This document shows, in pieces, positions 1 to 64,000 of a stretch of 64,000 bases of DNA. Made by a program: the position numbers and the translations under genes. Within the stretch, counting starts at the first letter, position 1. Every line of letters begins with the position of its first letter. The DNA lies in NCBI RefSeq assembly GCF_900168115.1, contig NZ_FUZC01000001.1, forward strand, positions 186,001-250,000, read 5' to 3'. Below the pieces are notes generated by a model, which saw nothing but the letters and a program-made list of their open reading frames with translations, had not been told where the DNA came from and made no database searches. The DNA comes from Salegentibacter salinarum (GTDB taxonomy: Bacteria > Bacteroidota > Bacteroidia > Flavobacteriales > Flavobacteriaceae).

Positions 1-47
1 TGAATTTTTTTCAGGTTTTTTTCGAGAAAAAATTCATTCTAATTCTA

Positions 48-1364
48 TCATTCAAATAACCAACGGTATACATCATTTCCATTAGCGTAAAGCACTAATG
101 CTATTAGGATAAAAAAGCCAACCATTTGGGCAACTTCCATAAATTTATCGTTAGGTTTTCTGCCGGTTACCATTTCATATAAGAGGAACATTACGTGCCC
201 GCCATCTAAAGCCGGGATTGGTAAGATGTTCATAAATGCAAGAATTATAGAAATCAAGGCTGTAGTATGCCAAAATCCTTTCCAGTTCCAGGTATCGGGA
301 AATAAACCGCCAATAGCTCCAAAACCACCTAACTGCGTGGCTCCTTTTTGTGTAAAGACATATTTAAACTGCGCCACATAATCGTGTAAGGTCCAGTAAC
401 CATAGTCAAAACCTTCCTTTATACTTTCAGTGAAACCGTATTCTTGTTGCTTAACTTCAAAATTGCGTTTAACCGTAAAACCAAGAATGCCTTCTTCATC
501 TGGTGCTACCATCACACTCTTAATATCATCGCCTCGCTTAAACACGAGCTCCATTTCCTTTTCCTTATTTTCTAAACTTATTGTTTTAATTTCGTGCCAG
601 TAACCAATCTCCTGATCATTTAAAGCAATTAAGCTATCTCCTTTTTGGAGTCCGGCAATTCCCGCTGCCTGCTCAGGTATAACACTATCTAAGACTGCAT
701 TCTGAATAGGAATAAATGGTATCATAATTCCTTGTTCCCACATTTGTTCCCCTATATCTTCAGGAACCTCAATAACTTCTTCTTCTCCATTTTGATGTAA
801 CACCGTAATACTGTTTACATCCCGCATAAATAAGTAACGATTTACATCATCACTATTTTGAAGCTCCTCCCCGTTGATCTGCAAAACACGGTCTCCATCT
901 TCAAACCCGTATTGTTTAAATTCTTCAGCAATTGCAAAACCTTCAGGCATTTCATCTGGGCCAACATAATTTTTACCCCAAACAAACATAATCATCATAT
1001 AAATAAGAAAACCAAGCACCAGATTGACAGTAACTCCTCCTAGCATAATTATAAGACGCTGCCAGGCCGGTTTACTTCTAAATTCCCAAGGCTCAGGCGG
1101 TTTTGCCATTTGCTCTTTATCCATACTTTCGTCTATCATCCCGGAAATTTTCACATAACCTCCTAAAGGCAACCAGCCAATACCGTAAACGGTACCGCCA
1201 ATTTTCTTCTTGAATAGCGCGAATTTCACGTCAAAAAAGAGAAAGAATTTTTCTACTCTGGTTTTAAATATTTTGGCGGGAATAAAATGCCCAAGTTCAT
1301 GTAAGACTATAAGTAAAGATAAGCTTAACAGTAACTGTATGGCTTTAACTATAAATGGATCCAT
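48..1364 (-). CDS. rseP: RseP-type site-2 zinc metalloprotease
   Basis: A membrane-embedded protease of the RseP/S2P family, which cuts transmembrane proteins such as anti-sigma factors within the inner membrane. The zinc motif HELGH is at residues 22-26 in the first membrane segment. The second conserved motif LDGGH is at about 386-390, near the C-terminus. Two PDZ-like stretches (around 150-310) lie between them, as in the family. The length of about 438 residues is normal. I start at the ATG at 1364: an upstream TTG start at 1394 would lie inside the predicted -7 promoter box. The gene is transcribed alone, divergently from the SCO-like gene. Family assignment is firm, but the substrate cannot be told from sequence. 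Confidence 0.95.
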   Translation of the reverse strand: MDPFIVKAIQLLLSLSLLIVLHELGHFIPAKIFKTRVEKFFLFFDVKFALFKKKIGGTVYGIGWLPLGGYVKISGMIDESMDKEQMAKPPEPWEFRSKPAWQRLIIMLGGVTVNLVLGFLIYMMIMFVWGKNYVGPDEMPEGFAIAEEFKQYGFEDGDRVLQINGEELQNSDDVNRYLFMRDVNSITVLHQNGEEEVIEVPEDIGEQMWEQGIMIPFIPIQNAVLDSVIPEQAAGIAGLQKGDSLIALNDQEIGYWHEIKTISLENKEKEMELVFKRGDDIKSVMVAPDEEGILGFTVKRNFEVKQQEYGFTESIKEGFDYGYWTLHDYVAQFKYVFTQKGATQLGGFGAIGGLFPDTWNWKGFWHTTALISIILAFMNILPIPALDGGHVMFLLYEMVTGRKPNDKFMEVAQMVGFFILIALVLYANGNDVYRWLFE

Positions 1365-1391
1365 GCGTAATGCTTCAAATTTTAAATCGCA

Positions 1392-1399
1392 CAAAAGTA
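1392..1399 (-). promoter_or_regulatory. -7 promoter box of rseP
   Basis: On the minus strand this reads TACTTTTG, a perfect match to the Bacteroidota -7 element TAnnTTTG, about 28 bases upstream of the ATG at 1364. It supports that start. No clear -33 element was seen. Confidence 0.55.
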
Positions 1400-1494
1400 A
1401 ACTTTTATAATCTCCTAAAAAAGTTTAAAAGCCTTCCTGTTTTAGTCATCTGAAATTTTAAGTTTTAAACTACGACAAATTGATTGTTAGCACT

Positions 1495-1502
1495 TAATTT
1501 TG
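1495..1502 (+). promoter_or_regulatory. -7 promoter box of the SCO-family gene
   Basis: TAATTTTG matches TAnnTTTG and lies 18 bases before the ATG at 1520. A longer reading frame from a TTG at 1484 would run through this box, so the ATG is the better start. Confidence 0.55.
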
Positions 1503-1519
1503 CAATAAATTTTCCAAGT

Positions 1520-2191
1520 ATGCGTGATCTTTTTGCCTGGCTCAAGAAATTTGCCATTGTCCTGTTTATACTTTCGGTAATTATAATTTATAGTATATAT
1601 ACGCTTTTAACCCCGGAAGAACGGCTACCCGTTTTTCAGCCCGATATGGTTAATGCCGAACTGGTAGATTCCACAGTGCAACACATTCGCAAATACCATA
1701 CAGTAAAAGATTTTAAACTCATTAATCAAAACGGCGATACCATTACCGAAGATTTTTATGAAGATAAAATTTACGTAGCTGATTTCTTCTTTACCACCTG
1801 CCTCACTATTTGCCCCGTGATGACAGACCATATGCTGGAAATTCAGGAGAAAATTAAAGATGATCCTGAAGTTTTATTACTCTCTCATACCGTTTTTCCA
1901 AAAACCGATTCTGTACCAGTTTTAAAAAAATATGCATTAGAAAAAGGGGTTATTGACGAAAAATGGAACCTGGTCACAGGCGATAAAAAACATATTTATG
2001 AGCTGGCCCGCAAATCTTATCTTGCTTCAAAAAGTAATGGTGATGGTGGACCTTACGATATGATCCATACCGAAAATTTTGTGCTTGTAGATAAAGAAAA
2101 ACGTATTCGCGGATTTTACGATGGAACCGATGCTGAAGCTATAGAAGACCTTCTTCACGATATAAAAGTGTTAAAAGCAGAATATAAATAA
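1520..2191 (+). CDS. SCO1/SenC/PrrC family copper chaperone-like thioredoxin-fold protein
   Basis: SCO proteins carry copper to the CuA centre of cytochrome c oxidase or act as thiol reductases on the periplasmic side of the membrane. One N-terminal membrane anchor (about residues 8-29) is followed by a thioredoxin-like domain. The copper-binding CxxxC motif (CLTIC) is at about residues 94-98, and the distal ligand His is in YDMIHTENF near residue 180. With the ATG at 1520 the protein has 223 residues, normal for the family. The next genes downstream are feoA and feoB, but the gap holds its own promoter box, so an operon is not implied. Copper binding is inferred from the intact ligands. Confidence 0.9.
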   Translation: MRDLFAWLKKFAIVLFILSVIIIYSIYTLLTPEERLPVFQPDMVNAELVDSTVQHIRKYHTVKDFKLINQNGDTITEDFYEDKIYVADFFFTTCLTICPVMTDHMLEIQEKIKDDPEVLLLSHTVFPKTDSVPVLKKYALEKGVIDEKWNLVTGDKKHIYELARKSYLASKSNGDGGPYDMIHTENFVLVDKEKRIRGFYDGTDAEAIEDLLHDIKVLKAEYK

Positions 2192-2288
2192 TTCTACTAG
2201 CTAAACCGCAACTATCAGCGATTTAAGTCGCATAAAAAGCGCCTACCGACTTTTTTATCAGAAATTTTTTCCTACTCAAATTTTACAT

Positions 2289-2296
2289 TACTTTTG
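2289..2296 (+). promoter_or_regulatory. -7 promoter box of feoAB
   Basis: TACTTTTG matches TAnnTTTG and ends 28 bases before the GTG start of feoA. The predicted transcription start is near 2302, at the left edge of the imperfect palindrome at 2302-2318. Confidence 0.55.
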
Positions 2297-2301
2297 TCTT
2301 G

Positions 2302-2318
2302 TTTAAATTCAATCTAAA
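2302..2318 (+). promoter_or_regulatory. Possible metal-repressor operator before feoA
   Basis: An imperfect inverted repeat TTTAAATTCAATCTAAA covers the predicted transcription start of feoAB. Its right half TCTAAA is identical to the right half of the palindrome at 6882-6897 next to the MntR-like gene. The left half is degenerate, so this is a weak candidate. Confidence 0.3.
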
Positions 2319-2324
2319 TAAAAA

Positions 2325-2555
2325 GTGAAACGAACCCTGGCCGATTTGAAACGTGGTGAACGCGGAATTATTAAAGATTTTTCTGCTGAAAATATTCCGT
2401 TAAAATTACTTGAAATGGGTTGTTTGCCGGGCAATGAAGTTCAAATGTTACAAATGGCTCCTTTTAGAGACCCTATGTATCTTAACATAAACGGCAGCCA
2501 CCTGGCTATTAGAAAAGAAATCGCTTTACTTATAGAAATTGACCTGATAAGCTAA
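2325..2555 (+). CDS. feoA: FeoA ferrous iron transport accessory protein
   Basis: A small SH3-like cytoplasmic protein that works with the FeoB ferrous iron channel. The 76 residues show the typical opening (TLADLKRGERGIIKDF), the GCLPGNEVQ turn and the ending SHLAIRKEIALLIEI. The start is a GTG at 2325, just after the predicted promoter and in the usual N-terminal context, and there is no in-frame ATG that would keep the domain whole. feoB starts one base after its stop, so the two are co-transcribed and probably translationally coupled. Regulation by an iron- or manganese-sensing repressor is suggested only by the weak palindrome upstream. Confidence 0.93.
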   Translation: MKRTLADLKRGERGIIKDFSAENIPLKLLEMGCLPGNEVQMLQMAPFRDPMYLNINGSHLAIRKEIALLIEIDLIS

Positions 2556-2556
2556 C

Positions 2557-4659
2557 ATGGCTAAACAAATAAATATCGCCTTAATTGGGAACCCAAATAC
2601 TGGTAAAACTTCTGTTTTTAATCAGCTCACAGGGCTTAACCAAAAAGTGGGGAATTATCCCGGGATTACAGTTGAAAAAAAAGAGGGAATCTGCAAACTT
2701 CCGCGGGGCCTTAAAGCTCATATTTTAGACCTTCCGGGAACATACAGCCTTAACGCATCGTCTTTAGATGAAAACGTGGTGATAGAATTATTGCTGAATA
2801 AAAGCGATAAAGATTATCCCGATGTAGCCGTTGTGGTTAGTGATGTAGAAAATTTAAAACGAAATCTACTGCTATTCACCCAAATTAAAGACCTTGGAAT
2901 TCCAACAATTTTAGTAATAAATATGGCAGACAGGATGGAACGCAAAGGCATTTCCCTGGATGTAGAATTACTGGAAGAGCGTTTAAAAACAAAAGTTGTC
3001 TTAGTCAGCGCCCGAAAAAACACCGGGATTGATGAACTTAAAGAAGCGATAATCAATTATCGGCATATTTCAGATGAACCTTGTGTGAATGCTTCTATTA
3101 TCGCTCCTGAATATTTTGACAGGCTGCGGAAGGCATTCCCCAACCAGTCACTTTACAAACTTTGGCTGGTAATTACTCAAGATGTCAACTTCGGAAATAT
3201 TAATAGAAACGAGGTTAGTAGTTCTGAACTTTTTGAAACCAAATCTCATACCGAATTAAAGAAACTTCAGCATAAAGAAACCATTTTAAGATACCAGTTT
3301 ATAAATGGGGTTTTAAAAGAAACAATGAAGGTAGACGCAAGTTCTGCTAAAGATCTGCGTTCACGTTTAGATCGCGTTTTAACTCATAAAATTTGGGGTT
3401 ACGCAATATTCTTCGGAATCCTATTATTGATTTTCCAGGCAATTTATAGCTGGTCCAGCTACCCAATGGACCTTATTGACGAAACTTTTGCTTTTTTAAG
3501 CGAATGGACCAAAACAAGTCTTCCGGCAGGAGCTTTTACAAATCTTATTGCTGAAGGAATCATCCCCGGGCTCGGGGGAATTGTAATTTTTATTCCTCAA
3601 ATCGCTTTCCTCTTTTTCTTTATTTCCATTCTGGAAGAAACCGGGTATATGAGTCGGGTGGTCTTTTTAATGGACCGCATTATGCGGAAATTCGGCCTTA
3701 GCGGTAAAAGTGTTGTACCATTGGTTTCAGGTACTGCCTGTGCAATTCCCGCCGTGATGGCCACCCGTAATATTGAAAATTGGAAAGAACGTTTAATCAC
3801 CATTTTAGTGGTGCCATTTACCACCTGTTCTGCGCGTTTGCCGGTTTATTTAATAATAATTGCCCTGGTAATTCCAGATCGCGCTGTTTGGGGTTTTAAC
3901 CTGCAAGGTTTAACCTTAATGTTGCTTTACCTGTTAGGCTTTGGAGTGGCCATTGGTTCTGCCTGGATCCTGAATTTAATTCTGAATATTAAAACGCGAA
4001 GTCATTTTGTGATTGAAATGCCCAATTACAAACTTCCAATGGGGAAAAATATAGCCATTAATGTGGTGGAAAAAACCAAATCTTTTGTTTTTGGCGCCGG
4101 AAAAATAATCCTAGCTATTTCTATTATTCTATGGGTTTTGGCAAGTTATGGCCCCGGAGAAAATTTCAACCAGGCTGAAGAAATTGTTACTTCAGAATAC
4201 TCACAGAATACCGAGATTTCAGAAAACGAATTAGAAGAAGAAATCGCCTCATTTAAACTTAGAAATTCCTATATCGGGATTATGGGTAGAGGTATTGAAC
4301 CAGTGGTAGCACCATTGGGATATGATTGGAAGATTGGGATCGCCATAATAAGTTCTTTTGCTGCCAGGGAAGTTTTCGTAGGAACTTTAGCCACAATCTA
4401 CAGTGTGGGTAGTGATGAAGAAGAAACTATTAAAAACAGGATGGCGGCAGAGATAAATCCTATATTAGGCGGACCTTTATTTACATTTGCAAGCGGAGTG
4501 AGCCTTTTATTATTTTATGCTTTTGCCATGCAATGTATGAGTACGTTGGCCATTGTAAAAAGGGAAACCAACACCTGGAAATGGCCGGTTTTACAATTAG
4601 TGGTGATGACGCTGTTTGCCTATTTTGTAGCTTTAGCAGCATTTCAATTATTAAAATAA
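2557..4659 (+). CDS. feoB: FeoB ferrous iron transporter
   Basis: The main inner-membrane Fe(II) importer. An N-terminal G domain has the P-loop GNPNTGKTS at residues 11-19, DLPGTYSL (switch II region) and the guanine-specificity motif NMAD. A linker follows to about residue 270, then a polytopic membrane part with paired Gate segments (PLVSGTACAIPAVMATRN; SSFAAREVFVGTL). The length of 700 residues is complete for the family. It begins one base after feoA and is followed at 36 bases by the tiny FeoB-associated gene. The C-terminal FeoC-like domain of some homologues is absent. The function is well supported. Confidence 0.97.
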   Translation: MAKQINIALIGNPNTGKTSVFNQLTGLNQKVGNYPGITVEKKEGICKLPRGLKAHILDLPGTYSLNASSLDENVVIELLLNKSDKDYPDVAVVVSDVENLKRNLLLFTQIKDLGIPTILVINMADRMERKGISLDVELLEERLKTKVVLVSARKNTGIDELKEAIINYRHISDEPCVNASIIAPEYFDRLRKAFPNQSLYKLWLVITQDVNFGNINRNEVSSSELFETKSHTELKKLQHKETILRYQFINGVLKETMKVDASSAKDLRSRLDRVLTHKIWGYAIFFGILLLIFQAIYSWSSYPMDLIDETFAFLSEWTKTSLPAGAFTNLIAEGIIPGLGGIVIFIPQIAFLFFFISILEETGYMSRVVFLMDRIMRKFGLSGKSVVPLVSGTACAIPAVMATRNIENWKERLITILVVPFTTCSARLPVYLIIIALVIPDRAVWGFNLQGLTLMLLYLLGFGVAIGSAWILNLILNIKTRSHFVIEMPNYKLPMGKNIAINVVEKTKSFVFGAGKIILAISIILWVLASYGPGENFNQAEEIVTSEYSQNTEISENELEEEIASFKLRNSYIGIMGRGIEPVVAPLGYDWKIGIAIISSFAAREVFVGTLATIYSVGSDEEETIKNRMAAEINPILGGPLFTFASGVSLLLFYAFAMQCMSTLAIVKRETNTWKWPVLQLVVMTLFAYFVALAAFQLLK

Positions 4660-4694
4660 ATGTAAGTTAAAACTTAAAAAATGACTTAAGAATT

Positions 4695-4844
4695 ATGGTA
4701 CTATTACAGGAAATTCTCGTTTTTATCACTTTCGCCATCGCGTTAGGATATTTAACCACAAAATTCATCTGGAAACCTGCTTTTCTAAAGAAGAAATCTG
4801 AAAAAACCAAAGCCTGCGGCGTTTCAGGTTGTGGTTGTGATTAA
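4695..4844 (+). CDS. FeoB-associated Cys-rich membrane protein
   Basis: A 49-residue reading frame directly after feoB. It has one N-terminal membrane helix (about residues 3-21, starting MVLLQEILVF), then a basic linker (WKPAFLKKKSEKTK) and a Cys-rich tail ending CGVSGCGCD. This matches the FeoB-associated Cys-rich membrane protein family, a frequent FeoB neighbour whose exact job in iron transport is not settled. Its TAA stop shares four bases (TTAA) with the stop of the convergent gene at 4841-5302, so neither gene has a trailer of its own here. It is too short for most gene callers. Confidence 0.85.
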   Translation: MVLLQEILVFITFAIALGYLTTKFIWKPAFLKKKSEKTKACGVSGCGCD

Positions 4845-5302
4845 CGCGTTTCAATTATTTTAAACTGAAGTTGGTAATCTGAAGCTTTTATCTTTCGGGA
4901 AGTCTTAGGATATGGTGAAAGTGCAATCGCATGCAGTGAAAAATCCTCCTGAAAAAATTTCGAAAGCGAAAAGTTTTGCGATCTTGTACTAAAAATTTCT
5001 TCTCCTATAAACTTCCCATTTTTAAATATTTCAATCAAAATTTTTGCCTCGCCTGCCCAAACACAGGTTACATCCCTCGGGCATCTTGAATCTGAAACTA
5101 CTTCTTTAAACCGAATTGTTTTTCCTTCAAAATTAAAAGCTTCACCTAAATAGGCTTTAACATAATGCTCTATCTCTTCAATTTCTTCCTGAGCTGATGC
5201 AGGCATTGCGAAAAGAAAAATCGTTGCGATAATTAAAGCTGATTTTAATAAAAAATATCTTTTAATTCGGTAGCCCTTTGTAATACATAGTACTTCTTGC
5301 AT
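4841..5302 (-). CDS. Secreted protein of unknown function with a conserved Cys pair
   Basis: I do not recognise a named family. The 153-residue product has a basic N-terminus, a hydrophobic core and a likely signal-peptidase site after PASA (about residue 37), so it is probably periplasmic. The mature part has the stretch DSRCPRDVTCVWAGEA, a pattern seen in many small Bacteroidota envelope proteins. Its two Cys, eight residues apart, could form a disulfide. The rest looks like a beta-rich domain of about 110 residues. It is convergent with the feo genes and separated from the ZIP gene by 48 bases. No function is claimed. Confidence 0.75.
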   Translation of the reverse strand: MQEVLCITKGYRIKRYFLLKSALIIATIFLFAMPASAQEEIEEIEHYVKAYLGEAFNFEGKTIRFKEVVSDSRCPRDVTCVWAGEAKILIEIFKNGKFIGEEIFSTRSQNFSLSKFFQEDFSLHAIALSPYPKTSRKIKASDYQLQFKIIETR

Positions 5303-5350
5303 AAGCCTTTACCATTAAAGACTATGCCACAAACCAGATGTTGCAAGAAT

Positions 5351-6172
5351 TTATCCTAAACCTACATCAAGAGTCATCATTACCATAAATCCGAGGATAA
5401 AACCTAGTGTAGCAATATCTGTGAAATTTCCTTTTTGGGATTCGGGAACTACTTCTTCAACTACCACAAATATCATTGCGCCGGCAGCAAACGAAAGAGC
5501 ATAAGGTAAAATTGGTTCAAAGGTCATCACTGCCCAGGCGCCAAGTACTGCGGCAAAAGGCTCTACAATAGCCGAAAGCTGACCATAATTAAAACTTTTC
5601 CATCGGCTCATTCCAAGTCCGCGAAGCGGCATGGCAACGGCAAAACCTTCGGGGAAATTCTGTAATCCAATCCCGATAGCAAGGGCTACCGCTCCACCAA
5701 TACTGGCACCTTCCAGTCCTGCGCTCGCCGCACCAAAAAGCACACCTACGGCTAAACCTTCGGGAATATTATGCAAAGTAATAGCAAGAGTAAGTAAAAC
5801 CGATTTATGCCAGGGAGTTTTTATCCCTTCCTTTTCACTCATTTTAAAATTTACGTGCAGGTGAGGCAGTATTTTATCGAGTCCAAAAAGAAAAAGTGCT
5901 CCTAAACCGAACCCTATTAGTGGCGGTACCGTTTTTTCAAAACCTTCTCCCGGGCTCATTTCTATTCCAGGCGCCAATAAGCTCCAGAAACTGGCTGCCA
6001 CCATTACCCCACCGGTAAAGCCCAACATTCCGTCAAATAATTTCCGGTTCATATTTTTGAAAAGAAAAACAAGGGAAGCACCGGCTGCGGTAAGTAACCA
6101 GGTGAAAATCGTAGCGAGTAAAGCCGCCAACACCGGGTCTAACTCCTCAAAATAAGCGATTAAATCGTCCAT
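5351..6172 (-). CDS. ZIP family divalent metal transporter
   Basis: An inner-membrane importer of divalent metals (Zn, Fe or Mn). About eight membrane segments lie in 273 residues. The two signature metal-site motifs of the transport path are present: HNIPEGLAVG near residue 135 and QNFPEGFAV near residue 172. It follows the MntR/DtxR-type repressor gene with a one-base gap, so the two form an operon. That context favours manganese or iron as substrate, but ZIP specificity cannot be read from sequence alone. Confidence 0.92.
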   Translation of the reverse strand: MDDLIAYFEELDPVLAALLATIFTWLLTAAGASLVFLFKNMNRKLFDGMLGFTGGVMVAASFWSLLAPGIEMSPGEGFEKTVPPLIGFGLGALFLFGLDKILPHLHVNFKMSEKEGIKTPWHKSVLLTLAITLHNIPEGLAVGVLFGAASAGLEGASIGGAVALAIGIGLQNFPEGFAVAMPLRGLGMSRWKSFNYGQLSAIVEPFAAVLGAWAVMTFEPILPYALSFAAGAMIFVVVEEVVPESQKGNFTDIATLGFILGFMVMMTLDVGLG

Positions 6173-6173
6173 T

Positions 6174-6830
6174 CTAATGTTTTTTTATGTAAAGGTTATT
6201 CGATATTAATTGTGAAATCCGTAATTGTCGTTCTTCAATTAAAATAAGCATAGAACCGTCAAAAGCTTCCTTTTCCAGGACCTTGATTTCTTTCCCAAGT
6301 GAGATATTATTCTTATCTAAAAACCTTAAAAAATCTGATGAAGAATCTCTTACGCCCACGCAAATCCCTTTTTCCTCTTTCCCTAATTCTGAAAGCAATA
6401 CTTTATTGGCCACGCTAAAATTCCCTTCGGCATCAGGGATGGGATCGCCGTGAGGGTCACGCTTTGGAAAACCAAGGAAAGCATCTAATTCGCGGGTGAG
6501 TTTTTCAGATTTTATATGTTCTAATTGTTCAGCGACATCGTGAACTTCGTCCCAGTTAAAATTGAGTTTTTCTACGAGAAAATATTCCCATAACCTATGT
6601 TTTCTAATTACCTCAATCGCGGTTTTCTTTCCTAATTCACTCAGTTTTACGCCCTGGTATTTTTTATAAATCACCAGGTCTTTTTCCGATAATTTCTTGA
6701 TCATATCGGTAACCGAGGAAGCTTTGGTTTCCATCTCTTCCGCCAGGGCATTGGTGCTAACACCGGCCTGGTATTTTCGCTCTAAATGAAAAATCGCTTT
6801 TAGATAATTTTCTTCTGAAAAACTAAACAT
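6174..6830 (-). CDS. MntR/DtxR family metal-dependent transcriptional repressor
   Basis: A 218-residue three-domain repressor: winged helix (residues 1-65), metal-binding dimer domain (66-140) and C-terminal SH3/FeoA-like domain (150-218). Aligned by eye to DtxR and MntR, likely ligands are His78, Glu82, His97, Glu101, Glu104 and His105. Glu101 sits where DtxR has Cys102 and B. subtilis MntR has Glu99, which points to manganese rather than iron. Asn8, however, occupies the MntR Asp8/DtxR Met10 position, and Lys11 replaces MntR Glu11, so the metal site is not standard. It is co-transcribed with the ZIP gene and divergent from the receptor gene. The palindrome at 6882-6897 is its likely operator. 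Confidence 0.9.
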   Translation of the reverse strand: MFSFSEENYLKAIFHLERKYQAGVSTNALAEEMETKASSVTDMIKKLSEKDLVIYKKYQGVKLSELGKKTAIEVIRKHRLWEYFLVEKLNFNWDEVHDVAEQLEHIKSEKLTRELDAFLGFPKRDPHGDPIPDAEGNFSVANKVLLSELGKEEKGICVGVRDSSSDFLRFLDKNNISLGKEIKVLEKEAFDGSMLILIEERQLRISQLISNNLYIKKH

Positions 6831-6849
6831 ACTTCAAATTTCTATTCCC

Positions 6850-6857
6850 CAAAAATA
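6850..6857 (-). promoter_or_regulatory. -7 promoter box of the repressor-ZIP operon
   Basis: The minus strand reads TATTTTTG, matching TAnnTTTG, 20 bases upstream of the repressor ATG. Its -33 region would fall about at 6877-6885, at the edge of the operator candidate. Confidence 0.55.
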
Positions 6858-6881
6858 CATTTTTAAAATTAAAAACCTATT

Positions 6882-6897
6882 TTTAGACTTATCTAAA
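6882..6897. promoter_or_regulatory. Palindromic operator candidate for the MntR/DtxR-type repressor
   Basis: TTTAGACTTATCTAAA is a perfect inverted repeat, TTTAGA-N4-TCTAAA. It resembles known MntR/DtxR-family boxes in length and in its TTTAG/CTAAA ends. It lies between two divergent -7 boxes (6850-6857 and 6907-6914), where a bound dimer would cover the upstream part of both promoters. That predicts joint control of the repressor, the ZIP transporter and the TonB-dependent receptor. Confidence 0.65.
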
Positions 6898-6906
6898 TTT
6901 ATTTTA

Positions 6907-6914
6907 TAGCTTTG
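6907..6914 (+). promoter_or_regulatory. -7 promoter box of the TonB-dependent receptor gene
   Basis: TAGCTTTG matches TAnnTTTG and ends 14 bases before the ATG at 6929. The palindrome at 6882-6897 covers the expected -33 region. Confidence 0.6.
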
Positions 6915-6928
6915 ACAAAATTAAGAAA

Positions 6929-9199
6929 ATGAAAAGTTTAGGAACTATAATTCTTTTAATAATTACTTTCCAGGGAATGGCTCAAACAGGGCAGCTTGCA
7001 GGAAAAATTATAGCTGAGGGCAATTCGGTACCTTTTGCAAATATTTATATAGAGAATTTAAACCTGGGAACCACTGCTGATGAAGATGGAAATTTTTTAC
7101 TGAAAAATTTACCGGCAGGAAATCATACAATCCAGGTTAGCGCAATTGGGTATAGAAAACTCACTCGGGAGATTATTATTGTTGAAGAACAAACTAAAAC
7201 CCAGCTTGTTGAACTCGAAGAATCCTCTTCAGAACTAGATGAAGTAATTATTGTAGACACACAAACCGGACTTACACGGCGTACGCCATATAATGTTTCC
7301 AGCATTAGTATGCAGGGAATTGAAAACAAAGGAAACCCCAATGGGATGATGGGGAATTTAAGGGAAGTTCCTGGTGTTTACGGCGCAGAGTTTGGCCAGG
7401 GCATTGTAAAACCATTTATTCGCGGGCTTGGATTTTCGAGGGTGGTAACTATTTATCAGGGCAATAAACTGGAAAATCATCAATGGGGCGCAGATCACGG
7501 TCTTGGAATTAACGATCTCGGAATCAAAAGAGTACAGGTAATTAAAGGCCCTGCGTCAGTTTTATACGGTTCGGGCGCTTTGGGTGGGGTTCTATTGACC
7601 CAGGCTCACGAATATTATAAGAATTCAACCAAAATATCGGGGAATATAGGAACAACTTTTAATAGTGTTTCCAATGGAATTCGCACCTATGCTTCAGCAG
7701 GAAAATCATTTGAAAATGGCATTTTTATAGCCACAGACCTCGCTTTTGAAAATCACGCCGACTACAATAACGGAGATGACAGGATTATTGGAAATAGTCG
7801 GTTTAATACCAAAACGCTTAGACTACACACCGGAATCGAAAAAGAGAATTTTCAGAATAAATTATCGTTTTCTTTTAACGACCAAAACCTGGGAATTATC
7901 CTTGATGAAGAAATGCAGGATTCTCAAAGTATCGTTACAACAAGAAATGATAGGGAGATGCAATTGCCATTTCAGGAAGTGAAAGATTATTTGCTTTCTT
8001 ATAACCAAACTACTCAGCACGAGAATTATGAGACTTCAATCCACCTTTCATATCACTCTAATAATCGAAAAGAAATTGAGCTAGATTTTAACCTGGTAGA
8101 CCTTGGCTTACAACAAAATCATACTTTTTTCAATGCCAGAATAAGTTTACCTAACGGAAAAATAAAACATAGTTTAGGCGCACAGGGAAGTTTTGTAAAA
8201 ACCAAAAACATTAAAAATTCACAGGAATTTCTAATTCCCGATGCGGATGTTTTTGAAAGCGGAATATATTACCTGGCCAATTTGGATATAGATTCCTGGT
8301 TTTTTCAAGGGGCGCTGCGGTATGATTATAGAGAAGTTACCGCTGATGCCAGTTCACCCGAACTCATTACCGATGAATTTATCCTTCCCGGAAATCCTGA
8401 AAACCGAAAACTCAGCCGAAATTTCAACGGTTTTACCGGTTCCATGGGCGCGACTAAAAAATTTAACGAACGCAATCAATTAAAGCTGAATTTTTCTACC
8501 GGTTTCAGGGCGCCAGATCTGGCAGAATTGTTTTCTAACGGCCCACATCCCGGTACCAGTAGGTTTGAAAAAGGGAATGACCAGTTTGGGCGGGAACAAA
8601 GTATACAATTCGACGCTAGTTACACCTACCGGAAACATAGGTTCAAAGGGACTTTCTCAGCCTTTAGCAGCCGGGTGAATAATTATATTTTCTTCACTGC
8701 TACAGATGAAGCTCTTCCCGAAGAGAACCTGGAGGTCTGGTCTTATCTACAAACCGATGCCAATTTATACGGGTTTGAATTCGAGTTGGAACACAGTTGG
8801 CTGAATCAGCAGAGACTAGAAACAAAATTTTCAGGAACAATTGTAAGGGCGGAAGATCTAAAAAACAATAGAAATTTAAGTTTTATTCCACCAGATAATT
8901 TTAACATGGAAGTTGGTTATTTCGGCTTAAATGATAGATCACTATATGTTTTTTCGAAATTAAGAATTATAAACGATCAGGATCGAGCAGGACTTAATGA
9001 GGAAACTACACCGGGTTATTCATTGCTGAATTTGGGAATCACTAAGAAGTTCAATTTAGCAGGTAACCAGCTGGAAACAGGAATGACGGTTTATAACTCC
9101 TTAAATAAAACCTACGTAGATCATATGTCTATTCTTCGGGCTTTTAATGTGAGTAGCCCCGGCAGAAATGTAATGCTAAATGTGAAATACAATTTCTAA
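6929..9199 (+). CDS. TonB-dependent outer-membrane receptor, probably for a metal
   Basis: An outer-membrane, TonB-energised importer of 756 residues. It has a signal peptide (residues 1-18, ending GMAQ), a carboxypeptidase-regulatory-like domain (about 20-105), a plug (about 125-230, with GLGFSRVVTIYQGNKLENHQW and QVIKGPASVLYGSGALGG-type signatures) and a 22-strand barrel to the C-terminus ending in an aromatic residue. The plug stretch with QWGADHGLG recalls zinc/metal receptors of the ZnuD type. Divergence from an MntR-like repressor with a shared operator supports metal or metal-chelate uptake. The exact substrate is inferred, not shown. The stop overlaps the convergent DnaJ-like gene by four bases. 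Confidence 0.9.
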   Translation: MKSLGTIILLIITFQGMAQTGQLAGKIIAEGNSVPFANIYIENLNLGTTADEDGNFLLKNLPAGNHTIQVSAIGYRKLTREIIIVEEQTKTQLVELEESSSELDEVIIVDTQTGLTRRTPYNVSSISMQGIENKGNPNGMMGNLREVPGVYGAEFGQGIVKPFIRGLGFSRVVTIYQGNKLENHQWGADHGLGINDLGIKRVQVIKGPASVLYGSGALGGVLLTQAHEYYKNSTKISGNIGTTFNSVSNGIRTYASAGKSFENGIFIATDLAFENHADYNNGDDRIIGNSRFNTKTLRLHTGIEKENFQNKLSFSFNDQNLGIILDEEMQDSQSIVTTRNDREMQLPFQEVKDYLLSYNQTTQHENYETSIHLSYHSNNRKEIELDFNLVDLGLQQNHTFFNARISLPNGKIKHSLGAQGSFVKTKNIKNSQEFLIPDADVFESGIYYLANLDIDSWFFQGALRYDYREVTADASSPELITDEFILPGNPENRKLSRNFNGFTGSMGATKKFNERNQLKLNFSTGFRAPDLAELFSNGPHPGTSRFEKGNDQFGREQSIQFDASYTYRKHRFKGTFSAFSSRVNNYIFFTATDEALPEENLEVWSYLQTDANLYGFEFELEHSWLNQQRLETKFSGTIVRAEDLKNNRNLSFIPPDNFNMEVGYFGLNDRSLYVFSKLRIINDQDRAGLNEETTPGYSLLNLGITKKFNLAGNQLETGMTVYNSLNKTYVDHMSILRAFNVSSPGRNVMLNVKYNF

Positions 9200-9930
9200 A
9201 GTCCGCGTTCTTTTTGAATTTGGTCGTAAGCTTCCTGCACTTTATTGAATTTTTCACGAGCCCCTTTTCGGTATGCTTCGTCCATATGCCCTAATTTATC
9301 AGGATGGTATTTTTTCACCATATTTCTGTAGGCCTTTTTCACTTCAGCATCTGTAGCGCTTTTTTCAATTTCAAGGATTTTATAAGCATTATCGGCCGAT
9401 TTGAAGAACATCGCTTTCAGGCTTTCAAAATCCATTCGGCCAATTCTAAGATAACCGGCAATTTCCTGGATTACCCGGGCTTCGGCTTCACTTACACGGC
9501 CATCGGCTTGCGCAATTCCGAAGAGAAAATGAATAATTTGTAAACGTGCGGGATACTTGGTCTTTGCCGCCAGATATTGTGAAATTCGGGACGCAGAAAT
9601 CTCCCTGTTTTTAATTAATTCATTAAAAGTTCTAAATGTAGCATTGGCGCGTTCTTTCCCGTAAGCCTGCACAAAATAAGAGCGAACATAATCCATTTCA
9701 GACTGTGAAACCTGGCCATCGGCCTTTATTACCAGTGAACATAGCGAGAGTAGATTCAGTTCGAAATCTCCTGGTGATACCTTTTGCTCTTCCTGCCCAA
9801 ACATTTGCTTAAAAGCTCCACCACTTCCCTTGGTCCAGTTATCTATCAACGTTCCTATTATAAAACCTAAAATGGCTCCCGGAAACCGGAAATACATATA
9901 GCCAATCACGGCTGCAATCCATTTAAACAT
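9196..9930 (-). CDS. DjlA-like TerB/DnaJ-domain co-chaperone
   Basis: A 244-residue membrane-anchored co-chaperone. It has an N-terminal hydrophobic, Gly-rich segment (about residues 3-28), a TerB-like helical domain (about 55-165; GFELN-like start, then two KADGQVS/QADGRVSEAE acidic loops) and a C-terminal J domain (about 175-244) with the HPD motif at 209-211 that stimulates DnaK-type ATPases. This order is that of DjlA, though E. coli DjlA is somewhat longer. The gene stands alone with its own -7 box and overlaps the receptor gene's end by four bases. The function is assigned from domains and the client proteins are unknown. Confidence 0.88.
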   Translation of the reverse strand: MFKWIAAVIGYMYFRFPGAILGFIIGTLIDNWTKGSGGAFKQMFGQEEQKVSPGDFELNLLSLCSLVIKADGQVSQSEMDYVRSYFVQAYGKERANATFRTFNELIKNREISASRISQYLAAKTKYPARLQIIHFLFGIAQADGRVSEAEARVIQEIAGYLRIGRMDFESLKAMFFKSADNAYKILEIEKSATDAEVKKAYRNMVKKYHPDKLGHMDEAYRKGAREKFNKVQEAYDQIQKERGL

Positions 9931-9952
9931 GAAGAAAATTTTAAATAAGCGG

Positions 9953-9960
9953 CAAAGATA
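9953..9960 (-). promoter_or_regulatory. -7 promoter box of the DjlA-like gene
   Basis: The minus strand reads TATCTTTG, matching TAnnTTTG, 23 bases upstream of the ATG at 9930. Confidence 0.5.
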
Positions 9961-10105
9961 CCATTTTACTCATTAAATGAGATTTATTTACCAAAAGCCT
10001 TCTTCAGAAATACAAATCAATTCTAACCTCGAACTATCTTAGTTTCATCAAATTAACTTATTCGCACATAATTAATTGAAATATGGGCAGCTGAAGTTAA
10101 TTTGG

Positions 10106-10113
10106 TATCTTTG
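10106..10113 (+). promoter_or_regulatory. -7 promoter box of the bacilliredoxin gene
   Basis: TATCTTTG matches TAnnTTTG. A GTG at 10113 that would extend the reading frame overlaps the box's last base, so the ATG at 10149 is taken as the start. Confidence 0.55.
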
Positions 10114-10148
10114 TGACTTACTCAAGTTTAATACAAAAAACAAAATAT

Positions 10149-10559
10149 ATGTATCCAGCAGATTTAGTAAAACCTATGCGCGAAGACCTTACCAGCATTG
10201 GTTTTGAGGAATTACACAGTGTAGAAGATGTAGAGAACGCAATGAAGAAAGATGGGACTACCCTGGTAGTTGTAAATTCGGTTTGTGGATGTGCTGCCGC
10301 TAATGCAAGACCAGGCGCCCGTATTTCTTTACAAAATGCAAAAAAACCTGATAACCTGGTAACAGTTTTTGCAGGTGTAGATAAAGAAGCTACCGAAAAG
10401 GCTCGTAGTTTAATGGTTCCTTTTCCGCCATCTTCACCTTCCATGGCACTTTTTAAAGATGGTGAGTTAGTACACATGTTAGAGCGTCACCACATTGAAG
10501 GCCGCCCGGCAGAAATGATTGCTGAAAACCTTATTGGAGCTTATAACGAGTTTTGCTAA
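10149..10559 (+). CDS. Bacilliredoxin of the BrxA/BrxB (YphP/YqiW) family
   Basis: A small cytoplasmic thioredoxin-fold protein of 136 residues. Family members remove bacillithiol or act as thiol-disulfide isomerases on oxidised proteins. The active motif CGC is at residues 46-48 in VNSVCGCAAANARPG, followed by the family stretch PPSSPSMALFKDGELVHMLERH. Length and motif are intact. The longer frame from a GTG at 10113 is rejected because the promoter box lies there. Whether this organism makes bacillithiol cannot be judged from the window. The gene appears to be transcribed alone. Confidence 0.93.
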   Translation: MYPADLVKPMREDLTSIGFEELHSVEDVENAMKKDGTTLVVVNSVCGCAAANARPGARISLQNAKKPDNLVTVFAGVDKEATEKARSLMVPFPPSSPSMALFKDGELVHMLERHHIEGRPAEMIAENLIGAYNEFC

Positions 10560-10610
10560 GCAGCGATTGTTAGTATAAATTATTAAATGGCTGGTAGAAA
10601 AGTCTTATTT

Positions 10611-10693
10611 CGTCAAGCTGTCCCGATGTTTTGGGATTATTTTCAGCTTCTAAGTTAATTTGAAACTAGATCCTGAAACAAGTTCAGGATGAC
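10611..10693. repeat. Composite intergenic palindromic repeat
   Basis: Two inverted repeats lie side by side in the 236-base gap after the bacilliredoxin gene. The first has arms AAGCTG (10615-10620) and CAGCTT (10644-10649) around an inner TCCC...GGGA hairpin. The second is ATCCTGAA-ACAAG-TTCAGGAT (10670-10690), followed by GAC. Sequences of the form GTCATCCTGAACTTG...TTCAGGATCT recur between genes in many Flavobacteriia. There is no long T tract, so a terminator role is not obvious. Confidence 0.65.
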
Positions 10694-10795
10694 GATTAAA
10701 AAAATTTTTTTACCAGCCTTTTTTATTTCCAATTCCCAAATTAGTATTTGTAGGTTTAGGGCTTAAATACTTAATTTAACCGCATAATCTAAGTG

Positions 10796-11527
10796 ATGAA
10801 AAAAATACTTTCATACCCCTTATCGGTTCTATTTTATTTTTTCTTTTTTTTAAACCTACTGGTTTTTCATCCCATCCAATGGTTGTGCTTAAAACTTGGT
10901 GGCTACCACCCTCATAAAAAAAGTGTAGATATCTTTAATTTCTTTTTAATGCGTTGCCTCAATATTCTGGGCACCCGTTTTACTATAGAAAACCCACAAG
11001 ATATTCCAATAGAAAAACCCTGTATTTTTGTCGCTAACCACCAGGGAATGTATGATATTCCCCCGATAATATGGTATTTGAGAAAACACCACCCTAAATT
11101 TGTAAGCAAAAAAGAATTGGGAAAAGGAATTCCAAGCATCTCTTTTAATTTACGGCACGGAGGTTCGGTATTGATAGACAGAAAAAATCCCAGGGAATCG
11201 CTTATTAAAATGGCGAAATTTGCCAAATATCTCAACAATACAAACCGTTCGGCCGTAATTTTTCCCGAAGGAACCCGCAGCCGAACCGGGGCGCCGAAAA
11301 AGTTTGCCAAAAGCGGAATGCAAATGCTTTTTAAGCAAATGCCGGAGGCTTTAATTGTTCCCATCACCATCAACAATTCCTGGAAACTCTTTAAATACGG
11401 TAATTTCCCAATGGAACCCGGCGTGCATATTAAACTGAAAGTTCACGAACCCATTGCCGTAGCATCAGACGACCCCGAAGGGCTGGTTGCAAAAGTAGAA
11501 CGAACTATTATTGCTGATATTAAATAA
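10796..11527 (+). CDS. 1-acyl-sn-glycerol-3-phosphate acyltransferase family protein
   Basis: A PlsC-type membrane acyltransferase of 243 residues, which adds an acyl chain to lysophosphatidic acid or a related lipid. The catalytic HX4D motif is His82-Asp87 in NHQGMYD, and the second motif FPEGTRSRTG lies near residue 160. An N-terminal hydrophobic segment (about 8-28) anchors it in the inner membrane. The ATG at 10796 is used rather than the GTG one codon earlier. A second homologue is encoded at 44474-45232, so either could act in phospholipid synthesis or in aminolipid synthesis. The acceptor is not known. Confidence 0.9.
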   Translation: MKKILSYPLSVLFYFFFFLNLLVFHPIQWLCLKLGGYHPHKKSVDIFNFFLMRCLNILGTRFTIENPQDIPIEKPCIFVANHQGMYDIPPIIWYLRKHHPKFVSKKELGKGIPSISFNLRHGGSVLIDRKNPRESLIKMAKFAKYLNNTNRSAVIFPEGTRSRTGAPKKFAKSGMQMLFKQMPEALIVPITINNSWKLFKYGNFPMEPGVHIKLKVHEPIAVASDDPEGLVAKVERTIIADIK

Positions 11528-11536
11528 TAACACGAC

Positions 11537-11565
11537 ACCTCACAAGTTTTGGAAACCTGTGAGGT
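11537..11565. repeat. Hairpin repeat ACCTCACA...TGTGAGGT
   Basis: Thirteen-base arms (11537-11549 and 11553-11565) pair with one mismatch around a TGG loop, 10 bases after the acyltransferase stop. The following bases TTTAATTTT are T-rich, so it may end transcription. Similar ACCTCACAGGTTT hairpins recur between genes in related genomes. Confidence 0.6.
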
Positions 11566-11578
11566 TTAATTTTCCTCA

Positions 11579-12232
11579 ATGAATAGAACCCAAATCATAG
11601 AAAACACTGAATCTTTTGTAAAAAGAACCCTTAAAAATGCTGAAGGCGGTCACGACTGGTTTCATATTCAGCGGGTATGGAATAAAGCAAAACTTATTGC
11701 TAAAAACGAAGCGGCCGATCTTTTTATAGTTGAACTCGGTGCGCTGCTTCACGATATTGCCGATTCAAAATTTCATAATGGAGACGAAAGTGTGGGGCCA
11801 AAAGTGGCTTCAGAATTTCTTCAGGAACAAAAACTTTCAACTGAAGTTATTAATCACGTGGTGAAAATCATAGAAAACGTATCTTTTAAAGGCGGAAATA
11901 TTAAGCAGGAATTTAATTCTATAGAGCTGGAAATTGTTCAAGATGCCGATCGTTTAGATGCCCTGGGTGCTATAGGAATTGCCCGTACTTTTAATTATGG
12001 AGGCTTCAAAGGCCGGGCGCTTTATGACCCCACAATTGAACCCAATCTTAGTATGAGTAAAGAAGAATACAAGACTTCTAACGCGCCAACAATTAACCAT
12101 TTTTACGAGAAACTTTTACTACTTAAGGATAAGATGAATACCGAAACCGGTCGTGAAATCGCACAAAAACGCCACGAGTTTATGGAACTTTACCTGGAAC
12201 AATTTTATTCCGAGTGGAAAGGAAAAGTTTAA
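11579..12232 (+). CDS. HD-domain phosphohydrolase
   Basis: A metal-dependent HD superfamily hydrolase of 217 residues with an unknown phosphate ester substrate. The metal ligands are visible: His in GGHDWFHIQRV (near residue 24), the His-Asp pair in GALLHDIADSKF (near 60) and the distal Asp in IVQDADRLDALGAIG (near 122). The ending (QKRHEFMELYLEQFYSEW) is typical of the YedJ/YpgQ-like subgroup, some of which hydrolyse nucleotide phosphates. Its stop overlaps the convergent fpg gene by four bases. The class is certain and the substrate is not. Confidence 0.88.
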   Translation: MNRTQIIENTESFVKRTLKNAEGGHDWFHIQRVWNKAKLIAKNEAADLFIVELGALLHDIADSKFHNGDESVGPKVASEFLQEQKLSTEVINHVVKIIENVSFKGGNIKQEFNSIELEIVQDADRLDALGAIGIARTFNYGGFKGRALYDPTIEPNLSMSKEEYKTSNAPTINHFYEKLLLLKDKMNTETGREIAQKRHEFMELYLEQFYSEWKGKV

Positions 12233-13014
12233 GATTTTTCTTCCTGGCAATTTGGACAAAAATAAGTAGTTCTCCCGGAAACTTTAATTTGTTCTATTTT
12301 ACCTTCGTTTCTGGGACAATTTGCACCTTTTTTACGCACGGTAGTAATATAGCTTTCGGGTAGTTTCTGCCCCTCTTCCCTTACTTTTTTAACTACCTCC
12401 AGAACTTCTTCAATTTTGTCGTAAATATTTAACTTATCTTTTTCAGAAAGTTCGTTAACCTTAGTGGCCGGATGAATTTTAACCTGAAAAAGTATTTCAT
12501 CAGCATATAAATTCCCAATTCCGGCAATCTGCTTCTGATTCATCAACAAAGCTTTTATCGTACCTGTTTTACTCTTTAAAATTTCGAGAAATTCAACTTT
12601 CTGTAAGGCCAGCGCATCAATTCCCAGCCCATTTCTTTTTTGAAATTCAATTAAACTTTCGGCCAGATAAAGTTTACCAAACTTACGCGGACAGGTAAAT
12701 GAAACTCGAGAATGATCTTCAAAAGTCAGTGTAAGTTGCGCATATTTGGGTAATTCTTCGTGCTGATAATACTCCAGTCTGCCGGTCATCCCAAAGTGCA
12801 CTACTAAAACCCCGTGCTTTTCTAAATTCAGGAATAGGTATTTCCCCAAACGTTCACTACCAGTAAACTGATTGTTTTTTAGTGTTTCTTCAAATTCACT
12901 TTTAGACGATTGGAACAATTTTTTATCACCGGTCTCTACATTTACGATTTTCTTATGCAGAATAGTAGCATCCGCATATTTTTTCTGATAGGCAACTTCG
13001 GGTAATTCAGGCAT
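12229..13014 (-). CDS. mutM: Fpg/Nei family DNA glycosylase with an incomplete zinc finger
   Basis: A base-excision repair glycosylase/AP lyase that removes oxidised purines such as 8-oxoguanine. The N-terminus MPELPEV carries the catalytic Pro2 and Glu3, and QIAGIGNLYADEILF is the conserved H2TH helix region. The C-terminal zinc finger is unusual. Cys233, Cys253 and Cys256 are present, but Asn236 stands where the second Cys of the first knuckle should be (CPRN instead of CxxC). The finger loop residues GRTTYFC remain. At 261 residues the protein is otherwise full length. It may bind zinc with another ligand or work as a zincless finger. Confidence 0.9.
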   Translation of the reverse strand: MPELPEVAYQKKYADATILHKKIVNVETGDKKLFQSSKSEFEETLKNNQFTGSERLGKYLFLNLEKHGVLVVHFGMTGRLEYYQHEELPKYAQLTLTFEDHSRVSFTCPRKFGKLYLAESLIEFQKRNGLGIDALALQKVEFLEILKSKTGTIKALLMNQKQIAGIGNLYADEILFQVKIHPATKVNELSEKDKLNIYDKIEEVLEVVKKVREEGQKLPESYITTVRKKGANCPRNEGKIEQIKVSGRTTYFCPNCQEEKS

Positions 13015-13113
13015 AATTCTCAGTTATCGGTTAAGCGTTCTCAGTTGTCACTAAAATATTAATGATTTCAACTTTAGGCTTATAAATTCATCTTAAAATT
13101 TCACTATAGTCTT

Positions 13114-14190
13114 TCAAAAAAGCTTCATTTGTCCGTCTTTGTATTGTTCGTGTAGATCGCAGTTTAAAACCGGTCTTTCTCTTCCCTTAAGATATTTTGC
13201 TTTAGCTATTTTAAACTGCTGTGCTACCTGACTGGCGAATTCGCCTTCACCTTTCATTCTTGTTCCAAACCTGCTATCGTTCAAACTTCCACCGTGAACA
13301 CTTTCTATTTGATGCAAAACTTTATCGGCCCTGTCTGGCATCGCTTTCCTAATCCAGTCGGTGAAAATACCACCAATAGCGCCGTTCAACCTTACAATTG
13401 TATAACCAACGCCCAAGGCGCCCCTTTCAGAAATTTCTTTCACTAGCGGCATAATCTCGTGAGAATTTATAGAGGGGATTATTGGCGCCATCATTACACT
13501 CACCGGAATACCAGCTACCGAAAGCTTTTCTATAGTTTCCAGACGTTTTTTAATACTGGCCGTTCTAGGTTCTAAGATTCTACGGGTTTCCTCTTCCAGG
13601 GAAGTGACCGATAAGTTAACTTGAATCAAATTATCTGCCGCAAGATCTTTTAAAATATCTATATCGCGCTGTACAAGGGCATTTTTGGTGATAATCCCAA
13701 CAGGATGTTTATACTTTAAAAAAGTTTGTAGCAACTGTCGAGTAATTTTTAGTTTTTTCTCGATAGGCTGGTAACAATCGGTATTTCCGGAAAGAACTAT
13801 AGGCGAAGCTTCCCATTTCTTACTGCTGATTTTCTTTTCCAGCAGTTCTACCGCGTTTCTTTTTACCAGGATCTTTTGTTCAAAATCGAGTCCCGCACTA
13901 TACCCCCAATATTCATGCGAGTTCCGGGCATAACAATAAATACAACCATGTTCACAACCCTGGTATGGATTTAGCGAAAATCCCATCCCAACATCAGGGC
14001 TGTTCACCTTATTTACAATGGTTTTAGGAAAAGTATCTATTAAAACCGTTTTGGAATTTTGCACCACATCACCTTCAGTCGCGCAATGGTTAAGAAAATC
14101 ATCCCGAAATTCGTGATCGTGCGCGTCGAAGCGGTTATGCACATTTAGTTGTGCACCTCTTCCGTAGATAAAATCTTTATTATTGGACAT
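13114..14190 (-). CDS. PA0069-family radical SAM protein
   Basis: A 358-residue radical S-adenosylmethionine protein. The 4Fe-4S cluster motif CxxxCxxC is Cys79, Cys83 and Cys86 in NPYQGCEHGCIYCYARN. The following HEYWGYSAGLDFE and the later LSGNTDCYQP are hallmarks of the PA0069/SplB-related family, whose reaction is not known. A C-terminal part of about 100 residues includes GLNG-like substrate-side motifs (NGAIGGIFTDWI). The gene is flanked by fpg and a crotonase on the same strand with gaps of about 90-100 bases, so co-transcription is uncertain. SplB repairs spore photoproduct DNA, but similarity alone does not support that role here. Confidence 0.88.
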   Translation of the reverse strand: MSNNKDFIYGRGAQLNVHNRFDAHDHEFRDDFLNHCATEGDVVQNSKTVLIDTFPKTIVNKVNSPDVGMGFSLNPYQGCEHGCIYCYARNSHEYWGYSAGLDFEQKILVKRNAVELLEKKISSKKWEASPIVLSGNTDCYQPIEKKLKITRQLLQTFLKYKHPVGIITKNALVQRDIDILKDLAADNLIQVNLSVTSLEEETRRILEPRTASIKKRLETIEKLSVAGIPVSVMMAPIIPSINSHEIMPLVKEISERGALGVGYTIVRLNGAIGGIFTDWIRKAMPDRADKVLHQIESVHGGSLNDSRFGTRMKGEGEFASQVAQQFKIAKAKYLKGRERPVLNCDLHEQYKDGQMKLF

Positions 14191-14281
14191 ATTACAAATT
14201 TATGGAATATATCCTATTTAGTAGGTTGAAAAATAAGCTTTAACATTCAAGAGAGAAATCCTAAACGCCAAAGCTTTTATT

Positions 14282-15064
14282 TTAGTTGCCGGGGAAATCG
14301 GCTTTACGTTTATTCAAAAATGCAGAAGTGCCCTCCTCAAAATCTTCCGTACCAAAAGAGTTTCCAAATTCACTGATTTCCACTTCAAAACCATTTACTC
14401 CATCTTCGTAGTTGGAATTGATAGCTCGAATTGCAGCACTAATTGCTACTAAAGAATTTTTCATAATTTTTGCGGCAACCTTTTCAGTAAATTCTATCAA
14501 TTCTTCGGGCTCGCAAACGTGATTCACTAGATTATACTGCAGTGCCTGGTTGGCATCTATCATTCCCGCAGTCATAATCATTTCCATCGCACGTCCTTTT
14601 CCTACTAACTGCGGAAGTCTTTGCGTACCACCATAGCCGGGAATAACACCAAGCGAAGTTTCGGGAAGTCCCATTTTTGCGGTATCGCTGGCAATTCTAA
14701 AATGAGCTGCCATTGCCAATTCGAGTCCCCCGCCAAGGGCAAAACCGTTTACTGCTGCAATAACCGGCTTTGGAAAATTCGCTACAAAATCGAATAATTT
14801 GGCCTGACCTTCAGCTGCAAGTTCACGTCCTTCTTCTGGGGAGAAATCGGCAAATTCACTAATATCGGCACCAGCTACAAAAGCCTTTTCCCCGCTTCCT
14901 GTTAAGATAATTACTTTTACTTCGTTATCTTCTTTCGCTTCAGTAAAAGCCTGGTGCAATTCTTCAATGGTATCGCGATTTAAGGCATTTAATTTTTTAG
15001 GACGGTTAATCGTAATCTGTGAAATTCCGTCGTTATTTTCAGTTAAAATATTTTCGAATTCCAT
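14282..15064 (-). CDS. Enoyl-CoA hydratase (crotonase family)
   Basis: A cytoplasmic enzyme of 260 residues that hydrates trans-2-enoyl-CoA in fatty-acid or amino-acid breakdown. The oxyanion-hole motif GAGADISEF-like segment (AFVAGADISEFADF) lies near residue 67. Both catalytic glutamates appear present, in GGGLELAMAAHFR and LPETSLGVIPGYGG, which favours true hydratase activity over other crotonase reactions. The gene lies 27 bases after the histidine kinase on the same strand, so they may share a transcript. The exact acyl chain is unknown. The start ATG at 15064 gives the standard MEFENILTE opening. Confidence 0.9.
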   Translation of the reverse strand: MEFENILTENNDGISQITINRPKKLNALNRDTIEELHQAFTEAKEDNEVKVIILTGSGEKAFVAGADISEFADFSPEEGRELAAEGQAKLFDFVANFPKPVIAAVNGFALGGGLELAMAAHFRIASDTAKMGLPETSLGVIPGYGGTQRLPQLVGKGRAMEMIMTAGMIDANQALQYNLVNHVCEPEELIEFTEKVAAKIMKNSLVAISAAIRAINSNYEDGVNGFEVEISEFGNSFGTEDFEEGTSAFLNKRKADFPGN

Positions 15065-15091
15065 ATTTAAAAATTTTTGGTTCGTTCTTTA

Positions 15092-16546
15092 TTATTTAGG
15101 AAAACGCAGCTTAAAAGTAGTGCCTTTTCCAAGCTTAGAAGTAAAGGTAATACTTCCGTTATAAGTTTCCACAATATTCTTTACCATTGCGAGGCCCAGA
15201 CCCATTCCGCTTGATTTCGTAGTAAATTTAGGTTCAAAAACCTTCTCTATATTTTCTTCGGAAATCCCCGCACCATTATCTGAAATAATCACAAAAACAT
15301 CTGATGCTTCTTCGTGGATACTTACCATAATACGCGGATTTTTCTGGCCGTCCATTGCTTGAATGGCGTTCTTCACCAGGTTGGTAATTACCCGAATAAG
15401 TTGTGTTCTATCAAATTTGGCCAGGATTTCATCTTTTTCACTGGAAAACTGAATATAATCTTCATTAAAAATATCAAGTGCCAGTTTCACAATTTTTGGA
15501 ACATTAAGCATTTCGTTTTGCTGAGCGGGCATTTTTGCGAAGTTCGAAAAAGCTTCAGCAATAGAACTCATCGTGTCTATTTGATTGATAAGTGTGGTAG
15601 AATATTCGGCTACTTTTGCTTCAATTTCGGGATCGTTTCTATCAAAATTCCGTTCAAAACTTTGTACGCTTAAGCGCATTGGGGTTAACGGATTTTTAAT
15701 CTCGTGAGCCACCTGTTTGGCCATTTCCCGCCAGGCCTGTTCCCTTTCACCGGCAGCCAATTTTACCGCACTTTCTTCCAACTCGTCTATCATACTATTA
15801 TATGCAGCCACGAGGGTATAAATCTCTTCAGAAGCATTACTGATATCTATCTTCTGATTTCGCTTATCCAAGCGGGTTTCGGTAATTTTATCTGAAATAA
15901 TTTTAAGGGATTTCGTGATATATTTTGAAAGAAAATAAGACATAATAATCGCCAAGGCAAGCATAAACAAATACACCTCCAGCATCCTTAAAAGGAAATT
16001 ATTCAAATCTCGATTTAAAACCGTATCATCCTGAACATAGGGAAGATAAAGTATGGCCAGGGGTTTAAATTTTTTATCTAAAATATAAGTATATGAAGAT
16101 TGAAATTTTTGACCGTTAACTTCGGTTTTCTCAATATACCGTTTGCTTTCTGAGCGTTCCAGTTTTCTAAGAATGTCCTTGTCCAGCTGATTATCTGTGG
16201 TATCCCTGAAAAAAGACTGATCGGATTTTATTAAAAGCCGACCCTGAAAATCATAAATATTAATTTGCATCTCGTGCACCTGGGCCATTTCGTGAATCTT
16301 ATTCCGCTCCCCAAAAATCATATCAATATTCTCGGTATTGATCAGATATGTGGTACTGGCAAGAATAAACTTTATATTTTCCCTAATAGCCTGTTCCTTT
16401 CTATCCAGGCGTTCGCGGTGATAGTTTTCGGCTTCCAGTTTGTACTGATAAATCGTGATACCCACAATTAAAATCGAAGCTCCCAACACCAAAAGAATCA
16501 TGGAGATAAAAATGCGGGTACTTAATGAAAGTTTTGAAAGCTTCAT
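15092..16546 (-). CDS. Membrane sensor histidine kinase (NtrY-like)
   Basis: A two-component sensor of 484 residues. Membrane helices lie at about 11-33 and 188-207, enclosing a periplasmic sensor region of about 150 residues. A HAMP-like linker, the phosphoacceptor His281 in [13 protein letters not shown] and a C-terminal ATPase domain follow ([11 protein letters not shown] box; [22 protein letters not shown]1/F box; [14 protein letters not shown]2 box). The HEIKNPLTP form of the H box is characteristic of NtrY-type kinases. No response regulator is encoded next to it, so its partner is elsewhere. The signal it senses is unknown. Confidence 0.9.
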
Positions 16547-16585
16547 AAATGATTATTAGTGCAAATTAATCAATTATCACACCAA

Positions 16586-17137
16586 TCAGGCATCGGGGTT
16601 TTTAGTTCTAATTCGCTTATACATTTTAATTCCCAGCATAAGCATTCCTGCCAATAGAAATATTCCTAAAACTCCGTAAATCCAGTTTATGGCATCCTTT
16701 ACAATCACTAAAAAAATAACCGCGAAGAGGATTAATGTAGAACCTTCGTTCCATAACCTCATTTGATTGGATGTCCATTTTACCACATCATTTTGAAGCT
16801 CTTTAAAAATGAGATGACATTTAATATGATAGGCATATAGCAAAACAACAAAGCCCAATTTTACCAGCATCCAGTCTTGCGAAAGCCAGCCCGGAGCTAA
16901 ATGAAGCAAAAGAAAAGCAAATAAACTCGCTAAAATAGCCGAGGGCCAGGTAATTATAAACCACAACCTTTTAGTCATCAACTTAAACTGGCTGGCCAGT
17001 ATGCTTTTATCGGGTTCAGGTTTTTGAGTAGCTTCTATATGATATATAAATAAACGCGGAATATAAAATAGCCCGGCAAACCAGGTGATTACAAAAATAA
17101 GATGTAAAGCTTTTATGTACTGGTAATATTCTATCAC
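16586..17137 (-). CDS. hemJ: Protoporphyrinogen IX oxidase HemJ
   Basis: An integral membrane protein of 183 residues that oxidises protoporphyrinogen IX to protoporphyrin IX, the step before ferrochelatase. Four or five membrane helices carry the conserved His in KALHLIFVITWFAGLFYIPR, plus RLWFIITWPS, VKLGFVVLLYAYHI and RLWNEGSTLILF, which fit HemJ (UPF0093/CopD-related). The start is a GTG at 17137. ferrochelatase and the hemA-B operon are within 10 kb, completing the late pathway. The start is overlapped by the frameshifted toxin gene. Without the toxin's indel the toxin stop would sit three bases upstream of this GTG. Confidence 0.88.
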   Translation of the reverse strand: MIEYYQYIKALHLIFVITWFAGLFYIPRLFIYHIEATQKPEPDKSILASQFKLMTKRLWFIITWPSAILASLFAFLLLHLAPGWLSQDWMLVKLGFVVLLYAYHIKCHLIFKELQNDVVKWTSNQMRLWNEGSTLILFAVIFLVIVKDAINWIYGVLGIFLLAGMLMLGIKMYKRIRTKNPDA

Positions 17138-17140
17138 AGA

Positions 17141-17438
17141 TTATGGTTTTTTTGGTTGGATTTTGATGGGTGTTGAAGACGGCCAGAATTATAATTTCCT
17201 GATCCTCTATTTCAAAAATCACTATATACGGAAAAATATCAAGGAGAGTATTTTTATAATTACCTTCCAATCGAAACATATAAGGATTAGATTGAATTCG
17301 GATCAATGTGGTTTCAAAATCATCTAAAAAACGCTTTCCTAACCCTATTTGTTGGGCTTTATACCAATCAATCGCAATTTTCAAATCCACTTGGGCTGAA
17401 GAGTCTATTTTCAGTCTAAAACCCTTATTTCTTTTCAA
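17141..17438 (-). pseudogene. RelE/ParE-type toxin with a frameshift at its C-terminus
   Basis: The first part is a good RelE/ParE toxin: FRLKIDSSAQVDLKIAIDWY, then GLGKRFLDDFETTLIRIQSNP, then PYIVIFEIEDQEIIILAVFNTHQNP. The natural start appears to be a TTG at 17438 inside the antitoxin's 3' end, since no ATG is well placed (the nearest in-frame ATG is at 17483). The frame then misses its expected stop. With six instead of seven A in the run at 17147-17153 it would read KKP-stop at 17141-17143, giving 98 residues. As written it runs on over the hemJ start to 17016. It is either a real indel with an extended tail or a homopolymer error. The core fold looks complete, so activity is possible. 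Confidence 0.7.
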
Positions 17439-17685
17439 TTTCCCTCTTCGCCTCCTCCCACGGAATTGCTTCTGACGTACCATTTTTATACGCCTCCAAA
17501 CGACGGTCCAGTTCTTCAAGCTGCTCTTTAGATAGCAAGTTTTTAAGGCTTTCTACCTCATAATCTTCTCCCGGTTCTTTAACATTTACTTCCAGCAAGA
17601 ATTCTTCAATCTGCTTCAGCAAAGCGATTTCTTTGCACGCAATAATTTTTTGAATTAGTTCTATTTTTAAAGCATTTATATCCAT
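17425..17685 (-). CDS. Antitoxin of the addiction-module component family
   Basis: An 86-residue acidic, helical protein partner of the RelE/ParE-type toxin downstream. The C-terminal motif ELDRRLEAYKNGTSEAIPWE is the signature of the 'putative addiction module component' (unstable antitoxin) family. Such antitoxins bind and block the toxin and often repress their own operon. The first half (about residues 1-45) is a predicted helical part that may dimerise. The gene overlaps the toxin by about 14 bases, so they are translated together. It is intact even though the toxin frame is damaged. No antitoxin DNA-binding domain is obvious. Confidence 0.82.
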   Translation of the reverse strand: MDINALKIELIQKIIACKEIALLKQIEEFLLEVNVKEPGEDYEVESLKNLLSKEQLEELDRRLEAYKNGTSEAIPWEEAKREIEKK

Positions 17686-17742
17686 GTATTTTCAGCTTTC
17701 CAACAAAGATAGCGATTTATGAATTTTTCTTCGGAAGAATTA

Positions 17743-19095
17743 TCAGGAGGTTTTTGGTTTTAATTTTAACCTCATTTCCCGGTTTAAAAAATATGCGGTA
17801 AGCAGCGTAGAAAGCAAATCAGCTATAGGAAATGAAATCCAAACACCGATTTCCCCGAAATAATAGGGAAGAATTAAAATTAGCGGGATAAAAAAGAACC
17901 CCTGTCTTGATAAAGTAAGTAATAAGGCCGGCACTGCTTTGCCAACGGCTTGAAAATAAGCAGCACCAATAAGCTGAATCGCTACAATAGGTGTTGCGGC
18001 AAAAACCCAGCGCATCGCAGCGGGAGTTTCGGTAATAATCGTTGGATTTTTAGTAAAAATGCGTACAATTTCATCAGAAAAGAACATAATTCCGCTAAAA
18101 ACCAATAAACCCAATCCGCAGGCATATAAGATAGCGGTATTAATACTTTTGCGAACCCTTTGATATTTTTCTGCGCCATAATTAAATCCGGCAATTGGCA
18201 AAAATCCCTGGGTAACCCCCAATACCGGGAACAAAGCAAACATGAGCATTCGGGCGATAATTGCATAAATTGCTACAGCATCTTCCCCGCCAAGATCGAA
18301 TAAAATATTATTCATAAGCAGGTAAATTACACTTACTACGGCCTGTCTGGATAAAGTAACAAAGCCAAGGGAACTAATTTCTTGCAGAATTGTTTTATTA
18401 AGACCAAAATCTGGTAAACTAATTCTAAGTTCAGAATTTTTTGAAAGAAAAAACCAGAATATGTACGCAAAGCAAAAAAGATAAGAAGCCGTGGTGGCCC
18501 AGGCCGCGCCCCACATCCCAAGTCCCATTTGGTTGATAAAAATATAATCTAAAACTAAGTTTGCTACCGAGGGAATTATCATCGCGATCATTGCGAATTT
18601 TGGTTTGCCCTCGGCACGAATCACCGTATTCCCCATCATACACAGCGCCAGGAAAGGTACGCCATACAGAACAATGGTATAGTAAACTTTTGCCGGTTCA
18701 AAAATATCGCCTTTTCCGCCAAATGCGGGAATAAGTGAATCCACAAATAGAAGTCCGATAATTACTAAACCTACGGTAAGAATTAGCGTAAGGCTTATCT
18801 GGTTTCCGAAGGTTTTAAGCGCTTTTTTTCGATCATCGGCGCCCAGTGCTCTCGATATTATTGAAGAACCTCCAATACCTATGGCCATCCCAAGGGCAGC
18901 TATAAAAAACGAAACCGGAAGCACCACATTTATCGCTGCGATTGCCGTAGAGCCAATCCAGTTTCCTACGAAAATGGTATCGATTAAAATATTGAGCGAC
19001 ATTACCAGGATTCCTACCGAAGCCGGAGCCGCTTGCTGTACAAGTAATTTACCTATTGGTTTTTCTCCGAGATTTCGAGAATTCACCGAGGCCAT
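17743..19095 (-). CDS. MATE family efflux transporter
   Basis: A 450-residue inner-membrane multidrug or small-molecule exporter of the MATE (NorM/DinF-like) class, which uses a Na+ or H+ gradient. Twelve hydrophobic segments appear in two similar halves, starting with KPIGKLLVQQAAPASVGILV and including the typical GIGGSSIISRALGA loop. The start ATG shares one base with the ferrochelatase stop (TAATG), so the two are translationally coupled. That link raises the possibility that it moves porphyrin or heme-related compounds, but this is inference only. The direct substrate cannot be predicted. Confidence 0.92.
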   Translation of the reverse strand: MASVNSRNLGEKPIGKLLVQQAAPASVGILVMSLNILIDTIFVGNWIGSTAIAAINVVLPVSFFIAALGMAIGIGGSSIISRALGADDRKKALKTFGNQISLTLILTVGLVIIGLLFVDSLIPAFGGKGDIFEPAKVYYTIVLYGVPFLALCMMGNTVIRAEGKPKFAMIAMIIPSVANLVLDYIFINQMGLGMWGAAWATTASYLFCFAYIFWFFLSKNSELRISLPDFGLNKTILQEISSLGFVTLSRQAVVSVIYLLMNNILFDLGGEDAVAIYAIIARMLMFALFPVLGVTQGFLPIAGFNYGAEKYQRVRKSINTAILYACGLGLLVFSGIMFFSDEIVRIFTKNPTIITETPAAMRWVFAATPIVAIQLIGAAYFQAVGKAVPALLLTLSRQGFFFIPLILILPYYFGEIGVWISFPIADLLSTLLTAYFLNREMRLKLKPKTS

Positions 19096-20129
19096 TATGC
19101 TTTAACGGGCTTTTGGTACGCCCATTCGTCTACCCAACGGGAAAGTACATTCACCCAATCGTCACGATCGTTTAGGCAGGGAACTACAGTGAATTCTTTA
19201 CCGCCAACTTCGTGAAAGATTTCTTCACCTTCCATTGCAATTTCCTCTAAAGTTTCCAGGCAATCTGAAACAAAAGCTGGAGTTACAATGGCCAGTTTTT
19301 TCATTCCCTGTTTTCCAAAACGTTCTATGGTTCTATCGGTATAAGGTTGCAACCACGGGTCGAATCCCAAACGGGATTGAAAGGAAACGCTATATGAATT
19401 TTCCTTCAATTCTAAATATTCGGCAACAAGCCTGGTAGTTTCAAAACATTGGTGACGATAGCAAAACTGATGTGCTGCTGAAGCCGTTTGGCAACAACTT
19501 CCATCAATTTTACAATGGGATTTTGTAACATCGCTTTTTCTAATATGTCGCTCGGGAACACCGTGATAGGAAAACAATAAATGCTGAAAATCCACTCCTT
19601 TTAATTTTTCTGAAATACTTTCAGCTAATACCCGAATATAATCGGAGTGATTATAGAAAGGCGGCATTGTGGTGAATTGCATTTTGGGAAAATGTTTCTT
19701 CCTAAGCTCTTCGGCTAAAACTAAAATAGTTTCTGTAGTGGCCATTGCGAACTGAGGATACAATGGAAAAAGTAAAACTTCATCTACCCCTTTATCGTGT
19801 AATTCCTGCAGGCCAGATTTAATGTTTGGTTCTCCATAGCGCATAGCCAAAGCGATTGGCACAGAGGTATTTTTATCCATTTTATCCTGAAGACGTTCTG
19901 ATAAAACAATTAGCGGCGAACCCTCGTCCCACCATATTTTCTGGTAAGCTTCAGCCGACTTTTTCGGTCTTGTATTTAACACAATTCCTCTTACCAAAAG
20001 AACCCTGGCCCAATATGGAACGTCAATTACACGTTCGTCCATTAAAAATTCATCAAGGTATTCTTTTACATCTTTAGGATCGGTGCTTTTTGGAGAGCCC
20101 AAATTAACCAATAATACGCCTTTACTCAT
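19095..20129 (-). CDS. hemH: Ferrochelatase
   Basis: Inserts Fe(II) into protoporphyrin IX, the last step of protoheme synthesis. The 344 residues open with KGVLLVNLGSPKSTDPKDVK. They contain the catalytic His in LLFSYHGVPERHI and the acidic helix motif ETLEEIAMEG. A Cys-rich stretch (HCKIDGSCCQTASAAHQFCY, residues about 205-224) may bind a cluster or zinc, as in some ferrochelatases. It is followed without a gap by the MATE gene. With hemJ just downstream and the hemA operon upstream, the window covers most of the pathway. The assignment is certain. Confidence 0.96.
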   Translation of the reverse strand: MSKGVLLVNLGSPKSTDPKDVKEYLDEFLMDERVIDVPYWARVLLVRGIVLNTRPKKSAEAYQKIWWDEGSPLIVLSERLQDKMDKNTSVPIALAMRYGEPNIKSGLQELHDKGVDEVLLFPLYPQFAMATTETILVLAEELRKKHFPKMQFTTMPPFYNHSDYIRVLAESISEKLKGVDFQHLLFSYHGVPERHIRKSDVTKSHCKIDGSCCQTASAAHQFCYRHQCFETTRLVAEYLELKENSYSVSFQSRLGFDPWLQPYTDRTIERFGKQGMKKLAIVTPAFVSDCLETLEEIAMEGEEIFHEVGGKEFTVVPCLNDRDDWVNVLSRWVDEWAYQKPVKA

Positions 20130-20307
20130 ATTTTTTCTTTTTCTTCTGTTGAAAACCCCACTTTGTTTCAGGAATTCTAAACAGGCTAATTATTTTCCCG
20201 GTATAAAGCTATTTCTGCCATTAAATAGGTTTCAGTTCAAAAATAAGACTATTTGTCCCGGTGAATTTCAATTACTCATTACTGTTTTTTATACCTCAAT
20301 AGAGCAT

Positions 20308-21060
20308 CTATTTTTCTTCTCCTAAAGCAAATAAAATCGATTTCAAAATATGCTCCTGAAACGATGGCTCAATATAAGACTGAATGGTATGTCCCAAACC
20401 GGTATAAATTGAAACGCCACCGTGGCCAGTTTCCCTAAACCAGGCAATGGGGTGTTCCTCACCGTTAGTGCCACCTTCGTACGAATTCTCATCAAGATAC
20501 AAAAGCACTTCCATTTCAGGATTTAGGTTGATGTAATTATACCATTCATCGGTTCTGGTCCAAACTTTGGGTAAATGAGAAACCGCGGGATGATCAGGCA
20601 TATTCAATTTTATCTCAGCTTGTTGAACTTCCGGGTGCCCGTCAAAATAACCCCCAACTAATTCTACGAACCACGGCCAATCCTCTTCGGTATCTGCTGC
20701 AGCGTGAATTCCGAAGAAATTACCGCCGTTTTCTATATAATTCTTAAAACCTTCCTGTTCTTTTTCATCAAAAACATTTCCCGTAGTGTTTAGAAAAACT
20801 ACTAAATCATAACCTTTCAGGTCATCCCTGTGAAAATCGTCGGAATCTTTAGTAGAGGTGACTTTAAAATCGTGATCTTCGCCAAGATCTTCGATAAAAG
20901 TTCTTCCTGTGGGAATAGATTCGTGCCAGAAGCCATCGGTTTTATAAAAAACAAGAATCTCTTTTTTATCTTTCTCGTCTTCATTTTCAGTTTCCTGGGT
21001 ATATCCAGAATTTAAACCGAAGAAGATGAGAATATAAATTGCAACAAATTTTTTAAACAT
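20308..21060 (-). CDS. ThuA-like domain protein, secreted
   Basis: A 250-residue protein with a signal peptide (about residues 1-20, ending NSGYTQ) and one ThuA-like domain, a fold related to class I glutamine amidotransferases. ThuA-domain proteins are often linked to sugar (trehalose or disaccharide) metabolism, but this member lacks other such genes nearby. Conserved segments include FYKTDGFWHESIPTGR, GGNFFGIHAAADTE and GHGGVSIYTGLGHT. It starts four bases after the AraC-type regulator stop, so the two form an operon. The substrate is unknown. The signal peptide puts it in the periplasm or outside. Confidence 0.85.
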   Translation of the reverse strand: MFKKFVAIYILIFFGLNSGYTQETENEDEKDKKEILVFYKTDGFWHESIPTGRTFIEDLGEDHDFKVTSTKDSDDFHRDDLKGYDLVVFLNTTGNVFDEKEQEGFKNYIENGGNFFGIHAAADTEEDWPWFVELVGGYFDGHPEVQQAEIKLNMPDHPAVSHLPKVWTRTDEWYNYINLNPEMEVLLYLDENSYEGGTNGEEHPIAWFRETGHGGVSIYTGLGHTIQSYIEPSFQEHILKSILFALGEEK

Positions 21061-21064
21061 AATT

Positions 21065-21964
21065 CTAAGAATTTGAAGTTAAAGACATAATATACTTCTT
21101 GGGAGTGGTGCCGAATTTTTTCTTAAAAGCAGCAATAAAATGACTTGCGGTGCTGTAACCCACTTTTAAACCAACTTCGTTTACATTATAATCACCACTA
21201 TCTAAAAGCTTCCTGGCATATTCCATTTTATAGTCGAAAAGGAAACTGTACACCGAATCGCCATAAATTTGTTTAAACCCTTCTTTAAGCTTTTTAAGAC
21301 TTAACCCAATTTCATCTGATAATTCCTGAAGCGAAGGCGGCTCGGCCATCCTGGAAATTACAATATCCTTAGCTTTTCTTATTTTAATAATATTTTCTTC
21401 GTCACTAAGAAAAGGACATTGTTCTACATTTGGGTCTTCGGTCCTGTTAAAATATAAACTTAACAATTCGTAAGCCTTCCCTTTAAAATAGAGATTTTTA
21501 ATACTTGGAGTAAGGTTAAAATTCATCACCTGGTTGAGCACAATGGCCATAGATGGTGAAATTGGTGCATCTTTATAATATTTTTTATCCTTATTATCAG
21601 CACTTAAAAAAGTAATATAACCGGCTTCCTGCGAAAAAAGGGAATGGAATTTTTTAATAGAAATTACCAATGAAATTAACCAGGAATTTGGCTCCAACAC
21701 CAAATTTAAGGGCAAATCCTGCTGCGGATTGTACAGCAGCAAAGAACTTTCTCCATTAAGCGGAAGTTCATATTTGTTATTATTGAACAAAAACTTGCTT
21801 CCGCCTTTTAAATTGAAATGAAACTGGATAAAGCTGCTATCTATATTCCTAATAATTTTCTGATCCTCAGTAGTTTCATTTTGAAACTTTAAAAGATAAA
21901 AACCATCTTCAATTTTCAGCTCCTCAGTAAATCCTACAGCGTTATTTTTATCTTCTAAGATCAT
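21065..21964 (-). CDS. AraC family transcriptional regulator
   Basis: A 299-residue regulator with an N-terminal sensing domain of about 190 residues (beta-rich, no known ligand) and a C-terminal pair of helix-turn-helix motifs. The DNA-binding part is clear: LQELSDEIGLSLKKLKEGFK (first HTH) and NVNEVGLKVGYSTASHFIAA (second HTH), ending KKFGTTPKKY. It is divergent from hemA (200-base gap) and co-directional with the ThuA-domain gene. The shared position next to the heme operon suggests control of it, but no operator was identified in the gap. The regulatory target is inferred. Confidence 0.9.
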   Translation of the reverse strand: MILEDKNNAVGFTEELKIEDGFYLLKFQNETTEDQKIIRNIDSSFIQFHFNLKGGSKFLFNNNKYELPLNGESSLLLYNPQQDLPLNLVLEPNSWLISLVISIKKFHSLFSQEAGYITFLSADNKDKKYYKDAPISPSMAIVLNQVMNFNLTPSIKNLYFKGKAYELLSLYFNRTEDPNVEQCPFLSDEENIIKIRKAKDIVISRMAEPPSLQELSDEIGLSLKKLKEGFKQIYGDSVYSFLFDYKMEYARKLLDSGDYNVNEVGLKVGYSTASHFIAAFKKKFGTTPKKYIMSLTSNS

Positions 21965-22133
21965 TTTTTTGATTTTAAGTCTATTTAGAATAATTCTAAA
22001 CTAATTACTCCAAACCGACTATCACTACTGCAAAAGTAAGTATTTACTATTTTTTAAAGTTATAAAAAACCTAAAATAACTGAAAGCGATACAAAAAGTA
22101 CTTTGAGCGTTACTTTTTGGTTTAGGATTAGTT

Positions 22134-22141
22134 TAATTTTG
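22134..22141 (+). promoter_or_regulatory. -7 promoter box of the hemA operon
   Basis: TAATTTTG matches TAnnTTTG, 23 bases before the ATG at 22165. The 5' untranslated stretch after it (GTCCCGAATACCC...) has no obvious riboswitch fold. The wider gap 21965-22164 shows no operator I can identify. Confidence 0.6.
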
Positions 22142-22164
22142 TCCCGAATACCCTAAATAGGTTC

Positions 22165-23421
22165 ATGGAAGATTATCATATTGCAAGCGGAAAACATTTT
22201 TACACCATAGGTCTTAGCTACAAAAAGGCTGATGCAGAGATAAGAGGACATTTTAGTTTAAACGAAGAAGCTAAAAATGGCTTGCTTAAGCAAGCTAAAG
22301 ATGAAGGTATTGATGCCATCCTGGTAACCTCCACCTGTAACCGCACCGAAATTTACGGATTTGCACAACACCCTTTTCAACTTATTAAATTACTGTGTGA
22401 ACATACCCATGGCACCGTAGAAGAGTTTGAAAAAGTGGCTTACGTACATAAAAATAAGCAGGCAATCTCGCACATGTTTAGAGTGGGCACCGGCTTAGAC
22501 AGTCAGATTCTAGGCGATTTTGAAATTATTAGTCAGTTAAAAGTTGCTTTTACCCGGTCCAAAAAATATGGATTGGTAAATGCTTTTTTAGAAAGACTGG
22601 TGAATGCCGTAATACAAGCCAGTAAACGTATTAAAAATGAAACCGAAATTTCTACTGGCGCCACATCGGTGTCTTTTGCTTCGGTTCAATATATTTTAGA
22701 TAACGTTCCCAACGTTACAGATAAAAATATTTTGCTTTTTGGAACAGGTAAAATTGGAAGAAATACCTGTGAAAATCTTATAAAACATACCCAAAACGAA
22801 CATATTACCCTTATTAACCGTACCAAAGACAAAGCGGAAAAAATTGCGGGTAAATTCAACCTTATCGTAAAAGATTACGCCGATTTACAGGCAGAAATTA
22901 GAAATACCGATATTCTAATTGTGGCTACTGGGGCACAAAACCCTACTATTTCAAAAGAATTGATTTATTCTAACAAAGATTTGCTGGTTTTAGACCTTTC
23001 TATACCAAAGAATGTTTCAGAAGACGTGGCGCATTTGCTTAATGTAAAACTAGTTCACCTGGATCAGCTTTCAAAAATTACCGATCAGAATTTAGAACGT
23101 AGAAAACAGTTTATTCCAGACGCAGAAGCTATTATTAAAGAGGTAGAAACCGATTTTAATAAATGGCTGGAAACCCGAAAATTTGCACCTACCATAAAAG
23201 CTTTAAAGAAAAAGCTTAGGAGTATGAAAGATGCTGAACTTGATTTTCAGCGCAGAAAAATTTCAGATTTCAACGATGAGCAGGCCGAAATTGTGAGCGA
23301 CAGGATTATTCAAAAAATAATGAAACACTTTGCTAATCATTTAAAAGGAGATTCAACCACTACCGATGAAAGCCTGGAATTGATTCAGAAAGTATTTCAG
23401 CTTGAAGAACAGGTAAAATGA
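22165..23421 (+). CDS. hemA: Glutamyl-tRNA reductase
   Basis: The first committed step of the C5 heme pathway: reduction of glutamyl-tRNA(Glu) to glutamate-1-semialdehyde. The 418 residues carry the catalytic Cys58 in TSTCNRTEIYG and a Rossmann NADPH domain (about 175-330) with the conserved FGTGKIGRNTCENL glycine motif. The C-terminal dimerisation helices follow. The C5 route is confirmed by the absence of ALA synthase here. The stop overlaps hemC (ATGA), the first of several coupled joins in the operon. hemL is not in the window. Confidence 0.96.
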   Translation: MEDYHIASGKHFYTIGLSYKKADAEIRGHFSLNEEAKNGLLKQAKDEGIDAILVTSTCNRTEIYGFAQHPFQLIKLLCEHTHGTVEEFEKVAYVHKNKQAISHMFRVGTGLDSQILGDFEIISQLKVAFTRSKKYGLVNAFLERLVNAVIQASKRIKNETEISTGATSVSFASVQYILDNVPNVTDKNILLFGTGKIGRNTCENLIKHTQNEHITLINRTKDKAEKIAGKFNLIVKDYADLQAEIRNTDILIVATGAQNPTISKELIYSNKDLLVLDLSIPKNVSEDVAHLLNVKLVHLDQLSKITDQNLERRKQFIPDAEAIIKEVETDFNKWLETRKFAPTIKALKKKLRSMKDAELDFQRRKISDFNDEQAEIVSDRIIQKIMKHFANHLKGDSTTTDESLELIQKVFQLEEQVK

Positions 23422-24338
23422 GCAAAGTAATTCGCATTGGCACCAGAGATAGCGAACTCGCACTTTGGCAGGCAAAAACAGTGCAAAACGCGCTTGAAAA
23501 GGCCGGGCATAAAACCGAATTAATTCCCGTTAAATCTACGGGAGACCTAAATTTAGATCAGCCGCTTTACGAGATGGGCATTACCGGGATTTTCACCAAA
23601 ACCCTAGATGTAGCGATGATTAAAGGTAATATTGATATTGCCGTACATTCTATGAAAGACGTGCCAACGGCACTTCCCAAAGGAATAGTAGAAGCTGCCG
23701 TTTTAAAACGTGCCAATACCAAAGATATTCTTATTCATAAAGGCCTGAATTTTCTGGAAAGCGATGGTACTGTTGCTACCGGAAGTTTGCGCCGTAAAGC
23801 CCAATGGCTTAATAAATATCCTACCCATAAAGTGGTGGATTTACGCGGAAACGTAAACACCCGAATGAAAAAGTTAGACGATAACAACTGGAATGGGGCT
23901 ATTTTCGCCGCTGCCGGACTGGAACGTATTGCATTAAAGCCAGAAAATTTTTTAGATCTCAACTGGATGATTCCCGCACCGGCCCAGGGCGCAATGCTCG
24001 TGGTAGCGATGGAAGAAGATGAATTTACACAGAAAGCTCTGGCACTTTTAAATCATAAAGAATCTGAAATCACCGTACATATTGAACGGGAGTTTTTAAA
24101 GGTTTTAGAAGGTGGTTGCACCGCGCCAATTGGAGCTTTGGCGACGGTAGATAAAGATCTTATTTACTTTAAAGGCGCACTTTTTAGTTTAGACGGAAAA
24201 GAAAAAATTGTCGTTGAAAAAACAGTTTTTATAAATGAAATTGAGAATTTTGGCAGACGATGCGCTGAAGAAATCCTCCAGAATGGCGGTGCAAAATTGA
24301 TGCAGGAAATTAAAGCCAAAATCAATACCGAAGGCTGA
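23418..24338 (+). CDS. hemC: Hydroxymethylbilane synthase
   Basis: Joins four porphobilinogen units into the linear tetrapyrrole hydroxymethylbilane. The dipyrromethane cofactor attaches to Cys234 in VLEGGCTAPIGA. The active-site Asp is in HSMKDVPTALP (about residue 81), and substrate Arg residues are in TGSLRRKAQW. The length (306) is normal. It overlaps hemA by four bases and is followed by hemD at 22 bases. The assignment is certain. Confidence 0.97.
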   Translation: MSKVIRIGTRDSELALWQAKTVQNALEKAGHKTELIPVKSTGDLNLDQPLYEMGITGIFTKTLDVAMIKGNIDIAVHSMKDVPTALPKGIVEAAVLKRANTKDILIHKGLNFLESDGTVATGSLRRKAQWLNKYPTHKVVDLRGNVNTRMKKLDDNNWNGAIFAAAGLERIALKPENFLDLNWMIPAPAQGAMLVVAMEEDEFTQKALALLNHKESEITVHIEREFLKVLEGGCTAPIGALATVDKDLIYFKGALFSLDGKEKIVVEKTVFINEIENFGRRCAEEILQNGGAKLMQEIKAKINTEG

Positions 24339-24360
24339 TTTTCATCTAAAAATTTTATGA

Positions 24361-25008
24361 ATGAAAAGCATTCTTTCAACTAAAAAACTCAGTAAACCCC
24401 AGAAACAATTGTTTCTGAATTCTGGTTTGAGTTTGGTGGAACATAATGCGATCACAATTGAAGTCACCTATTTTAAGCTTCCTTCAGAAAAGATAAAAAA
24501 CGCCATTTTTACCAGTAAAAACTCTGTAAATGCGGTTTCAGGAAAAGTTCAGATTGAAAATTGTTTTTGTGTAGGAGAAAAAACCGCAGACTTAGCCAAC
24601 GAAAACGGATTTCATATTCAGGAAATCGCCGACTACGGAAAAGATTTAGCCGGAATAATTGTTCAGAATTATTCTGAAGAAAGCTTTATTTTTTTCTGTG
24701 GAAATAAAAGAAGAGATGATATTCCCGAAATCTTGAAAAAGAATAAAATTGAATTTACTGAAATTGAAGTTTATAAAACCTTATTAAATCCCAGGTCATT
24801 TTCCCAGGAATTTGACGGAATTTTATTTTTTAGCCCCAGTGCGGTACAAAGTTTTACTGATAAAAATCGACTAAAAGATTCTACCGCTTTTTGCATAGGA
24901 AAAACAACTGCTGCAGAAGCCAAAAAATATACAAACAATATAATAACCGCCACCCAACCTTCAATTGAAAATGTGATCGTACAGGTGGTGAAATATTTTA
25001 AAAAATGA
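24361..25008 (+). CDS. hemD: Uroporphyrinogen-III synthase
   Basis: Closes hydroxymethylbilane to uroporphyrinogen III with inversion of ring D. This family is poorly conserved, and at 215 residues this one is at the short end. It is recognised by the two-lobed pattern with [10 protein letters not shown] in the first lobe and [10 protein letters not shown] in the second, plus ending [13 protein letters not shown], and by its place between hemC and hemE. It overlaps hemE by four bases (ATGA). The ATG at 24361 gives the better opening ([10 protein letters not shown]) than the out-of-frame ATG four bases earlier. Confidence 0.9.
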
Positions 25009-26030
25009 TAAAAAACGATTTATTTCTAAAAGCTTTAAAAGGAGAAACAGTAGAACGCCCGCCGGTTTGGATGATGCGTCAGGCAGGCCGATATCTCCCC
25101 GATTTTATGAAGCTTAAAGAAAAATACGACTTTTTCACCCGCTGCAGAACTCCAGAACTCGCTACAGAAATCACAGTGATGCCAATCCACCAGGTAGGCA
25201 CCGATGCGGCCATTCTTTTTAGCGATATTTTGGTGATTCCACAGGCTATGAATATTGAAGTGGAAATGAAACCGGGAGTTGGCCCGTGGTTGCCTAATCC
25301 AATCCGTACAGCCAAAGACGTGGACAACGTGATTGTTCCCGATATAGACGAGACTCTTGGCTACGTAATGGATGCCATTAAACTGACCAAACAGGAATTG
25401 AATAACGAAGTTCCGCTAATTGGTTTTGCAGGCTCCCCGTGGACTATCTTATGTTATGCGGTACAGGGTCAGGGATCCAAAAATTTTGATATCGCTAAAA
25501 AGTTTTGTTTTACCAATCCCGTAGCAGCCCACCAATTATTGCAAAAAATAACCGATACCACGATCGCTTACCTGAAAGCTAAAGTTGCAGCCGGGGTAGA
25601 TGCTGTACAAATTTTCGATTCCTGGGGCGGAATGCTGAGCCCTGTAGATTATCAGGAGTTTTCCTGGAAATACATTCAGCAAATAATTGACGCTTTAAAA
25701 GATGAAATTCCGGTAATCGCCTTTGGAAAAGGCTGCTGGTTTGCCCTTCACGAAATGGCAAATTCAGGTGCTTCAGCTTTGGGAGTAGACTGGACTTTAA
25801 GTGCCAGAAATGCCCGATATTTAAGTGGCGGAAGAATTACACTGCAAGGTAATTTCGATCCCGCAAGGTTATATTCCCCACCGGCTGAGATCAAGAAAAT
25901 GGTAACCCAAATGATCAATGAATTTGGAAAAGACCAATATATCGTAAATCTTGGTCACGGCATTTTACCTGATATTCCGGTAGAAAACGCCAAAGCTTTT
26001 GTAGATGCAGTAAAGGAATATAAAACCTAG
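25005..26030 (+). CDS. hemE: Uroporphyrinogen decarboxylase
   Basis: Removes four carboxyl groups from uroporphyrinogen III to give coproporphyrinogen III. The 341 residues carry the signature [16 protein letters not shown] at the N-terminus, with conserved Arg and Asp ([13 protein letters not shown]). A C-terminal [15 protein letters not shown] is typical. It is translationally coupled to hemD and ends two bases before the DUF6973-like gene. The assignment is certain. Confidence 0.97.
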
Positions 26031-26032
26031 TA

Positions 26033-26518
26033 ATGGCAGTTTGGGCGCGGATTAAAAATATGAATTTTAAGGAACTGTTTTCGGTTTCTAAAGTTTTTAT
26101 GAAAAACCCGCGTTATATTTTTCCAACGTACAATGCTACAATTCAAACCATAAAAATTTGCGATGAATTCTATGCAGAAGAACATCACAACAACGGAAAA
26201 GAAAACGCCTTTAGACACGCGCTGTGGAACTACTTGATTTGCAAAAAGTGTTATACCATTTCAGGTTCTGCGGAAGTCGTTAGAAACTGGGGCGATCACA
26301 TCACCGGTTTACACGAAAAGCTTTCGCCCAACCAAAAGCTGGCAAAAGCAATGGATTTACATAACAACCGAATCGGGCAGCAGATTTTCACGGGGGAAGA
26401 AAATTCAACCCAAGAAATTATAAGTCTTCTTCAGCAAAAAATGCAGCAGGCAATAAAGATTACTGAAGAGAAAATGCCAGAAAGTATTCAGAACGAACTC
26501 GTTTATATTGAAGATTAA
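26033..26518 (+). CDS. DUF6973-like protein of unknown function inside the hem operon
   Basis: A 161-residue soluble protein placed between hemE (gap 2 bases) and hemF (gap 2 bases), clearly part of the operon. A core of about 60 residues has repeated His-containing signatures: ENAFRHALWNYLIC, NWGDHITGLHEKL and MDLHNNRIGQQI. They resemble DUF6973, whose members have a helical, possibly metal-binding, core of unknown role. A second ATG at 26060 (MNFKELFSV) could be the real start and would remove nine residues. A heme-related role is suggested by location only. No catalytic function is claimed. Confidence 0.8.
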   Translation: MAVWARIKNMNFKELFSVSKVFMKNPRYIFPTYNATIQTIKICDEFYAEEHHNNGKENAFRHALWNYLICKKCYTISGSAEVVRNWGDHITGLHEKLSPNQKLAKAMDLHNNRIGQQIFTGEENSTQEIISLLQQKMQQAIKITEEKMPESIQNELVYIED

Positions 26519-26520
26519 AA

Positions 26521-27423
26521 ATGAGAGATCAATTTTATAAATACATTGAAAATTTACAGGACACCATCTGTTCAAAACTGGAAGAAATAGACGGCAGCGC
26601 ACAATTTCAGCAAGATCTATGGGAACGTGAAGAAGGTGGTGGTGGCAGAACCCGGGTTATAGAAAATGGAGCTGTTTTTGAAAAAGGCGGGGTAAATATT
26701 TCGGCGGTACACGGCCCTCTCGCACCGGCAATGCAAAAATATTTTAAAGTCGGTGATGTAGATTTTTTTGCTTGCGGACTCAGTTTGGTGATCCACCCTA
26801 AAAATCCAATGGTGCCCACGGTACACGCCAACTGGCGCTATTTTGAAATGTATGATAAAACCGGTACTGTTTTAGACCAGTGGTTTGGCGGCGGGCAGGA
26901 CCTTACGCCATATTATTTATTTGAAGAAGATGCGATTCATTTTCACCAGGTTTCTAAAAATGCCTGCGGTAAGCATTCTCCGGAATTTTACCCGGAATAC
27001 AAGCAAAAATGCGATGAATATTTCTGGAATTCTCACCGCAACGAAGCCCGGGGAATCGGCGGATTATTCTTTGATTATTTAAAAGACTCGGAAGAAAAAA
27101 GTATAGAAAATTGGTATGATTTCGTAATCGAAGTTGGCGACAGTTTCCTGGAAGCTTATGCACCAATTGTTGAAAAACGTAAAAATCTTGAATATTCTCA
27201 AGAAAACCGAACCTGGCAGGAAATACGGCGTGGCAGATATGTTGAATTCAATTTAGTGCACGATAAAGGCACGCTTTTCGGTTTAAAAACCAATGGCAGG
27301 ATTGAGAGTATTTTAATGAGCCTTCCGCCCCATGTGCAATGGGTTTACGACCACCATCCCGAACCTGGCAGTGAAGAAGAAAAACTATTAAAAGTGTTGG
27401 AAAAACCAAGAAATTGGGTTTAA
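26521..27423 (+). CDS. hemF: Oxygen-dependent coproporphyrinogen III oxidase
   Basis: Converts coproporphyrinogen III to protoporphyrinogen IX using O2, in the cytoplasm. The 300 residues show the family signatures GGGGRTRVIENGAVFEKGGV and PMVPTVHANWRYFE, plus WFGGGQDLTPYYLFEEDA and YVEFNLVHDKGTLFGLKTNG. Presence of HemF rather than the anaerobic HemN next to HemJ indicates an aerobic lifestyle. It is co-transcribed with the upstream genes. hemB follows after 38 bases. Confidence 0.97.
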   Translation: MRDQFYKYIENLQDTICSKLEEIDGSAQFQQDLWEREEGGGGRTRVIENGAVFEKGGVNISAVHGPLAPAMQKYFKVGDVDFFACGLSLVIHPKNPMVPTVHANWRYFEMYDKTGTVLDQWFGGGQDLTPYYLFEEDAIHFHQVSKNACGKHSPEFYPEYKQKCDEYFWNSHRNEARGIGGLFFDYLKDSEEKSIENWYDFVIEVGDSFLEAYAPIVEKRKNLEYSQENRTWQEIRRGRYVEFNLVHDKGTLFGLKTNGRIESILMSLPPHVQWVYDHHPEPGSEEEKLLKVLEKPRNWV

Positions 27424-27461
27424 CCAAAAACTGATTTAATGAGAACCGAAAACTGAAAATT

Positions 27462-28451
27462 ATGTATCCACTAAGAAGAAATAGAAGATTAAGAACCAGC
27501 GAAGCAATGCGTAGCCTGGTGCGGGAAACCGCAATTACTCCTAACGATTTTATTGCACCGCTTTTTGTGGTTGAAGGAAAAAATAAAAAGGAAGAAATTA
27601 CTTCTATGCCGGATTATTTTCGGTTTAGCCTGGATCTATTGGAAAAGGAAGTTAAAGAGCTTTGGAGTCTTGGTATAAAATCGATTTTGTTATTTGTAAA
27701 AGTTCCCGATAACCTGAAAGATAATGCCGGAACGGAAGCTTTAAATAACGACGGACTAATGCAGCGAGCTATTAGAGCCGTTAAAAATGTGGTTCCGGAA
27801 ATGTTGGTGATGACTGATGTTGCGCTGGATCCATATTCGGCTTACGGGCACGATGGAATTGTTTCAGGAGGGAAAATAATCAATGATGATACAACGGCAA
27901 TTTTAGCTGAAATGGGGCTTTCTCACGCCAAAGCCGGTGCCGATATTCTCGCTCCCAGTGATATGATGGACGGCCGTATTTTTGAAATGCGCAGCCTGCT
28001 GGAAGACGAAGGATTTCACGAAACCGGGATTATGAGTTACAGCGCCAAATATGCTTCTGCATTCTACGGTCCATTTCGGGATGCATTGGATTCTGCTCCT
28101 GTAGATGCCGAAAATATTCCGAAGGATAAAAAAACTTACCAAATGGATCCCGCCAACCGGGAAGAAGCGGTTAAAGAAACCTTGATGGATATTGAAGAAG
28201 GAGCCGATATCGTAATGGTCAAACCGGGATTGTGTTACCTCGATATTGTTCGCGACCTAAGAAATGAAATAAATATTCCAATTGCGGTTTACCAGGTAAG
28301 CGGCGAGTATTCAATGATTAAAGCTGCGGCTGAAAAAGGCTGGTTAGATCACGATGCAGTGGTTATAGAACAATTAACCGCTATAAAACGCGCCGGGGCC
28401 TCAATGATAGCCAGTTATTTCGCAAAAGACGCTGTGAAATTGATTTCGTAA
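27462..28451 (+). CDS. hemB: Porphobilinogen synthase (delta-aminolevulinic acid dehydratase)
   Basis: Condenses two 5-aminolevulinate molecules to porphobilinogen. The 329 residues include the Schiff-base lysines in SYSAKYASAFYGPFRDA and VMVKPGLCYLD. The metal loop reads MTDVALDPYSAYGHDG: the Cys residues of the zinc-type enzyme (DVCLCxYTxHGHCG) are replaced, which fits a magnesium/potassium-type enzyme. It is the last gene of the hem operon, and no terminator is clear. A palindrome lies at 28467-28487. Confidence 0.97.
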   Translation: MYPLRRNRRLRTSEAMRSLVRETAITPNDFIAPLFVVEGKNKKEEITSMPDYFRFSLDLLEKEVKELWSLGIKSILLFVKVPDNLKDNAGTEALNNDGLMQRAIRAVKNVVPEMLVMTDVALDPYSAYGHDGIVSGGKIINDDTTAILAEMGLSHAKAGADILAPSDMMDGRIFEMRSLLEDEGFHETGIMSYSAKYASAFYGPFRDALDSAPVDAENIPKDKKTYQMDPANREEAVKETLMDIEEGADIVMVKPGLCYLDIVRDLRNEINIPIAVYQVSGEYSMIKAAAEKGWLDHDAVVIEQLTAIKRAGASMIASYFAKDAVKLIS

Positions 28452-28466
28452 AAAACCGGAATAGTT

Positions 28467-28487
28467 AAATCTCAATTACTGAGTAAA
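28467..28487. repeat. Palindromic repeat, AAATCTC...GAGTAAA family
   Basis: This 21-base element has arms CTCA and TGAG (28471-28474, 28480-28483) and the same frame AAATCTC...GAGTAAA as the copies at 39235-39254 and 40609-40628. It may serve as a terminator or a protein site. Here it lies just after hemB. Confidence 0.45.
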
Positions 28488-28516
28488 ATTTATCATTTTT
28501 GAATCTGATTTTTAGC

Positions 28517-28524
28517 TAATTTTG
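28517..28524 (+). promoter_or_regulatory. -7 promoter box of the secreted unknown gene
   Basis: TAATTTTG matches TAnnTTTG and ends 93 bases before the ATG at 28617, or 36 bases before the GTG at 28560. Confidence 0.4.
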
Positions 28525-28616
28525 CCTGTTAGATAAAACTGAAATTTTCAGATTGATAAGTGAAACTTTTTTTTATCAAATTACTGCCCAGTAATATAAT
28601 TGTGGGTGGTTGCTTT

Positions 28617-28964
28617 ATGAAAAACCGGAATTTCTATATTATAACTTTATTACTCGGGCTGATTTTAAACAGCACCGGTAATAAAGTTTTTGCTTTTTCC
28701 GCACCGGTTGTAGATCTCGACTCCCGAAACTATGATTATTTGCAGGCTGATCAAAATCAGCAGGCAGTGATATTTTTTGAAATTATTTCTTCAGAACATA
28801 TCGCTTCAGAAGAAAATTTCAGCGGTTTTTCGGATTATGTAGTTTCTGCATATTCTTCAACAAAAGAATTCCTGATCCCGACTGAAAAAACTTCAATTTT
28901 CAGCTTTTTAGATCAGCGGCAATTAATACTTCAGCATATTTATCCTTTCCATTTTTTCTGGTGA
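28617..28964 (+). CDS. Secreted protein of unknown function
   Basis: I do not recognise a family. From the ATG at 28617 the product has 115 residues, beginning with a signal peptide (MKNRNFYIITLLLGLILNST) and probably cleaved after about residue 27 (KVFAF-S). The rest is acidic and Ser/Gln-rich with an aromatic end (HIYPFHFFW). A GTG at 28560 would add 19 hydrophobic residues and is less likely because it makes a longer, atypical signal region. No neighbouring gene suggests a job. Confidence 0.5.
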   Translation: MKNRNFYIITLLLGLILNSTGNKVFAFSAPVVDLDSRNYDYLQADQNQQAVIFFEIISSEHIASEENFSGFSDYVVSAYSSTKEFLIPTEKTSIFSFLDQRQLILQHIYPFHFFW

Positions 28965-29059
28965 GATAGTGTTCCTATTGAAGAACCATAAGTTTTTTCA
29001 TACTTACAAAGCTTTTAGAAAAAGCCAACAACTATAATTTCATCTAAATAATTAAAAAA

Positions 29060-29533
29060 ATGGATACTGCATCTACGCTAATAGGCCTTGGGCTTTTAGC
29101 TGTGTTTGTTCTGCCAATTTTATTCCTAATCTGGCAACAAAACACAAAAGAAAAAAACAGGCTTAAAAACCTTAAAGAATTAAGTTTAAAAAACAATTTA
29201 AATACCGATACGGTAGAAATTTCGGCCACTTTACTTTTGGGATTAGACAGTAAGGCTAGAAAGTTATTGGTAATAGAGCCTACCAACAATATGCAACACA
29301 AGGTGCTGGACCTCTGTTATATAAAAAATGCTAAAGTGAGTTCACACCCTTTTCCCGATAAACCAGAGCTTATAAAAAGGATAAGCCTGGATCTATCTGA
29401 AAACAAAAACAATAAAAAACTTACCGAAATTATTTTCTACGATGAAGATGATAACGCTAACAATAATGCTTCAGAAAGGCTGATTGTGGCCCAGAAATGG
29501 AACCGGATAATTAGCGGAAAAATTTCTGCTTAA
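29060..29533 (+). CDS. Membrane-anchored protein of unknown function
   Basis: A 157-residue protein with one N-terminal membrane helix (about residues 6-26, LIGLGLLAVFVLPILFLI) and a soluble part of about 130 residues. The stretch LLGLDSKARKLLVIEPT with later LIKRISLDLSE and LTEIIFYDEDDN reads like a mixed alpha/beta domain. I cannot assign a function. It ends 23 bases before a clear intrinsic terminator, so it is a single-gene unit. Confidence 0.7.
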   Translation: MDTASTLIGLGLLAVFVLPILFLIWQQNTKEKNRLKNLKELSLKNNLNTDTVEISATLLLGLDSKARKLLVIEPTNNMQHKVLDLCYIKNAKVSSHPFPDKPELIKRISLDLSENKNNKKLTEIIFYDEDDNANNNASERLIVAQKWNRIISGKISA

Positions 29534-29556
29534 ACCTCTTAAATTCTGTTTTACTG

Positions 29557-29588
29557 CCCCATCCCTAATCGGGTGGGGTTATTTTTTT
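29557..29588 (+). terminator. Intrinsic terminator after the unknown membrane gene
   Basis: The hairpin 29557-29578 pairs CCCCATCC with GGGTGGGG (8 bp, one G-T wobble) around a CTAATC loop. It is followed by TTATTTTTTT (29579-29588), a good rho-independent signal. Confidence 0.85.
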
Positions 29589-29662
29589 AGGTTTTACCAT
29601 TTCTTTGCGACGGATTGTTAGAATTATCTTTAAATTAGTATTTCAAACAACTAAAAACCAAT

Positions 29663-30793
29663 ATGGGATTACTCATTTTATACGCTACTCTTTCCATTTT
29701 CTTTTCTTTTATGTGTTCTATTTTGGAAGCAGCTTTATTGAGTGTAACTCCTTCCTACATCAAAATAAAAAACAAGGAGGGGAAAGCATACGCCACAACA
29801 CTTGCAAACTTTAAACAGGATATAGACAAACCGCTAATAGCCATTTTAACCGTAAATACCATTGCGCATACAGTTGGAGCTATTTTAGTAGGTGTACAAG
29901 CCGAAAAAATTTACGGAGATGGCGGGAATGCTGTGGGAATTGTTTCGGCGATTATGACGCTGGCTATTTTGGTTCTTTCCGAAATTATTCCAAAGACCAT
30001 AGGCGCCACGTACTGGCAGGCCCTGGGGAATTTTACTGCAAAAACCCTTAAAATAATGATTTTCCCACTGAAGTATACCGGTATACTTTGGCTTATGATG
30101 CTTACTACCAAATTAATAGGAAAATCTGCCCACGTTTCTTCTATGAACAGGGAAGAATTCGCTGCAATTACAGATGCTGCCGAAGAAGAAGGCGTTTTTG
30201 ATGAAAGTGAAACCACGGTTATAAAGAACCTTCTCGTATTTAGATCAGTTAAAGCAAAAGATGTAATGACGCCTTATTCTGTAGCCATTATTGAAGATGA
30301 AGATACCAGTATTGAAGAATTTCACCGAACCCATAAAAACCTTAAATTCTCCCGAATTCCCGTTTATAAGAATAAAACAAATAATGTTACCGGTTTTATT
30401 TTGAAAGATGATGTTTTGGAGGAAATGATAGACGACAAAGGCCCCGAACCGCTAAGCAAGCTAAAAAGGGAAATTTTTATGAGTTCTGAAGACACACCAA
30501 TTCCAGAGCTTTTTGAGAATTTTGTTAAAAAAAGAGGGCATATTTCCATGATTGTAGACGAATACGGAAATACCGTAGGTTTAGTAACTATGGAAGACAT
30601 AATAGAAACCTTGCTGGGACTTGAAATTATGGACGAGAGCGACAGTATCGAAGATATGCAGATGCTGGCCCGTCAAAACTGGGAAAAACGCGCAAAACGC
30701 CTTGGGTTAATTCAAAGAAAAGATAATGAGGACAACGAGGAGTCACCAAAACCAGATATTTCTGAAAACACCCCTCGGGACAGCCAAAATTAG
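29663..30793 (+). CDS. CNNM-domain / CBS-pair membrane protein (HlyC/CorC-like)
   Basis: A transporter-like protein of 376 residues. The N-terminal DUF21/CNNM domain (about residues 1-175; four membrane segments) is followed by a CBS-domain pair (about 190-325; RSVKAKDVMTPYS and KKRGHISMIVDEYGNTVGLV). Members move or control Mg2+ or other divalent ions. It lacks a C-terminal CorC/HlyC domain of about 90 residues, and the tail after 330 is charged. The next gene overlaps the end by 68 bases. Substrate is inferred from family only. Confidence 0.88.
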   Translation: MGLLILYATLSIFFSFMCSILEAALLSVTPSYIKIKNKEGKAYATTLANFKQDIDKPLIAILTVNTIAHTVGAILVGVQAEKIYGDGGNAVGIVSAIMTLAILVLSEIIPKTIGATYWQALGNFTAKTLKIMIFPLKYTGILWLMMLTTKLIGKSAHVSSMNREEFAAITDAAEEEGVFDESETTVIKNLLVFRSVKAKDVMTPYSVAIIEDEDTSIEEFHRTHKNLKFSRIPVYKNKTNNVTGFILKDDVLEEMIDDKGPEPLSKLKREIFMSSEDTPIPELFENFVKKRGHISMIVDEYGNTVGLVTMEDIIETLLGLEIMDESDSIEDMQMLARQNWEKRAKRLGLIQRKDNEDNEESPKPDISENTPRDSQN

Positions 30794-31220
30794 TGGCGAC
30801 GAAGCCGGGATTTCGGCTATTCAGATTTTGGATGAAGAAATACCTTCTTCTAAAGAAATCCCCGATTTTCTTCAGTCGGCTGCAGAACAATTAGACGATT
30901 ATTTTAAAGGAAATTTAGAGGAATTCAATTTAAAGCTAAACCCTAAGGGCACTCATTTTCAGCAGAAAATCTGGAAAGCCTTAAGTGAAATTCCGTTTGG
31001 AAAAACCTGTAGTTACCTGGAACTTTCCAGGAAATTAGGGGATGAAAAAGCGATTCGGGCAGTTGCTTCAGCAAACGGGAAAAATCCGCTTTGGGTGGTA
31101 ATTCCCTGTCATCGTGTAATTGGCAGTAACGGATCTTTAACTGGTTACGCCGGTGGCTTACATAGAAAACAATGGCTTTTAAATCACGAAAATAATACTT
31201 CGCAACTCTCAATGTTCTAA
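30726..31220 (+). CDS. ogt: Methylated-DNA--protein-cysteine methyltransferase
   Basis: A suicide DNA-repair enzyme that moves the methyl group from O6-methylguanine to its own cysteine. The active-site PCHRVIG is at about residues 131-137, with the Asn-hinge SANGKNP just before it and TGYAGGLHRKQWLL after it. The N-terminal part FLKTPLGTAKISGDEAGISA supports the start at 30726. That start lies 68 bases inside the upstream CNNM/CBS gene, an unusually long overlap. A later start would cut the conserved opening. The class is certain. Confidence 0.92.
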   Translation: MRTTRSHQNQIFLKTPLGTAKISGDEAGISAIQILDEEIPSSKEIPDFLQSAAEQLDDYFKGNLEEFNLKLNPKGTHFQQKIWKALSEIPFGKTCSYLELSRKLGDEKAIRAVASANGKNPLWVVIPCHRVIGSNGSLTGYAGGLHRKQWLLNHENNTSQLSMF

Positions 31221-31232
31221 ACTTTCAGCTGT

Positions 31233-32387
31233 ATGATTAGATTTTTAAAAATTTCCGGAACCGTAATTTTTGTACTTCTAATCGCTGTTATTATTCTTAT
31301 TATTTTCGATTTCGGATATATTTTCCGTGGAATGCAGGCCACTTATTTTCAGGGCGAGAAAACAGCCTTTATAGACGATTATCCTCACTTTGAAAACCGA
31401 CTTATTGAAGCAGGAACTGAAGCTGATATGTGGCCAGAACATTCAAATTACAACACTGTAACTCCGACTGATGATCTTGCTGAATTAAACGAAGAACTGG
31501 AAACTGCAGCCTTTTTAATCATTAAAAACGATAGTATTTGGTTTGAAGAATATTACCAGGAATATGGCCCGGATTCTAAGACCAATTCGTTCTCTATGGC
31601 TAAAAGTATTGTTTCAGCACTTTTAGGGAAGGCTATTCAGGATGGTTATATTACAAGTTTAGATCAACCGGTTTCAGACTTTTTTCCTCAGTTTAAAGAA
31701 GAATTAAAAGTTGGGGATTTGGTCTCTATGGCTTCAGGTTTAAACTGGAACGAGAACTATTATAATCCGTTTGGGATGACTGCGAGAGCTTATTTCGACG
31801 AGAATATAAGAGAATTGATTCTTCGACTCCAGGTTACCGATACCCCCGGAGAAAGCTTTAAATACCTTAGCGGAAACACTATTCTTTTAGGTATGGTCAT
31901 AGAAGAAGCCACGGGGGAAAATCTTTCAGAATATTTAAGCAAAAGTTTCTGGAAACCACTGGGAATGCAAGAAGATGCTTTTTGGCAATTAGACAGCGAA
32001 GAAAGCGGAATGGAGAAAGCTTACTGTTGTATTGCGTCCAACGCTCGTGATTTTGCAAGGTTCGGGAAACTATACAAAGATAAAGGAAAATGGAATGGCC
32101 AACAGCTTCTGGATTCAGAGTTTGTAGCCAGATCTACCGAACCCCGTTTTCATGATAGTCCGCAATATGGTTACGGATTCTGGTTGAGTGATTATAAAGA
32201 AAAAGATATTTTTTATATGCGGGGCATTCGCGGGCAGTATGTAATTGTGATCCCGGAAGATGACTTGGTTATTGTAAGATTGGGGGAAAACCTTATTAAA
32301 AAAGACGAAGACGAAGAACACGCTCCAGATTTCTATAAGTATATTGATGAGACTTATAAAATGTTAAACGATGCTGCAAACAATTAA
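31233..32387 (+). CDS. Serine hydrolase, beta-lactamase (class C) family
   Basis: A 384-residue penicillin-binding-like serine hydrolase with an N-terminal membrane anchor (about residues 7-27). The SxxK motif is SMAKSIVSALLG (nucleophile Ser near residue 125), the YxN-type motif is KYLSGNTILLG (near 211), and the C-terminal motif is around HGYGFWLSD/RGQY. Family members include D-aminopeptidases and esterases as well as beta-lactamases, and I cannot tell which. Position after ogt is not informative. The end overlaps a broken exonuclease gene by 17 bases. Confidence 0.9.
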   Translation: MIRFLKISGTVIFVLLIAVIILIIFDFGYIFRGMQATYFQGEKTAFIDDYPHFENRLIEAGTEADMWPEHSNYNTVTPTDDLAELNEELETAAFLIIKNDSIWFEEYYQEYGPDSKTNSFSMAKSIVSALLGKAIQDGYITSLDQPVSDFFPQFKEELKVGDLVSMASGLNWNENYYNPFGMTARAYFDENIRELILRLQVTDTPGESFKYLSGNTILLGMVIEEATGENLSEYLSKSFWKPLGMQEDAFWQLDSEESGMEKAYCCIASNARDFARFGKLYKDKGKWNGQQLLDSEFVARSTEPRFHDSPQYGYGFWLSDYKEKDIFYMRGIRGQYVIVIPEDDLVIVRLGENLIKKDEDEEHAPDFYKYIDETYKMLNDAANN

Positions 32388-33081
32388 GCTCGAGAATATT
32401 CCTTTCTCGATATGAAACGGTGCCCGAATTTGAAAATTATCAACAGCTTTCTGAAGATAAAAAATTGCACCGGGAAGAGAAAACACAATATCAGCGAAAA
32501 GATGAATTTACTGCAGAAGAATTCTATGACCGGACCGGGATTTGGCAGAATTTGCTGAAATTGTATGTATTTCAGTTGGCTTTTTCAGTTTTAAAAATGG
32601 GGAAAGAACTTTTAGATTAACCATGTTTAAGGATGAAGAAAAAATCCTGTTACAAGAATTTGCCAATTTATTACAAGAACATTTCTCAAAACCTCTTCAC
32701 CTACTCTGTGCACATAACGGTAAGGAATTCGATTTCCTGTTTATAGCCCGTAGGATGCTAATTCACGATCTGGCGCTACCTTTTAAACTCAATTTATTCG
32801 GAAAAAAGCCCTGGGAAATTCCTCACTTAGACACGCTGGAATTATGGAAATTTGGCGATTATAAACATTTTACTTCGCTTAAAATACTTAACAATGTTTT
32901 AAAAATCCCATCGCCAAAAAATGATATTTCGGGAAGCGATGTGAGAAATGTATTTTACAAAGATAGGGACCTAGGTAGAATTGTAAGTTACTGTGAAAAA
33001 GATGTACTGGCTATTGCGCAGGTTATTTTAAAACTTCGCCAGGAAAAATTATTAGAATCTTCTGAAGTTGTTAGCGTTTAA
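32371..33081 (+). pseudogene. PolB-type 3'-5' exonuclease, broken by frameshifts
   Basis: The three reading frames from the ATG at 32371 together spell a DEDD-type 3'-5' exonuclease of the PolB-exo family (DNA_pol_B_exo2-like). Motif I restores as FLDIETVPEFENY, then QYQRKDEFTAEEFYDR, CAHNGKEFDFLFIARRM, GDYKHFTSLKILN and ending YCEKDVLAIAQ. Three single-base losses break it: in the T run of CCTTTC (near 32401-32406), at ATATGA (near 32411-32414) and at TTTGGC (near 32541-32546). All three are in short runs, so sequencing error cannot be excluded, but most of the surrounding genes are clean. If real, the gene is inactive. Confidence 0.82.
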
Positions 33082-33194
33082 AGAACATTTTAAAAATATG
33101 GGTTTTATCAGCAATAAGGTATTTTAACCTTCCCTAAAGATTTAACTATCATTTTATTACTAACTTTAAAATATAACCAATAAAAACAATAGTT

Positions 33195-33554
33195 ATGTAT
33201 TTGTATATTGAAATGTGGAATGTAACCGGGAAATGGATAGACCTCTCTAAAGAAGAGAGGCGCGAGCTAATGACCAATATGCAGGATAGAATTACCGGTT
33301 TAAAGGAAAACGGGGTAGAAAACCTTGGTTGGGCTTTAAATGATGAACATACCAATTACCGAAGCCAGTATCGCTATTTTACGGTTTGGAAAATGCCCTC
33401 TTTAGATAATGTTGAAACATTAGAAGCAAACTTAAAGAAAGTAGGTTGGTATGATTATTTTTCCCAGGCCAATACCCGCGGAAAAATAATTTCTCAGAAA
33501 GAAGCTATTGATTTCTTAGTAAATCTTGAAGCTGAATCTACTTCCTTGACGTAG
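33195..33554 (+). CDS. Small conserved protein, DUF6616-like
   Basis: A 119-residue soluble protein. The opening MYLYIEMWNVTGKWIDLSKE and the segment YFTVWKMPSLDNVETLEANL resemble DUF6616, a family of small alpha/beta (dimeric ferredoxin-like) proteins with no known role. No active-site residues are obvious. It stands between the broken exonuclease and the CoA-transferase genes, with an intrinsic terminator at 33573-33608. The family name is given with moderate confidence. Confidence 0.7.
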   Translation: MYLYIEMWNVTGKWIDLSKEERRELMTNMQDRITGLKENGVENLGWALNDEHTNYRSQYRYFTVWKMPSLDNVETLEANLKKVGWYDYFSQANTRGKIISQKEAIDFLVNLEAESTSLT

Positions 33555-33572
33555 AAAAGATAAAGACATAAA

Positions 33573-33608
33573 AAATCCGGCAGTAATTTTAAAAATACTG
33601 CCAGATTT
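33573..33608. terminator. Bidirectional intrinsic terminator
   Basis: Arms 33573-33585 and 33596-33608 pair over 13 positions (one C-A mismatch), with core GGCAGTA/TACTGCC and a loop of about 10 bases. A tract of A on the left and of T on the right lets it end transcripts from both the DUF6616-like gene and the convergent CoA-transferase genes. Confidence 0.85.
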
Positions 33609-33611
33609 TTT

Positions 33612-34265
33612 TTATAATTTCATCTCAGGAATATTACCTTCTACGAGCAATTTCCCTTCTGTAGCTTTTTTAATTTCTTCTACGCTTACGCCGGGAGCTC
33701 TTTCTAAAAGTTTAAAACCATCTTTAGTAACTTCTATAACTGCAAGATTGGTAACTATTTTAGTTACACAAGCTACACCGGTTAAAGGCAGAGAGCATTT
33801 TTTAAGCAGTTTAGAATCTCCGGCTTTATTAGTATGCATCATCGCTACAATAATATTTTCGGCACTCGCAACCAAATCCATTGCGCCACCCATACCCTTT
33901 ACCATTTTCCCCGGAATTTTCCAGTTGGCGATATCGCCGTTTTCGGCAACTTCCATCGCACCCAGAATGGTAAGGTCTACGTGTTGTCCCCGAATCATCC
34001 CAAAACTCATTGCTGAATCAAAGAAACTCGCCCCGGGAAGTGCGGTTATGGTTTGTTTTCCCGCATTAATAAGATCGGCGTCTTCTTCGCCCTCAAAAGG
34101 AAACGGTCCCATTCCCAGGATTCCATTTTCACTCTGAAATTCTACTTCTATATCGTTTCGCACAAAATTGGCTACAAGGGTAGGAATGCCAATTCCCAGA
34201 TTCACATAATACCCGTCTTTTACCTCTTCTGCGATGCGTTTTGCTATTCCATCTTTGTCTAACAT
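33612..34265 (-). CDS. scoB: 3-oxoacid CoA-transferase subunit B
   Basis: Small subunit of the succinyl-CoA:3-ketoacid (or acetate) CoA-transferase that activates acetoacetate. The 217 residues open LDKDGIAKRIAEEV and carry the active-site Glu in SENGILGMGPF, where the CoA thioester forms. The ATG at 34265 is used. A start at 34283 would run into the palindromic repeat at 34278-34303. It lies 50 bases after its partner subunit A on the same strand. CoA acceptor and donor are inferred. Confidence 0.92.
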   Translation of the reverse strand: MLDKDGIAKRIAEEVKDGYYVNLGIGIPTLVANFVRNDIEVEFQSENGILGMGPFPFEGEEDADLINAGKQTITALPGASFFDSAMSFGMIRGQHVDLTILGAMEVAENGDIANWKIPGKMVKGMGGAMDLVASAENIIVAMMHTNKAGDSKLLKKCSLPLTGVACVTKIVTNLAVIEVTKDGFKLLERAPGVSVEEIKKATEGKLLVEGNIPEMKL

Positions 34266-34277
34266 AAACTTGTCTTT

Positions 34278-34303
34278 TGTCATATCCGCGAAGGCGGAAA
34301 TCT
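34278..34303. repeat. Inverted repeat, TGTCAT...AATCT family
   Basis: The 26-base unit has stem TCCGC-GAAG-GCGGA (34285-34298), begins TGTCAT and ends AATCT. It matches both units at 58026-58090 over nearly the whole length. It fills the gap between scoA and scoB. Confidence 0.65.
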
Positions 34304-34314
34304 ATATCTTCAAA

Positions 34315-35013
34315 TTACTTCTTTCTAACCGTTCTTTTTTCTATACGCTTCTCGTAATTCTTTCCTTCAAAAATTCGTTGCACAAAAATCCCGGGAATAT
34401 GAATTTGATTAGGGTCTAATTCTCCCGGTTCTACCAGTTCTTCAACCTCAACAACAGTAACTTTCGCTGCACCACACATTAACGGATTAAAATTACGGGC
34501 AGTTCCTTTAAAAATAAGATTTCCGGCTTTATCGCCTTTCCAGGCTTTCACAAAAGCGAAATCGGCTTTAAAAGCTTTTTCTAAAACATACATTTTTCCG
34601 TCAAATTCGCGGGTTTCTTTGAATTGAGAAACCTCCGTTCCGTAACCGGCAGGAGTATATATTGCAGGGAAACCCTGTTGGGCCGCTTGGCAACGCGCTG
34701 CTAAAGTTCCCTGCGGAATAAGTTCTACGTCCAACTCTTCGCTAAGCATTTGGCGTTCAAACTCGTCGTTCTCACCTACGTAAGAGGAAACCATTTTATC
34801 TATTTGTTTCTTTTGAAGTAAAAGCCCAAGGCCAAAGTCGTCTACCCCTGCGTTATTCGAAATACAAGTAAGGTTCTTTACATTAAGACGCACCAGTTCT
34901 GAAATGGCATTTTCGGGAATCCCGCTAAGGCCAAAACCACCTAGCATAAACGTCATACCATTTTCTACGCCCTGCAAAGCATCCTCAACATTTGCTACAG
35001 TTTTTCTAATCAT
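34315..35013 (-). CDS. scoA: 3-oxoacid CoA-transferase subunit A
   Basis: Large-subunit partner of the CoA-transferase pair (232 residues). Recognised by the opening [18 protein letters not shown], the [13 protein letters not shown] glycine loop that binds CoA and [12 protein letters not shown]-terminal lysine-rich tail ([13 protein letters not shown]) is long. With subunit B downstream the genes form an operon, and the repeat unit in the gap would lie in the transcript. The ATG at 35013 fits the family. Together they allow use of acetoacetate or butyrate-type acids. Confidence 0.92.
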
Positions 35014-35056
35014 CGGTATTTAATTTTACCGAAAAATACGAAAATAAAAATGCTGC

Positions 35057-35077
35057 TACAACGCTTTTTGCGTTGTA
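35057..35077. terminator. Hairpin before the PBP1A gene's 3' end
   Basis: TACAACGC-TTTTT-GCGTTGTA (8-bp perfect stem, 5-base loop) lies between scoA and the PBP1A stop. The stem is followed on the minus strand by AGCAGCATTTTTATTTT, a distant T-rich tail, so a weak terminator of the scoA upstream side or a processing site is possible. Confidence 0.4.
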
Positions 35078-35120
35078 TATTATATTTTTCTGAAAAATAA
35101 GGAAGAATTTTTGCTAAATC

Positions 35121-37433
35121 TTAAAAATCAAGTTCATCTGGAACACTATTGTTTTCAGAATCACTTTCCTGATTATACTCGTCGCAATTTATTTCAATAG
35201 AGAGATTATCAGGTTTAGGAAAAGCATCCTGGGAAATATCCAATGCTTCATCGGCATAAAGATCTTTCATATACATTCCCCAAATAGGTAAGGCCATAGT
35301 GGCACCCTGCCCATAAGTTAAATTTGGAAAATGAACCGCGCGATCTTCAGCACCCACCCAAACACCGGTTACGAGATTAGGCACCATACCCATAAACCAA
35401 CCATCACTTTGATTTTGTGTGGTTCCGGTTTTACCGGCAATAGGATTTTTAAAATCGTAAGGATACCCGGTTACCCCGCGTTTGTAATGATCAAATTCTT
35501 TAGCGTAAGTTCCGCGTAAGCGAACCCCGGAACCATACTGGGTTACACCTTCTAAAATATTTACCGTTACGTAAGCCGCTTCTTTATTCAGAACATCTCG
35601 TGTTTGTGGCACGTGTTGATAAAGAACGGTTCCATTCTTATCTTCTATTCTGTTTACAATTACCGGTTTGACATATACCCCTTCATTTACAAAAGTGCTG
35701 TAAGCCGAAACCATTTCAAAAAGGCTCATATCTTCGGTTCCCAAAGCAATTGCAGGACCATCAGAAAAATTTTCAGTATCTACCCCTAATTTCTTAACTA
35801 AGTCTAAAACCGGTCCCGGTCCTGTTTTATCAATTAATCTCGCAGTTACGGTATTTATAGATTGGGCAAGGGCGTTTTTCAAACTTATCATCCCCTCATA
35901 TTCCCCGTTTGCATTCGAAGGAGTCCAATCTTTAATATTTCCATATTTGCCGGCTTCAATAGTGAACCTGTTTTTAGGCATTACATCGCAAGGAGAAAGC
36001 TTTAACTGATCTATTGCTGTAGCATAAACAAAGGGCTTAAAAGTGGAACCCACCTGGCGTTTTCCCTGTTTTACGTGATCGTATTTAAAATGTTTAAAAT
36101 TGGTTCCTCCCACCCAGGCTCTTACTTCCCCGGTTTGAGGCGTCATAGACATAAGACCTGCCTGTAAGAATCCTTTATAATAAAAAATCGAATCCTTTGG
36201 AGACATAATGGTGTCCTTTATTCCCTCCCAGGAAAAAACACGCATATTGGTTTCTTCATCAAAAGAAGCTAAAATTTCTTCTTCAGATTTCCCCTGTTTT
36301 TCCATCCCTTTCCACCTGTCTGTACGTTTCATAGCACTTCTAACAATACCATTTACCTGGCTCTCGTCAATATCCCGAAAAGGAGCAGTTTTGTTATTTT
36401 TATTTTGCCTGTCAAATTCCTTTTGAAGGTGTGAAATATGTTTTTCTACCGCAGTTTCGGCATACTGTTGCATTTTAGAATCTATGCTGGTATAAATTTT
36501 TAATCCGTCGCGGTATAGACTGTATTCACTTCCATCAGGCTTTGGATTCTTTTCAATCCAATCTTTCATAAATCCTTGCAGGTAAACACGGAAATAGGTT
36601 GCCATTCCTTCGTCGTGACCTTCTGGAGAGAAATCAAGGTTTAGCGGTAATTTTTGAAGGGAATCTTTTTCCTGTTCAGAGAGATACCCGTTTTTATTCA
36701 TTTGAACAAAAACCTGGTTACGGCGTTGTTTAACCAAATCGGGTCTACGCACCGGGTTATATAAAGCGGCATTTTTCAGCATCGCCACCAACACTGCAGA
36801 TTCTTCTATATTAAGGTTTTTGGCTTCCTTTCCAAAATAAATTTTTGAAGCCGAACGAATTCCCACAGCCTGATACACAAAATCGTATTTATTAAAATAC
36901 ATGGTAATAATTTCTTCTTTTGTGTATTGTCTTTCAAGCTGGGTAGCAATATTCCATTCCTTCACTTTTTGTAAAATCCGGGCAAAAGGATTGTTTGAGA
37001 CCTGCTCGGTAAACAAAAGTTTAGAAAGTTGTTGAGTTATAGTACTGGCTCCCCCACGGGTTCCAAGGTAAAAAGCAGCTCTTAGGGTCCCTTTGGGATC
37101 TATGCCAGCGTGTTTATAAAAACGCTCGTCTTCAGTAGCTACAAGGGCTTCAATGAGATGGTCTGGAAGATCTTCATATTTTATGGGAGTACGGTTTTCA
37201 CTGTAATATTTCCCCAAAGTCTCCCCGTCGGATGAGAAAATTTCTGTAGCGAGATTGGTTTCAGGATTTTCCAGTTCCTCAAAATCGGGCATCTTACCAA
37301 ACGCGCCCCAGCCTGCCAGTAAGAAAATTAAAACTACAGCTAATAAACCAATACCAAAAATTGTCCAAAAACCAACTATATACGATCTTTTGCCGGTTTT
37401 GGGTTTTTGATGCTTCTTTTTTGTTGCGGCCAT
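35121..37433 (-). CDS. Penicillin-binding protein 1A (bifunctional)
   Basis: A peptidoglycan synthase of 770 residues with both glycosyltransferase and transpeptidase activity. It has an N-terminal membrane helix (about 22-45), a GT51 domain (about 80-260; EDERFYKHAGIDPKGTLRA with catalytic Glu and STITQQLSKLL) and a transpeptidase domain (about 420-730; Ser of STFKPFVYA, SINTVTARLID and KTGTTQNQSDGWFMG). A long acidic tail follows. GldH and RicT genes follow upstream on the same strand. The class is certain; it could be the sole or one of several PBP1. Confidence 0.95.
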   Translation of the reverse strand: MAATKKKHQKPKTGKRSYIVGFWTIFGIGLLAVVLIFLLAGWGAFGKMPDFEELENPETNLATEIFSSDGETLGKYYSENRTPIKYEDLPDHLIEALVATEDERFYKHAGIDPKGTLRAAFYLGTRGGASTITQQLSKLLFTEQVSNNPFARILQKVKEWNIATQLERQYTKEEIITMYFNKYDFVYQAVGIRSASKIYFGKEAKNLNIEESAVLVAMLKNAALYNPVRRPDLVKQRRNQVFVQMNKNGYLSEQEKDSLQKLPLNLDFSPEGHDEGMATYFRVYLQGFMKDWIEKNPKPDGSEYSLYRDGLKIYTSIDSKMQQYAETAVEKHISHLQKEFDRQNKNNKTAPFRDIDESQVNGIVRSAMKRTDRWKGMEKQGKSEEEILASFDEETNMRVFSWEGIKDTIMSPKDSIFYYKGFLQAGLMSMTPQTGEVRAWVGGTNFKHFKYDHVKQGKRQVGSTFKPFVYATAIDQLKLSPCDVMPKNRFTIEAGKYGNIKDWTPSNANGEYEGMISLKNALAQSINTVTARLIDKTGPGPVLDLVKKLGVDTENFSDGPAIALGTEDMSLFEMVSAYSTFVNEGVYVKPVIVNRIEDKNGTVLYQHVPQTRDVLNKEAAYVTVNILEGVTQYGSGVRLRGTYAKEFDHYKRGVTGYPYDFKNPIAGKTGTTQNQSDGWFMGMVPNLVTGVWVGAEDRAVHFPNLTYGQGATMALPIWGMYMKDLYADEALDISQDAFPKPDNLSIEINCDEYNQESDSENNSVPDELDF

Positions 37434-37444
37434 TTATTCAAAAA

Positions 37445-37933
37445 TTATTGCAGGTTTTCTTCTATTCTAAAACCTATATGGGTAATTCCTTCTAAATTTT
37501 CTATTCCTTCCACCTCGTCGTTTTTACGCATTGCCTGTATTATGGCAATTTTATATTCACCGGGTTCAGTAAAACTCACATTTTCTTTATACCAGAGTTT
37601 ACTTTCTTTTACATCACCAAAACCCGTACCAAGCCAGCTTCCATCTGGCGCTGCCATTTCATATTCAAGGGTATCGGTTACCACTTTTCCCTGCGGAAAC
37701 CGCATTTCGGTAATTAAAAACAGGTTTCTGTAATTATAATCTTTATTATTCCTAACGTTTATAAACAGGTTATAATTTTGCAAAGAATCAAGTTCTCCCA
37801 AATTAAAAACTAAAGTAGAATCTTTTTCCCAACCCCCGTGTATGGGTTTATATTCATCATAAACCCGCTTTTTATCACAGGAAGCCAATAAGGCAAAAAC
37901 ACCAATAAAAGTTAAAAATACTGCAGCTTTACG
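37445..37933 (-). CDS. gldH: GldH gliding-motility lipoprotein
   Basis: A 162-residue lipoprotein needed for gliding and type IX secretion in Flavobacteriia. The lipobox Cys20 follows FALLASC, with DKKRVYDEY typical right after it. A domain of about 130 residues (GELDSLQNYNLFINVRNNKDY; TLEYEMAAPDGSWLGTGFGDVK) matches GldH. The ATG at 37933 is used. It shares five bases with the end of the RicT/PSP1 gene, which is the usual neighbour. PBP1A lies 11 bases downstream, so the three may share a transcript. Confidence 0.92.
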   Translation of the reverse strand, partial: RKAAVFLTFIGVFALLASCDKKRVYDEYKPIHGGWEKDSTLVFNLGELDSLQNYNLFINVRNNKDYNYRNLFLITEMRFPQGKVVTDTLEYEMAAPDGSWLGTGFGDVKESKLWYKENVSFTEPGEYKIAIIQAMRKNDEVEGIENLEGITHIGFRIEENLQ

Positions 37934-39089
37934 CATTATTCGAAGGTTTACCTTTACGTTTTCTCCGTTTTTTTGACTTGTTTTTTTTCTGCTGACCTTT
38001 GGGTTTATCAAAACGCGTTAAGCTATCCTGCCCCACCACATTATTGAAATCACTTTTTTCTTCTAACTGAAGTTGTACTTCAAAATCCTCAAGGCTGCCA
38101 ACATCTTCTTTCTTACGATTAGACGCAATAATTTTATTCGCCTGTTCTGCAGTTAATTGATGCCAGTTCATCCATTCGCCTTCATAGGCATACCAAAGCA
38201 CACCTTTAAAAATGTCTATTTTTTGACAAACGGCCGTTCCTTTTTTGGTAAAAAGTTTGGTATCGGTTCTTGGAAAGGTCTTTAAAGCTTCAAGATAAGA
38301 ATCAAGTTCGTAATTAAGGCAACATTTCAACTTCCCACATTGTCCTGCTAATTTCTGCGGATTTAAGGATAATTGCTGATATCTCGCCGCCGAAGTACTT
38401 ACCGATCTAAAATCTGTAAGCCAGGTAGAACAACAAAGTTCACGACCACAAGAGCCAATTCCGCCAAGGCGGGCTGCTTCCTGGCGCAAACCAATTTGCC
38501 GCATTTCAATTCGAGTATTAAATTCCCTCGCAAATTCTTTAATTAACTGTCGGAAATCTACGCGATCATCTGCCGTATAGTAAAACGTAGCTTTTGAAGC
38601 ATCCCCCTGAAATTCAATATCACTGATCTTCATACTAAGATTAAGTCGAATTGCGATCTCCCGGGCTCTTTTCTTTATCGCTTCTTCCCTACTGCGCACT
38701 TCTTCCCAAACATCAAGATCTTTTTGGGTGGCTTTTCTGTAAATTTTAAGTACTTCCTCGCTATCGGGTTTAACTTTTTTCTTTTTCATTTGTACCCTAA
38801 CCAGCTCGCCGGTTAAGCTTACCATACCAACATCGTGGCCGGGAGAAGCTTCTACAGCCACTGCATCGCCCATACTAAGGCTTAGGTTTTCTACATTTTT
38901 AAAAAAGTGTTTTCTTCCGTTTTTAAAACGAACTTCTACGTAATTGAAAGGTTCTATGCCATTAGGCATAGACATATTTGCAAGCCAATCGAATACAGAA
39001 AGTTTATTACAGGAATCTGTTCCACAGGTCCCGTTGTTTTTGCATCCTTTTGGCTGACCGTCTTTGGTTGAGCAACTGCTACAAGCCAT
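37929..39089 (-). CDS. PSP1-domain protein of the RicT family
   Basis: A 386-residue cytoplasmic protein. The PSP1/RicT core (about 110-290) contains Cys motifs GSCGRELCCSTWLTDF and GQCGKLKCCLNYELDSY, which bind a 4Fe-4S cluster in RicT. In Bacillus subtilis this protein is part of the Y-complex that affects mRNA processing, though the role in Bacteroidota is not known. N- and C-terminal tails (Cys-rich start ACSSCSTKDG; basic end) are lineage-specific. gldH starts within its last codons. The gap upstream (39090-39296) holds several palindromes. Confidence 0.88.
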   Translation of the reverse strand: MACSSCSTKDGQPKGCKNNGTCGTDSCNKLSVFDWLANMSMPNGIEPFNYVEVRFKNGRKHFFKNVENLSLSMGDAVAVEASPGHDVGMVSLTGELVRVQMKKKKVKPDSEEVLKIYRKATQKDLDVWEEVRSREEAIKKRAREIAIRLNLSMKISDIEFQGDASKATFYYTADDRVDFRQLIKEFAREFNTRIEMRQIGLRQEAARLGGIGSCGRELCCSTWLTDFRSVSTSAARYQQLSLNPQKLAGQCGKLKCCLNYELDSYLEALKTFPRTDTKLFTKKGTAVCQKIDIFKGVLWYAYEGEWMNWHQLTAEQANKIIASNRKKEDVGSLEDFEVQLQLEEKSDFNNVVGQDSLTRFDKPKGQQKKNKSKKRRKRKGKPSNNA

Positions 39090-39163
39090 AAATATTTATA
39101 TGTTGTAAGTCTTGCAAATTGCTTTGCAGACTTTTGGGTTTATATTGAGTTTCTAATCAAGAA

Positions 39164-39225
39164 CCTCGGCGTAATACCGAGCGTTATGATACAAAAATTT
39201 ATTAATTAGAACAGAGGCAAGCCTC
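39164..39225. repeat. Two short hairpins upstream of the RicT-like gene
   Basis: CTCGG-CGTAATA-CCGAG (39165-39181) and GAGGC-AA-GCCTC (39214-39225) lie in the gap between trhO and the RicT-like gene. They resemble the CCTCGN-type intergenic hairpins of Flavobacteriia. Role unknown. Confidence 0.4.
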
Positions 39226-39234
39226 AGAACAATT

Positions 39235-39254
39235 AAATCTCGATTATCGAGTAA
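39235..39254. repeat. 20-base palindromic element, first copy
   Basis: AAATCTCGATTATCGAGTAA contains the perfect palindrome CTCGAT-T-ATCGAG (39239-39251). An exact inverted copy is at 40609-40628, so trhO is bracketed by the pair. Sequence shows identity only; a protein-binding role is inferred. Confidence 0.6.
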
Positions 39255-39296
39255 ATATACCAATATTAATTGGCACTCCCTTTTTAGAACGCTTTG

Positions 39297-40328
39297 TTAA
39301 CTTTTATATTTCAAAACCTCCGAACGTCCTTTTTTGAATATCCTATTGCTGTTGCCCTTTCCTTTTCGCAAGGCCTTTTGATCTTCGTAAGGTAAAGCGG
39401 CAATTTCCTGGCAGGCAGTAGAACAACAATTATCCATTTTTTCAGCACACCCTTCACACTGAATAAAAAGCAAATGGCAGGCTTCATTCGCACAATTCAC
39501 GTGCTTATCGCAAGGTTTTCCACATTGGTGGCAATGCGCAATCACTTCTTCTGAAATCTGTTCGGCACGACGATGATCAAAAACAAAATTCTTTCCTATA
39601 AATTTATTTTCCAGTTTTTGTTTTTCAACCTGACGGGCATATTCAATAATACCACCTTCCAGCTGATACACATTTTTAAAACCTTTATGTTTATAATATG
39701 CGCTGGCCTTTTCACAACGAATACCGCCGGTACAATACATTACAAGGTTTTTATCTTCCTTATAATCTTTAAGATTTTCTTCAATAATTGGTAAAGAATC
39801 CCTAAAAGTATCTACATCTGGAGTAATCGCACCCTGAAAATGACCAATTTCACTTTCGTAGTGGTTACGCATATCTACCAACACCGTTTTAGGATCGTTA
39901 ATAAGTTCATTGAACTTTACCGCATCAACGTGAACCCCTTTATTGGTAACATCAAAAGTACTGTCGTTAAGTCCGTCGGCAACAATTTTTTTTCGCACTT
40001 TCACCTTCAGCTTTAAAAAGGCTTTAGCATCGTGTTCTATGGCGATATTCAGCCTAACGCCTTCAAGGAAATAAATATTATCTATAAACTTTTTAAATTC
40101 ATCGAAGCGCTTTGCCGGCACCGAGAGTTGGGCATTAATCCCTTCGTGAGCAACATAAATGCGGCCAAGCACATCCATTTGGTCCCAGGCGATAAAAAGA
40201 TGATTTCTAAATAAGTGTGGATTGCCAATTTTGGCGTAGGCATAAAAAGAGAGCGTTAAACGGTCTTCTCCCGCTTCGTCTATAAGTGCTTCCCTCTCTT
40301 TAGCACTTAATTTATTGTACAGTTGCAT
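39297..40328 (-). CDS. trhO: tRNA uridine-34 hydroxylase TrhO (rhodanese-family)
   Basis: An O2-dependent enzyme that makes 5-hydroxyuridine at tRNA wobble position 34. The 343 residues have an N-terminal ferredoxin-like domain (about 1-120), a rhodanese domain (about 135-235) with the catalytic Cys in VMYCTGGIRCEK, and a C-terminal Cys-rich segment (about 260-320; HCHQCGKPCDKHVNCANEAC and QCEGCAEKMDNCCSTACQ) that probably binds zinc. The match to the YceA/TrhO family is strong. It has its own -7 box at 40364. The gene is bracketed by the 20-base palindromes. Confidence 0.93.
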   Translation of the reverse strand: MQLYNKLSAKEREALIDEAGEDRLTLSFYAYAKIGNPHLFRNHLFIAWDQMDVLGRIYVAHEGINAQLSVPAKRFDEFKKFIDNIYFLEGVRLNIAIEHDAKAFLKLKVKVRKKIVADGLNDSTFDVTNKGVHVDAVKFNELINDPKTVLVDMRNHYESEIGHFQGAITPDVDTFRDSLPIIEENLKDYKEDKNLVMYCTGGIRCEKASAYYKHKGFKNVYQLEGGIIEYARQVEKQKLENKFIGKNFVFDHRRAEQISEEVIAHCHQCGKPCDKHVNCANEACHLLFIQCEGCAEKMDNCCSTACQEIAALPYEDQKALRKGKGNSNRIFKKGRSEVLKYKS

Positions 40329-40363
40329 GCTATACTAACGTTAAGGTTAAAGAAATTTTTTTG

Positions 40364-40371
40364 CAAAGATA
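40364..40371 (-). promoter_or_regulatory. -7 promoter box of trhO
   Basis: The minus strand reads TATCTTTG, matching TAnnTTTG, 36 bases upstream of the ATG at 40328. It lies just downstream of the terminator at 40391-40429, so trhO has its own promoter. Confidence 0.55.
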
Positions 40372-40390
40372 CGGTTAAATTTCAAGGAAG

Positions 40391-40429
40391 AAAAAATGCC
40401 CTGAAAAGTGAATTCCCAGGGCATTTTTT
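40391..40429 (-). terminator. Perfect 13-bp terminator hairpin between trhO and recA
   Basis: AAAAAATGCCCTG (40391-40403) pairs perfectly with CAGGGCATTTTTT (40417-40429). On the minus strand a T6 tract (TTTTTTC) follows the stem. trhO and recA point away from each other here, so neither needs a terminator. It probably ends a short minus-strand transcript that starts near 40568. Confidence 0.75.
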
Positions 40430-40435
40430 GTGTGG

Positions 40436-40471
40436 CTAATTCGGTTTGTAATCTTTTTTACTTTGTTTCAT
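40436..40471 (-). CDS. Candidate 11-codon short ORF before the terminator
   Basis: An ATG at 40471 opens MKQSKKDYKPN and stops at 40436-40438, seven bases before the terminator hairpin. The product is very basic. A frame this short can arise by chance. It is listed because it lies between the structured 22-codon ORF and the terminator. No homologue is known to me. Confidence 0.25.
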   Translation of the reverse strand: MKQSKKDYKPN

Positions 40472-40490
40472 AAAATTAGATTTTTAAATT

Positions 40491-40559
40491 CTAGCCACCA
40501 TCAACCCGGCAACTTACATTCAGCAAAATAACTGCTGAAGTACTAAAACCACCGGGCAT
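40491..40559 (-). CDS. Candidate 22-codon short ORF overlapping a stem-loop
   Basis: From the ATG at 40559 the frame reads MPGGFSTSAV at its start and NVSCRVDGG at its end, with a TAG stop at 40491-40493. The codons fold into the nested hairpin at 40505-40556, so coding and structure coincide, as in leader peptides. A weak -7-like box (GATTTTTG at 40575-40582, 7 of 8 positions) lies 16 bases upstream of the ATG. I do not recognise the peptide. Conservation in related genomes would decide whether it is translated. Confidence 0.35.
   Translation of the reverse strand: MPGGFSTSAVILLNVSCRVDGG
40505..40556 (-). ncRNA. Candidate structured RNA element between trhO and recA
   Basis: The outer stem CCCGG (40505-40509) with CCGGG (40552-40556) encloses a perfect 7-bp inner stem TTCAGCA/TGCTGAA (40519-40525, 40533-40539) with loop AAATAAC. 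The minus strand is the likely sense strand because the T tract of the terminator at 40391-40429 is on it. No riboswitch class I know fits. The gap 40329-40764 otherwise holds only the trhO and recA promoter regions, the terminator and the palindrome at 40609. Confidence 0.4.
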
Positions 40560-40608
40560 AATCAGACTTTTTTTCAAAAATCTCATAGGCAGGGTTAATT
40601 TTAAATTC

Positions 40609-40628
40609 TTACTCGATAATCGAGATTT
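40609..40628. repeat. 20-base palindromic element, second copy
   Basis: TTACTCGATAATCGAGATTT is the exact reverse complement of the element at 39235-39254, with the 13-base palindrome at 40612-40624. It lies about 40 bases upstream of the predicted start of the short minus-strand transcript and about 140 bases before recA. Confidence 0.6.
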
Positions 40629-40764
40629 AGAACATTTAATCCTAAACTCAAATATGCTTTAAACCTCAGGTTAGAAAGTAAATATACAAAAGCTACACAT
40701 ATAAAATTGTGATGCAGGAAAACTTATAGTAATTTAGCAACTCTCTAAATAGATTATTCAAATT

Positions 40765-41781
40765 ATGAGCAACGACAAAGAAAAAGAAGCAAAATTAAAG
40801 GCCTTAAAGCTTACCCTGGATAAAATGGATAAAACCTACGGAAAGGGTACCGTAATGAAGATGAGTGACCAGGCCGTAGCCGATGTAGATGCAATATCTA
40901 CGGGTTCTTTAGGCTTAGACCTGGCTATGGGTGTAGGCGGATATCCAAGAGGACGGGTTATAGAGATTTATGGACCGGAATCTTCAGGAAAAACAACTTT
41001 AACTTTACATGCGATAGCTGAAGCGCAACAAAAAGGAGGAATTGCCGCATTTATAGATGCTGAACACGCTTTTGACCGTACTTATGCTCAAAACTTAGGC
41101 GTAGATATAGAAAACCTTATAATTTCACAACCCGATAACGGGGAGCAGGCTTTGGAGATTACCGATAATTTAATTCGCTCTGGTGCTATAGATATTATCG
41201 TGATAGATTCGGTGGCAGCGCTTACTCCTAAAAGTGAGATTGAAGGAGAAATGGGAGATTCTAAAATGGGGTTACACGCCCGTTTAATGTCTCAGGCTCT
41301 TAGAAAGCTTACTTCTTCTATTAGCAAAACCAATTGTACTGTAATCTTTATTAACCAGCTTAGGGAAAAGATTGGAGTAATGTTTGGAAATCCAGAAACT
41401 ACTACCGGTGGTAACGCCCTTAAATTTTATGCCTCGGTTCGTTTAGACATTAGACGTTCTACGCAAATAAAAGACAGCAACAGCAATGTTATGGGTAATA
41501 AAACCCGGGTGAAAGTTGTGAAAAACAAAGTAGCTCCACCATTTAAAATGGCTGAATTTGACATTATGTATGGCGAAGGAATCTCTAAAATTGGTGAGAT
41601 TATAGATATTGGGGTAGATTATGAGATCGTAAAAAAAAGCGGTTCATGGTTTAGTTACGAAGACACAAAATTAGGTCAGGGTCGTGATGCGGTAAAAATC
41701 TTACTCAAAGACAATCCTGATTTAATGGAAGAGCTTGAAGAAAAAATTAAAAATGCTATAAAAGTCGCTAAAGAAGCTTAG
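40765..41781 (+). CDS. recA: Recombinase RecA
   Basis: The ATP-dependent strand-exchange protein of homologous recombination and SOS induction. The Walker A motif is GPESSGKTT at residues 70-78. Walker B ([15 protein letters not shown]) and DNA-binding loop L2 ([20 protein letters not shown]) are intact. The length is 338, normal for the family. The region just upstream (AACTTATAGTAATTTAGC) holds a near-match -7 box. A strong terminator follows 60 bases after the stop. No LexA-type box was recognised. Confidence 0.98.
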
Positions 41782-41843
41782 TATCAGCTATGAAGGTCAC
41801 TTAAGCCTATTGGTGTTTTAAAAGCAAATCATAACCAAATCTT

Positions 41844-41870
41844 AAAAATCCCTTAAAAAGAGGGATTTTT
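41844..41870 (+). terminator. Intrinsic terminator after recA
   Basis: AAAAATCCCT (41844-41853) and AGGGATTTTT (41861-41870) pair perfectly over 10 bases with a 7-base loop, followed by TT. It ends the recA transcript before the lipoprotein/sigma operon. Confidence 0.9.
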
Positions 41871-41882
41871 TTGATTCCGGAC

Positions 41883-41910
41883 GCAACCTTTTCATTCATG
41901 CTGCATCTAT
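41883..41910 (+). promoter_or_regulatory. Possible ECF-type promoter of the sigma operon
   Basis: GCAACC (41883-41888) and CATCTAT (41904-41910) are spaced 15 bases apart, upstream of the ATG at 41943. They do not form the usual TAnnTTTG box and look like the -35/-10 of an ECF sigma factor, so the operon may be transcribed by its own sigma. This is an inference from motif type and place only. Confidence 0.4.
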
Positions 41911-41942
41911 GAAATAGATAACCCTAAAATAAATACTTTAAA

Positions 41943-42422
41943 ATGAAAAGAATTGCCTTATTAATGATTTTAGCCGTAAGTATCTATAGTTGTGATACGG
42001 ATGATGACGGCCCGAATGTAAATTATGATTTTGCAGAAATTACCGAAGCAGATTTACCCGAATTTTTTGAAATTGGCGAAAGCTATGATTTTGAAGTAAC
42101 TTACGAGCTATCCAATGCGTGTAACCAATTCGTTACGTTTGATTTTGATCAATATGAAGATGAAGAAAATGACTCTACCTTCGTTATTGAAGTTGCCGCG
42201 CTAACATCTTATGATGCAAACCTAACCGAATGTACTGAAGAAGGAGAGTTAAGCGAAACTAGAACCATTCGGGATTTAAACATTAGTAGTGAAGATTATA
42301 ATAACTACCAGTTTAAATTCCTTACAGGAGTTGACGAAAACGAAGATGGGGAATTTTTAATTATTGATGTTCCGGTAGGAGAACCTGAGCCAGAAACCCC
42401 AGAAGAGAATACTAACGAATAA
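41943..42422 (+). CDS. Acidic lipoprotein upstream of an ECF sigma factor
   Basis: A 159-residue lipoprotein with lipobox Cys17 (LAVSIYSC) and DTDDDG right after it. The rest is strongly acidic (NDFDQYEDEENDST, ending EPEPETPEEN) and probably beta-rich with two Cys (NACNQF, LTECTEE) that could form a disulfide. I do not recognise a family. It is the first gene of the putative operon with the ECF sigma and anti-sigma-barrel genes, with a 12-base gap to the sigma start, and may be the surface sensor of the system. That role is inference. Confidence 0.75.
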   Translation: MKRIALLMILAVSIYSCDTDDDGPNVNYDFAEITEADLPEFFEIGESYDFEVTYELSNACNQFVTFDFDQYEDEENDSTFVIEVAALTSYDANLTECTEEGELSETRTIRDLNISSEDYNNYQFKFLTGVDENEDGEFLIIDVPVGEPEPETPEENTNE

Positions 42423-42434
42423 CAATCTAAGTGA

Positions 42435-42977
42435 GTGAGTTTAGAAAAACTCATACTTCAGTGTAAAAAACAGGATATTAGGGCACAGGAAAAGCTTTAC
42501 CGTATGTACTCCGGTAAACTTTTTGGCCTGTGCCTTAAATATTCTAATAACTACCAGCAGGCCGAAGACAACCTGCAGGATGGTTTCATGACCATATTCA
42601 ATAAAATAGATCAATATGAAGATAAAGGATCTTTTGAAGGTTGGATGAAACGAATTGTGATCAATACCACCCTACAAAAGCACCGAAAAGAAAAATATTT
42701 TGAAATCATTAATGAAAACCAACTGGAAGATCCGGTTGTGGAAATTGATGACGATGAAATTACTACCGATTTTCTATTAGAAAGCATTCAGGAATTACCT
42801 GAACGTTACCGACAAATTTTTAACCTCTATGCGTTAGACGGTTTTTCTCACAAAGAAATTGCTGATATGCTAAACATAAGTGTTGGAAGTTCAAAATCTA
42901 ATCTGGCCCGCGCCAGGAATATTTTGAAAGAAAAAATAGAAAACCACCTCAACGATAATAAGGTGCAATCACTATGA
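42435..42977 (+). CDS. ECF-subfamily RNA polymerase sigma factor
   Basis: A 180-residue sigma-70 family protein with regions 2 and 4 only. Region 2 spans about 20-90 (QAEDNLQDGFMTIFNKIDQY, GSFEGWMKRIVINT) and region 4 about 120-172 (LPERYRQIFNLYALDGFSHKEIADMLNISVGSSKSNLARAR). The start is a GTG at 42435, preceded by a 12-base gap. It overlaps the downstream anti-sigma gene by four bases (ATGA), a typical sigma/anti-sigma pairing. The target promoters are unknown; its own promoter is a candidate. Confidence 0.92.
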   Translation: MSLEKLILQCKKQDIRAQEKLYRMYSGKLFGLCLKYSNNYQQAEDNLQDGFMTIFNKIDQYEDKGSFEGWMKRIVINTTLQKHRKEKYFEIINENQLEDPVVEIDDDEITTDFLLESIQELPERYRQIFNLYALDGFSHKEIADMLNISVGSSKSNLARARNILKEKIENHLNDNKVQSL

Positions 42978-44440
42978 AAGAAAGAAAGAACATAGACCGG
43001 CTCTACCAGGAAAAGTTCAGGGATTTTGCCCCCGAACCGCGACCTGAGTTATGGGATAATATTGCCGGCAAACTGCAGGAGAAAGATAAGAAAAAGCCTT
43101 TTATAATTCCGTTATGGTTTAAAGTTGGCGGTGTGGCAGCGGTTTTTGCTTTAATGCTTGGCGGTTATTTTTTTAGTCAAAATAATTTTACCAATACCGA
43201 ATTAGTTTTTGAAGTAGAAGAAACTGCAAAACCCCAAATAAATTTACCCGAAATCAATAAAAACGAACAGTTTGTAAATGCTTCAGAAATCCTGAGAAAT
43301 ATAAATGAAGCAACTTATTCAACTTCTGAAGGTGCCAACACCTCATCAGCAAATAACAATTCGGCTATAGCTTCAGAAAACTCGAATAGAGAATACACAA
43401 AAACTTCTGATAATTCAGCTGAAAAACAAAATTCAGAAAGTACTGAAGCAAAATTAAATGAGCAAAATTCAGCTATGACAGGAGAAGATCATCAAGATTC
43501 CGAAGAAGATAAAAATCAAAACCAGGATTTCATCAATCCAAATTCAAAAAACGAACAGCTGCCTGAAGCAATCGCCGAAAACAGTAAAGAAAATAATGAA
43601 AAAGAAGAAGGGATTTCCCTTAAAGACAGTCTGGAAGTAGCAGAACAATTAGCCCAAATTGAAAAAGAAAAAAATCTTGATAAGGAAGAAGAACTTATTG
43701 CTGAGGCTTCCAAAAAGAAACTTAGGTTAAGCACTTTTGCGGCTCCTGTTTTTTATGACAATATAGGCAGCGGAAATGCTATAGACCGGCAATTTTCCAG
43801 TAATAAAACTAGCTCACAGGTAAGTATAGCCTACGGGATGAATTTAGCCTATGCAATTTCAGAAAAAATAAAGATACGAAGTGGAATTTCTAAAGTTGCG
43901 ATGAGCTATAATGTAGAAGATATCGTGTTTTCTGCCTCCTTAAATCCAAGTACCATTAGTTCTATAAATTATGAATCTGGTGGTAATAATGTGCAACTAG
44001 ATAATGCTGCACCAAGCGGTCTACCGGGCCATAGTGATAGTGGCAATAACACTAATTTTTCTTCTGTCAATAATATGGCATTACCGGGTGAGATCAATCA
44101 GCAGTTTGGTTTTATTGAAATTCCATTAGAAATAGAATACAGCTTGCTGGATAGCAAAATTGGCCTTAACCTAATTGCGGGGGGAAGCAGCTTGTTTTTA
44201 GACGAAAACAGCATACAGGTAAATACCAATAACCAAAATACCAGGATTGGTGAGGCTAATAACATTAATAAAGTAAGTTTTAGCACCAACGTGGGCGTGG
44301 GATTAGATTACAAATTAACCGATAGTTTTAAGTTGAATTTAGAGCCCATCTTTAAATATCAGCTTGATACTTTTGACGATGCTCCCGGCGTGCGTCCTTT
44401 TTATTTTGGCATCTATTCCGGAATAAGTTTTAGTTTTTAA
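42974..44440 (+). CDS. Anti-sigma-like membrane protein with C-terminal beta-barrel domain
   Basis: A 488-residue protein of unusual build. A short N-terminal region (about 1-45; KFRDFAPEPRPELWDNIAGKL) resembles the anti-sigma segment of ECF partners, followed by one membrane helix (about 46-67; WFKVGGVAAVFALMLGGYFF). A long low-complexity N/S/E-rich linker runs to about residue 250, and the C-terminal part (LRLSTFAAPVFYDNIGSG... ending PFYFGIYSGISFSF) looks like an outer-membrane beta-barrel of the PorT type with a terminal aromatic residue. It overlaps the sigma gene by four bases. One chain would have to span both membranes through a flexible linker. The anti-sigma role is inferred from context. 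Confidence 0.75.
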   Translation: MKERKNIDRLYQEKFRDFAPEPRPELWDNIAGKLQEKDKKKPFIIPLWFKVGGVAAVFALMLGGYFFSQNNFTNTELVFEVEETAKPQINLPEINKNEQFVNASEILRNINEATYSTSEGANTSSANNNSAIASENSNREYTKTSDNSAEKQNSESTEAKLNEQNSAMTGEDHQDSEEDKNQNQDFINPNSKNEQLPEAIAENSKENNEKEEGISLKDSLEVAEQLAQIEKEKNLDKEEELIAEASKKKLRLSTFAAPVFYDNIGSGNAIDRQFSSNKTSSQVSIAYGMNLAYAISEKIKIRSGISKVAMSYNVEDIVFSASLNPSTISSINYESGGNNVQLDNAAPSGLPGHSDSGNNTNFSSVNNMALPGEINQQFGFIEIPLEIEYSLLDSKIGLNLIAGGSSLFLDENSIQVNTNNQNTRIGEANNINKVSFSTNVGVGLDYKLTDSFKLNLEPIFKYQLDTFDDAPGVRPFYFGIYSGISFSF

Positions 44441-44458
44441 CACCTATGTACCGAGTGG

Positions 44459-44488
44459 AATCCTTCAGAAGTTTTATTTTGAAGGATT
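44459..44488 (+). terminator. Weak hairpin at the convergent ends
   Basis: AATCCTTCA (44459-44467) pairs with TGAAGGATT (44480-44488), followed by TTTC. The right arm lies within the coding end of the plsC-type gene, so the terminator role is uncertain. Confidence 0.3.
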
Positions 44489-45232
44489 TTCATTCTCTAA
44501 ATCTTTAGTCAGCTCTTTATAAATCACCTGCCAACTTTCATTTCGTAAATCTCTTCTATCTGCGGGTTGCATTCCTTTGGTATTAATAAATTCGTGGATT
44601 TTTACCCTGAGTTTTCCTGGTGATCCCGATATGAATTTATAAGAAAACCGCTTTTTATTATCGTAAAAAGTAATCGGCACAATAGGAATATGATGCGCAA
44701 TCGCCAATCTAAATGCTCCATCTTTAAAAGTGTCTAATACCAGCGATCTATCCTCGGGCACTCCGCCTTCAGGAAAAATGCAAATACTCATTCCCATCTC
44801 TAGTCTTCTTTGGGCTTCGGTCACTACATCCTGTTTGCTTTTAGCGCAATTTCTATCTACGGTGATATTTGTTTTTCGGTAAAAAAATCCAAAAATCGGA
44901 ATTTTTGCCAGCTCCCTTTTCCCTACAAAAATAAATGGCTGCTTAATAATAACCAGCATCATCATAATATCTATCATAGAAGTGTGGTTGGCCACCAGCA
45001 TATAATTTTTCTTTGGGTCAAGCTCTTCCAACCTGGTAATTTCAGGATAAAAACCCATTCCGTATAAAATACATTTTGCCCAAATACGGGCGCAAACATA
45101 ATATTTTGGGTAAAGCCTTTCAGAAGAAGAGAATACTACAAGCACGGGGAACATTACTAAAATTGGTAATACCAGAAGAATATAAAACCAGATTCTCCAT
45201 AAAAAAGTAAGTATTGTGCGTAGAATGCTCAT
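44474..45232 (-). CDS. 1-acyl-sn-glycerol-3-phosphate acyltransferase family protein
   Basis: A second PlsC-type acyltransferase, of 252 residues. The HX4D catalytic motif is His83-Asp88 in VANHTSMIDIMM, with FPEGGVPED further on. An N-terminal hydrophobic segment (about 8-34) anchors it. The ATG at 45232 is used; a TTG at 45241 lies inside the predicted -7 box. With the box ending at 45239 the transcript would begin near the ATG itself, so the mRNA may be leaderless. The lipid acceptor is not known; the other homologue is at 10796. Confidence 0.9.
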   Translation of the reverse strand: MSILRTILTFLWRIWFYILLVLPILVMFPVLVVFSSSERLYPKYYVCARIWAKCILYGMGFYPEITRLEELDPKKNYMLVANHTSMIDIMMMLVIIKQPFIFVGKRELAKIPIFGFFYRKTNITVDRNCAKSKQDVVTEAQRRLEMGMSICIFPEGGVPEDRSLVLDTFKDGAFRLAIAHHIPIVPITFYDNKKRFSYKFISGSPGKLRVKIHEFINTKGMQPADRRDLRNESWQVIYKELTKDLENENPSK

Positions 45233-45238
45233 AGGAAC

Positions 45239-45246
45239 CAAAAGTA
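45239..45246 (-). promoter_or_regulatory. -7 promoter box of the PlsC-type gene
   Basis: The minus strand reads TACTTTTG, matching TAnnTTTG, only 6 bases upstream of the ATG at 45232. This predicts a leaderless or nearly leaderless transcript. Confidence 0.55.
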
Positions 45247-45279
45247 CTAAATTGAACCGAGGGAATTCCGTAAAAAAAG

Positions 45280-45287
45280 TACCTTTG
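45280..45287 (+). promoter_or_regulatory. -7 promoter box of trpS
   Basis: TACCTTTG matches TAnnTTTG, 19 bases before the ATG at 45307. Confidence 0.6.
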
Positions 45288-45306
45288 CAGAAAACAGAAA
45301 AAGCAG

Positions 45307-46275
45307 ATGTCCAGAATTCTTACAGGAGTACAAAGCACAGGAACTCCCCACCTGGGGAATTTATTGGGAGCAATTTTACCGGCTATAGAAATGGCCAATA
45401 AACCCGATAACGATTCTTTTATTTTTATTGCCGATATGCATTCACTAACCCAAATAAAAGATGCCGAAACTTTAAGAAATAATACTTACTCTGTGGCCGC
45501 AACCTGGCTGGCTTGTGGAATTGATATTGAAAAAACGGTTTTTTACCGCCAGAGTGATATTCCGCAAACTGCAGAACTTTCCTGGTATTTAAGTTGCTTT
45601 TTTCCTTTTCAGCGCTTAACCCTGGCACATTCTTTTAAAGATAAATCTGATAGATTAGAAGATGTAAACGCTGGACTTTTTACCTACCCAATGCTAATGG
45701 CCGCAGATATTCTACTTTATGATGCCGAAATTGTACCGGTAGGAAAAGACCAGCTTCAGCATTTGGAAATTACGCGAGATGTGGCTTCTCGTTTTCATTC
45801 AAAAATGGGCGAAACTTTTGTAATTCCTGAAGCGAAAGTTCAGGAAAACACGATGTACGTTCCGGGCACTGATGGAGCTAAAATGAGTAAATCAAAAGGC
45901 AACACGATAAATCTTTTTGTAAGCGATAAAAAACTTCGGAAACAAATTATGGCAATCGCCACCGACAGCACACCTTTAGAAGAACCTAAAAATCCTGATA
46001 CCTGCAATGTTTTTGCATTATACAAATTAGTAGCTTCTGAAGCACAAATTACCGAAATGCGGAAGAATTATGAAGCTGGTGGATTTGGCTACGGGCACGC
46101 AAAACAGGCTTTATATGAAGTGCTGTTAGAACAGTTTGAAGAGCCAAGAAAGAAGTATGAATATTATATGAATAACCTGGCTGAATTAGATAAAGCCCTG
46201 GAGGTTGGTGCCGAGAAAGCACGAAATGTAGCTAATGATGTTATAAATAGAGTAAGAACAAAAGTAGGTTACTGA
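45307..46275 (+). CDS. trpS: Tryptophanyl-tRNA synthetase
   Basis: Class I synthetase that charges tRNA(Trp). The HIGH-like motif is TPHLGNLLGA at residues 12-21, and the second ATP motif KMSKSKGNT is near 190. The length of 322 is normal for the bacterial form. It is preceded by its own -7 box. The stop is only a few bases from the end of the decayed dprA on the other strand. The assignment is certain. Confidence 0.97.
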   Translation: MSRILTGVQSTGTPHLGNLLGAILPAIEMANKPDNDSFIFIADMHSLTQIKDAETLRNNTYSVAATWLACGIDIEKTVFYRQSDIPQTAELSWYLSCFFPFQRLTLAHSFKDKSDRLEDVNAGLFTYPMLMAADILLYDAEIVPVGKDQLQHLEITRDVASRFHSKMGETFVIPEAKVQENTMYVPGTDGAKMSKSKGNTINLFVSDKKLRKQIMAIATDSTPLEEPKNPDTCNVFALYKLVASEAQITEMRKNYEAGGFGYGHAKQALYEVLLEQFEEPRKKYEYYMNNLAELDKALEVGAEKARNVANDVINRVRTKVGY

Positions 46276-46280
46276 ATAAG

Positions 46281-47161
46281 TTAAAATAACTTACCGGGTA
46301 ATGGGCGTACCACGCCTTTTAATTCCATAATAATTAAAATACCCGCAGTTTTATAAGAGGGAAAGCTACAGTTTAGCGCAATACAGTCTAACTGGGTTTT
46401 CCCTTCTTTTTGCAAATATGTGAATACATTATTTTTCTTCCTCATCAAGGTCTATAAATAGTTTTTTTGTACGGGTTTTGCCTCTTCCTCCGGTTGCTAG
46501 TTTAAAAGATAGACTAAATCTGCCGAATAATTCAGTAAATGTGCTTTTTGAGATTTTATTAAATTACTACAGCCTTTAATTTATCTGAAGGTCTTCCAGG
46601 TACGGCAAAAACTTCCCTGTTGTAAGAATTCGCAAAATAGCTGTGACTAAAGAATCGCCTTTTTCGGCACTTTCAATTACTACAGTTGCTTCGCTTACAC
46701 CTGCGATTATTCGGTTTCGCTTTAAAAAATTATTCCTGTCAAAAGTATCACTACTCCAGAAATCTGTAAAGAAGCCTCCCTTTTCTTCAATTGAAGTTAC
46801 ATATTTATGATGCACTTTAGGATAAAAATTGATCAAAGGCATGAGCCAAGCAACCAATTGTTTGCCAATTATTAGCAATAGCAGCTTTTTGAGCTGTAAT
46901 ATCCACTCCATACGCAATACGCACTACCCGAATCGATCACCGGGTTTAACGGACTCAATTCCTCCCTGAATTTTTCGCAAAATATGATTCCGTCTTGCGT
47001 TAATTTTCGGGAATTCCGTCAATTTTAAGTAAAGTTTGCTTCTTTTGCTGTAATACATTTTTTGCCGGTCCAATATGCCTTATCAATTTTTTAGCAAATG
47101 TATCTCCCAGGTTTGGAATGTGTTGCAAGGTCAGAACATACTGTAACTCTTCCGCAGACAT
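46281..47161 (-). pseudogene. dprA: dprA (DNA-protecting protein) degraded by frameshifts and a deletion
   Basis: The stretch from the ATG at 47161 to the TAA at 46281 spells a DprA, the RecA loader of natural transformation, but not in one frame. From the start: the N-terminal LQYVLTLQHIPNLGDTFAKK is in frame, then an extra base at 47009-47011 breaks it. Later, NPVIDSGSAY follows GGIE directly, so about 80-100 residues (including much of the Rossmann part) are missing near 46946-46955. YPKVHHKYVTSIEEKGGFFT and RNRIIAGVSEATVVIESAEK are readable, with more shifts at 46824-46828, near 46635 and near 46575. The C-terminus (CIALNCSFPSYKTAG; VRPLPGKLF) is recognisable. The gene cannot give a working product. 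Confidence 0.9.
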
Positions 47162-47246
47162 ATTTCGATTTTTATTAAAATTACAGAAAAAAAGGTTTGT
47201 TAATAAAATTTCTTTGGGTAACTTTAGGAGGATTAAAATAACACCT

Positions 47247-47254
47247 TATTTTTG
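47247..47254 (+). promoter_or_regulatory. -7 promoter box of the HU-SPOR gene
   Basis: TATTTTTG matches TAnnTTTG and ends just five bases before the ATG at 47260. This suggests a leaderless transcript. Confidence 0.55.
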
Positions 47255-47259
47255 CGGCA

Positions 47260-48189
47260 ATGAAGATAGCTAACTACATCCAGGATTTACTTTATCGTTA
47301 CGAATGCGTAATACTACCCGGCTTTGGGGCTTTCCTTTCCCAAAAGGAGCCGGCTTATATTGACAAAGAAAGTGAGGTTTTACATCCGCCTAAAAAGGTA
47401 GTTTCCTTTAATTCGCAGTTAAAGAAGAACGATGGACTTTTAGCCAACTATATTGCTGCCACGCAAAATGTGTCTTATTCCACAGCGGTTAATAAAATTA
47501 CTGAATTTGTGGGTAAACTGGAAAATTCTTTTAAGGAAGAGGGTAAGGTGGAACTGGAAAATATTGGCCGTTTTTATTATGCCGAAGAAAAACTTCAATT
47601 TGAACCTGTTGAAAAGGTAAATTACTTAACCGATTCTTTTGGGCTGGAAAATGTGAAAGCTTCTGCGATAAGTCGGGAAGTTTACAAAAAGCAGGTTGAA
47701 GAACTGGAAGAAAAAGCTCCAATACATTTCACTCCGGAAAGAAGAAAATCTCCTTCTTATCTTAAATATGCCGCTCTTGGGCTTATTGCTTTGGGAATTT
47801 CGGGCTTCGCAGGATTAAATATTTACAGCAGTCAGGTTTCTCAGCATAATATTGCCGAACAACAACAAGCGCAGGAACAACTCCAGGAGCAAATTCAGCA
47901 GGCCACTTTTATAATTGATAATCCATTACCGGCGGTTACTTTCAACGTAGCCAAACAAACCGGAAATTATCATATTGTAGCAGGTGCATTTCGTGTAGAA
48001 GACAATGCCAAAACAAAGGTCGCAGAACTTAGAAAAGAAGGCTTTAAAGCACATCTTCTAGGCGAAAACAAATATGGGCTTCACCAGGTTGTTTATGCCA
48101 GCCACGAAAAAAGACGGGATGCTATAAATATGCTACGTAAAGTAAAATCTTCTAACGAAGGTGCGTGGTTATTAGTACAGGAACTTTAA
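47260..48189 (+). CDS. HU-CCDC81-like / SPOR domain membrane protein
   Basis: A 309-residue protein. Two HU/CCDC81-like modules fill about residues 1-130 (ANYIQDLLYRYECVILPGFG; SYSTAVNKITEFVGKLENSF). One membrane helix lies at about 170-190 (YLKYAALGLIALGISGFAGL), then a Gln-rich linker, and a SPOR domain (about 233-309; YHIVAGAFRVEDNAKTKVAEL) that binds peptidoglycan. The N-terminal half would face the cytoplasm, the SPOR domain the periplasm. Such proteins link the chromosome-side HU fold with the cell wall in Bacteroidota, but the function is unproven. The gene is transcribed alone. Confidence 0.88.
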   Translation: MKIANYIQDLLYRYECVILPGFGAFLSQKEPAYIDKESEVLHPPKKVVSFNSQLKKNDGLLANYIAATQNVSYSTAVNKITEFVGKLENSFKEEGKVELENIGRFYYAEEKLQFEPVEKVNYLTDSFGLENVKASAISREVYKKQVEELEEKAPIHFTPERRKSPSYLKYAALGLIALGISGFAGLNIYSSQVSQHNIAEQQQAQEQLQEQIQQATFIIDNPLPAVTFNVAKQTGNYHIVAGAFRVEDNAKTKVAELRKEGFKAHLLGENKYGLHQVVYASHEKRRDAINMLRKVKSSNEGAWLLVQEL

Positions 48190-48223
48190 TAGTTCTTTAA
48201 GCGGTAAATTGCGCAAAGCACCT

Positions 48224-48231
48224 TATTTTTG
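48224..48231 (+). promoter_or_regulatory. -7 promoter box of the thioesterase gene
   Basis: TATTTTTG matches TAnnTTTG and ends 16 bases before the ATG at 48247. A TTG start at 48229 lies inside the box and is rejected. Confidence 0.55.
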
Positions 48232-48246
48232 CCCAAAATTGGCAAA

Positions 48247-48759
48247 ATGCAGGCAAAACACCCAGAAGAATCCAGAACTACATTAACCGATCTGGTTTTA
48301 CCCAGTGAAACCAATCCACTCAATAATTTATTTGGGGGAGAATTGCTCGCGCGAATGGACCGCGCTGCCAGCATAGCCGCCAGAAGACACAGTCGCAGGA
48401 TTGTAGTTACTGCCTCCGTAAATCACGTGGCTTTTAATAAAGCAATTCCTCTAGGAAGTGTAGTTACTGTAGAAGCCGCAGTTTCCCGTGCTTTTAAATC
48501 GTCTATGGAAATCTTTATCGACGTTTGGGTTGAAGATCGTGAAAGTGGGAACAGATCTAAAGCAAACGAAGCTATTTATACTTTTGTAGCTGTAGATGAA
48601 ACCGGTGCTCCTGTTGGCGTCCCACCTTTAGAACCCGAAACAGAACTCGAAAAACAACGTTATGACGCCGCCTTAAGAAGAAAGCAGCTTAGCCTTGTAC
48701 TAGCTGGCAAAATGAAGCCAAACGAAGCCACAGAACTTAAAGCTTTGTTTCAGGATTAG
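48247..48759 (+). CDS. Acyl-CoA thioesterase (hotdog fold, YciA/ACOT-like)
   Basis: A soluble 170-residue enzyme that hydrolyses acyl-CoA. The hotdog signature includes the active Asn in ETNPLNNLFGGELLARMD (near residue 30) and VVTASVNHVAFNKAIPLGS. This short form with one hotdog domain resembles YciA-type hexameric thioesterases. The ATG at 48247 is used; a TTG further upstream lies in the -7 box. The stop overlaps the convergent outer-membrane gene by four bases. Confidence 0.92.
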   Translation: MQAKHPEESRTTLTDLVLPSETNPLNNLFGGELLARMDRAASIAARRHSRRIVVTASVNHVAFNKAIPLGSVVTVEAAVSRAFKSSMEIFIDVWVEDRESGNRSKANEAIYTFVAVDETGAPVGVPPLEPETELEKQRYDAALRRKQLSLVLAGKMKPNEATELKALFQD

Positions 48760-49394
48760 CCGTTCGGATTCTGTAAATGAAGCCTTACTCCAAAACCAAC
48801 CAGTAATAAGCTGTGTTTGTTAAAATAATCATCCAGAACACGCGGAGTATCTACATCCATTCTGTCCCAGCGCAATGTGGCTTTAATGAAAATCGCGGCG
48901 GTTTTATCAAACCGATATCCTAATTCGCTTCGCAACATTAAACTGTTTCCATCTTCGGTAAAACGAGAATCCGGAGCTCTACTTCCATTTTGTACCCTTC
49001 CAAAACCTGCAAGGCTGTGTAAATTCCATTCTTTATTAAAAGCGTGATAATAACCCAAATGAAGGCCAAAATAATGGGAGTTAATTCTATTTATACTCCC
49101 GGTATTGTTTATATTTTCTTCTTTAAGATTTCCGCCCATAAAATTATATTGACCTCCAATTGTCAAAAATGGAAACACAAACCAGTTAAAATCCAAACCA
49201 AAACCTGATTGGGAATAGTTTTCCCAACTTGAATTATTTACATTATAGCCTCTAAAAAATTCTCCGACAAAAAATACGGTTTCAGGATCTGTTGCTACAT
49301 ATTGATGTCTGTGAGGTTCCGAAAGAGTATCTTGCGCAGTAAGTAACAGCGGAAAAAAGATTGCGATTAGGAAGACCTTAATAGCTGAACTCAT
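48756..49394 (-). CDS. Outer-membrane beta-barrel-like protein
   Basis: A 212-residue secreted protein with a signal peptide (about residues 1-20; AIFFPLLLTAQD). The rest alternates hydrophobic and polar residues with aromatic girdles (FGLDFNWFVFPFLTIGGQYNFMGG; YFGLHLGYYHAFNKEWNLHSLAGFG; LLLVGFGVRLHL), the pattern of a small outer-membrane beta-barrel of eight to ten strands. No named family is recognised. It is coupled to the upstream lipoprotein gene by a 17-base overlap and may work with it. Confidence 0.75.
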   Translation of the reverse strand: MSSAIKVFLIAIFFPLLLTAQDTLSEPHRHQYVATDPETVFFVGEFFRGYNVNNSSWENYSQSGFGLDFNWFVFPFLTIGGQYNFMGGNLKEENINNTGSINRINSHYFGLHLGYYHAFNKEWNLHSLAGFGRVQNGSRAPDSRFTEDGNSLMLRSELGYRFDKTAAIFIKATLRWDRMDVDTPRVLDDYFNKHSLLLVGFGVRLHLQNPNG

Positions 49395-50079
49395 ACACAG
49401 GATTTTCGGGAGTTATTTCAACATTTATTGTATCGTAATCCGTTTCAGCACTAAATTTATAATAAAATAGAAGATCGCTGTTTTCTATAGTTTTAGCTGA
49501 AATTGTCATTTCATCTTCTCCCGGCAATATTCTATTCCAATATTCACTCTCCCCCTGAAACCGGAGGGGATTATCAAACGAATCTTCGTGAAGTTTTCTA
49601 TATATCTCAGTAGAAGAATAAGAAAATTCAAAAAACAAAGTATCGTTTCTGGCCGAAGTATTATTAAGCTTAACCTGAAATTGCTGAACTTTTGGCAATT
49701 GTATATTTGTCAATTCAAAAGAATTCCCTCTCGAGCCAATAGAATCTAAAAAATGAATAGTGCTAAATTCCTCCCTGTAGTCCTGGTGATTTGAATGGTT
49801 TACACTTACCCCATAAAAACTATTATGGGTGTCTAAGCTTACAAAAGAAAATTTCCCTGAAGCATTTGTAGAAGTTTCTCCTAGCATTTGGGCCGGCCTT
49901 GCCCATAGTCTGTCGTATTCTGAGCCAGATGCGATTAAACTAATATTTTCTATAGGGGTATTTTCAGCATTTAGAATATTTCCAGATATAAGCATTCTCT
50001 TACTGCCAACCACTCCCACGTTATGCTTAACGCAACCAATAAAAACAATAAAACTTAAAAGGAGTAAAATTTTTCTCAT
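49378..50079 (-). CDS. Lipoprotein with a carboxypeptidase-regulatory-like fold
   Basis: A 233-residue lipoprotein with the lipobox Cys16 (IVFIGC). A beta-sandwich of the carboxypeptidase regulatory type covers about 30-125 (LISGNILNAENTPIENISLIAS; ETSTNASGKFSFVSLD). The rest is a second beta-rich region. Surface or periplasmic attachment is likely. It overlaps the following outer-membrane barrel gene by 17 bases. The function is not known. Confidence 0.75.
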   Translation of the reverse strand: MRKILLLLSFIVFIGCVKHNVGVVGSKRMLISGNILNAENTPIENISLIASGSEYDRLWARPAQMLGETSTNASGKFSFVSLDTHNSFYGVSVNHSNHQDYREEFSTIHFLDSIGSRGNSFELTNIQLPKVQQFQVKLNNTSARNDTLFFEFSYSSTEIYRKLHEDSFDNPLRFQGESEYWNRILPGEDEMTISAKTIENSDLLFYYKFSAETDYDTINVEITPENPVYEFSY

Positions 50080-50142
50080 AATTTTTAAGAATCAGCTTCT
50101 CCTATTAAGATGCAGGAATTACCAAAAGGTTGCGTAAGAAAA

Positions 50143-51366
50143 CTACATTTCCAGGATCCAATCTGCCGGATCCATCTTTTGCATGTTTTTGTAAATCAGG
50201 AAGTGTAAAGTAGTTTTTCCGGAAGTCCGGCTGGTAGCCACAGCACCAAGTTCCTGCCCGGTATTTACCACATCACCTCTTTTTACATAAACTTTTTCAA
50301 GGTTATCGTAAATGGTAATATAATCTCCATGCCTCACCATAACCGCTTTATTAGCTCCTTTCAACACCTGAACTTCACTAACGGTACCATTAAAAACAGC
50401 GCGGGCTTTTCCTCCGGGATCGGTATCAATATTTACCCCGTTATTATTGATACTAATGGTTTTTACAACCGGGTGAGGTTGTCTTCCAAAGCGCGAAGTA
50501 ACAACCCCAGACCGTACCGGCCAGGGTAAACGGCCTTTGTTTTTTACAAAATCGGCTGCGAGGGCTTTTGCTGCCGGAGTTAATTCGTAAACATCCCTTT
50601 CCGCCGAGCCGCTTTCTTCGTTGGATTTCGCAATAGACTCCCGAATCATTTTCTCAATTTGCGCGTCTATTTTATTAATTTCCTGTTGTTTTTGCCTAAT
50701 CTGCGCAGCGAATTCCCCTTCTTTGCTCCTAATATTCTGCATCAAATCCTGCTGTGCCTTTTTATTCTTTTCTAATTGGGCACGGGTTTGCCTGTTTTCG
50801 GCAATAAGGGCATCCTTGGTTTCCTTTTGATCGGCTAAATCGGCATTGAGCTGTTGTAATTCTTCTGTCCGCGCCTGTATTTCGTCTCCCTGTTGTTTTC
50901 TGTAGTTTGTGTACTGCTTCATATATTGCAGGCGTTTATAGGCTTGCAAAAAGTTTTCTGAAGAAAGCAAAAACATAATCCTACTTTGGGTAGATTTACT
51001 TTTGTAAGATTTCTCAATCATACGGGCATAATCTTCCTTAAGCTGCTCCAATTCATCCCTAAGCCGGGAAATTTTATTGGTATTTGCACTAATTTGATTG
51101 GTGAGAAGATTCGCTTGCTGGTTGGTTACTTTTATTAAATTTTCTGTGCTCCTTATCTGCTGGTCCAGGTCTTCTACCTGACTTAAAACCGAACGTTCTT
51201 TTTGCTTATTACTGCTTCTTAACTCGTTAATACGTGTTATTTCGTTCCTAAGCTCTATCCGTTTTTTTTCAAGTGCTTCCCGGGTAGTTTGAGCTGACAG
51301 ATTTCCTGCAGAAAGCAGAAGAACTACGAGGCAAAATAAGATTTCAGAAAATTTTTTAAATTTCAT
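50143..51366 (-). CDS. EnvC-like murein hydrolase activator (degenerate M23 domain)
   Basis: A 407-residue periplasmic protein with a signal peptide (about residues 1-25), two long coiled coils (about 28-110 and 150-245) and a C-terminal LytM/M23 domain (about 290-407). The zinc ligands are incomplete: the expected HxxxD reads NNGVNID and only the LHFLIYK end resembles HxH. That points to an EnvC-type activator that switches on amidases rather than a working peptidase. It starts one base after the DUF4292 gene's stop (shared base). It is part of the envelope cluster, so a role at the division site is likely by analogy. Confidence 0.88.
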   Translation of the reverse strand: MKFKKFSEILFCLVVLLLSAGNLSAQTTREALEKKRIELRNEITRINELRSSNKQKERSVLSQVEDLDQQIRSTENLIKVTNQQANLLTNQISANTNKISRLRDELEQLKEDYARMIEKSYKSKSTQSRIMFLLSSENFLQAYKRLQYMKQYTNYRKQQGDEIQARTEELQQLNADLADQKETKDALIAENRQTRAQLEKNKKAQQDLMQNIRSKEGEFAAQIRQKQQEINKIDAQIEKMIRESIAKSNEESGSAERDVYELTPAAKALAADFVKNKGRLPWPVRSGVVTSRFGRQPHPVVKTISINNNGVNIDTDPGGKARAVFNGTVSEVQVLKGANKAVMVRHGDYITIYDNLEKVYVKRGDVVNTGQELGAVATSRTSGKTTLHFLIYKNMQKMDPADWILEM

Positions 51367-52136
51367 TATAAACTGATTTCTTCATATCCTGCCGGAATAT
51401 CAAACGGAAAACTCAATTCTCCCCCATCAAATTCCAGCGAGCGGTAGGTGAGTTCTATCCTGGTGCTGCTTCCGGCTTCATTGGCAATAATATTAATTTC
51501 TTCTGGAAAAATCTTTCCTTCTACTTGCTGGTAATCTGAATAAGTTACCGTTACACTTTTATTTTCCTGGGTTTGTGCCAGTTGCTGGGCAGAGGTTTTG
51601 AAGTTTTTAGGATCTAAAAGAAACATTTTTTTTATCAACCCTTCTTCAGAAGGCATAAATTGAAAACCTTTTGCGGTTTGAGAAAATTCAAATTCTTCTT
51701 CTCTAAGATCGTAAATTGCCTGGCCTATCAATAAATTCTGAAGTTTCTGAAAGTCTAAAGGTGTACCCAATAAATTACTTAATAACCGGAAATCGCCATC
51801 AAAATAGGTTTGGCTCACTTTCTCGTAATAGCTTACCCGGGAAGGTGTGATATATGCTTTTGCTACCGGAAATCCTAAAACCGAAGCACTCATCCAAATT
51901 GCTTTATCTTTTTCCATTCTAAAGCTTAAATTTACAGATTGGGTGCGATCTTCGCTTTGATAAACCGTTCGTAATTTCCCGGAAAGTGTTTTAAAATCGG
52001 TTTCAGAATTATAATGACTTTCAATAATATTTGCAGCTTCGGCATTTTTAGTAGCGATTCCCTTTACTCCTTTCCGGCTTCCGCAGGATACAACAAAAAG
52101 GCTTAACAATACTAATCCTAAAATCTTTCTATACAT
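51366..52136 (-). CDS. DUF4292 family lipoprotein
   Basis: A 256-residue lipoprotein with the lipobox Cys18 (SLFVVSC). The mature part has the pattern of DUF4292 (NIIESHYNSETDFKTLSGKL; IWMSASVLGFPVAKAYITPSR; YFDGDFRLLSNLL), a LolB/LolA-like fold found in Bacteroidota. A lipid or lipoprotein-carrier role is possible but unproven. It directly follows the TPR gene (no gap) and shares a base with the EnvC-like gene, so all three form one operon. Confidence 0.88.
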   Translation of the reverse strand: MYRKILGLVLLSLFVVSCGSRKGVKGIATKNAEAANIIESHYNSETDFKTLSGKLRTVYQSEDRTQSVNLSFRMEKDKAIWMSASVLGFPVAKAYITPSRVSYYEKVSQTYFDGDFRLLSNLLGTPLDFQKLQNLLIGQAIYDLREEEFEFSQTAKGFQFMPSEEGLIKKMFLLDPKNFKTSAQQLAQTQENKSVTVTYSDYQQVEGKIFPEEINIIANEAGSSTRIELTYRSLEFDGGELSFPFDIPAGYEEISL

Positions 52137-53513
52137 CTATTCAGTTTCTTTAATTAATGCTTCGGCTTTACTTGAAAATTCAGCCGATTTTTCTTTTTCA
52201 CCCAGTTCCCCATGTGCCCTGCTCAATTGGGTATAAAAGTCTACTTCCATCTTTGGGTTATCTATTAAATAATCCAGGCCAAAAGTAAGTATTTCTATTG
52301 CTTCACGATATTCTTCTAGCTGATTTAAAGCAATTCCCTGTAATAAAAATAAAACAGGCTGCGCGGGAAAAACCTCCATCATCTCTTTACTCAAATCCCG
52401 GGCCTCTTTATACTTTTCTAACTCTATTTGCAATAAAATAGTATTCTTAACTAACTGAAAGTCTTCGGTACTTTCTGCTAAACCCGCTTCAAAAAAATTA
52501 AGCGCTTCTTCTATTTGCCCTCGATTCAAATAATATTGACCTAATTGACCATAGAGTTTTGGGGCGTTTTCACGTTCGCTAAGCATTTTGCTCACCTGCA
52601 TGAGATCTTCTTCATATTCCGGATTATTATCCACAAAAAGCAGAAAATCGTTTAACACTTTAAATTTAGATTCGGGATCTATTTCTTCGCTTTCAAAAAC
52701 AATTTTCATTGAATTTACAGCATCTTCAGGTTCTTCCCGTTCCAGGTGAAATTTATAAAGAGCCAAATGAACCAAAGTAGAACCGGGGTTTGCAGCCAGT
52801 AATTCTTGAGCAGTATTATAAGCTTCTTCATTCTCCCCCTGATCGCTATAGATATAAATAAGGTTTAGATAATTTTGCTCATTTTCGGGGTTATTGCTAA
52901 TCCCTTCCTTAAGGTTTTCAATTTGTGCGGCGGTATCACCGGTACGGGCAAAAATTTGCCTGCGTAATTTATTTCGGTAAGTGCTGGGGCCTTCTTTTTG
53001 ATCTAGCTCATCTATTGTTTGCAGCGCCTCATCATACTGTTGATTGAGCAGATAAATATTAGCTAGCTTTTCTTTATAATCCTCGTCGAATTCCTGCAGT
53101 TTCACCAGGGATTTTATTGCTGAATCATATTGCTTGGCCCGGGTATAACTTTTATAAAGTTCATTAAGAACATCTTCTCGCTCAGGTGCCAGTTCCCGGG
53201 CTTTTTCCAGGTTGGCAATTGCTTCTTCATAATTCTCCAATTCATTATAATTCCGTGCCATTTCAAAATACACCACGGGATTTTCAGGTTCCAGTTTTTG
53301 GCATGCTTCTAAAGCCGTTAAGGCTTTTTCGTAATTTTCTATGCCCTTTTGTTTCAGGGCTTCGAAAAATTGCTCCTGGAATTCATCGGTGACGTTACCA
53401 AGGTCGTCCTGATTTACTTCTTCAAGCACAACTTCCTCTTCCTGGGCAAAACTCCCTTGAAAAGTCAATAGAGCTCCTGAAAGCATAGCAGTAATGAAGA
53501 AGATCTTTTTCAT
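52137..53513 (-). CDS. Tetratricopeptide repeat protein
   Basis: A 458-residue periplasmic or secreted protein with a signal peptide (about residues 1-23, ending GSFAQ). At least ten TPR-like helical pairs follow, for example ENPVVYFEMARNYNELENYE, YEEAIANLEKARELAP and LYGQLGQYYLNRGQIEEALN. TPRs build a protein-binding scaffold; no enzyme motif is seen. It is the first gene of the TPR-DUF4292-EnvC operon and probably assembles with envelope proteins. The partners are unknown. Confidence 0.9.
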   Translation of the reverse strand: MKKIFFITAMLSGALLTFQGSFAQEEEVVLEEVNQDDLGNVTDEFQEQFFEALKQKGIENYEKALTALEACQKLEPENPVVYFEMARNYNELENYEEAIANLEKARELAPEREDVLNELYKSYTRAKQYDSAIKSLVKLQEFDEDYKEKLANIYLLNQQYDEALQTIDELDQKEGPSTYRNKLRRQIFARTGDTAAQIENLKEGISNNPENEQNYLNLIYIYSDQGENEEAYNTAQELLAANPGSTLVHLALYKFHLEREEPEDAVNSMKIVFESEEIDPESKFKVLNDFLLFVDNNPEYEEDLMQVSKMLSERENAPKLYGQLGQYYLNRGQIEEALNFFEAGLAESTEDFQLVKNTILLQIELEKYKEARDLSKEMMEVFPAQPVLFLLQGIALNQLEEYREAIEILTFGLDYLIDNPKMEVDFYTQLSRAHGELGEKEKSAEFSSKAEALIKETE

Positions 53514-53543
53514 AAATATTTGTTCAGGACAAAATTGAAATTA

Positions 53544-53573
53544 AAAGGCTGATTGCAAAACCAATCAGCCTTT
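53544..53573 (-). terminator. Perfect 12-bp terminator hairpin
   Basis: AAAGGCTGATTG (53544-53555) pairs perfectly with CAATCAGCCTTT (53562-53573), with a short loop. On the minus strand T-rich DNA (TTTTAATTTC) follows it. It ends the nucleotidyltransferase transcript. Confidence 0.85.
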
Positions 53574-53580
53574 AATAAGC

Positions 53581-54597
53581 TTATTCTAAAGTGGAATAAT
53601 CGCCAATACTAATCTGGGTAAATTCGCCGTTAAATTTGGCGAAATTCCCGATCATAGCGTTATCCAGTTTTGCGTTTTTTACTTCTGCAAAAGTCTGAAT
53701 CAAACTATTTTTGATTTCAGAATCTGTAATTTTGGTTCCATCGCCAATTGAAACATTAGGTCCAATTTTAGCGTTCATTAATTCAACATTTTCCCCAATA
53801 TAACAAGGCTCAGTAATTTCAGAATTAGTGATCTTCACAGAATCTGAAATCAGCTTTTCACCATCCTGATGAAGGAAATTTAGCATTCTGCCGTTGGTTT
53901 CCACGGTTACGTCTTTGTTTCCGCAATCCATCCATTCATCTACAGTTCCGGTTTTAAAAACTCTATCTTCAGCCATCATTTTCTTAATACCATCATTAAT
54001 CTGGTATTCGCCACCGTGCATTAAGTTTTCATCCAATACTTCTTCCAGTTTACCTTTAAGTACCGCGATATCTTTGAAATAGTAGATTCCAATAACGGCC
54101 TGGTCGCTTACAAACTCTTTAGGCTTTTCAACCAGTTCTATAATTTCGTCCTTTTCGTTGAGATTTACTACTCCAAAAGCTTCTGGGTTTTCCACTTTTT
54201 TAGTCCAGATAACCCCATCGGCTTCTTTATCCAATTTAAAATCTGCTTTTATTAAGGTATCGGCGTACGCAACTACTGCCGGGCCGGAAAGCGATTCCTT
54301 GGCGCTCATAATAGCGTGACCGGTTCCCAAAGGTTGATCCTGACGGTAAATTGAAGCTTTTGCATTTAAGCTTTTTGCCAGGTCTTTTAAACTAGCTACC
54401 ACATCTTCTCCAAAAAACGCCGGATCACCAAGAATAAAGGCAATCTCTTCTATGGGCTGATTAAGAACTTTTGCAATATCTTCCACCAATCGATGTACGA
54501 TTGGTTTTCCCGCTACGGGAATTAAAGGTTTTGGAATGGTTAAGGTATGAGGACGAAGTCGTGAACCACGACCCGCCATAGGCACTATAATCTTCAT
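53581..54597 (-). CDS. Sugar nucleotidyltransferase with left-handed beta-helix domain
   Basis: A 338-residue enzyme of the glucose-1-phosphate thymidylyl/uridylyltransferase type. The N-terminal Rossmann domain opens MKIIVPMAGRGSRLRPHT, the nucleotide-binding loop. A left-handed beta-helix (about 255-338; VKITNSEITEPCYIGENVEL) follows. The substrate sugar is not certain; N-terminal features fit dTDP-glucose or UDP-GlcNAc-type synthesis for cell-surface glycans. It is followed by a strong terminator and lies downstream of the dut and flippase genes, consistent with glycan assembly. Confidence 0.85.
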   Translation of the reverse strand: MKIIVPMAGRGSRLRPHTLTIPKPLIPVAGKPIVHRLVEDIAKVLNQPIEEIAFILGDPAFFGEDVVASLKDLAKSLNAKASIYRQDQPLGTGHAIMSAKESLSGPAVVAYADTLIKADFKLDKEADGVIWTKKVENPEAFGVVNLNEKDEIIELVEKPKEFVSDQAVIGIYYFKDIAVLKGKLEEVLDENLMHGGEYQINDGIKKMMAEDRVFKTGTVDEWMDCGNKDVTVETNGRMLNFLHQDGEKLISDSVKITNSEITEPCYIGENVELMNAKIGPNVSIGDGTKITDSEIKNSLIQTFAEVKNAKLDNAMIGNFAKFNGEFTQISIGDYSTLE

Positions 54598-54686
54598 TTA
54601 TTTAGTTTTTGTGATCTTCAAATCCTGAAAATCGCTATTCATATTAATTTTCCGCACAACCGGTAATAACCGGTTAAATTATATTC

Positions 54687-55121
54687 TTATTTATTTCCTG
54701 TACTTCCAAAGCCACCGGCACCACGGGTAGTTTCCCCCAGTACTTCAACTTCTTCCCAGGAAATATGTTCGTGTTTAGAAATAACCATTTGCGCTACACG
54801 CTCGCCGTTTTCTATGGTAAACTCGTCGTTAGATAAATTCACCAAAATCACTCCAATTTCTCCACGGTAATCGGCATCAATGGTACCGGGCGAGTTAAGC
54901 ACAGTAATTCCTTTTTTGGCTGCAAGCCCGCTTCTTGGCCTTACCTGTGCTTCATAACCTACCGGAAGCTCGATAAAAAGTCCGGTTTTTACAATAGCGC
55001 GCTCCAATGGTTTTAACGTAAAAGCTTCAGATATATTGGCGCGAAGGTCCATTCCTGCTGAAGCTTCAGTTTCGTAATGCGGCACTTTGTGCGCCGATTT
55101 ATTGATGATCTTTACTTGCAT
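54687..55121 (-). CDS. dut: dUTP diphosphatase
   Basis: A trimeric enzyme (144 residues) that hydrolyses dUTP to dUMP and keeps uracil out of DNA. The five family motifs are visible: [10 protein letters not shown] (I), [12 protein letters not shown] (II), [17 protein letters not shown] (III), GERVAQMVI (IV) and [10 protein letters not shown] (V, C-terminal arm). It starts two bases after the flippase gene's stop, so the pair is co-transcribed. The length and motifs are complete. Confidence 0.97.
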
Positions 55122-55123
55122 AG

Positions 55124-56575
55124 TTAAGATTGTAAAATTTTAATAAGTTGTTTTCTCTCAGAAACATACACTGTTCCCAGAAAGATGATTAATAAGCTAA
55201 TTCCCACGAAATAATTTCCTCGAAAAACATAAAATGAAAATACCGAAAATAAGACGGACAACACTAAATAGCCGCCTATTTTTTTAAGGTTATACGGAAT
55301 GGGATAGTATTTTCTTCCGTAGAAATAAGAAAGCACCATCATTACCCCATAAGCTACTAAAGTTGCGATCGCAGAACCGGTATAGCTAATAATTGGAATA
55401 AGTAGAATATTTAGCGCGAGGGTAGATAAAGCACCAACTACTGAAATATATCCCCCAAAGCGGGTACGATCTGTGATTTTATACCAAACCGAAAGGTTAT
55501 GGTAAATCCCTAGGAACAGTTGTGCCAGCAAAATAAGCGGCACAATATGCATCGCTTCCCAGTAGGTGCTATCCTGAATTAAAAGTTCCTTTAAAATATC
55601 TATAAAAACGATCACCGCAACGAGGATAAAACTTCCGAAAACAACAAAATATTTGGTAATTATCGCATATGTTTCCTGGGCATTTTTGGCATCGGCGTGG
55701 CTAAAGAAAAAGGGTTCTATCCCTAACCTAAATGCCGTAGCAAAAAGCGTCATAAACAGAGCTAATTTATAGCACGCGGAGTAGGCACCAATTTCGGCAC
55801 GCGCTATATCCTGAGGAAGCAAATAATCAAGCATTAGCCTGTCGACAACTTCGTTTACTGAATAGGCAAGTCCGGCAATCAAGACCGGAAACGCATAAGA
55901 CATCATAGATTTCCAAAGCTTGCTGTTAAAGCTGAAATCTATTTTAAAATAGAAAGGCAGCATTATTAACAGCGTGGCACCGCTGGCTATCAGGTTGGAA
56001 ATAAAGATATAACTGATCTCGAAATCGGGCACATAAATGCTTTGGAATAGCGAACTTTCTTCAGCCAAATCTCCTAAAAACAGTAAAAAGAAAATGTTTA
56101 GTCCCAGGGTTATACAAACGTTTATAAGTTTAATTACTGCAAAACGCATAGGTTTTTCGGCAGCCCTGAGCCAGGTGAACGGGATAATCACCAGCGCGTC
56201 CAGAAAAAGTATCCAAATAACGAGTTGAATATATTTAACCGGAATATTCGTAATTGCCGCAATAAAATCCTGCACTAAAAATGCCGCAGCGAAAAACACT
56301 AAAGAAGTAGCAACAATAGACCAGCCGGAAGTGCTTAAAACTTCTTTGCTGTTTTTCATTTTATTATAAAACCTAAAAAACGCGGTTTCCATCCCATACG
56401 CTAGGATGACATTAAAAAAAACAAAATAGGCGAAGATAATTGAAACTTCGCCGTATTCTTCTTTGGGTAAAACGTGGGTGTAAAGTGGTATTAATAAAAC
56501 ATTCAGCATACGCGGCAACACCGTAGCGAGGCCGTAGACAAATGTGTGCTGAAAGAGTTTTTTAAAAGTACTCAA
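55124..56575 (-). CDS. Polysaccharide / lipid-linked oligosaccharide flippase (Wzx-like)
   Basis: An inner-membrane protein of 483 residues with 12-14 hydrophobic segments, resembling the MOP-superfamily flippases that move lipid-linked sugar units across the membrane. Typical openings are [20 protein letters not shown] and [20 protein letters not shown]. The downstream dut and sugar-nucleotidyltransferase genes fit a surface glycan role, though only one glycan gene is nearby. The transported molecule is not known. It ends two bases before dut. Confidence 0.88.
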
Positions 56576-56597
56576 CAGGAGTGAAAATTAGGTATTT

Positions 56598-57038
56598 TTA
56601 ATTCTGTTCTTGGATTCCTGTTAATTTGTAATATTTGGTTTTGTCGTTTTGAGTAAACACCAGGATAGCTTCATCGTCTTCGATTTCAAACGGAACTTCC
56701 TCCGGTTTTTGCGGAATCCTGTTTTTATTTTCTTCTGCAGGATCAGAGCTCATTATATCCATTCCATTTGTTCTGAAATTAGCGATAAAAAGATTACTTT
56801 GTTCGCTGTCCCGGACCAAGGGAGATTTCATTCCTCTAAAATAAACACTTTCCAGGTTCACCCGATTATCCTGAATAACCGCCACAGGAATGTGGAGATC
56901 TAACCCATTTTCACCCTGCGTATAATATACATCCTGGAACTGCGCGGGAGCTCGTTCTTGTAATTCTTTATTGCTGCCACAGCCGGTAACAAAGCTTAAA
57001 GCAAATATACTGCTGAATAAAAAAAGTAGTTTCTTCAT
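56598..57038 (-). CDS. Small lipoprotein of unknown function
   Basis: A 146-residue lipoprotein with the lipobox Cys20 (SFVTGCG) after a signal peptide MKKLLFLFSSIFAL. The mature part is beta-rich (FQDVYYTQGENGLDLHIPVAVI; FEIEDDEAILVFTQNDKTKY) and of no recognised family. The ATG at 57038 is used; the longer frame lacks a signal peptide. It lies 22 bases before the flippase gene on the same strand, so it may be the first gene of that transcript. Confidence 0.75.
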   Translation of the reverse strand: MKKLLFLFSSIFALSFVTGCGSNKELQERAPAQFQDVYYTQGENGLDLHIPVAVIQDNRVNLESVYFRGMKSPLVRDSEQSNLFIANFRTNGMDIMSSDPAEENKNRIPQKPEEVPFEIEDDEAILVFTQNDKTKYYKLTGIQEQN

Positions 57039-57088
57039 AATAGAAAGTTTGTTGTTTAAAAGTACAAAAACAAAACGCATACCAAATA

Positions 57089-57117
57089 AAAAACCCGTAG
57101 TTAACTTACGGGTTTTT
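57089..57117 (-). terminator. Terminator of the atp operon
   Basis: AAAAACCCGTA (57089-57099) pairs perfectly with TACGGGTTTTT (57107-57117), with a 7-base loop. On the minus strand the stem is followed by T-rich bases. It ends the ATP synthase transcript 37 bases after the atpG stop. Confidence 0.85.
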
Positions 57118-57153
57118 AGAACGGAATTGCTTCCGGAATATTATTGAATGTTT

Positions 57154-58014
57154 TTATCCATTTAATGCTTCGGCACCACCAACAATCTCAAGGATCTCGT
57201 TGGTAATGGAAGCCTGTCTTGCTTTGTTGTAAGACAGTTTAAGATCGTCTCTAAGCTCCTTGGCGTTATCAGTTGCCTTGTGCATCGCCGTCATACGTGC
57301 GCCGTGCTCTGAAGCAAACGAATCCCGAAGGGCTTTAAACAATTGCATCTTTAAGGACTTTGGTATAAGCTCTTTTACGATTTCGATTTTGGATGGTTCG
57401 AAAATATAATCCAGTTGCTTTTCTTCTTCGGTATCAAATTGTTCGATTGGTAAAAATTGCTCGTGTTGTACAATTTGAGTAGCTGCATTCTTAAACTGGT
57501 TATACACCAATACGATTTTGTCGTATTTCTCGTCTAAGAACAACTGCATTAATTCTTCAGCGATCTCAGATACGTTTTCAAACGTTAGTCCGTCGTAAAT
57601 TTCATTGTTATTCTTATATACTTCAAAGTCCTTTTTAAGAACATCGTTGGCTTTTTTACCGAGAGTATATAATGACAAATTTTTAGACTCGTAATCGTTT
57701 TTGGCTTTATACCTAACGCCTTTTACAATATTAGTATTAAAAGCACCTGCAAGACCTTTATTAGATGAAATAGCAACTACCAATACGTTTTTCACCTCAC
57801 GGTCTTCGGCGTATTTACTGCTGGTATCATCATCCAGGGTTGCACTTAAATCCTGTAACAGCTGAGTTAGTTTTTCAGAATAAGGTCTCATTTGCATAAT
57901 CGCATCCTGAGCCCTGCTCAACTTTGCAGCCGACACCATTTTCATGGCGCTAGTAATCTGCATCGTTGAAGATACTGAAGTAATCCTGCTACGTAATTCT
58001 TTTAAGTTTGCCAT
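57154..58014 (-). CDS. atpG: ATP synthase F1 subunit gamma
   Basis: The central rotor shaft of F1 (286 residues). N- and C-terminal helices form the coiled coil (NLKELRSRITSVSSTMQITSAMKM at the start; RQASITNEILEIVGGAEAL at the end) around a Rossmann-like body. It is the last gene of the operon here, separated from atpA by a gap with an inverted repeat doublet. atpC and atpD are not in the window. Confidence 0.97.
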   Translation of the reverse strand: MANLKELRSRITSVSSTMQITSAMKMVSAAKLSRAQDAIMQMRPYSEKLTQLLQDLSATLDDDTSSKYAEDREVKNVLVVAISSNKGLAGAFNTNIVKGVRYKAKNDYESKNLSLYTLGKKANDVLKKDFEVYKNNNEIYDGLTFENVSEIAEELMQLFLDEKYDKIVLVYNQFKNAATQIVQHEQFLPIEQFDTEEEKQLDYIFEPSKIEIVKELIPKSLKMQLFKALRDSFASEHGARMTAMHKATDNAKELRDDLKLSYNKARQASITNEILEIVGGAEALNG

Positions 58015-58025
58015 AAGTTTCTTTA

Positions 58026-58090
58026 TGTCATTCCCTCGAAGGAGGGAATCTTTAAATTTCTATGAGATTCCCGCCTACGCGGGAATGACA
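58026..58090. repeat. Doublet of inverted repeats between atpA and atpG
   Basis: Two 26-base units face each other (58026-58051; 58065-58090 on the minus strand), each with an 8-bp stem (ATTCCCTC/GAGGGAAT; ATTCCCGC/GCGGGAAT) and TGTCAT at its outer end. The outer ends TGTCATTCCC and GGGAATGACA pair perfectly over ten bases, so the whole could fold as one large structure. Another unit lies at 34278-34303. Confidence 0.75.
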
Positions 58091-58095
58091 ACATA

Positions 58096-59676
58096 CTACT
58101 TCTTATACTTAGCTGAAAGCTCCTTTGCTACTGATACTAAAGTATCTGTAACTTCATCGGTTAATTTACCAGCTTTTAGCGTATCTAAAACATCTCTGTG
58201 TTTAGTATCTAAAAACTCTAAATAATCTCTTTCAAATTCTTTTACCTTTTCTACCGGAACATCTTTTAGCAAGTTTTTAGAACCTGCATAGATAATTGCG
58301 ATTTGGTCTTCTACCGGATAAGGATCGTTTTCTGCCTGCTTAAGGATTTCAACGTTACGTTTACCTTTTTGAATAACTCTTAAAGTTGTTGGATCAAGAT
58401 CTGAACCGAACTTAGCAAAAGCTTCCAGTTCACGATATTGTGCCTGGTCTAATTTTAAGGTACCGGCAACTTTCTTCATCGACTTAATTTGTGCCGAACC
58501 ACCTACACGAGATACTGAAATACCTACATCAATCGCAGGACGAACCCCCGAGTTAAATAAATCTGAAGTAAGAAAGATCTGACCATCGGTAATCGAAATT
58601 ACGTTGGTAGGAATATAAGCTGAAACGTCACCAGCCTGGGTTTCAATAATTGGAAGCGCGGTTAAAGAACCTCCTCCTTTAATTTTATCTTTAAGAACAT
58701 CAGGAAGATCGTTCATTCCTTTTGCAATAGTATCATCGTCAATAACTTTAGAAGCACGCTCTAAAAGTCTGGAGTGCAAAAAGAAAACATCCCCAGGATA
58801 TGCTTCACGTCCCGGTGGGCGACGTAAAAGCAAAGACACCTCACGGTAAGCAACGGCTTGTTTAGAAAGATCATCGTAAATAATCAAAGCCGGGCGGCCG
58901 GTATCTCTAAAATACTCTCCAATAGCTGCACCGGCAAACGGAGCATACACCTGCATTGGAGCAGGATCTGAAGCATTTGCAGCCACAATAGTAGTGTATT
59001 CCATTGCACCTTTATCTTCGAGTACTTTGGCAATACCTGCAACGGTTGAGGCTTTTTGCCCAATCGCCACATATATACAATAAACAGGTTCCCCTGCATC
59101 AAAAAATTCTTTCTGATTAAGAATAGTATCTATACAAACAGTAGTTTTACCAGTTTGACGGTCCCCAATTACAAGTTCACGCTGCCCTCTTCCAACAGGT
59201 ACCATTGCATCAATAGATTTAATACCGGTTTGTAAAGGTTCGGTAACCGGTTGGCGAAAAATTACACCAGGCGCTTTACGCTCCAAAGGCATTTCAAAAG
59301 TTTCACCTTCAATAGCTCCTTTTCCGTCTATAGGACTTCCAAGCGTATCAACCACACGACCTACTATACCTTCACCAACTTTGATAGAAGCAATTCTTTC
59401 GGTTCTCTTTACTACAGATCCTTCTCTAACATCTTTAGAAGGTCCTAATAAAACAACACCTACGTTATCTTCCTCAAGGTTTAGTACCATTCCTTCAAGG
59501 CCGCTGTCAAACTGAACCAATTCTCCGTATTGCGCGTTGGCTAAACCATATACATTGGCGATACCATCACCAACTGTAAGTACAGTTCCCACCTCGTCTA
59601 AAGAGGCTCCGCTTTCAAAACCTGATAATTGTTTCTTTAATATTGCTGATACTTCAGCAGGATTTACTTCTGCCAT
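58096..59676 (-). CDS. atpA: ATP synthase F1 subunit alpha
   Basis: A 526-residue non-catalytic nucleotide-binding subunit of F1. The P-loop GDRQTGKTT is near residue 170 and the domain order (beta-barrel, nucleotide fold, C-terminal helices) is intact; [20 protein letters not shown] is diagnostic. It is coupled to atpG by the repeat-bearing gap and to atpH by a 128-base gap that holds another hairpin. Confidence 0.98.
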
Positions 59677-59735
59677 AATTATTTAAGATAAAATGCCACT
59701 GTAATCTCGTGACTGTTTTTATTAAATTTTTCAAA

Positions 59736-59748
59736 GCCCATTATGGGC
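59736..59748. repeat. Palindromic hairpin between atpH and atpA
   Basis: GCCCAT-T-ATGGGC is a perfect 13-base palindrome in the 128-base gap. On the minus strand it is not followed by a T tract, so it is more likely a stability or processing element than a terminator. Confidence 0.55.
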
Positions 59749-59804
59749 ATTTTTATAAATAAGACCAAAAAGCCTTCAGAAAACAAGGCGGATGGTCGGT
59801 AATT

Positions 59805-60359
59805 TTATATAGACGAAATATAGGAGTTATTCGTTAGCTCCCTTTTTAATCTATTAAGGTTTCTAGAAACACTGGCGTCATACTGCAAATCGCCAACTCT
59901 TAAAATAAAACCTCCTATAATATCTTTATTAATAACATTTTTAATATTAGCTCCGGTCCCGGTTAATTCTTTCACCTTGGCCAAAATCTTCTCTTCCAGT
60001 TCCGCAGTTAACGGAACAGCGGTAGTTACAATAGCTTCTTGAGATTTATTCAAGGTATTGTAACGCACTATATAATTTCTTGCAACAAGATCAAGAATAT
60101 TAATTCTTCCGTTTTCAATAAGCACATCAAAACTGCCTTGTGTAATTTCACCGGCATCTTTAAAGATTTCCTTTAAACTGGCTTTTTTAACCGTTGTATT
60201 CACAACCGGACTTTTAAGCATATCCGCAAGATCTGGACTCTTAGCGATAGTTTGAGAAATTTGCTGCATATCTGTAAAAACAGTTTCTGCTGCATTTTTC
60301 TCTTTTGCCAAATCCAAAATTGCTTTGGCGTAACGTTGTGCTGCCCTGTTTCCCTTCAT
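59805..60359 (-). CDS. atpH: ATP synthase F1 subunit delta
   Basis: A 184-residue subunit (OSCP-like) that links F1 to the b-subunit stalk. The opening RAAQRYAKAILDLAKEKNAAE and the C-terminal GGFILRVGDLQYDASVSRNLNRL are conserved. It starts six bases after the atpF stop, so it is translationally linked. Assignment is certain by family and operon place. Confidence 0.95.
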   Translation of the reverse strand: MKGNRAAQRYAKAILDLAKEKNAAETVFTDMQQISQTIAKSPDLADMLKSPVVNTTVKKASLKEIFKDAGEITQGSFDVLIENGRINILDLVARNYIVRYNTLNKSQEAIVTTAVPLTAELEEKILAKVKELTGTGANIKNVINKDIIGGFILRVGDLQYDASVSRNLNRLKRELTNNSYISSI

Positions 60360-60365
60360 TATATT

Positions 60366-60860
60366 TTAGTTTAAGGTAGCATCGTTCAACATCTTGTCTA
60401 TCATTTGATGTTGTTTCTCCTCGGTAGATAATTCTTTTCCAATTACTTTTTCAGCAATCTCAATAGAAAGCGTAGCTACCTGGTTTTTGATATCGGCCAT
60501 TGCTGCACGTTTCTCCATCTCGATACTTTCCTTAGCTTTGGCCACGATCTTATTTGCCTTTTCCTGGGCATCACCTTCAGCTTCAGCGATCATTTTCTCC
60601 TTCAACTGACGTGCTTCTTTAAGCATCTCATCTCTTTCGGCACGAGCTTCCTGCAATAACTTTTCGTTATCTGCCTTAAGATTTTGCATTTCTTTACGTG
60701 CATCTTCAGCAGAAACAAGGGCTTCGTTAATAGATTCTTCACGGGTTCTTACCGCACCAAGAATTGGCTTCCAGGCGAATTTGGCAAGAATTAGCATCAA
60801 TATTAAAAATACGATGGTTTGCCAAAAAATTAGACCAACTTCCGGAGTAATTAAATCCAT
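60366..60860 (-). CDS. atpF: ATP synthase F0 subunit b
   Basis: A 164-residue subunit with an N-terminal membrane helix (about residues 10-28; LIFWQTIVFLILMLILAKFA) and a long amphipathic helix rich in Glu, Lys and Ala that forms the peripheral stalk. The conserved Arg-containing start of the soluble part (WKPILGAVRTREESI) is seen. The gap before it holds a terminator-like hairpin (60905-60933). Confidence 0.95.
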   Translation of the reverse strand: MDLITPEVGLIFWQTIVFLILMLILAKFAWKPILGAVRTREESINEALVSAEDARKEMQNLKADNEKLLQEARAERDEMLKEARQLKEKMIAEAEGDAQEKANKIVAKAKESIEMEKRAAMADIKNQVATLSIEIAEKVIGKELSTEEKQHQMIDKMLNDATLN

Positions 60861-60904
60861 AATTCTTTATTTATATAATACCGTTAACATCATTTTTTAA
60901 AAAG

Positions 60905-60933
60905 CCCATTCGCAACCAACCGTTACGAATGGG
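60905..60933 (-). terminator. Terminator-like hairpin between atpE and atpF
   Basis: CCCATTCG (60905-60912) pairs perfectly with CGAATGGG (60926-60933). On the minus strand it reads CCCATTCG...CGAATGGGCTTTTT, a stem followed by a C and five T. Partial termination or 3' protection here would leave more atpB-E message than atpF-H-A-G message. Confidence 0.7.
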
Positions 60934-60947
60934 TTTTTGAAATCTTC

Positions 60948-61172
60948 TTAGGTGGTCAATACACCTAAAAGCGCAGCTACAACTCCAAAAAGAGCAACAC
61001 CCTCTACAAGTGCAGCAGCAATAATCATTGCAGTCTGGATTTTCCCAGAAGCTTCCGGTTGACGGGCAATAGCGTCCATTGCGGCAGCGCCAATTTTACC
61101 AACGCCAATAGCGGCTCCAACAACTGCTAATCCAGCTCCTAAAGCTGCAAGACCTACGTGTAATAATTCCAT
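60948..61172 (-). CDS. atpE: ATP synthase F0 subunit c
   Basis: The small two-helix proteolipid (74 residues) of the rotor ring. Helix 1 has the Gly-rich pattern GAGLAVVGAAIGVGKIGAAA, the loop carries the conserved ARQPEASGK, and helix 2 has the ion-binding Glu (ALVEGVALFGVVAALL, about residue 57). The residues around the Glu do not clearly show the Na+-type ligands, so a proton enzyme is assumed. A terminator-like hairpin follows 15 bases after the stop. Confidence 0.95.
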   Translation of the reverse strand: MELLHVGLAALGAGLAVVGAAIGVGKIGAAAMDAIARQPEASGKIQTAMIIAAALVEGVALFGVVAALLGVLTT

Positions 61173-61195
61173 AGTATAAAAATTAAAAATTAAAA

Positions 61196-62281
61196 TTAAT
61201 GATGTTCATGTTCCGCAACCGCCATCCCGATAAACAGGGCCGACAGCATTGTGAAAATAAACGCTTGAAGGAATGCTACTAACAATTCCAGTATTGTGAT
61301 GAAAAGGGCAAAAGGCACCGAAATTCCGGCAACTCCAGCACTTTCTAGTATAAATATCAATCCGATTAAACTCAATATAATAATGTGACCCGCAGTAATG
61401 TTCGCAAACAAACGAATCATAAGTGCTACCGGCTTAATAATTAGACCAAGCACCTCAACTACTGCTAAAATAGGCTTAACAAAAGTAGGTATTCCCGGCA
61501 TCCATAAGGTATGTTGCCAGAAATCTCTGTTACCATTAATTAATATTAAAGCAAGAGTGAAAAGACCTAAAGAAACGGTTACCGCAATATTTCCTGTAAC
61601 GTTGGCTGCACCCGGCAACAAACCTAAAAGGTTGGTTATCCAGATAAAGAAGAATACAGTTAATAAAAAAGGCATAAACTTCATATACTTCTTTTCACCA
61701 ATTTGAGGTCTTGCGATCTCATCACGTACAAAAAGAACTAAAGTCTCTAAAATATTATTGAAGCCCGCAGGCGCTTTTTTATTCTTTTTATGATGCCCGG
61801 CTAAACCAAAGAAGAAGATCAACATTAAAACAACCGTTAGAAGCATAGCTGCTACGTTCTTGGTTATAGAAAAATCCCAGGGTTTGCTGGCATTAAGTAC
61901 ATTGTGCTCTTCATCAAATTCTACACTCTCAGCACCCGCATCTAATTTGTAAATATCTTCGTGATAATTCACAAAACGCATTCCGTCTTTTTCTACCACG
62001 TATTGCCCTTCGGTATCATGATGAAATTCACTAGACATAAATGTTACCATCCCATTGTCAGTAAAAAGAATTACCGGCAACGGCAAAGTAAAAGAACTAT
62101 CTCCTTCGCCAAAAAAGTGCCAGCCGTGAGAATCACCAATGTGGTGCATAATCATATCGGTAGGATTGAATTCTTTAGATTCTTCTGCCTGCGGATCTGC
62201 CTTGGCAAAAGCGTTAAAAGGAAGTAAGGCTAAGGCTAGTGTAAACGTCACTATAATCTTTAAAGATTTATGTGCTATCAT
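61196..62281 (-). CDS. atpB: ATP synthase F0 subunit a
   Basis: The stator membrane subunit forming the proton half-channels. The ATG at 62281 gives 361 residues, including a cleavable-looking signal (about 1-24; HKSLKIIVTFTLALALLPFNAF) and an N-terminal soluble extension (about 25-115) seen in Bacteroidota. The membrane part has the key Arg of helix 5 in IIKPVALMIRLFANITAGHI and a C-terminal helix rich in hydrophobic residues. The longer frame from 62362 starts upstream of the predicted -7 box and is rejected. Confidence 0.95.
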   Translation of the reverse strand: MIAHKSLKIIVTFTLALALLPFNAFAKADPQAEESKEFNPTDMIMHHIGDSHGWHFFGEGDSSFTLPLPVILFTDNGMVTFMSSEFHHDTEGQYVVEKDGMRFVNYHEDIYKLDAGAESVEFDEEHNVLNASKPWDFSITKNVAAMLLTVVLMLIFFFGLAGHHKKNKKAPAGFNNILETLVLFVRDEIARPQIGEKKYMKFMPFLLTVFFFIWITNLLGLLPGAANVTGNIAVTVSLGLFTLALILINGNRDFWQHTLWMPGIPTFVKPILAVVEVLGLIIKPVALMIRLFANITAGHIIILSLIGLIFILESAGVAGISVPFALFITILELLVAFLQAFIFTMLSALFIGMAVAEHEHH

Positions 62282-62323
62282 AGTACCTGGTCTGCTTAAA
62301 ATTATGGGCTCTAAATTCGGCTG

Positions 62324-62331
62324 CAAAGGTA
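62324..62331 (-). promoter_or_regulatory. -7 promoter box of atpB
   Basis: The minus strand reads TACCTTTG, matching TAnnTTTG, 43 bases upstream of the ATG at 62281. It indicates an internal promoter for the atpB-E-F-H-A-G part, separate from the upstream genes. Confidence 0.6.
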
Positions 62332-62415
62332 TACTTTTAATTTTTATTTGAAAGCACCCCAACTAAAATTTTAGCAAAAGCGTTATTTTTATCATTATTA
62401 CTGATAAACAGGAAT

Positions 62416-62799
62416 TTAAGCCTTGTTTATTAGTTTTACTGCGTACAGGGTCTCAAAGACTAAAAACAAAAAGTAGGGAATAAAAAAAGCAAGAATATTT
62501 ACAAAGACTGCATTTACTTCACTTAATACTAAGGGAAGCAAAAAAATTACCGCTGCCACCATCTTAAATAAGCTTAGTCCTATAAACGCAAATCCGGTTT
62601 TATCGGTAAAATTTTTATAAACAACAACCAGGCTTAAATAAATTAAAAATGTGGCCAGGAAATGAAAAAGATAGATACTAAAACTGCTATAGTAGAATTC
62701 TATTTCAAACACATACTGCTGCAATAGAAATTGAATAAGCCATAATAAAATACTAAAAGGAAGCAATCTTTTTAAGAAAGCCAGTAATTCATTTTTCAT
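62416..62799 (-). CDS. Small membrane protein of the atp operon (AtpI-position, DUF6168-like)
   Basis: A 127-residue inner-membrane protein with four hydrophobic helices (for example PFSILLWLIQFLLQQYVF; IYLFHFLATFLIYLSLVVVY). It sits between atpZ and atpB, where other bacteria place the AtpI assembly factor for the c ring, and may serve that role. Sequence identity to AtpI is weak, and the match to DUF6168 is given with moderate confidence. It overlaps atpZ by 11 bases. Confidence 0.8.
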   Translation of the reverse strand: MKNELLAFLKRLLPFSILLWLIQFLLQQYVFEIEFYYSSFSIYLFHFLATFLIYLSLVVVYKNFTDKTGFAFIGLSLFKMVAAVIFLLPLVLSEVNAVFVNILAFFIPYFLFLVFETLYAVKLINKA

Positions 62800-63019
62800 T
62801 TTTTTCGTCTTCTTCGCTCATTTTACTTACACTTCGATACACCTGGTATAGCGCTATAAAAACTCCTAATAAAGAAAGAGAAATGGTGAATACCGAATAT
62901 TTATTCGGAAATTTCCCATCTAGCCAAATCCCTAGGAAAACACCGCCAGCAATGATAATTCCCATTTGGAAAGCGATATTTACAAAACCCAGGTATTTAT
63001 TTAGCTCTTTATTTTTCAT
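62789..63019 (-). CDS. AtpZ/AtpI family protein
   Basis: A 76-residue membrane protein with two helices (about 10-30 and 42-62), found before atp operons (AtpZ type) and linked to assembly or ion supply of ATP synthase. The opening MKNKELNKYLGFVNIAFQMG and GGVFLGIWLDGKF are typical. The start at 63019 is chosen over an in-frame ATG at 63046 because it fits the family and does not overlap the preceding gene. It is coupled to the next membrane gene by an overlap of 11 bases. Confidence 0.88.
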   Translation of the reverse strand: MKNKELNKYLGFVNIAFQMGIIIAGGVFLGIWLDGKFPNKYSVFTISLSLLGVFIALYQVYRSVSKMSEEDEKNEK

Positions 63020-63038
63020 ATTTTTTATCTGAAAGAAC

Positions 63039-64000
63039 TTATTCAACCGGACGTGGAAAATCGTCTAAATTCTTCTGAATTTGGACAATCCTATAATTTT
63101 CTGTGGAAATGGGCATTGATTCTTTTTCAACTAAATAATCTTCATTAATCTTAAGAAGTTCGGCAAAACCTTTAGCTCGATTAATATCCTGTAAACCGTG
63201 TACCACTATAAAAACCTCATCTGGATCGTAAACATCTACGGAAACCGATAAATGCTTGTAATTTATTTCTGCAATCGCAGTTTCTATCTTTTCTTTTAAT
63301 GCTGAAGCCGCTTGCTGTTCTGAAACATCAAACCTGTAAAGCAATTTATAATTTTCCTGAAGGCTATCGGTATTAAATTTCAGCCCCCTTAATTGCGGAA
63401 TTGTTTTATTTAAAATTTCCTGGGCTTTTTTTCCTTCCTGCGTTTGCGGATAGGTTAAAGCCACATGATTTAATGCATTTTTATATGCTTCCAAACCTAA
63501 AAGTCTTCCGCTGGTTTGGGCTTTTAAAAGTTCTAGCTTAGGAACAATGGGATCACCGGCAAATTCTGAAATGTAGCGGTTTGTTTCAGCAATAACCTCG
63601 TTAAAATTCTGTGCTTCAAAATCCCGGTAAAGTTCTGCATAAATTGTTTCAGGAGAATTTTCATCTTCTCTAATACTTTCGGGATTCAAAATATAGGCGG
63701 CATAGCGGGAATCTGGATAATTCTCCAAAATTTCCTGCTTCATATCATTAGCCTTAAACCCTTGATCTGTGGTTTGGTAAATCTGGTACAAATTATACAT
63801 TGAAGGCAAAATAAGACGTTCATCTGAAGATATTTCCAACACCGCCTCCAACCGAGCCTGAGCCATTTTATATTCCTTAAAGTTCTCTTTATAAATAATT
63901 CCCAGCTGGTAATAGGCAAAATCCCGGTCACGCGTTAAAGTGTCCAACGCCGCCAAATCTGTAGGAATTTGATCTATATATGTATAAGGATCAAGCCGCG
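63039..64000 (-). CDS. SprE/PorW-like TPR lipoprotein, C-terminal part (truncated by the window)
   Basis: The 3' part of a large protein; the frame is open to the end of the window, so at least 320 residues are seen and the N-terminus (with any lipobox) lies outside. TPR-like helices (YYQLGIIYKENFKEYKMAQA; LEAVLEISSDERLILPSMYN) are followed by a conserved C-terminal segment (VFIVVHGLQDINRAKGFAEL) found in SprE/PorW proteins, which support gliding and type IX secretion. Its place just before atpZ agrees with the gene order I recall for this family in Flavobacteriia. The name is given with moderate confidence. Confidence 0.65.
   Translation of the reverse strand, partial: RLDPYTYIDQIPTDLAALDTLTRDRDFAYYQLGIIYKENFKEYKMAQARLEAVLEISSDERLILPSMYNLYQIYQTTDQGFKANDMKQEILENYPDSRYAAYILNPESIREDENSPETIYAELYRDFEAQNFNEVIAETNRYISEFAGDPIVPKLELLKAQTSGRLLGLEAYKNALNHVALTYPQTQEGKKAQEILNKTIPQLRGLKFNTDSLQENYKLLYRFDVSEQQAASALKEKIETAIAEINYKHLSVSVDVYDPDEVFIVVHGLQDINRAKGFAELLKINEDYLVEKESMPISTENYRIVQIQKNLDDFPRPVE

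Follow-up and report, generated by a model that had tools for sequence, protein, structure and literature searches.

We describe a small, unannotated unit that lies divergently upstream of recA in Flavobacteriaceae and that encodes a short peptide, a stem formed over the stop codon, and a terminator. The explanation that we favor, with modest confidence, sees in this unit a short conserved mRNA that probably has two functions and is part of an envelope-stress sigma regulon of the Das/Dma type, linked to recA in this family. The copy from which the analysis started lies in the window (i.e., the whole 64,000-nucleotide stretch of Salegentibacter salinarum DNA that was analyzed), where its parts and neighbors are as follows.

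39297 to 40328, minus strand: trhO/YceA-like gene (UPF0176_N, Rhodanese, Rhodanese_C), a frequent downstream neighbor (78 of 88 loci)
40391 to 40429, both strands: intrinsic terminator hairpin, perfect 13 bp, with an A tract and a T tract
40432 to 40439, minus strand: 3′ arm of stem P1, TTAGCCAC (AACGARTTAGYC as the consensus of the family); it overlaps the end of sORF2
40436 to 40471, minus strand: sORF2, 11 codons, MKQSKKDYKPN, open in 8 of 8 Salegentibacter copies in the alignment
40491 to 40498, minus strand: 5′ arm of P1, GTGGCTAG, which contains the sORF1 stop codon and the Gly codon before it
40491 to 40586, minus strand: sORF1, 31 codons, MRFLKKSLIMPGGFSTSAVILLNVSCRVDGG, stop codon TAG, marked by a family profile and frame-specific purifying selection
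40587 to 40601, minus strand: leader AAATTAACCCTGCCT, directly 5′ of the sORF1 start and mostly conserved in the Salegentibacter alignment
40765 to 41781, plus strand: recA, the divergent neighbor in 88 of 88 loci

The trhO-recA gap in the window

The initial annotation described a 436-base gap between divergent trhO and recA (40329 to 40764) with a perfect 13-bp hairpin at 40391 to 40429 and an 11-codon open reading frame (ORF), and all of these were confirmed, the ORF being MKQSKKDYKPN at 40471 to 40436 (MKECKKDYKPN in the L010 copy). The T tract of the terminator does lie on the minus strand, as stated there, but the plus strand has one too; the terminator, having both an A tract and a T tract, is therefore potentially bidirectional. 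The 22-codon ORF that was reported is a real reading frame with a wrong boundary, as it is the 3′ part of the 31-codon sORF1 starting at 40586, and the near −7 box proposed in front of it, GATTTTTG, falls inside sORF1 codons 2 to 4 and is thus coding sequence. The nested stem-loop placed inside the ORF exists locally but is not the conserved structure: a loose pattern matched its outer part in 6 and its inner part in 5 of the 85 unique coding sequences of the family, and this hairpin was ruled out as a conserved element.

The predicted fold in the window was more stable than every one of 200 shuffles in each of two tests (z = −6.1 and −5.9). A simple terminator scan did not list the 40391 to 40429 hairpin, which we attribute to pairing between its T run and its A run, and a sigma-70 promoter scan of the unit, with models that do not cover Bacteroidetes promoters, gave 0 sites. 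The phage collection that was searched contained no match to the element.

Conservation within Salegentibacter

The intergenic DNA of 7 of the 14 other genomes of the genus is 87 to 95% identical to that of the window, about the same as the identity of the recA stretch compared in those seven genomes (86 to 97%). Across the eight Salegentibacter copies, seven of the first nine sORF1 residues are invariant. In the other seven genomes the element is missing or decayed: a degraded terminator and remnants are left in G007, recA-upstream sequence without the element was found in G001, G003, G005, G006, and G010, and G008, counted in this group, is 61% complete and gave no recA hit. On this comparison the element is useful yet dispensable in Salegentibacter, dispensable because half of the other genomes of the genus lack it or hold it in decayed form.

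A near-palindrome, CTCGATTATCGAG, occurs at 40612 to 40624 and again at 39239 to 39251. It was considered as a part of the element and rejected, as it stands in exact form before sORF1 in the window only among the eight Salegentibacter copies (one base is changed in L007). Its core, ATCTCGATTATCGAGWA, has 18 copies in the genome, where the reversed control has 0; a simple ORF test placed all 18 between genes, and some copies lie directly before genes that we take to be recR and hisI. The CTCGATTATCGAG/ATCTCGATTATCGAGWA sequence resembles a binding site for a regulator or else a small repeat dispersed in the genome.

A peptide family in Flavobacteriaceae

A related ORF is found in the recA-trhO gap of other genera (e.g., MKFFKRTILNNALGVSIAVNINSNCKADGG). 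The weak other-genus BLAST hits of the first DNA search (L019, L021, L022, L023, L028, L029, L030, and L033) were judged by eye to be due to chance, with ORF lists covering L021, L023, L028, and L029. The family was delineated with two peptide profiles, A2 (13 sequences) and A3 (83 sequences), both of which are blind to location. At E values of ≤1e-3, A3 matched 77 of 397 genomes of the family, once per genome and in 52 of 237 genera; this number includes two probable chance matches (G183, within a 310-codon frame, and G405, which has a stop) and two genomes, G055 and G112, counted without a check of location. An earlier profile search had matched 130 of the 397 genomes at E values of ≤0.1; full-length hits up to an E value of 0.0012 were fetched, together with G226 and G183, and weaker hits, mostly partial, were left out. 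The ORF search on 89 loci yielded 88 peptides, as L154 (from G183) had no ORF and was dropped. Eleven of the 88 loci had seeded A2, and 77 are independent of the seeds. Same-species duplicates from two collections are present among them, so that the 88 loci correspond to 86 unique upstream regions, 85 unique elements, and 83 distinct peptides.

In all 88 loci the peptide gene lies divergently upstream of recA. Downstream on the same strand, trhO was found in 78 loci, and several of the other 10 stretches may end too early; the neighbor seen in every one of the 88 loci is recA and not trhO. The peptides have 28 to 31 residues, with a basic N terminus followed by a hydrophobic stretch, and all 83 distinct peptides end in GG, 82 of them in [KR]xDGG. 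A Cys residue stands six residues before the end in 76 of the 83, with Phe, Ser, or Thr in its place in the remaining 7. None of the 4 peptides (of 83) that were compared with Pfam and NCBIfam had a match at an E value of ≤1. Beyond the family, a class-level search of 395 genomes gave 17 matches at E values of ≤0.01, of which 12 lie outside Flavobacteriaceae and only those in G000, G177, and G226 are convincing, and an order-level search of 196 genomes gave 5 matches at E values of ≤1e-3, with a weak, partial match in G088 as the single one from another family. Thus, neither set yielded a convincing family member outside Flavobacteriaceae.

The basic N terminus, the hydrophobic stretch, and the Cys six residues from the end might suggest a micro-lipoprotein, in which a signal peptide would be followed by a mature C-[KR]xDGG tail, and it would suit such a product that the genes sharing its promoter motif (see below) are mostly lipoprotein-like. 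Yet Asn is the commonest residue at position −3 relative to the Cys position (70 of 83 peptides) and stands at −1 in 36 of 83, which runs against the usual lipobox, and the Cys itself is replaced in 7 of 83. A conventional lipoprotein was rejected on these residue counts over the 83 peptides, which do not give a lipobox with an invariant Cys, and we consider the micro-lipoprotein reading very unlikely.

Evidence for coding

Purifying selection acts on one frame of the ORF. Pooled over six Salegentibacter sequences, pN/pS was 0.387 in frame and 0.883 and 0.536 in the shifted frames; over 613 close pairs of the family, it was 0.40 in frame versus 0.985 and 0.834, and over 31 disjoint pairs, it was 0.377 versus 1.054 and 0.873. 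For the family as a whole, in-frame values of 0.38 to 0.40 thus stand against 0.83 to 1.05 in the shifted frames. Moreover, both terminal Gly positions use all four Gly codons, and the C terminus is therefore selected as protein. We conclude from these codon patterns that sORF1 is a protein-coding small gene. With the co-varying stem described below, frame-specific selection and conservation lend good support to the suggestion of the initial annotation that the region gives rise to a short mRNA or regulatory RNA; a lack of conserved sequence or structure in relatives had been named there as one half of the evidence to the contrary, the other half being missing minus-strand reads, and both sequence and structure are kept in relatives.

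A stem over the stop codon

The end of sORF1 can pair with a downstream segment, located just before the terminator, to form the stem P1 (in the window, 40498 to 40491 with 40439 to 40432). The 5′ arm is typically GGYTARCTCGT and the 3′ arm AACGARTTAGYC in the family, and the Salegentibacter stem is a short one of 8 bp with weak pairing (about −6.5 kcal/mol). The two arms fit each other within loci: the duplexes of own-locus arms had a mean of −12.2 kcal/mol over 79 distinct arm pairs, versus a mean of −9.8 (standard deviation, 0.18; best, −10.3) in 200 re-pairings of arms from different loci. Matching changes on both arms are present in atypical loci such as L071, L078, and L087, with L145 and L150 as exceptions. 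In a plain alignment, 6 of the 13 P1 pairs have two-sided changes, a number reached by 6 of 500 shuffles, and 81.5% of the cells in P1 columns pair, a share reached by 0 of 500 shuffles and to be compared with 21 to 51% in controls in which the stem was slid. Counting against covariation, the slid controls at −2 and −3 had 26 double-changed cells versus 24 for the real stem, and the number of P1 pair types was reached by 56 of 500 shuffles. RNAalifold predicted no pairs on the full MAFFT alignment of the family elements, a failure that we explain by the gap-rich loop and by arms that are shifted in some clades, and the support for P1 therefore comes from the targeted tests. Despite the RNAalifold result and the slid-control counts, these tests indicate compensatory change in P1.

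In 84 of the 85 unique elements, the 3′ arm pairs with the stop region with a probability of 0.5 or more, and in 82 P1 is followed by a hairpin of 5 bp or longer. Among the 85 stop codons are 50 TAA, 33 TAG, and 2 TGA, and the next base is C in 65 elements. The majority base reaches 0.85 to 1.0 at 10 of 12 positions of the 3′ arm versus 0.46 to 0.79 in the portion of the 5′ arm that follows the stop codon, figures to be read with the fact that the pattern used to find the 3′ arm fixes TTAG.

These features bear on a simpler explanation, that of a plain small-protein gene, in which a membrane-associated stress peptide would be the sole product and P1 and the terminator would stabilize the 3′ end. 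The frame-specific selection and the near-invariant C terminus of the peptide are what such a gene would display, as is the single match per genome in the A3 search, and we regard it as a possibility, if a lesser one. However, P1 engulfs the stop codon and the last Gly codon, whereas a stabilizer would not require the stop codon, and of the two arms of P1, the 3′ one is the more conserved (with the 3′ arm found through the TTAG-fixing pattern).

When a ribosome was modeled on the stop codon, the 3′ arm was unpaired over half of its length or more in 77 of 85 elements, the downstream hairpin still formed in 82, and no antiterminator was found in any of the 85. The latter two results speak against a leader-peptide attenuator of trhO, to which the succession of a short ORF, a stem, and a terminator, and the location of trhO behind the unit, in the same orientation, in 78 of 88 loci, might otherwise point. 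The likeness to a leader peptide noted in the initial annotation is therefore unsupported in the sense of trhO attenuation. Ten of the 88 loci have no trhO hit within reach, although several of these stretches may be too short to include it, and G001 and G003, which lack the element, still have the TATCTTTG (TAnnTTTG-type) box before trhO. Attenuation of trhO was rejected for want of an antiterminator in the 85 elements, and we consider it extremely improbable.

Promoter motif and ECF sigma operon

The sequence CGCAACC occurs within 400 nt upstream of the ORF in 80 of the 86 unique loci. The full motif, CGCAACC-N12/13-NNNATCT, is present in 77 (with the 13-nt spacing in 76), and only the first box is present in L082, L124, and L151. 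CGCAACC is missing from six loci, which are precisely those of Salegentibacter, including that of the window, and none of these six has the ECF motif; the Salegentibacter unit has lost it and is presumably expressed from another promoter. The same motif is found on the other strand beyond recA in 81 of the 85 loci with enough sequence. In the window, this second position belongs to the following operon.

41881 to 41909, plus strand: ECF-type promoter motif of the sigma operon, ACGCAACC-N13-TGCATCTA
41943 to 42422, plus strand: first gene of the sigma operon, a putative lipoprotein (N terminus read by eye; no Pfam match)
42435 to 42977, plus strand: ECF sigma factor (Sigma70_r2, Sigma70_r4_2)
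42974 to 44440, plus strand: candidate Dma-like anti-sigma factor with a hydrophobic helix at residues 47 to 69 (helices modeled at low confidence)

In 20 of 20 genomes looked at, which were hand-picked and include eight Salegentibacter genomes, the motif beyond recA precedes an ECF sigma gene; a lipoprotein hit was obtained in 19 of them, and a long anti-sigma-like ORF of 424 to 611 amino acids follows the sigma gene. The sigma gene of the window matches Sigma70_r2/r4 and general ECF models, with no ECF21 model among the matches listed. From the common motif and its position, we infer that this sigma factor drives the sORF1 promoter outside Salegentibacter.

The genome of the window has 12 sites with the motif, versus 0 for the reversed control, and 11 of these precede lipoprotein-like genes, the first gene of the sigma operon included, where "lipoprotein" is for all 11 our reading of the N termini. 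One of the 12 sites is a second motif within the window (50108 to 50134, minus strand), directly before a putative lipoprotein gene, MRKILLLLSFIVFIGC. A stricter form of the motif was found in 18 of 40 genomes searched (the source genome counted), all of them Flavobacteriaceae, with 0 control hits.

In Bacteroides thetaiotaomicron, Das/Dma systems consist of an ECF21 sigma factor and a dual membrane-spanning anti-sigma factor (PMC13088901). The AlphaFold2 model of our anti-sigma candidate, built with 21 sequences, has a mean pLDDT of 53, with mostly 70 to 85 in the strands of the barrel, 38 to 54 in the N-terminal and transmembrane helices, and <50 in the tether. Its C-terminal barrel matches OmpA/OmpW-type chains (E values of about 1e-4 to 1e-3; TM-scores of 0.4 to 0.5 by target). 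As modeled, the protein would have the Dma layout of N-terminal helices, a transmembrane helix, a disordered tether, and a C-terminal beta-barrel, and the long ORF beyond recA is thus a putative Dma-like anti-sigma factor.

recA loci without the peptide

Among 30 hand-picked genomes, most of them without a peptide hit, the recA start could be parsed in 28 and not in 2, and by our count an ECF motif points away from recA in 14 of the 28 parsed loci. One of these 14, L184, has a diverged peptide with the C terminus VEGG. In some of the 14, the motif seems to drive a terminated RNA built around an AUG-AAA core (e.g., L192, L198, and L201). In addition, a comparable core containing a mini-ORF (mostly MKK...) precedes sORF1 in 31 loci of the peptide class, and a script run with no shuffle control found a stem flanking it. 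As RNA features are kept both in peptide-less loci and in these 31 upstream cores, it is plausible that the unit has a function at the RNA level in addition to its peptide.

This raises the question of whether the product is instead a trans-acting small RNA in which the ORF is incidental or a relic. At the same place as the unit, the peptide-less L185, L186, L192, L198, L201, L204, L206, and L208 keep the ECF motif and the AUG-AAA core, together with what by eye is a terminator-like hairpin and T run, and the 31 upstream cores with their stem (no shuffle control) fit this alternative as well. The strong frame-specific constraint on the peptide weighs against it, and some peptide-less genomes resemble decay remnants (L051, L055, and L057); we hold it to be quite unlikely.

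The RNAs of L198 and L201, which are recA divergent, ECF driven, and peptide-less, have a common stem, TGGTCATTTC.../...GGAGTGGCCA, whose loop holds AUG-AAA-AAG; judged by eye, compensated variants of this stem seem to be present in L204 and L208. It is possible that such peptide-less RNAs form a separate small RNA family. In L183, what follows the recA-divergent ECF motif is a lipoprotein-like gene and not the peptide RNA, and so the slot beside recA may be reused by the same regulon.

Proposed mechanism

If the unit is a dual-function mRNA of the sigma regulon, as we favor, a Dma-like envelope sensor would release the sigma factor, the RNA would be made together with the lipoprotein set, and the peptide would be translated from this sigma-induced RNA. 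A ribosome terminating at Gly-Gly-stop would cover the 5′ arm of P1 and free the near-invariant 3′ arm, AACGARTTAGYC, such that translation termination would decide whether P1 is closed or open. With P1 closed, the RNA may be protected or inert; with P1 open, the 3′ arm may act on another RNA or protein. The basic-hydrophobic peptide would act at the membrane and may feed back on the stress that induced it. Both the action of the 3′ arm and the gating by the ribosome are inferred steps of this scheme.

A bolder form of the scheme, which we put forward as an unlikely speculation, is a translation-gated regulatory RNA: the nascent [KR]xDGG would slow its own termination, the ribosome would expose an active 3′ arm, and envelope stress would be tied to recA expression, a tie suggested because the ECF promoter lies near the start of recA. 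If this were true, an envelope-stress sigma factor would control an RNA that is switched by its own peptide.

Comparison with known systems

Rfam had no match in the window above the gathering score and, among 12 loci, a single match, a SAM riboswitch elsewhere in L146 (1663 to 1763, minus strand), near the recA locus of that genome. MicL and RybB are envelope-sigma-dependent small RNAs of enterobacteria, and SgrS/SgrT is a dual-function small RNA. The present unit resembles the former as a short terminated RNA under an envelope-stress sigma factor and the latter as an RNA with a small peptide; it differs from both in phylum and in the conserved hairpin over its stop codon. TnaC is a termination-arrest leader peptide, and the conservation of the peptide C terminus directly at the stop codon is similar here, whereas no structural gene precedes the terminator and no antiterminator was found.

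The open-licence literature, as far as searched, yielded no description of the RNA or the peptide, with the Rfp1-89 RNAs compared by description only. These small RNAs are from a transcriptome study of Flavobacterium psychrophilum, which reports 85 new RNAs and an ECF motif, SM6, whose promoters include those of YceA and the small RNA Rfp11 (PMC9723704). Independent short flavobacterial transcripts and ECF-driven promoters are thus common to both cases, but the −10 box of SM6 is given there as CGT, versus the ATCT box of the present motif (PMC9723704). With Das/Dma, the recA-side operon shares an ECF sigma factor and a putative anti-sigma factor of the described Dma layout, whereas the portion of the Das/Dma description at hand mentions no recA, small RNAs, or CGCAACC/ATCT motif (PMC13088901).

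Overall, the unit adds an unannotated small-protein/RNA family to Flavobacteriaceae, in about one-fifth of the sampled genomes of the family (77 of 397), and its recA-divergent position and the promoter that it has in common with the Dma-like operon indicate where and when to look for its product. For Dma/Das-type regulation in marine flavobacteria, the findings also suggest a regulon that consists mostly of lipoprotein-like genes. A co-varying hairpin that holds a stop codon is unusual and makes it possible to test cleanly whether an RNA can be switched by the termination of translation. Compared with known sigma-dependent small RNAs and small proteins, it is this stop-codon stem and the linkage to recA that make the unit distinctive.
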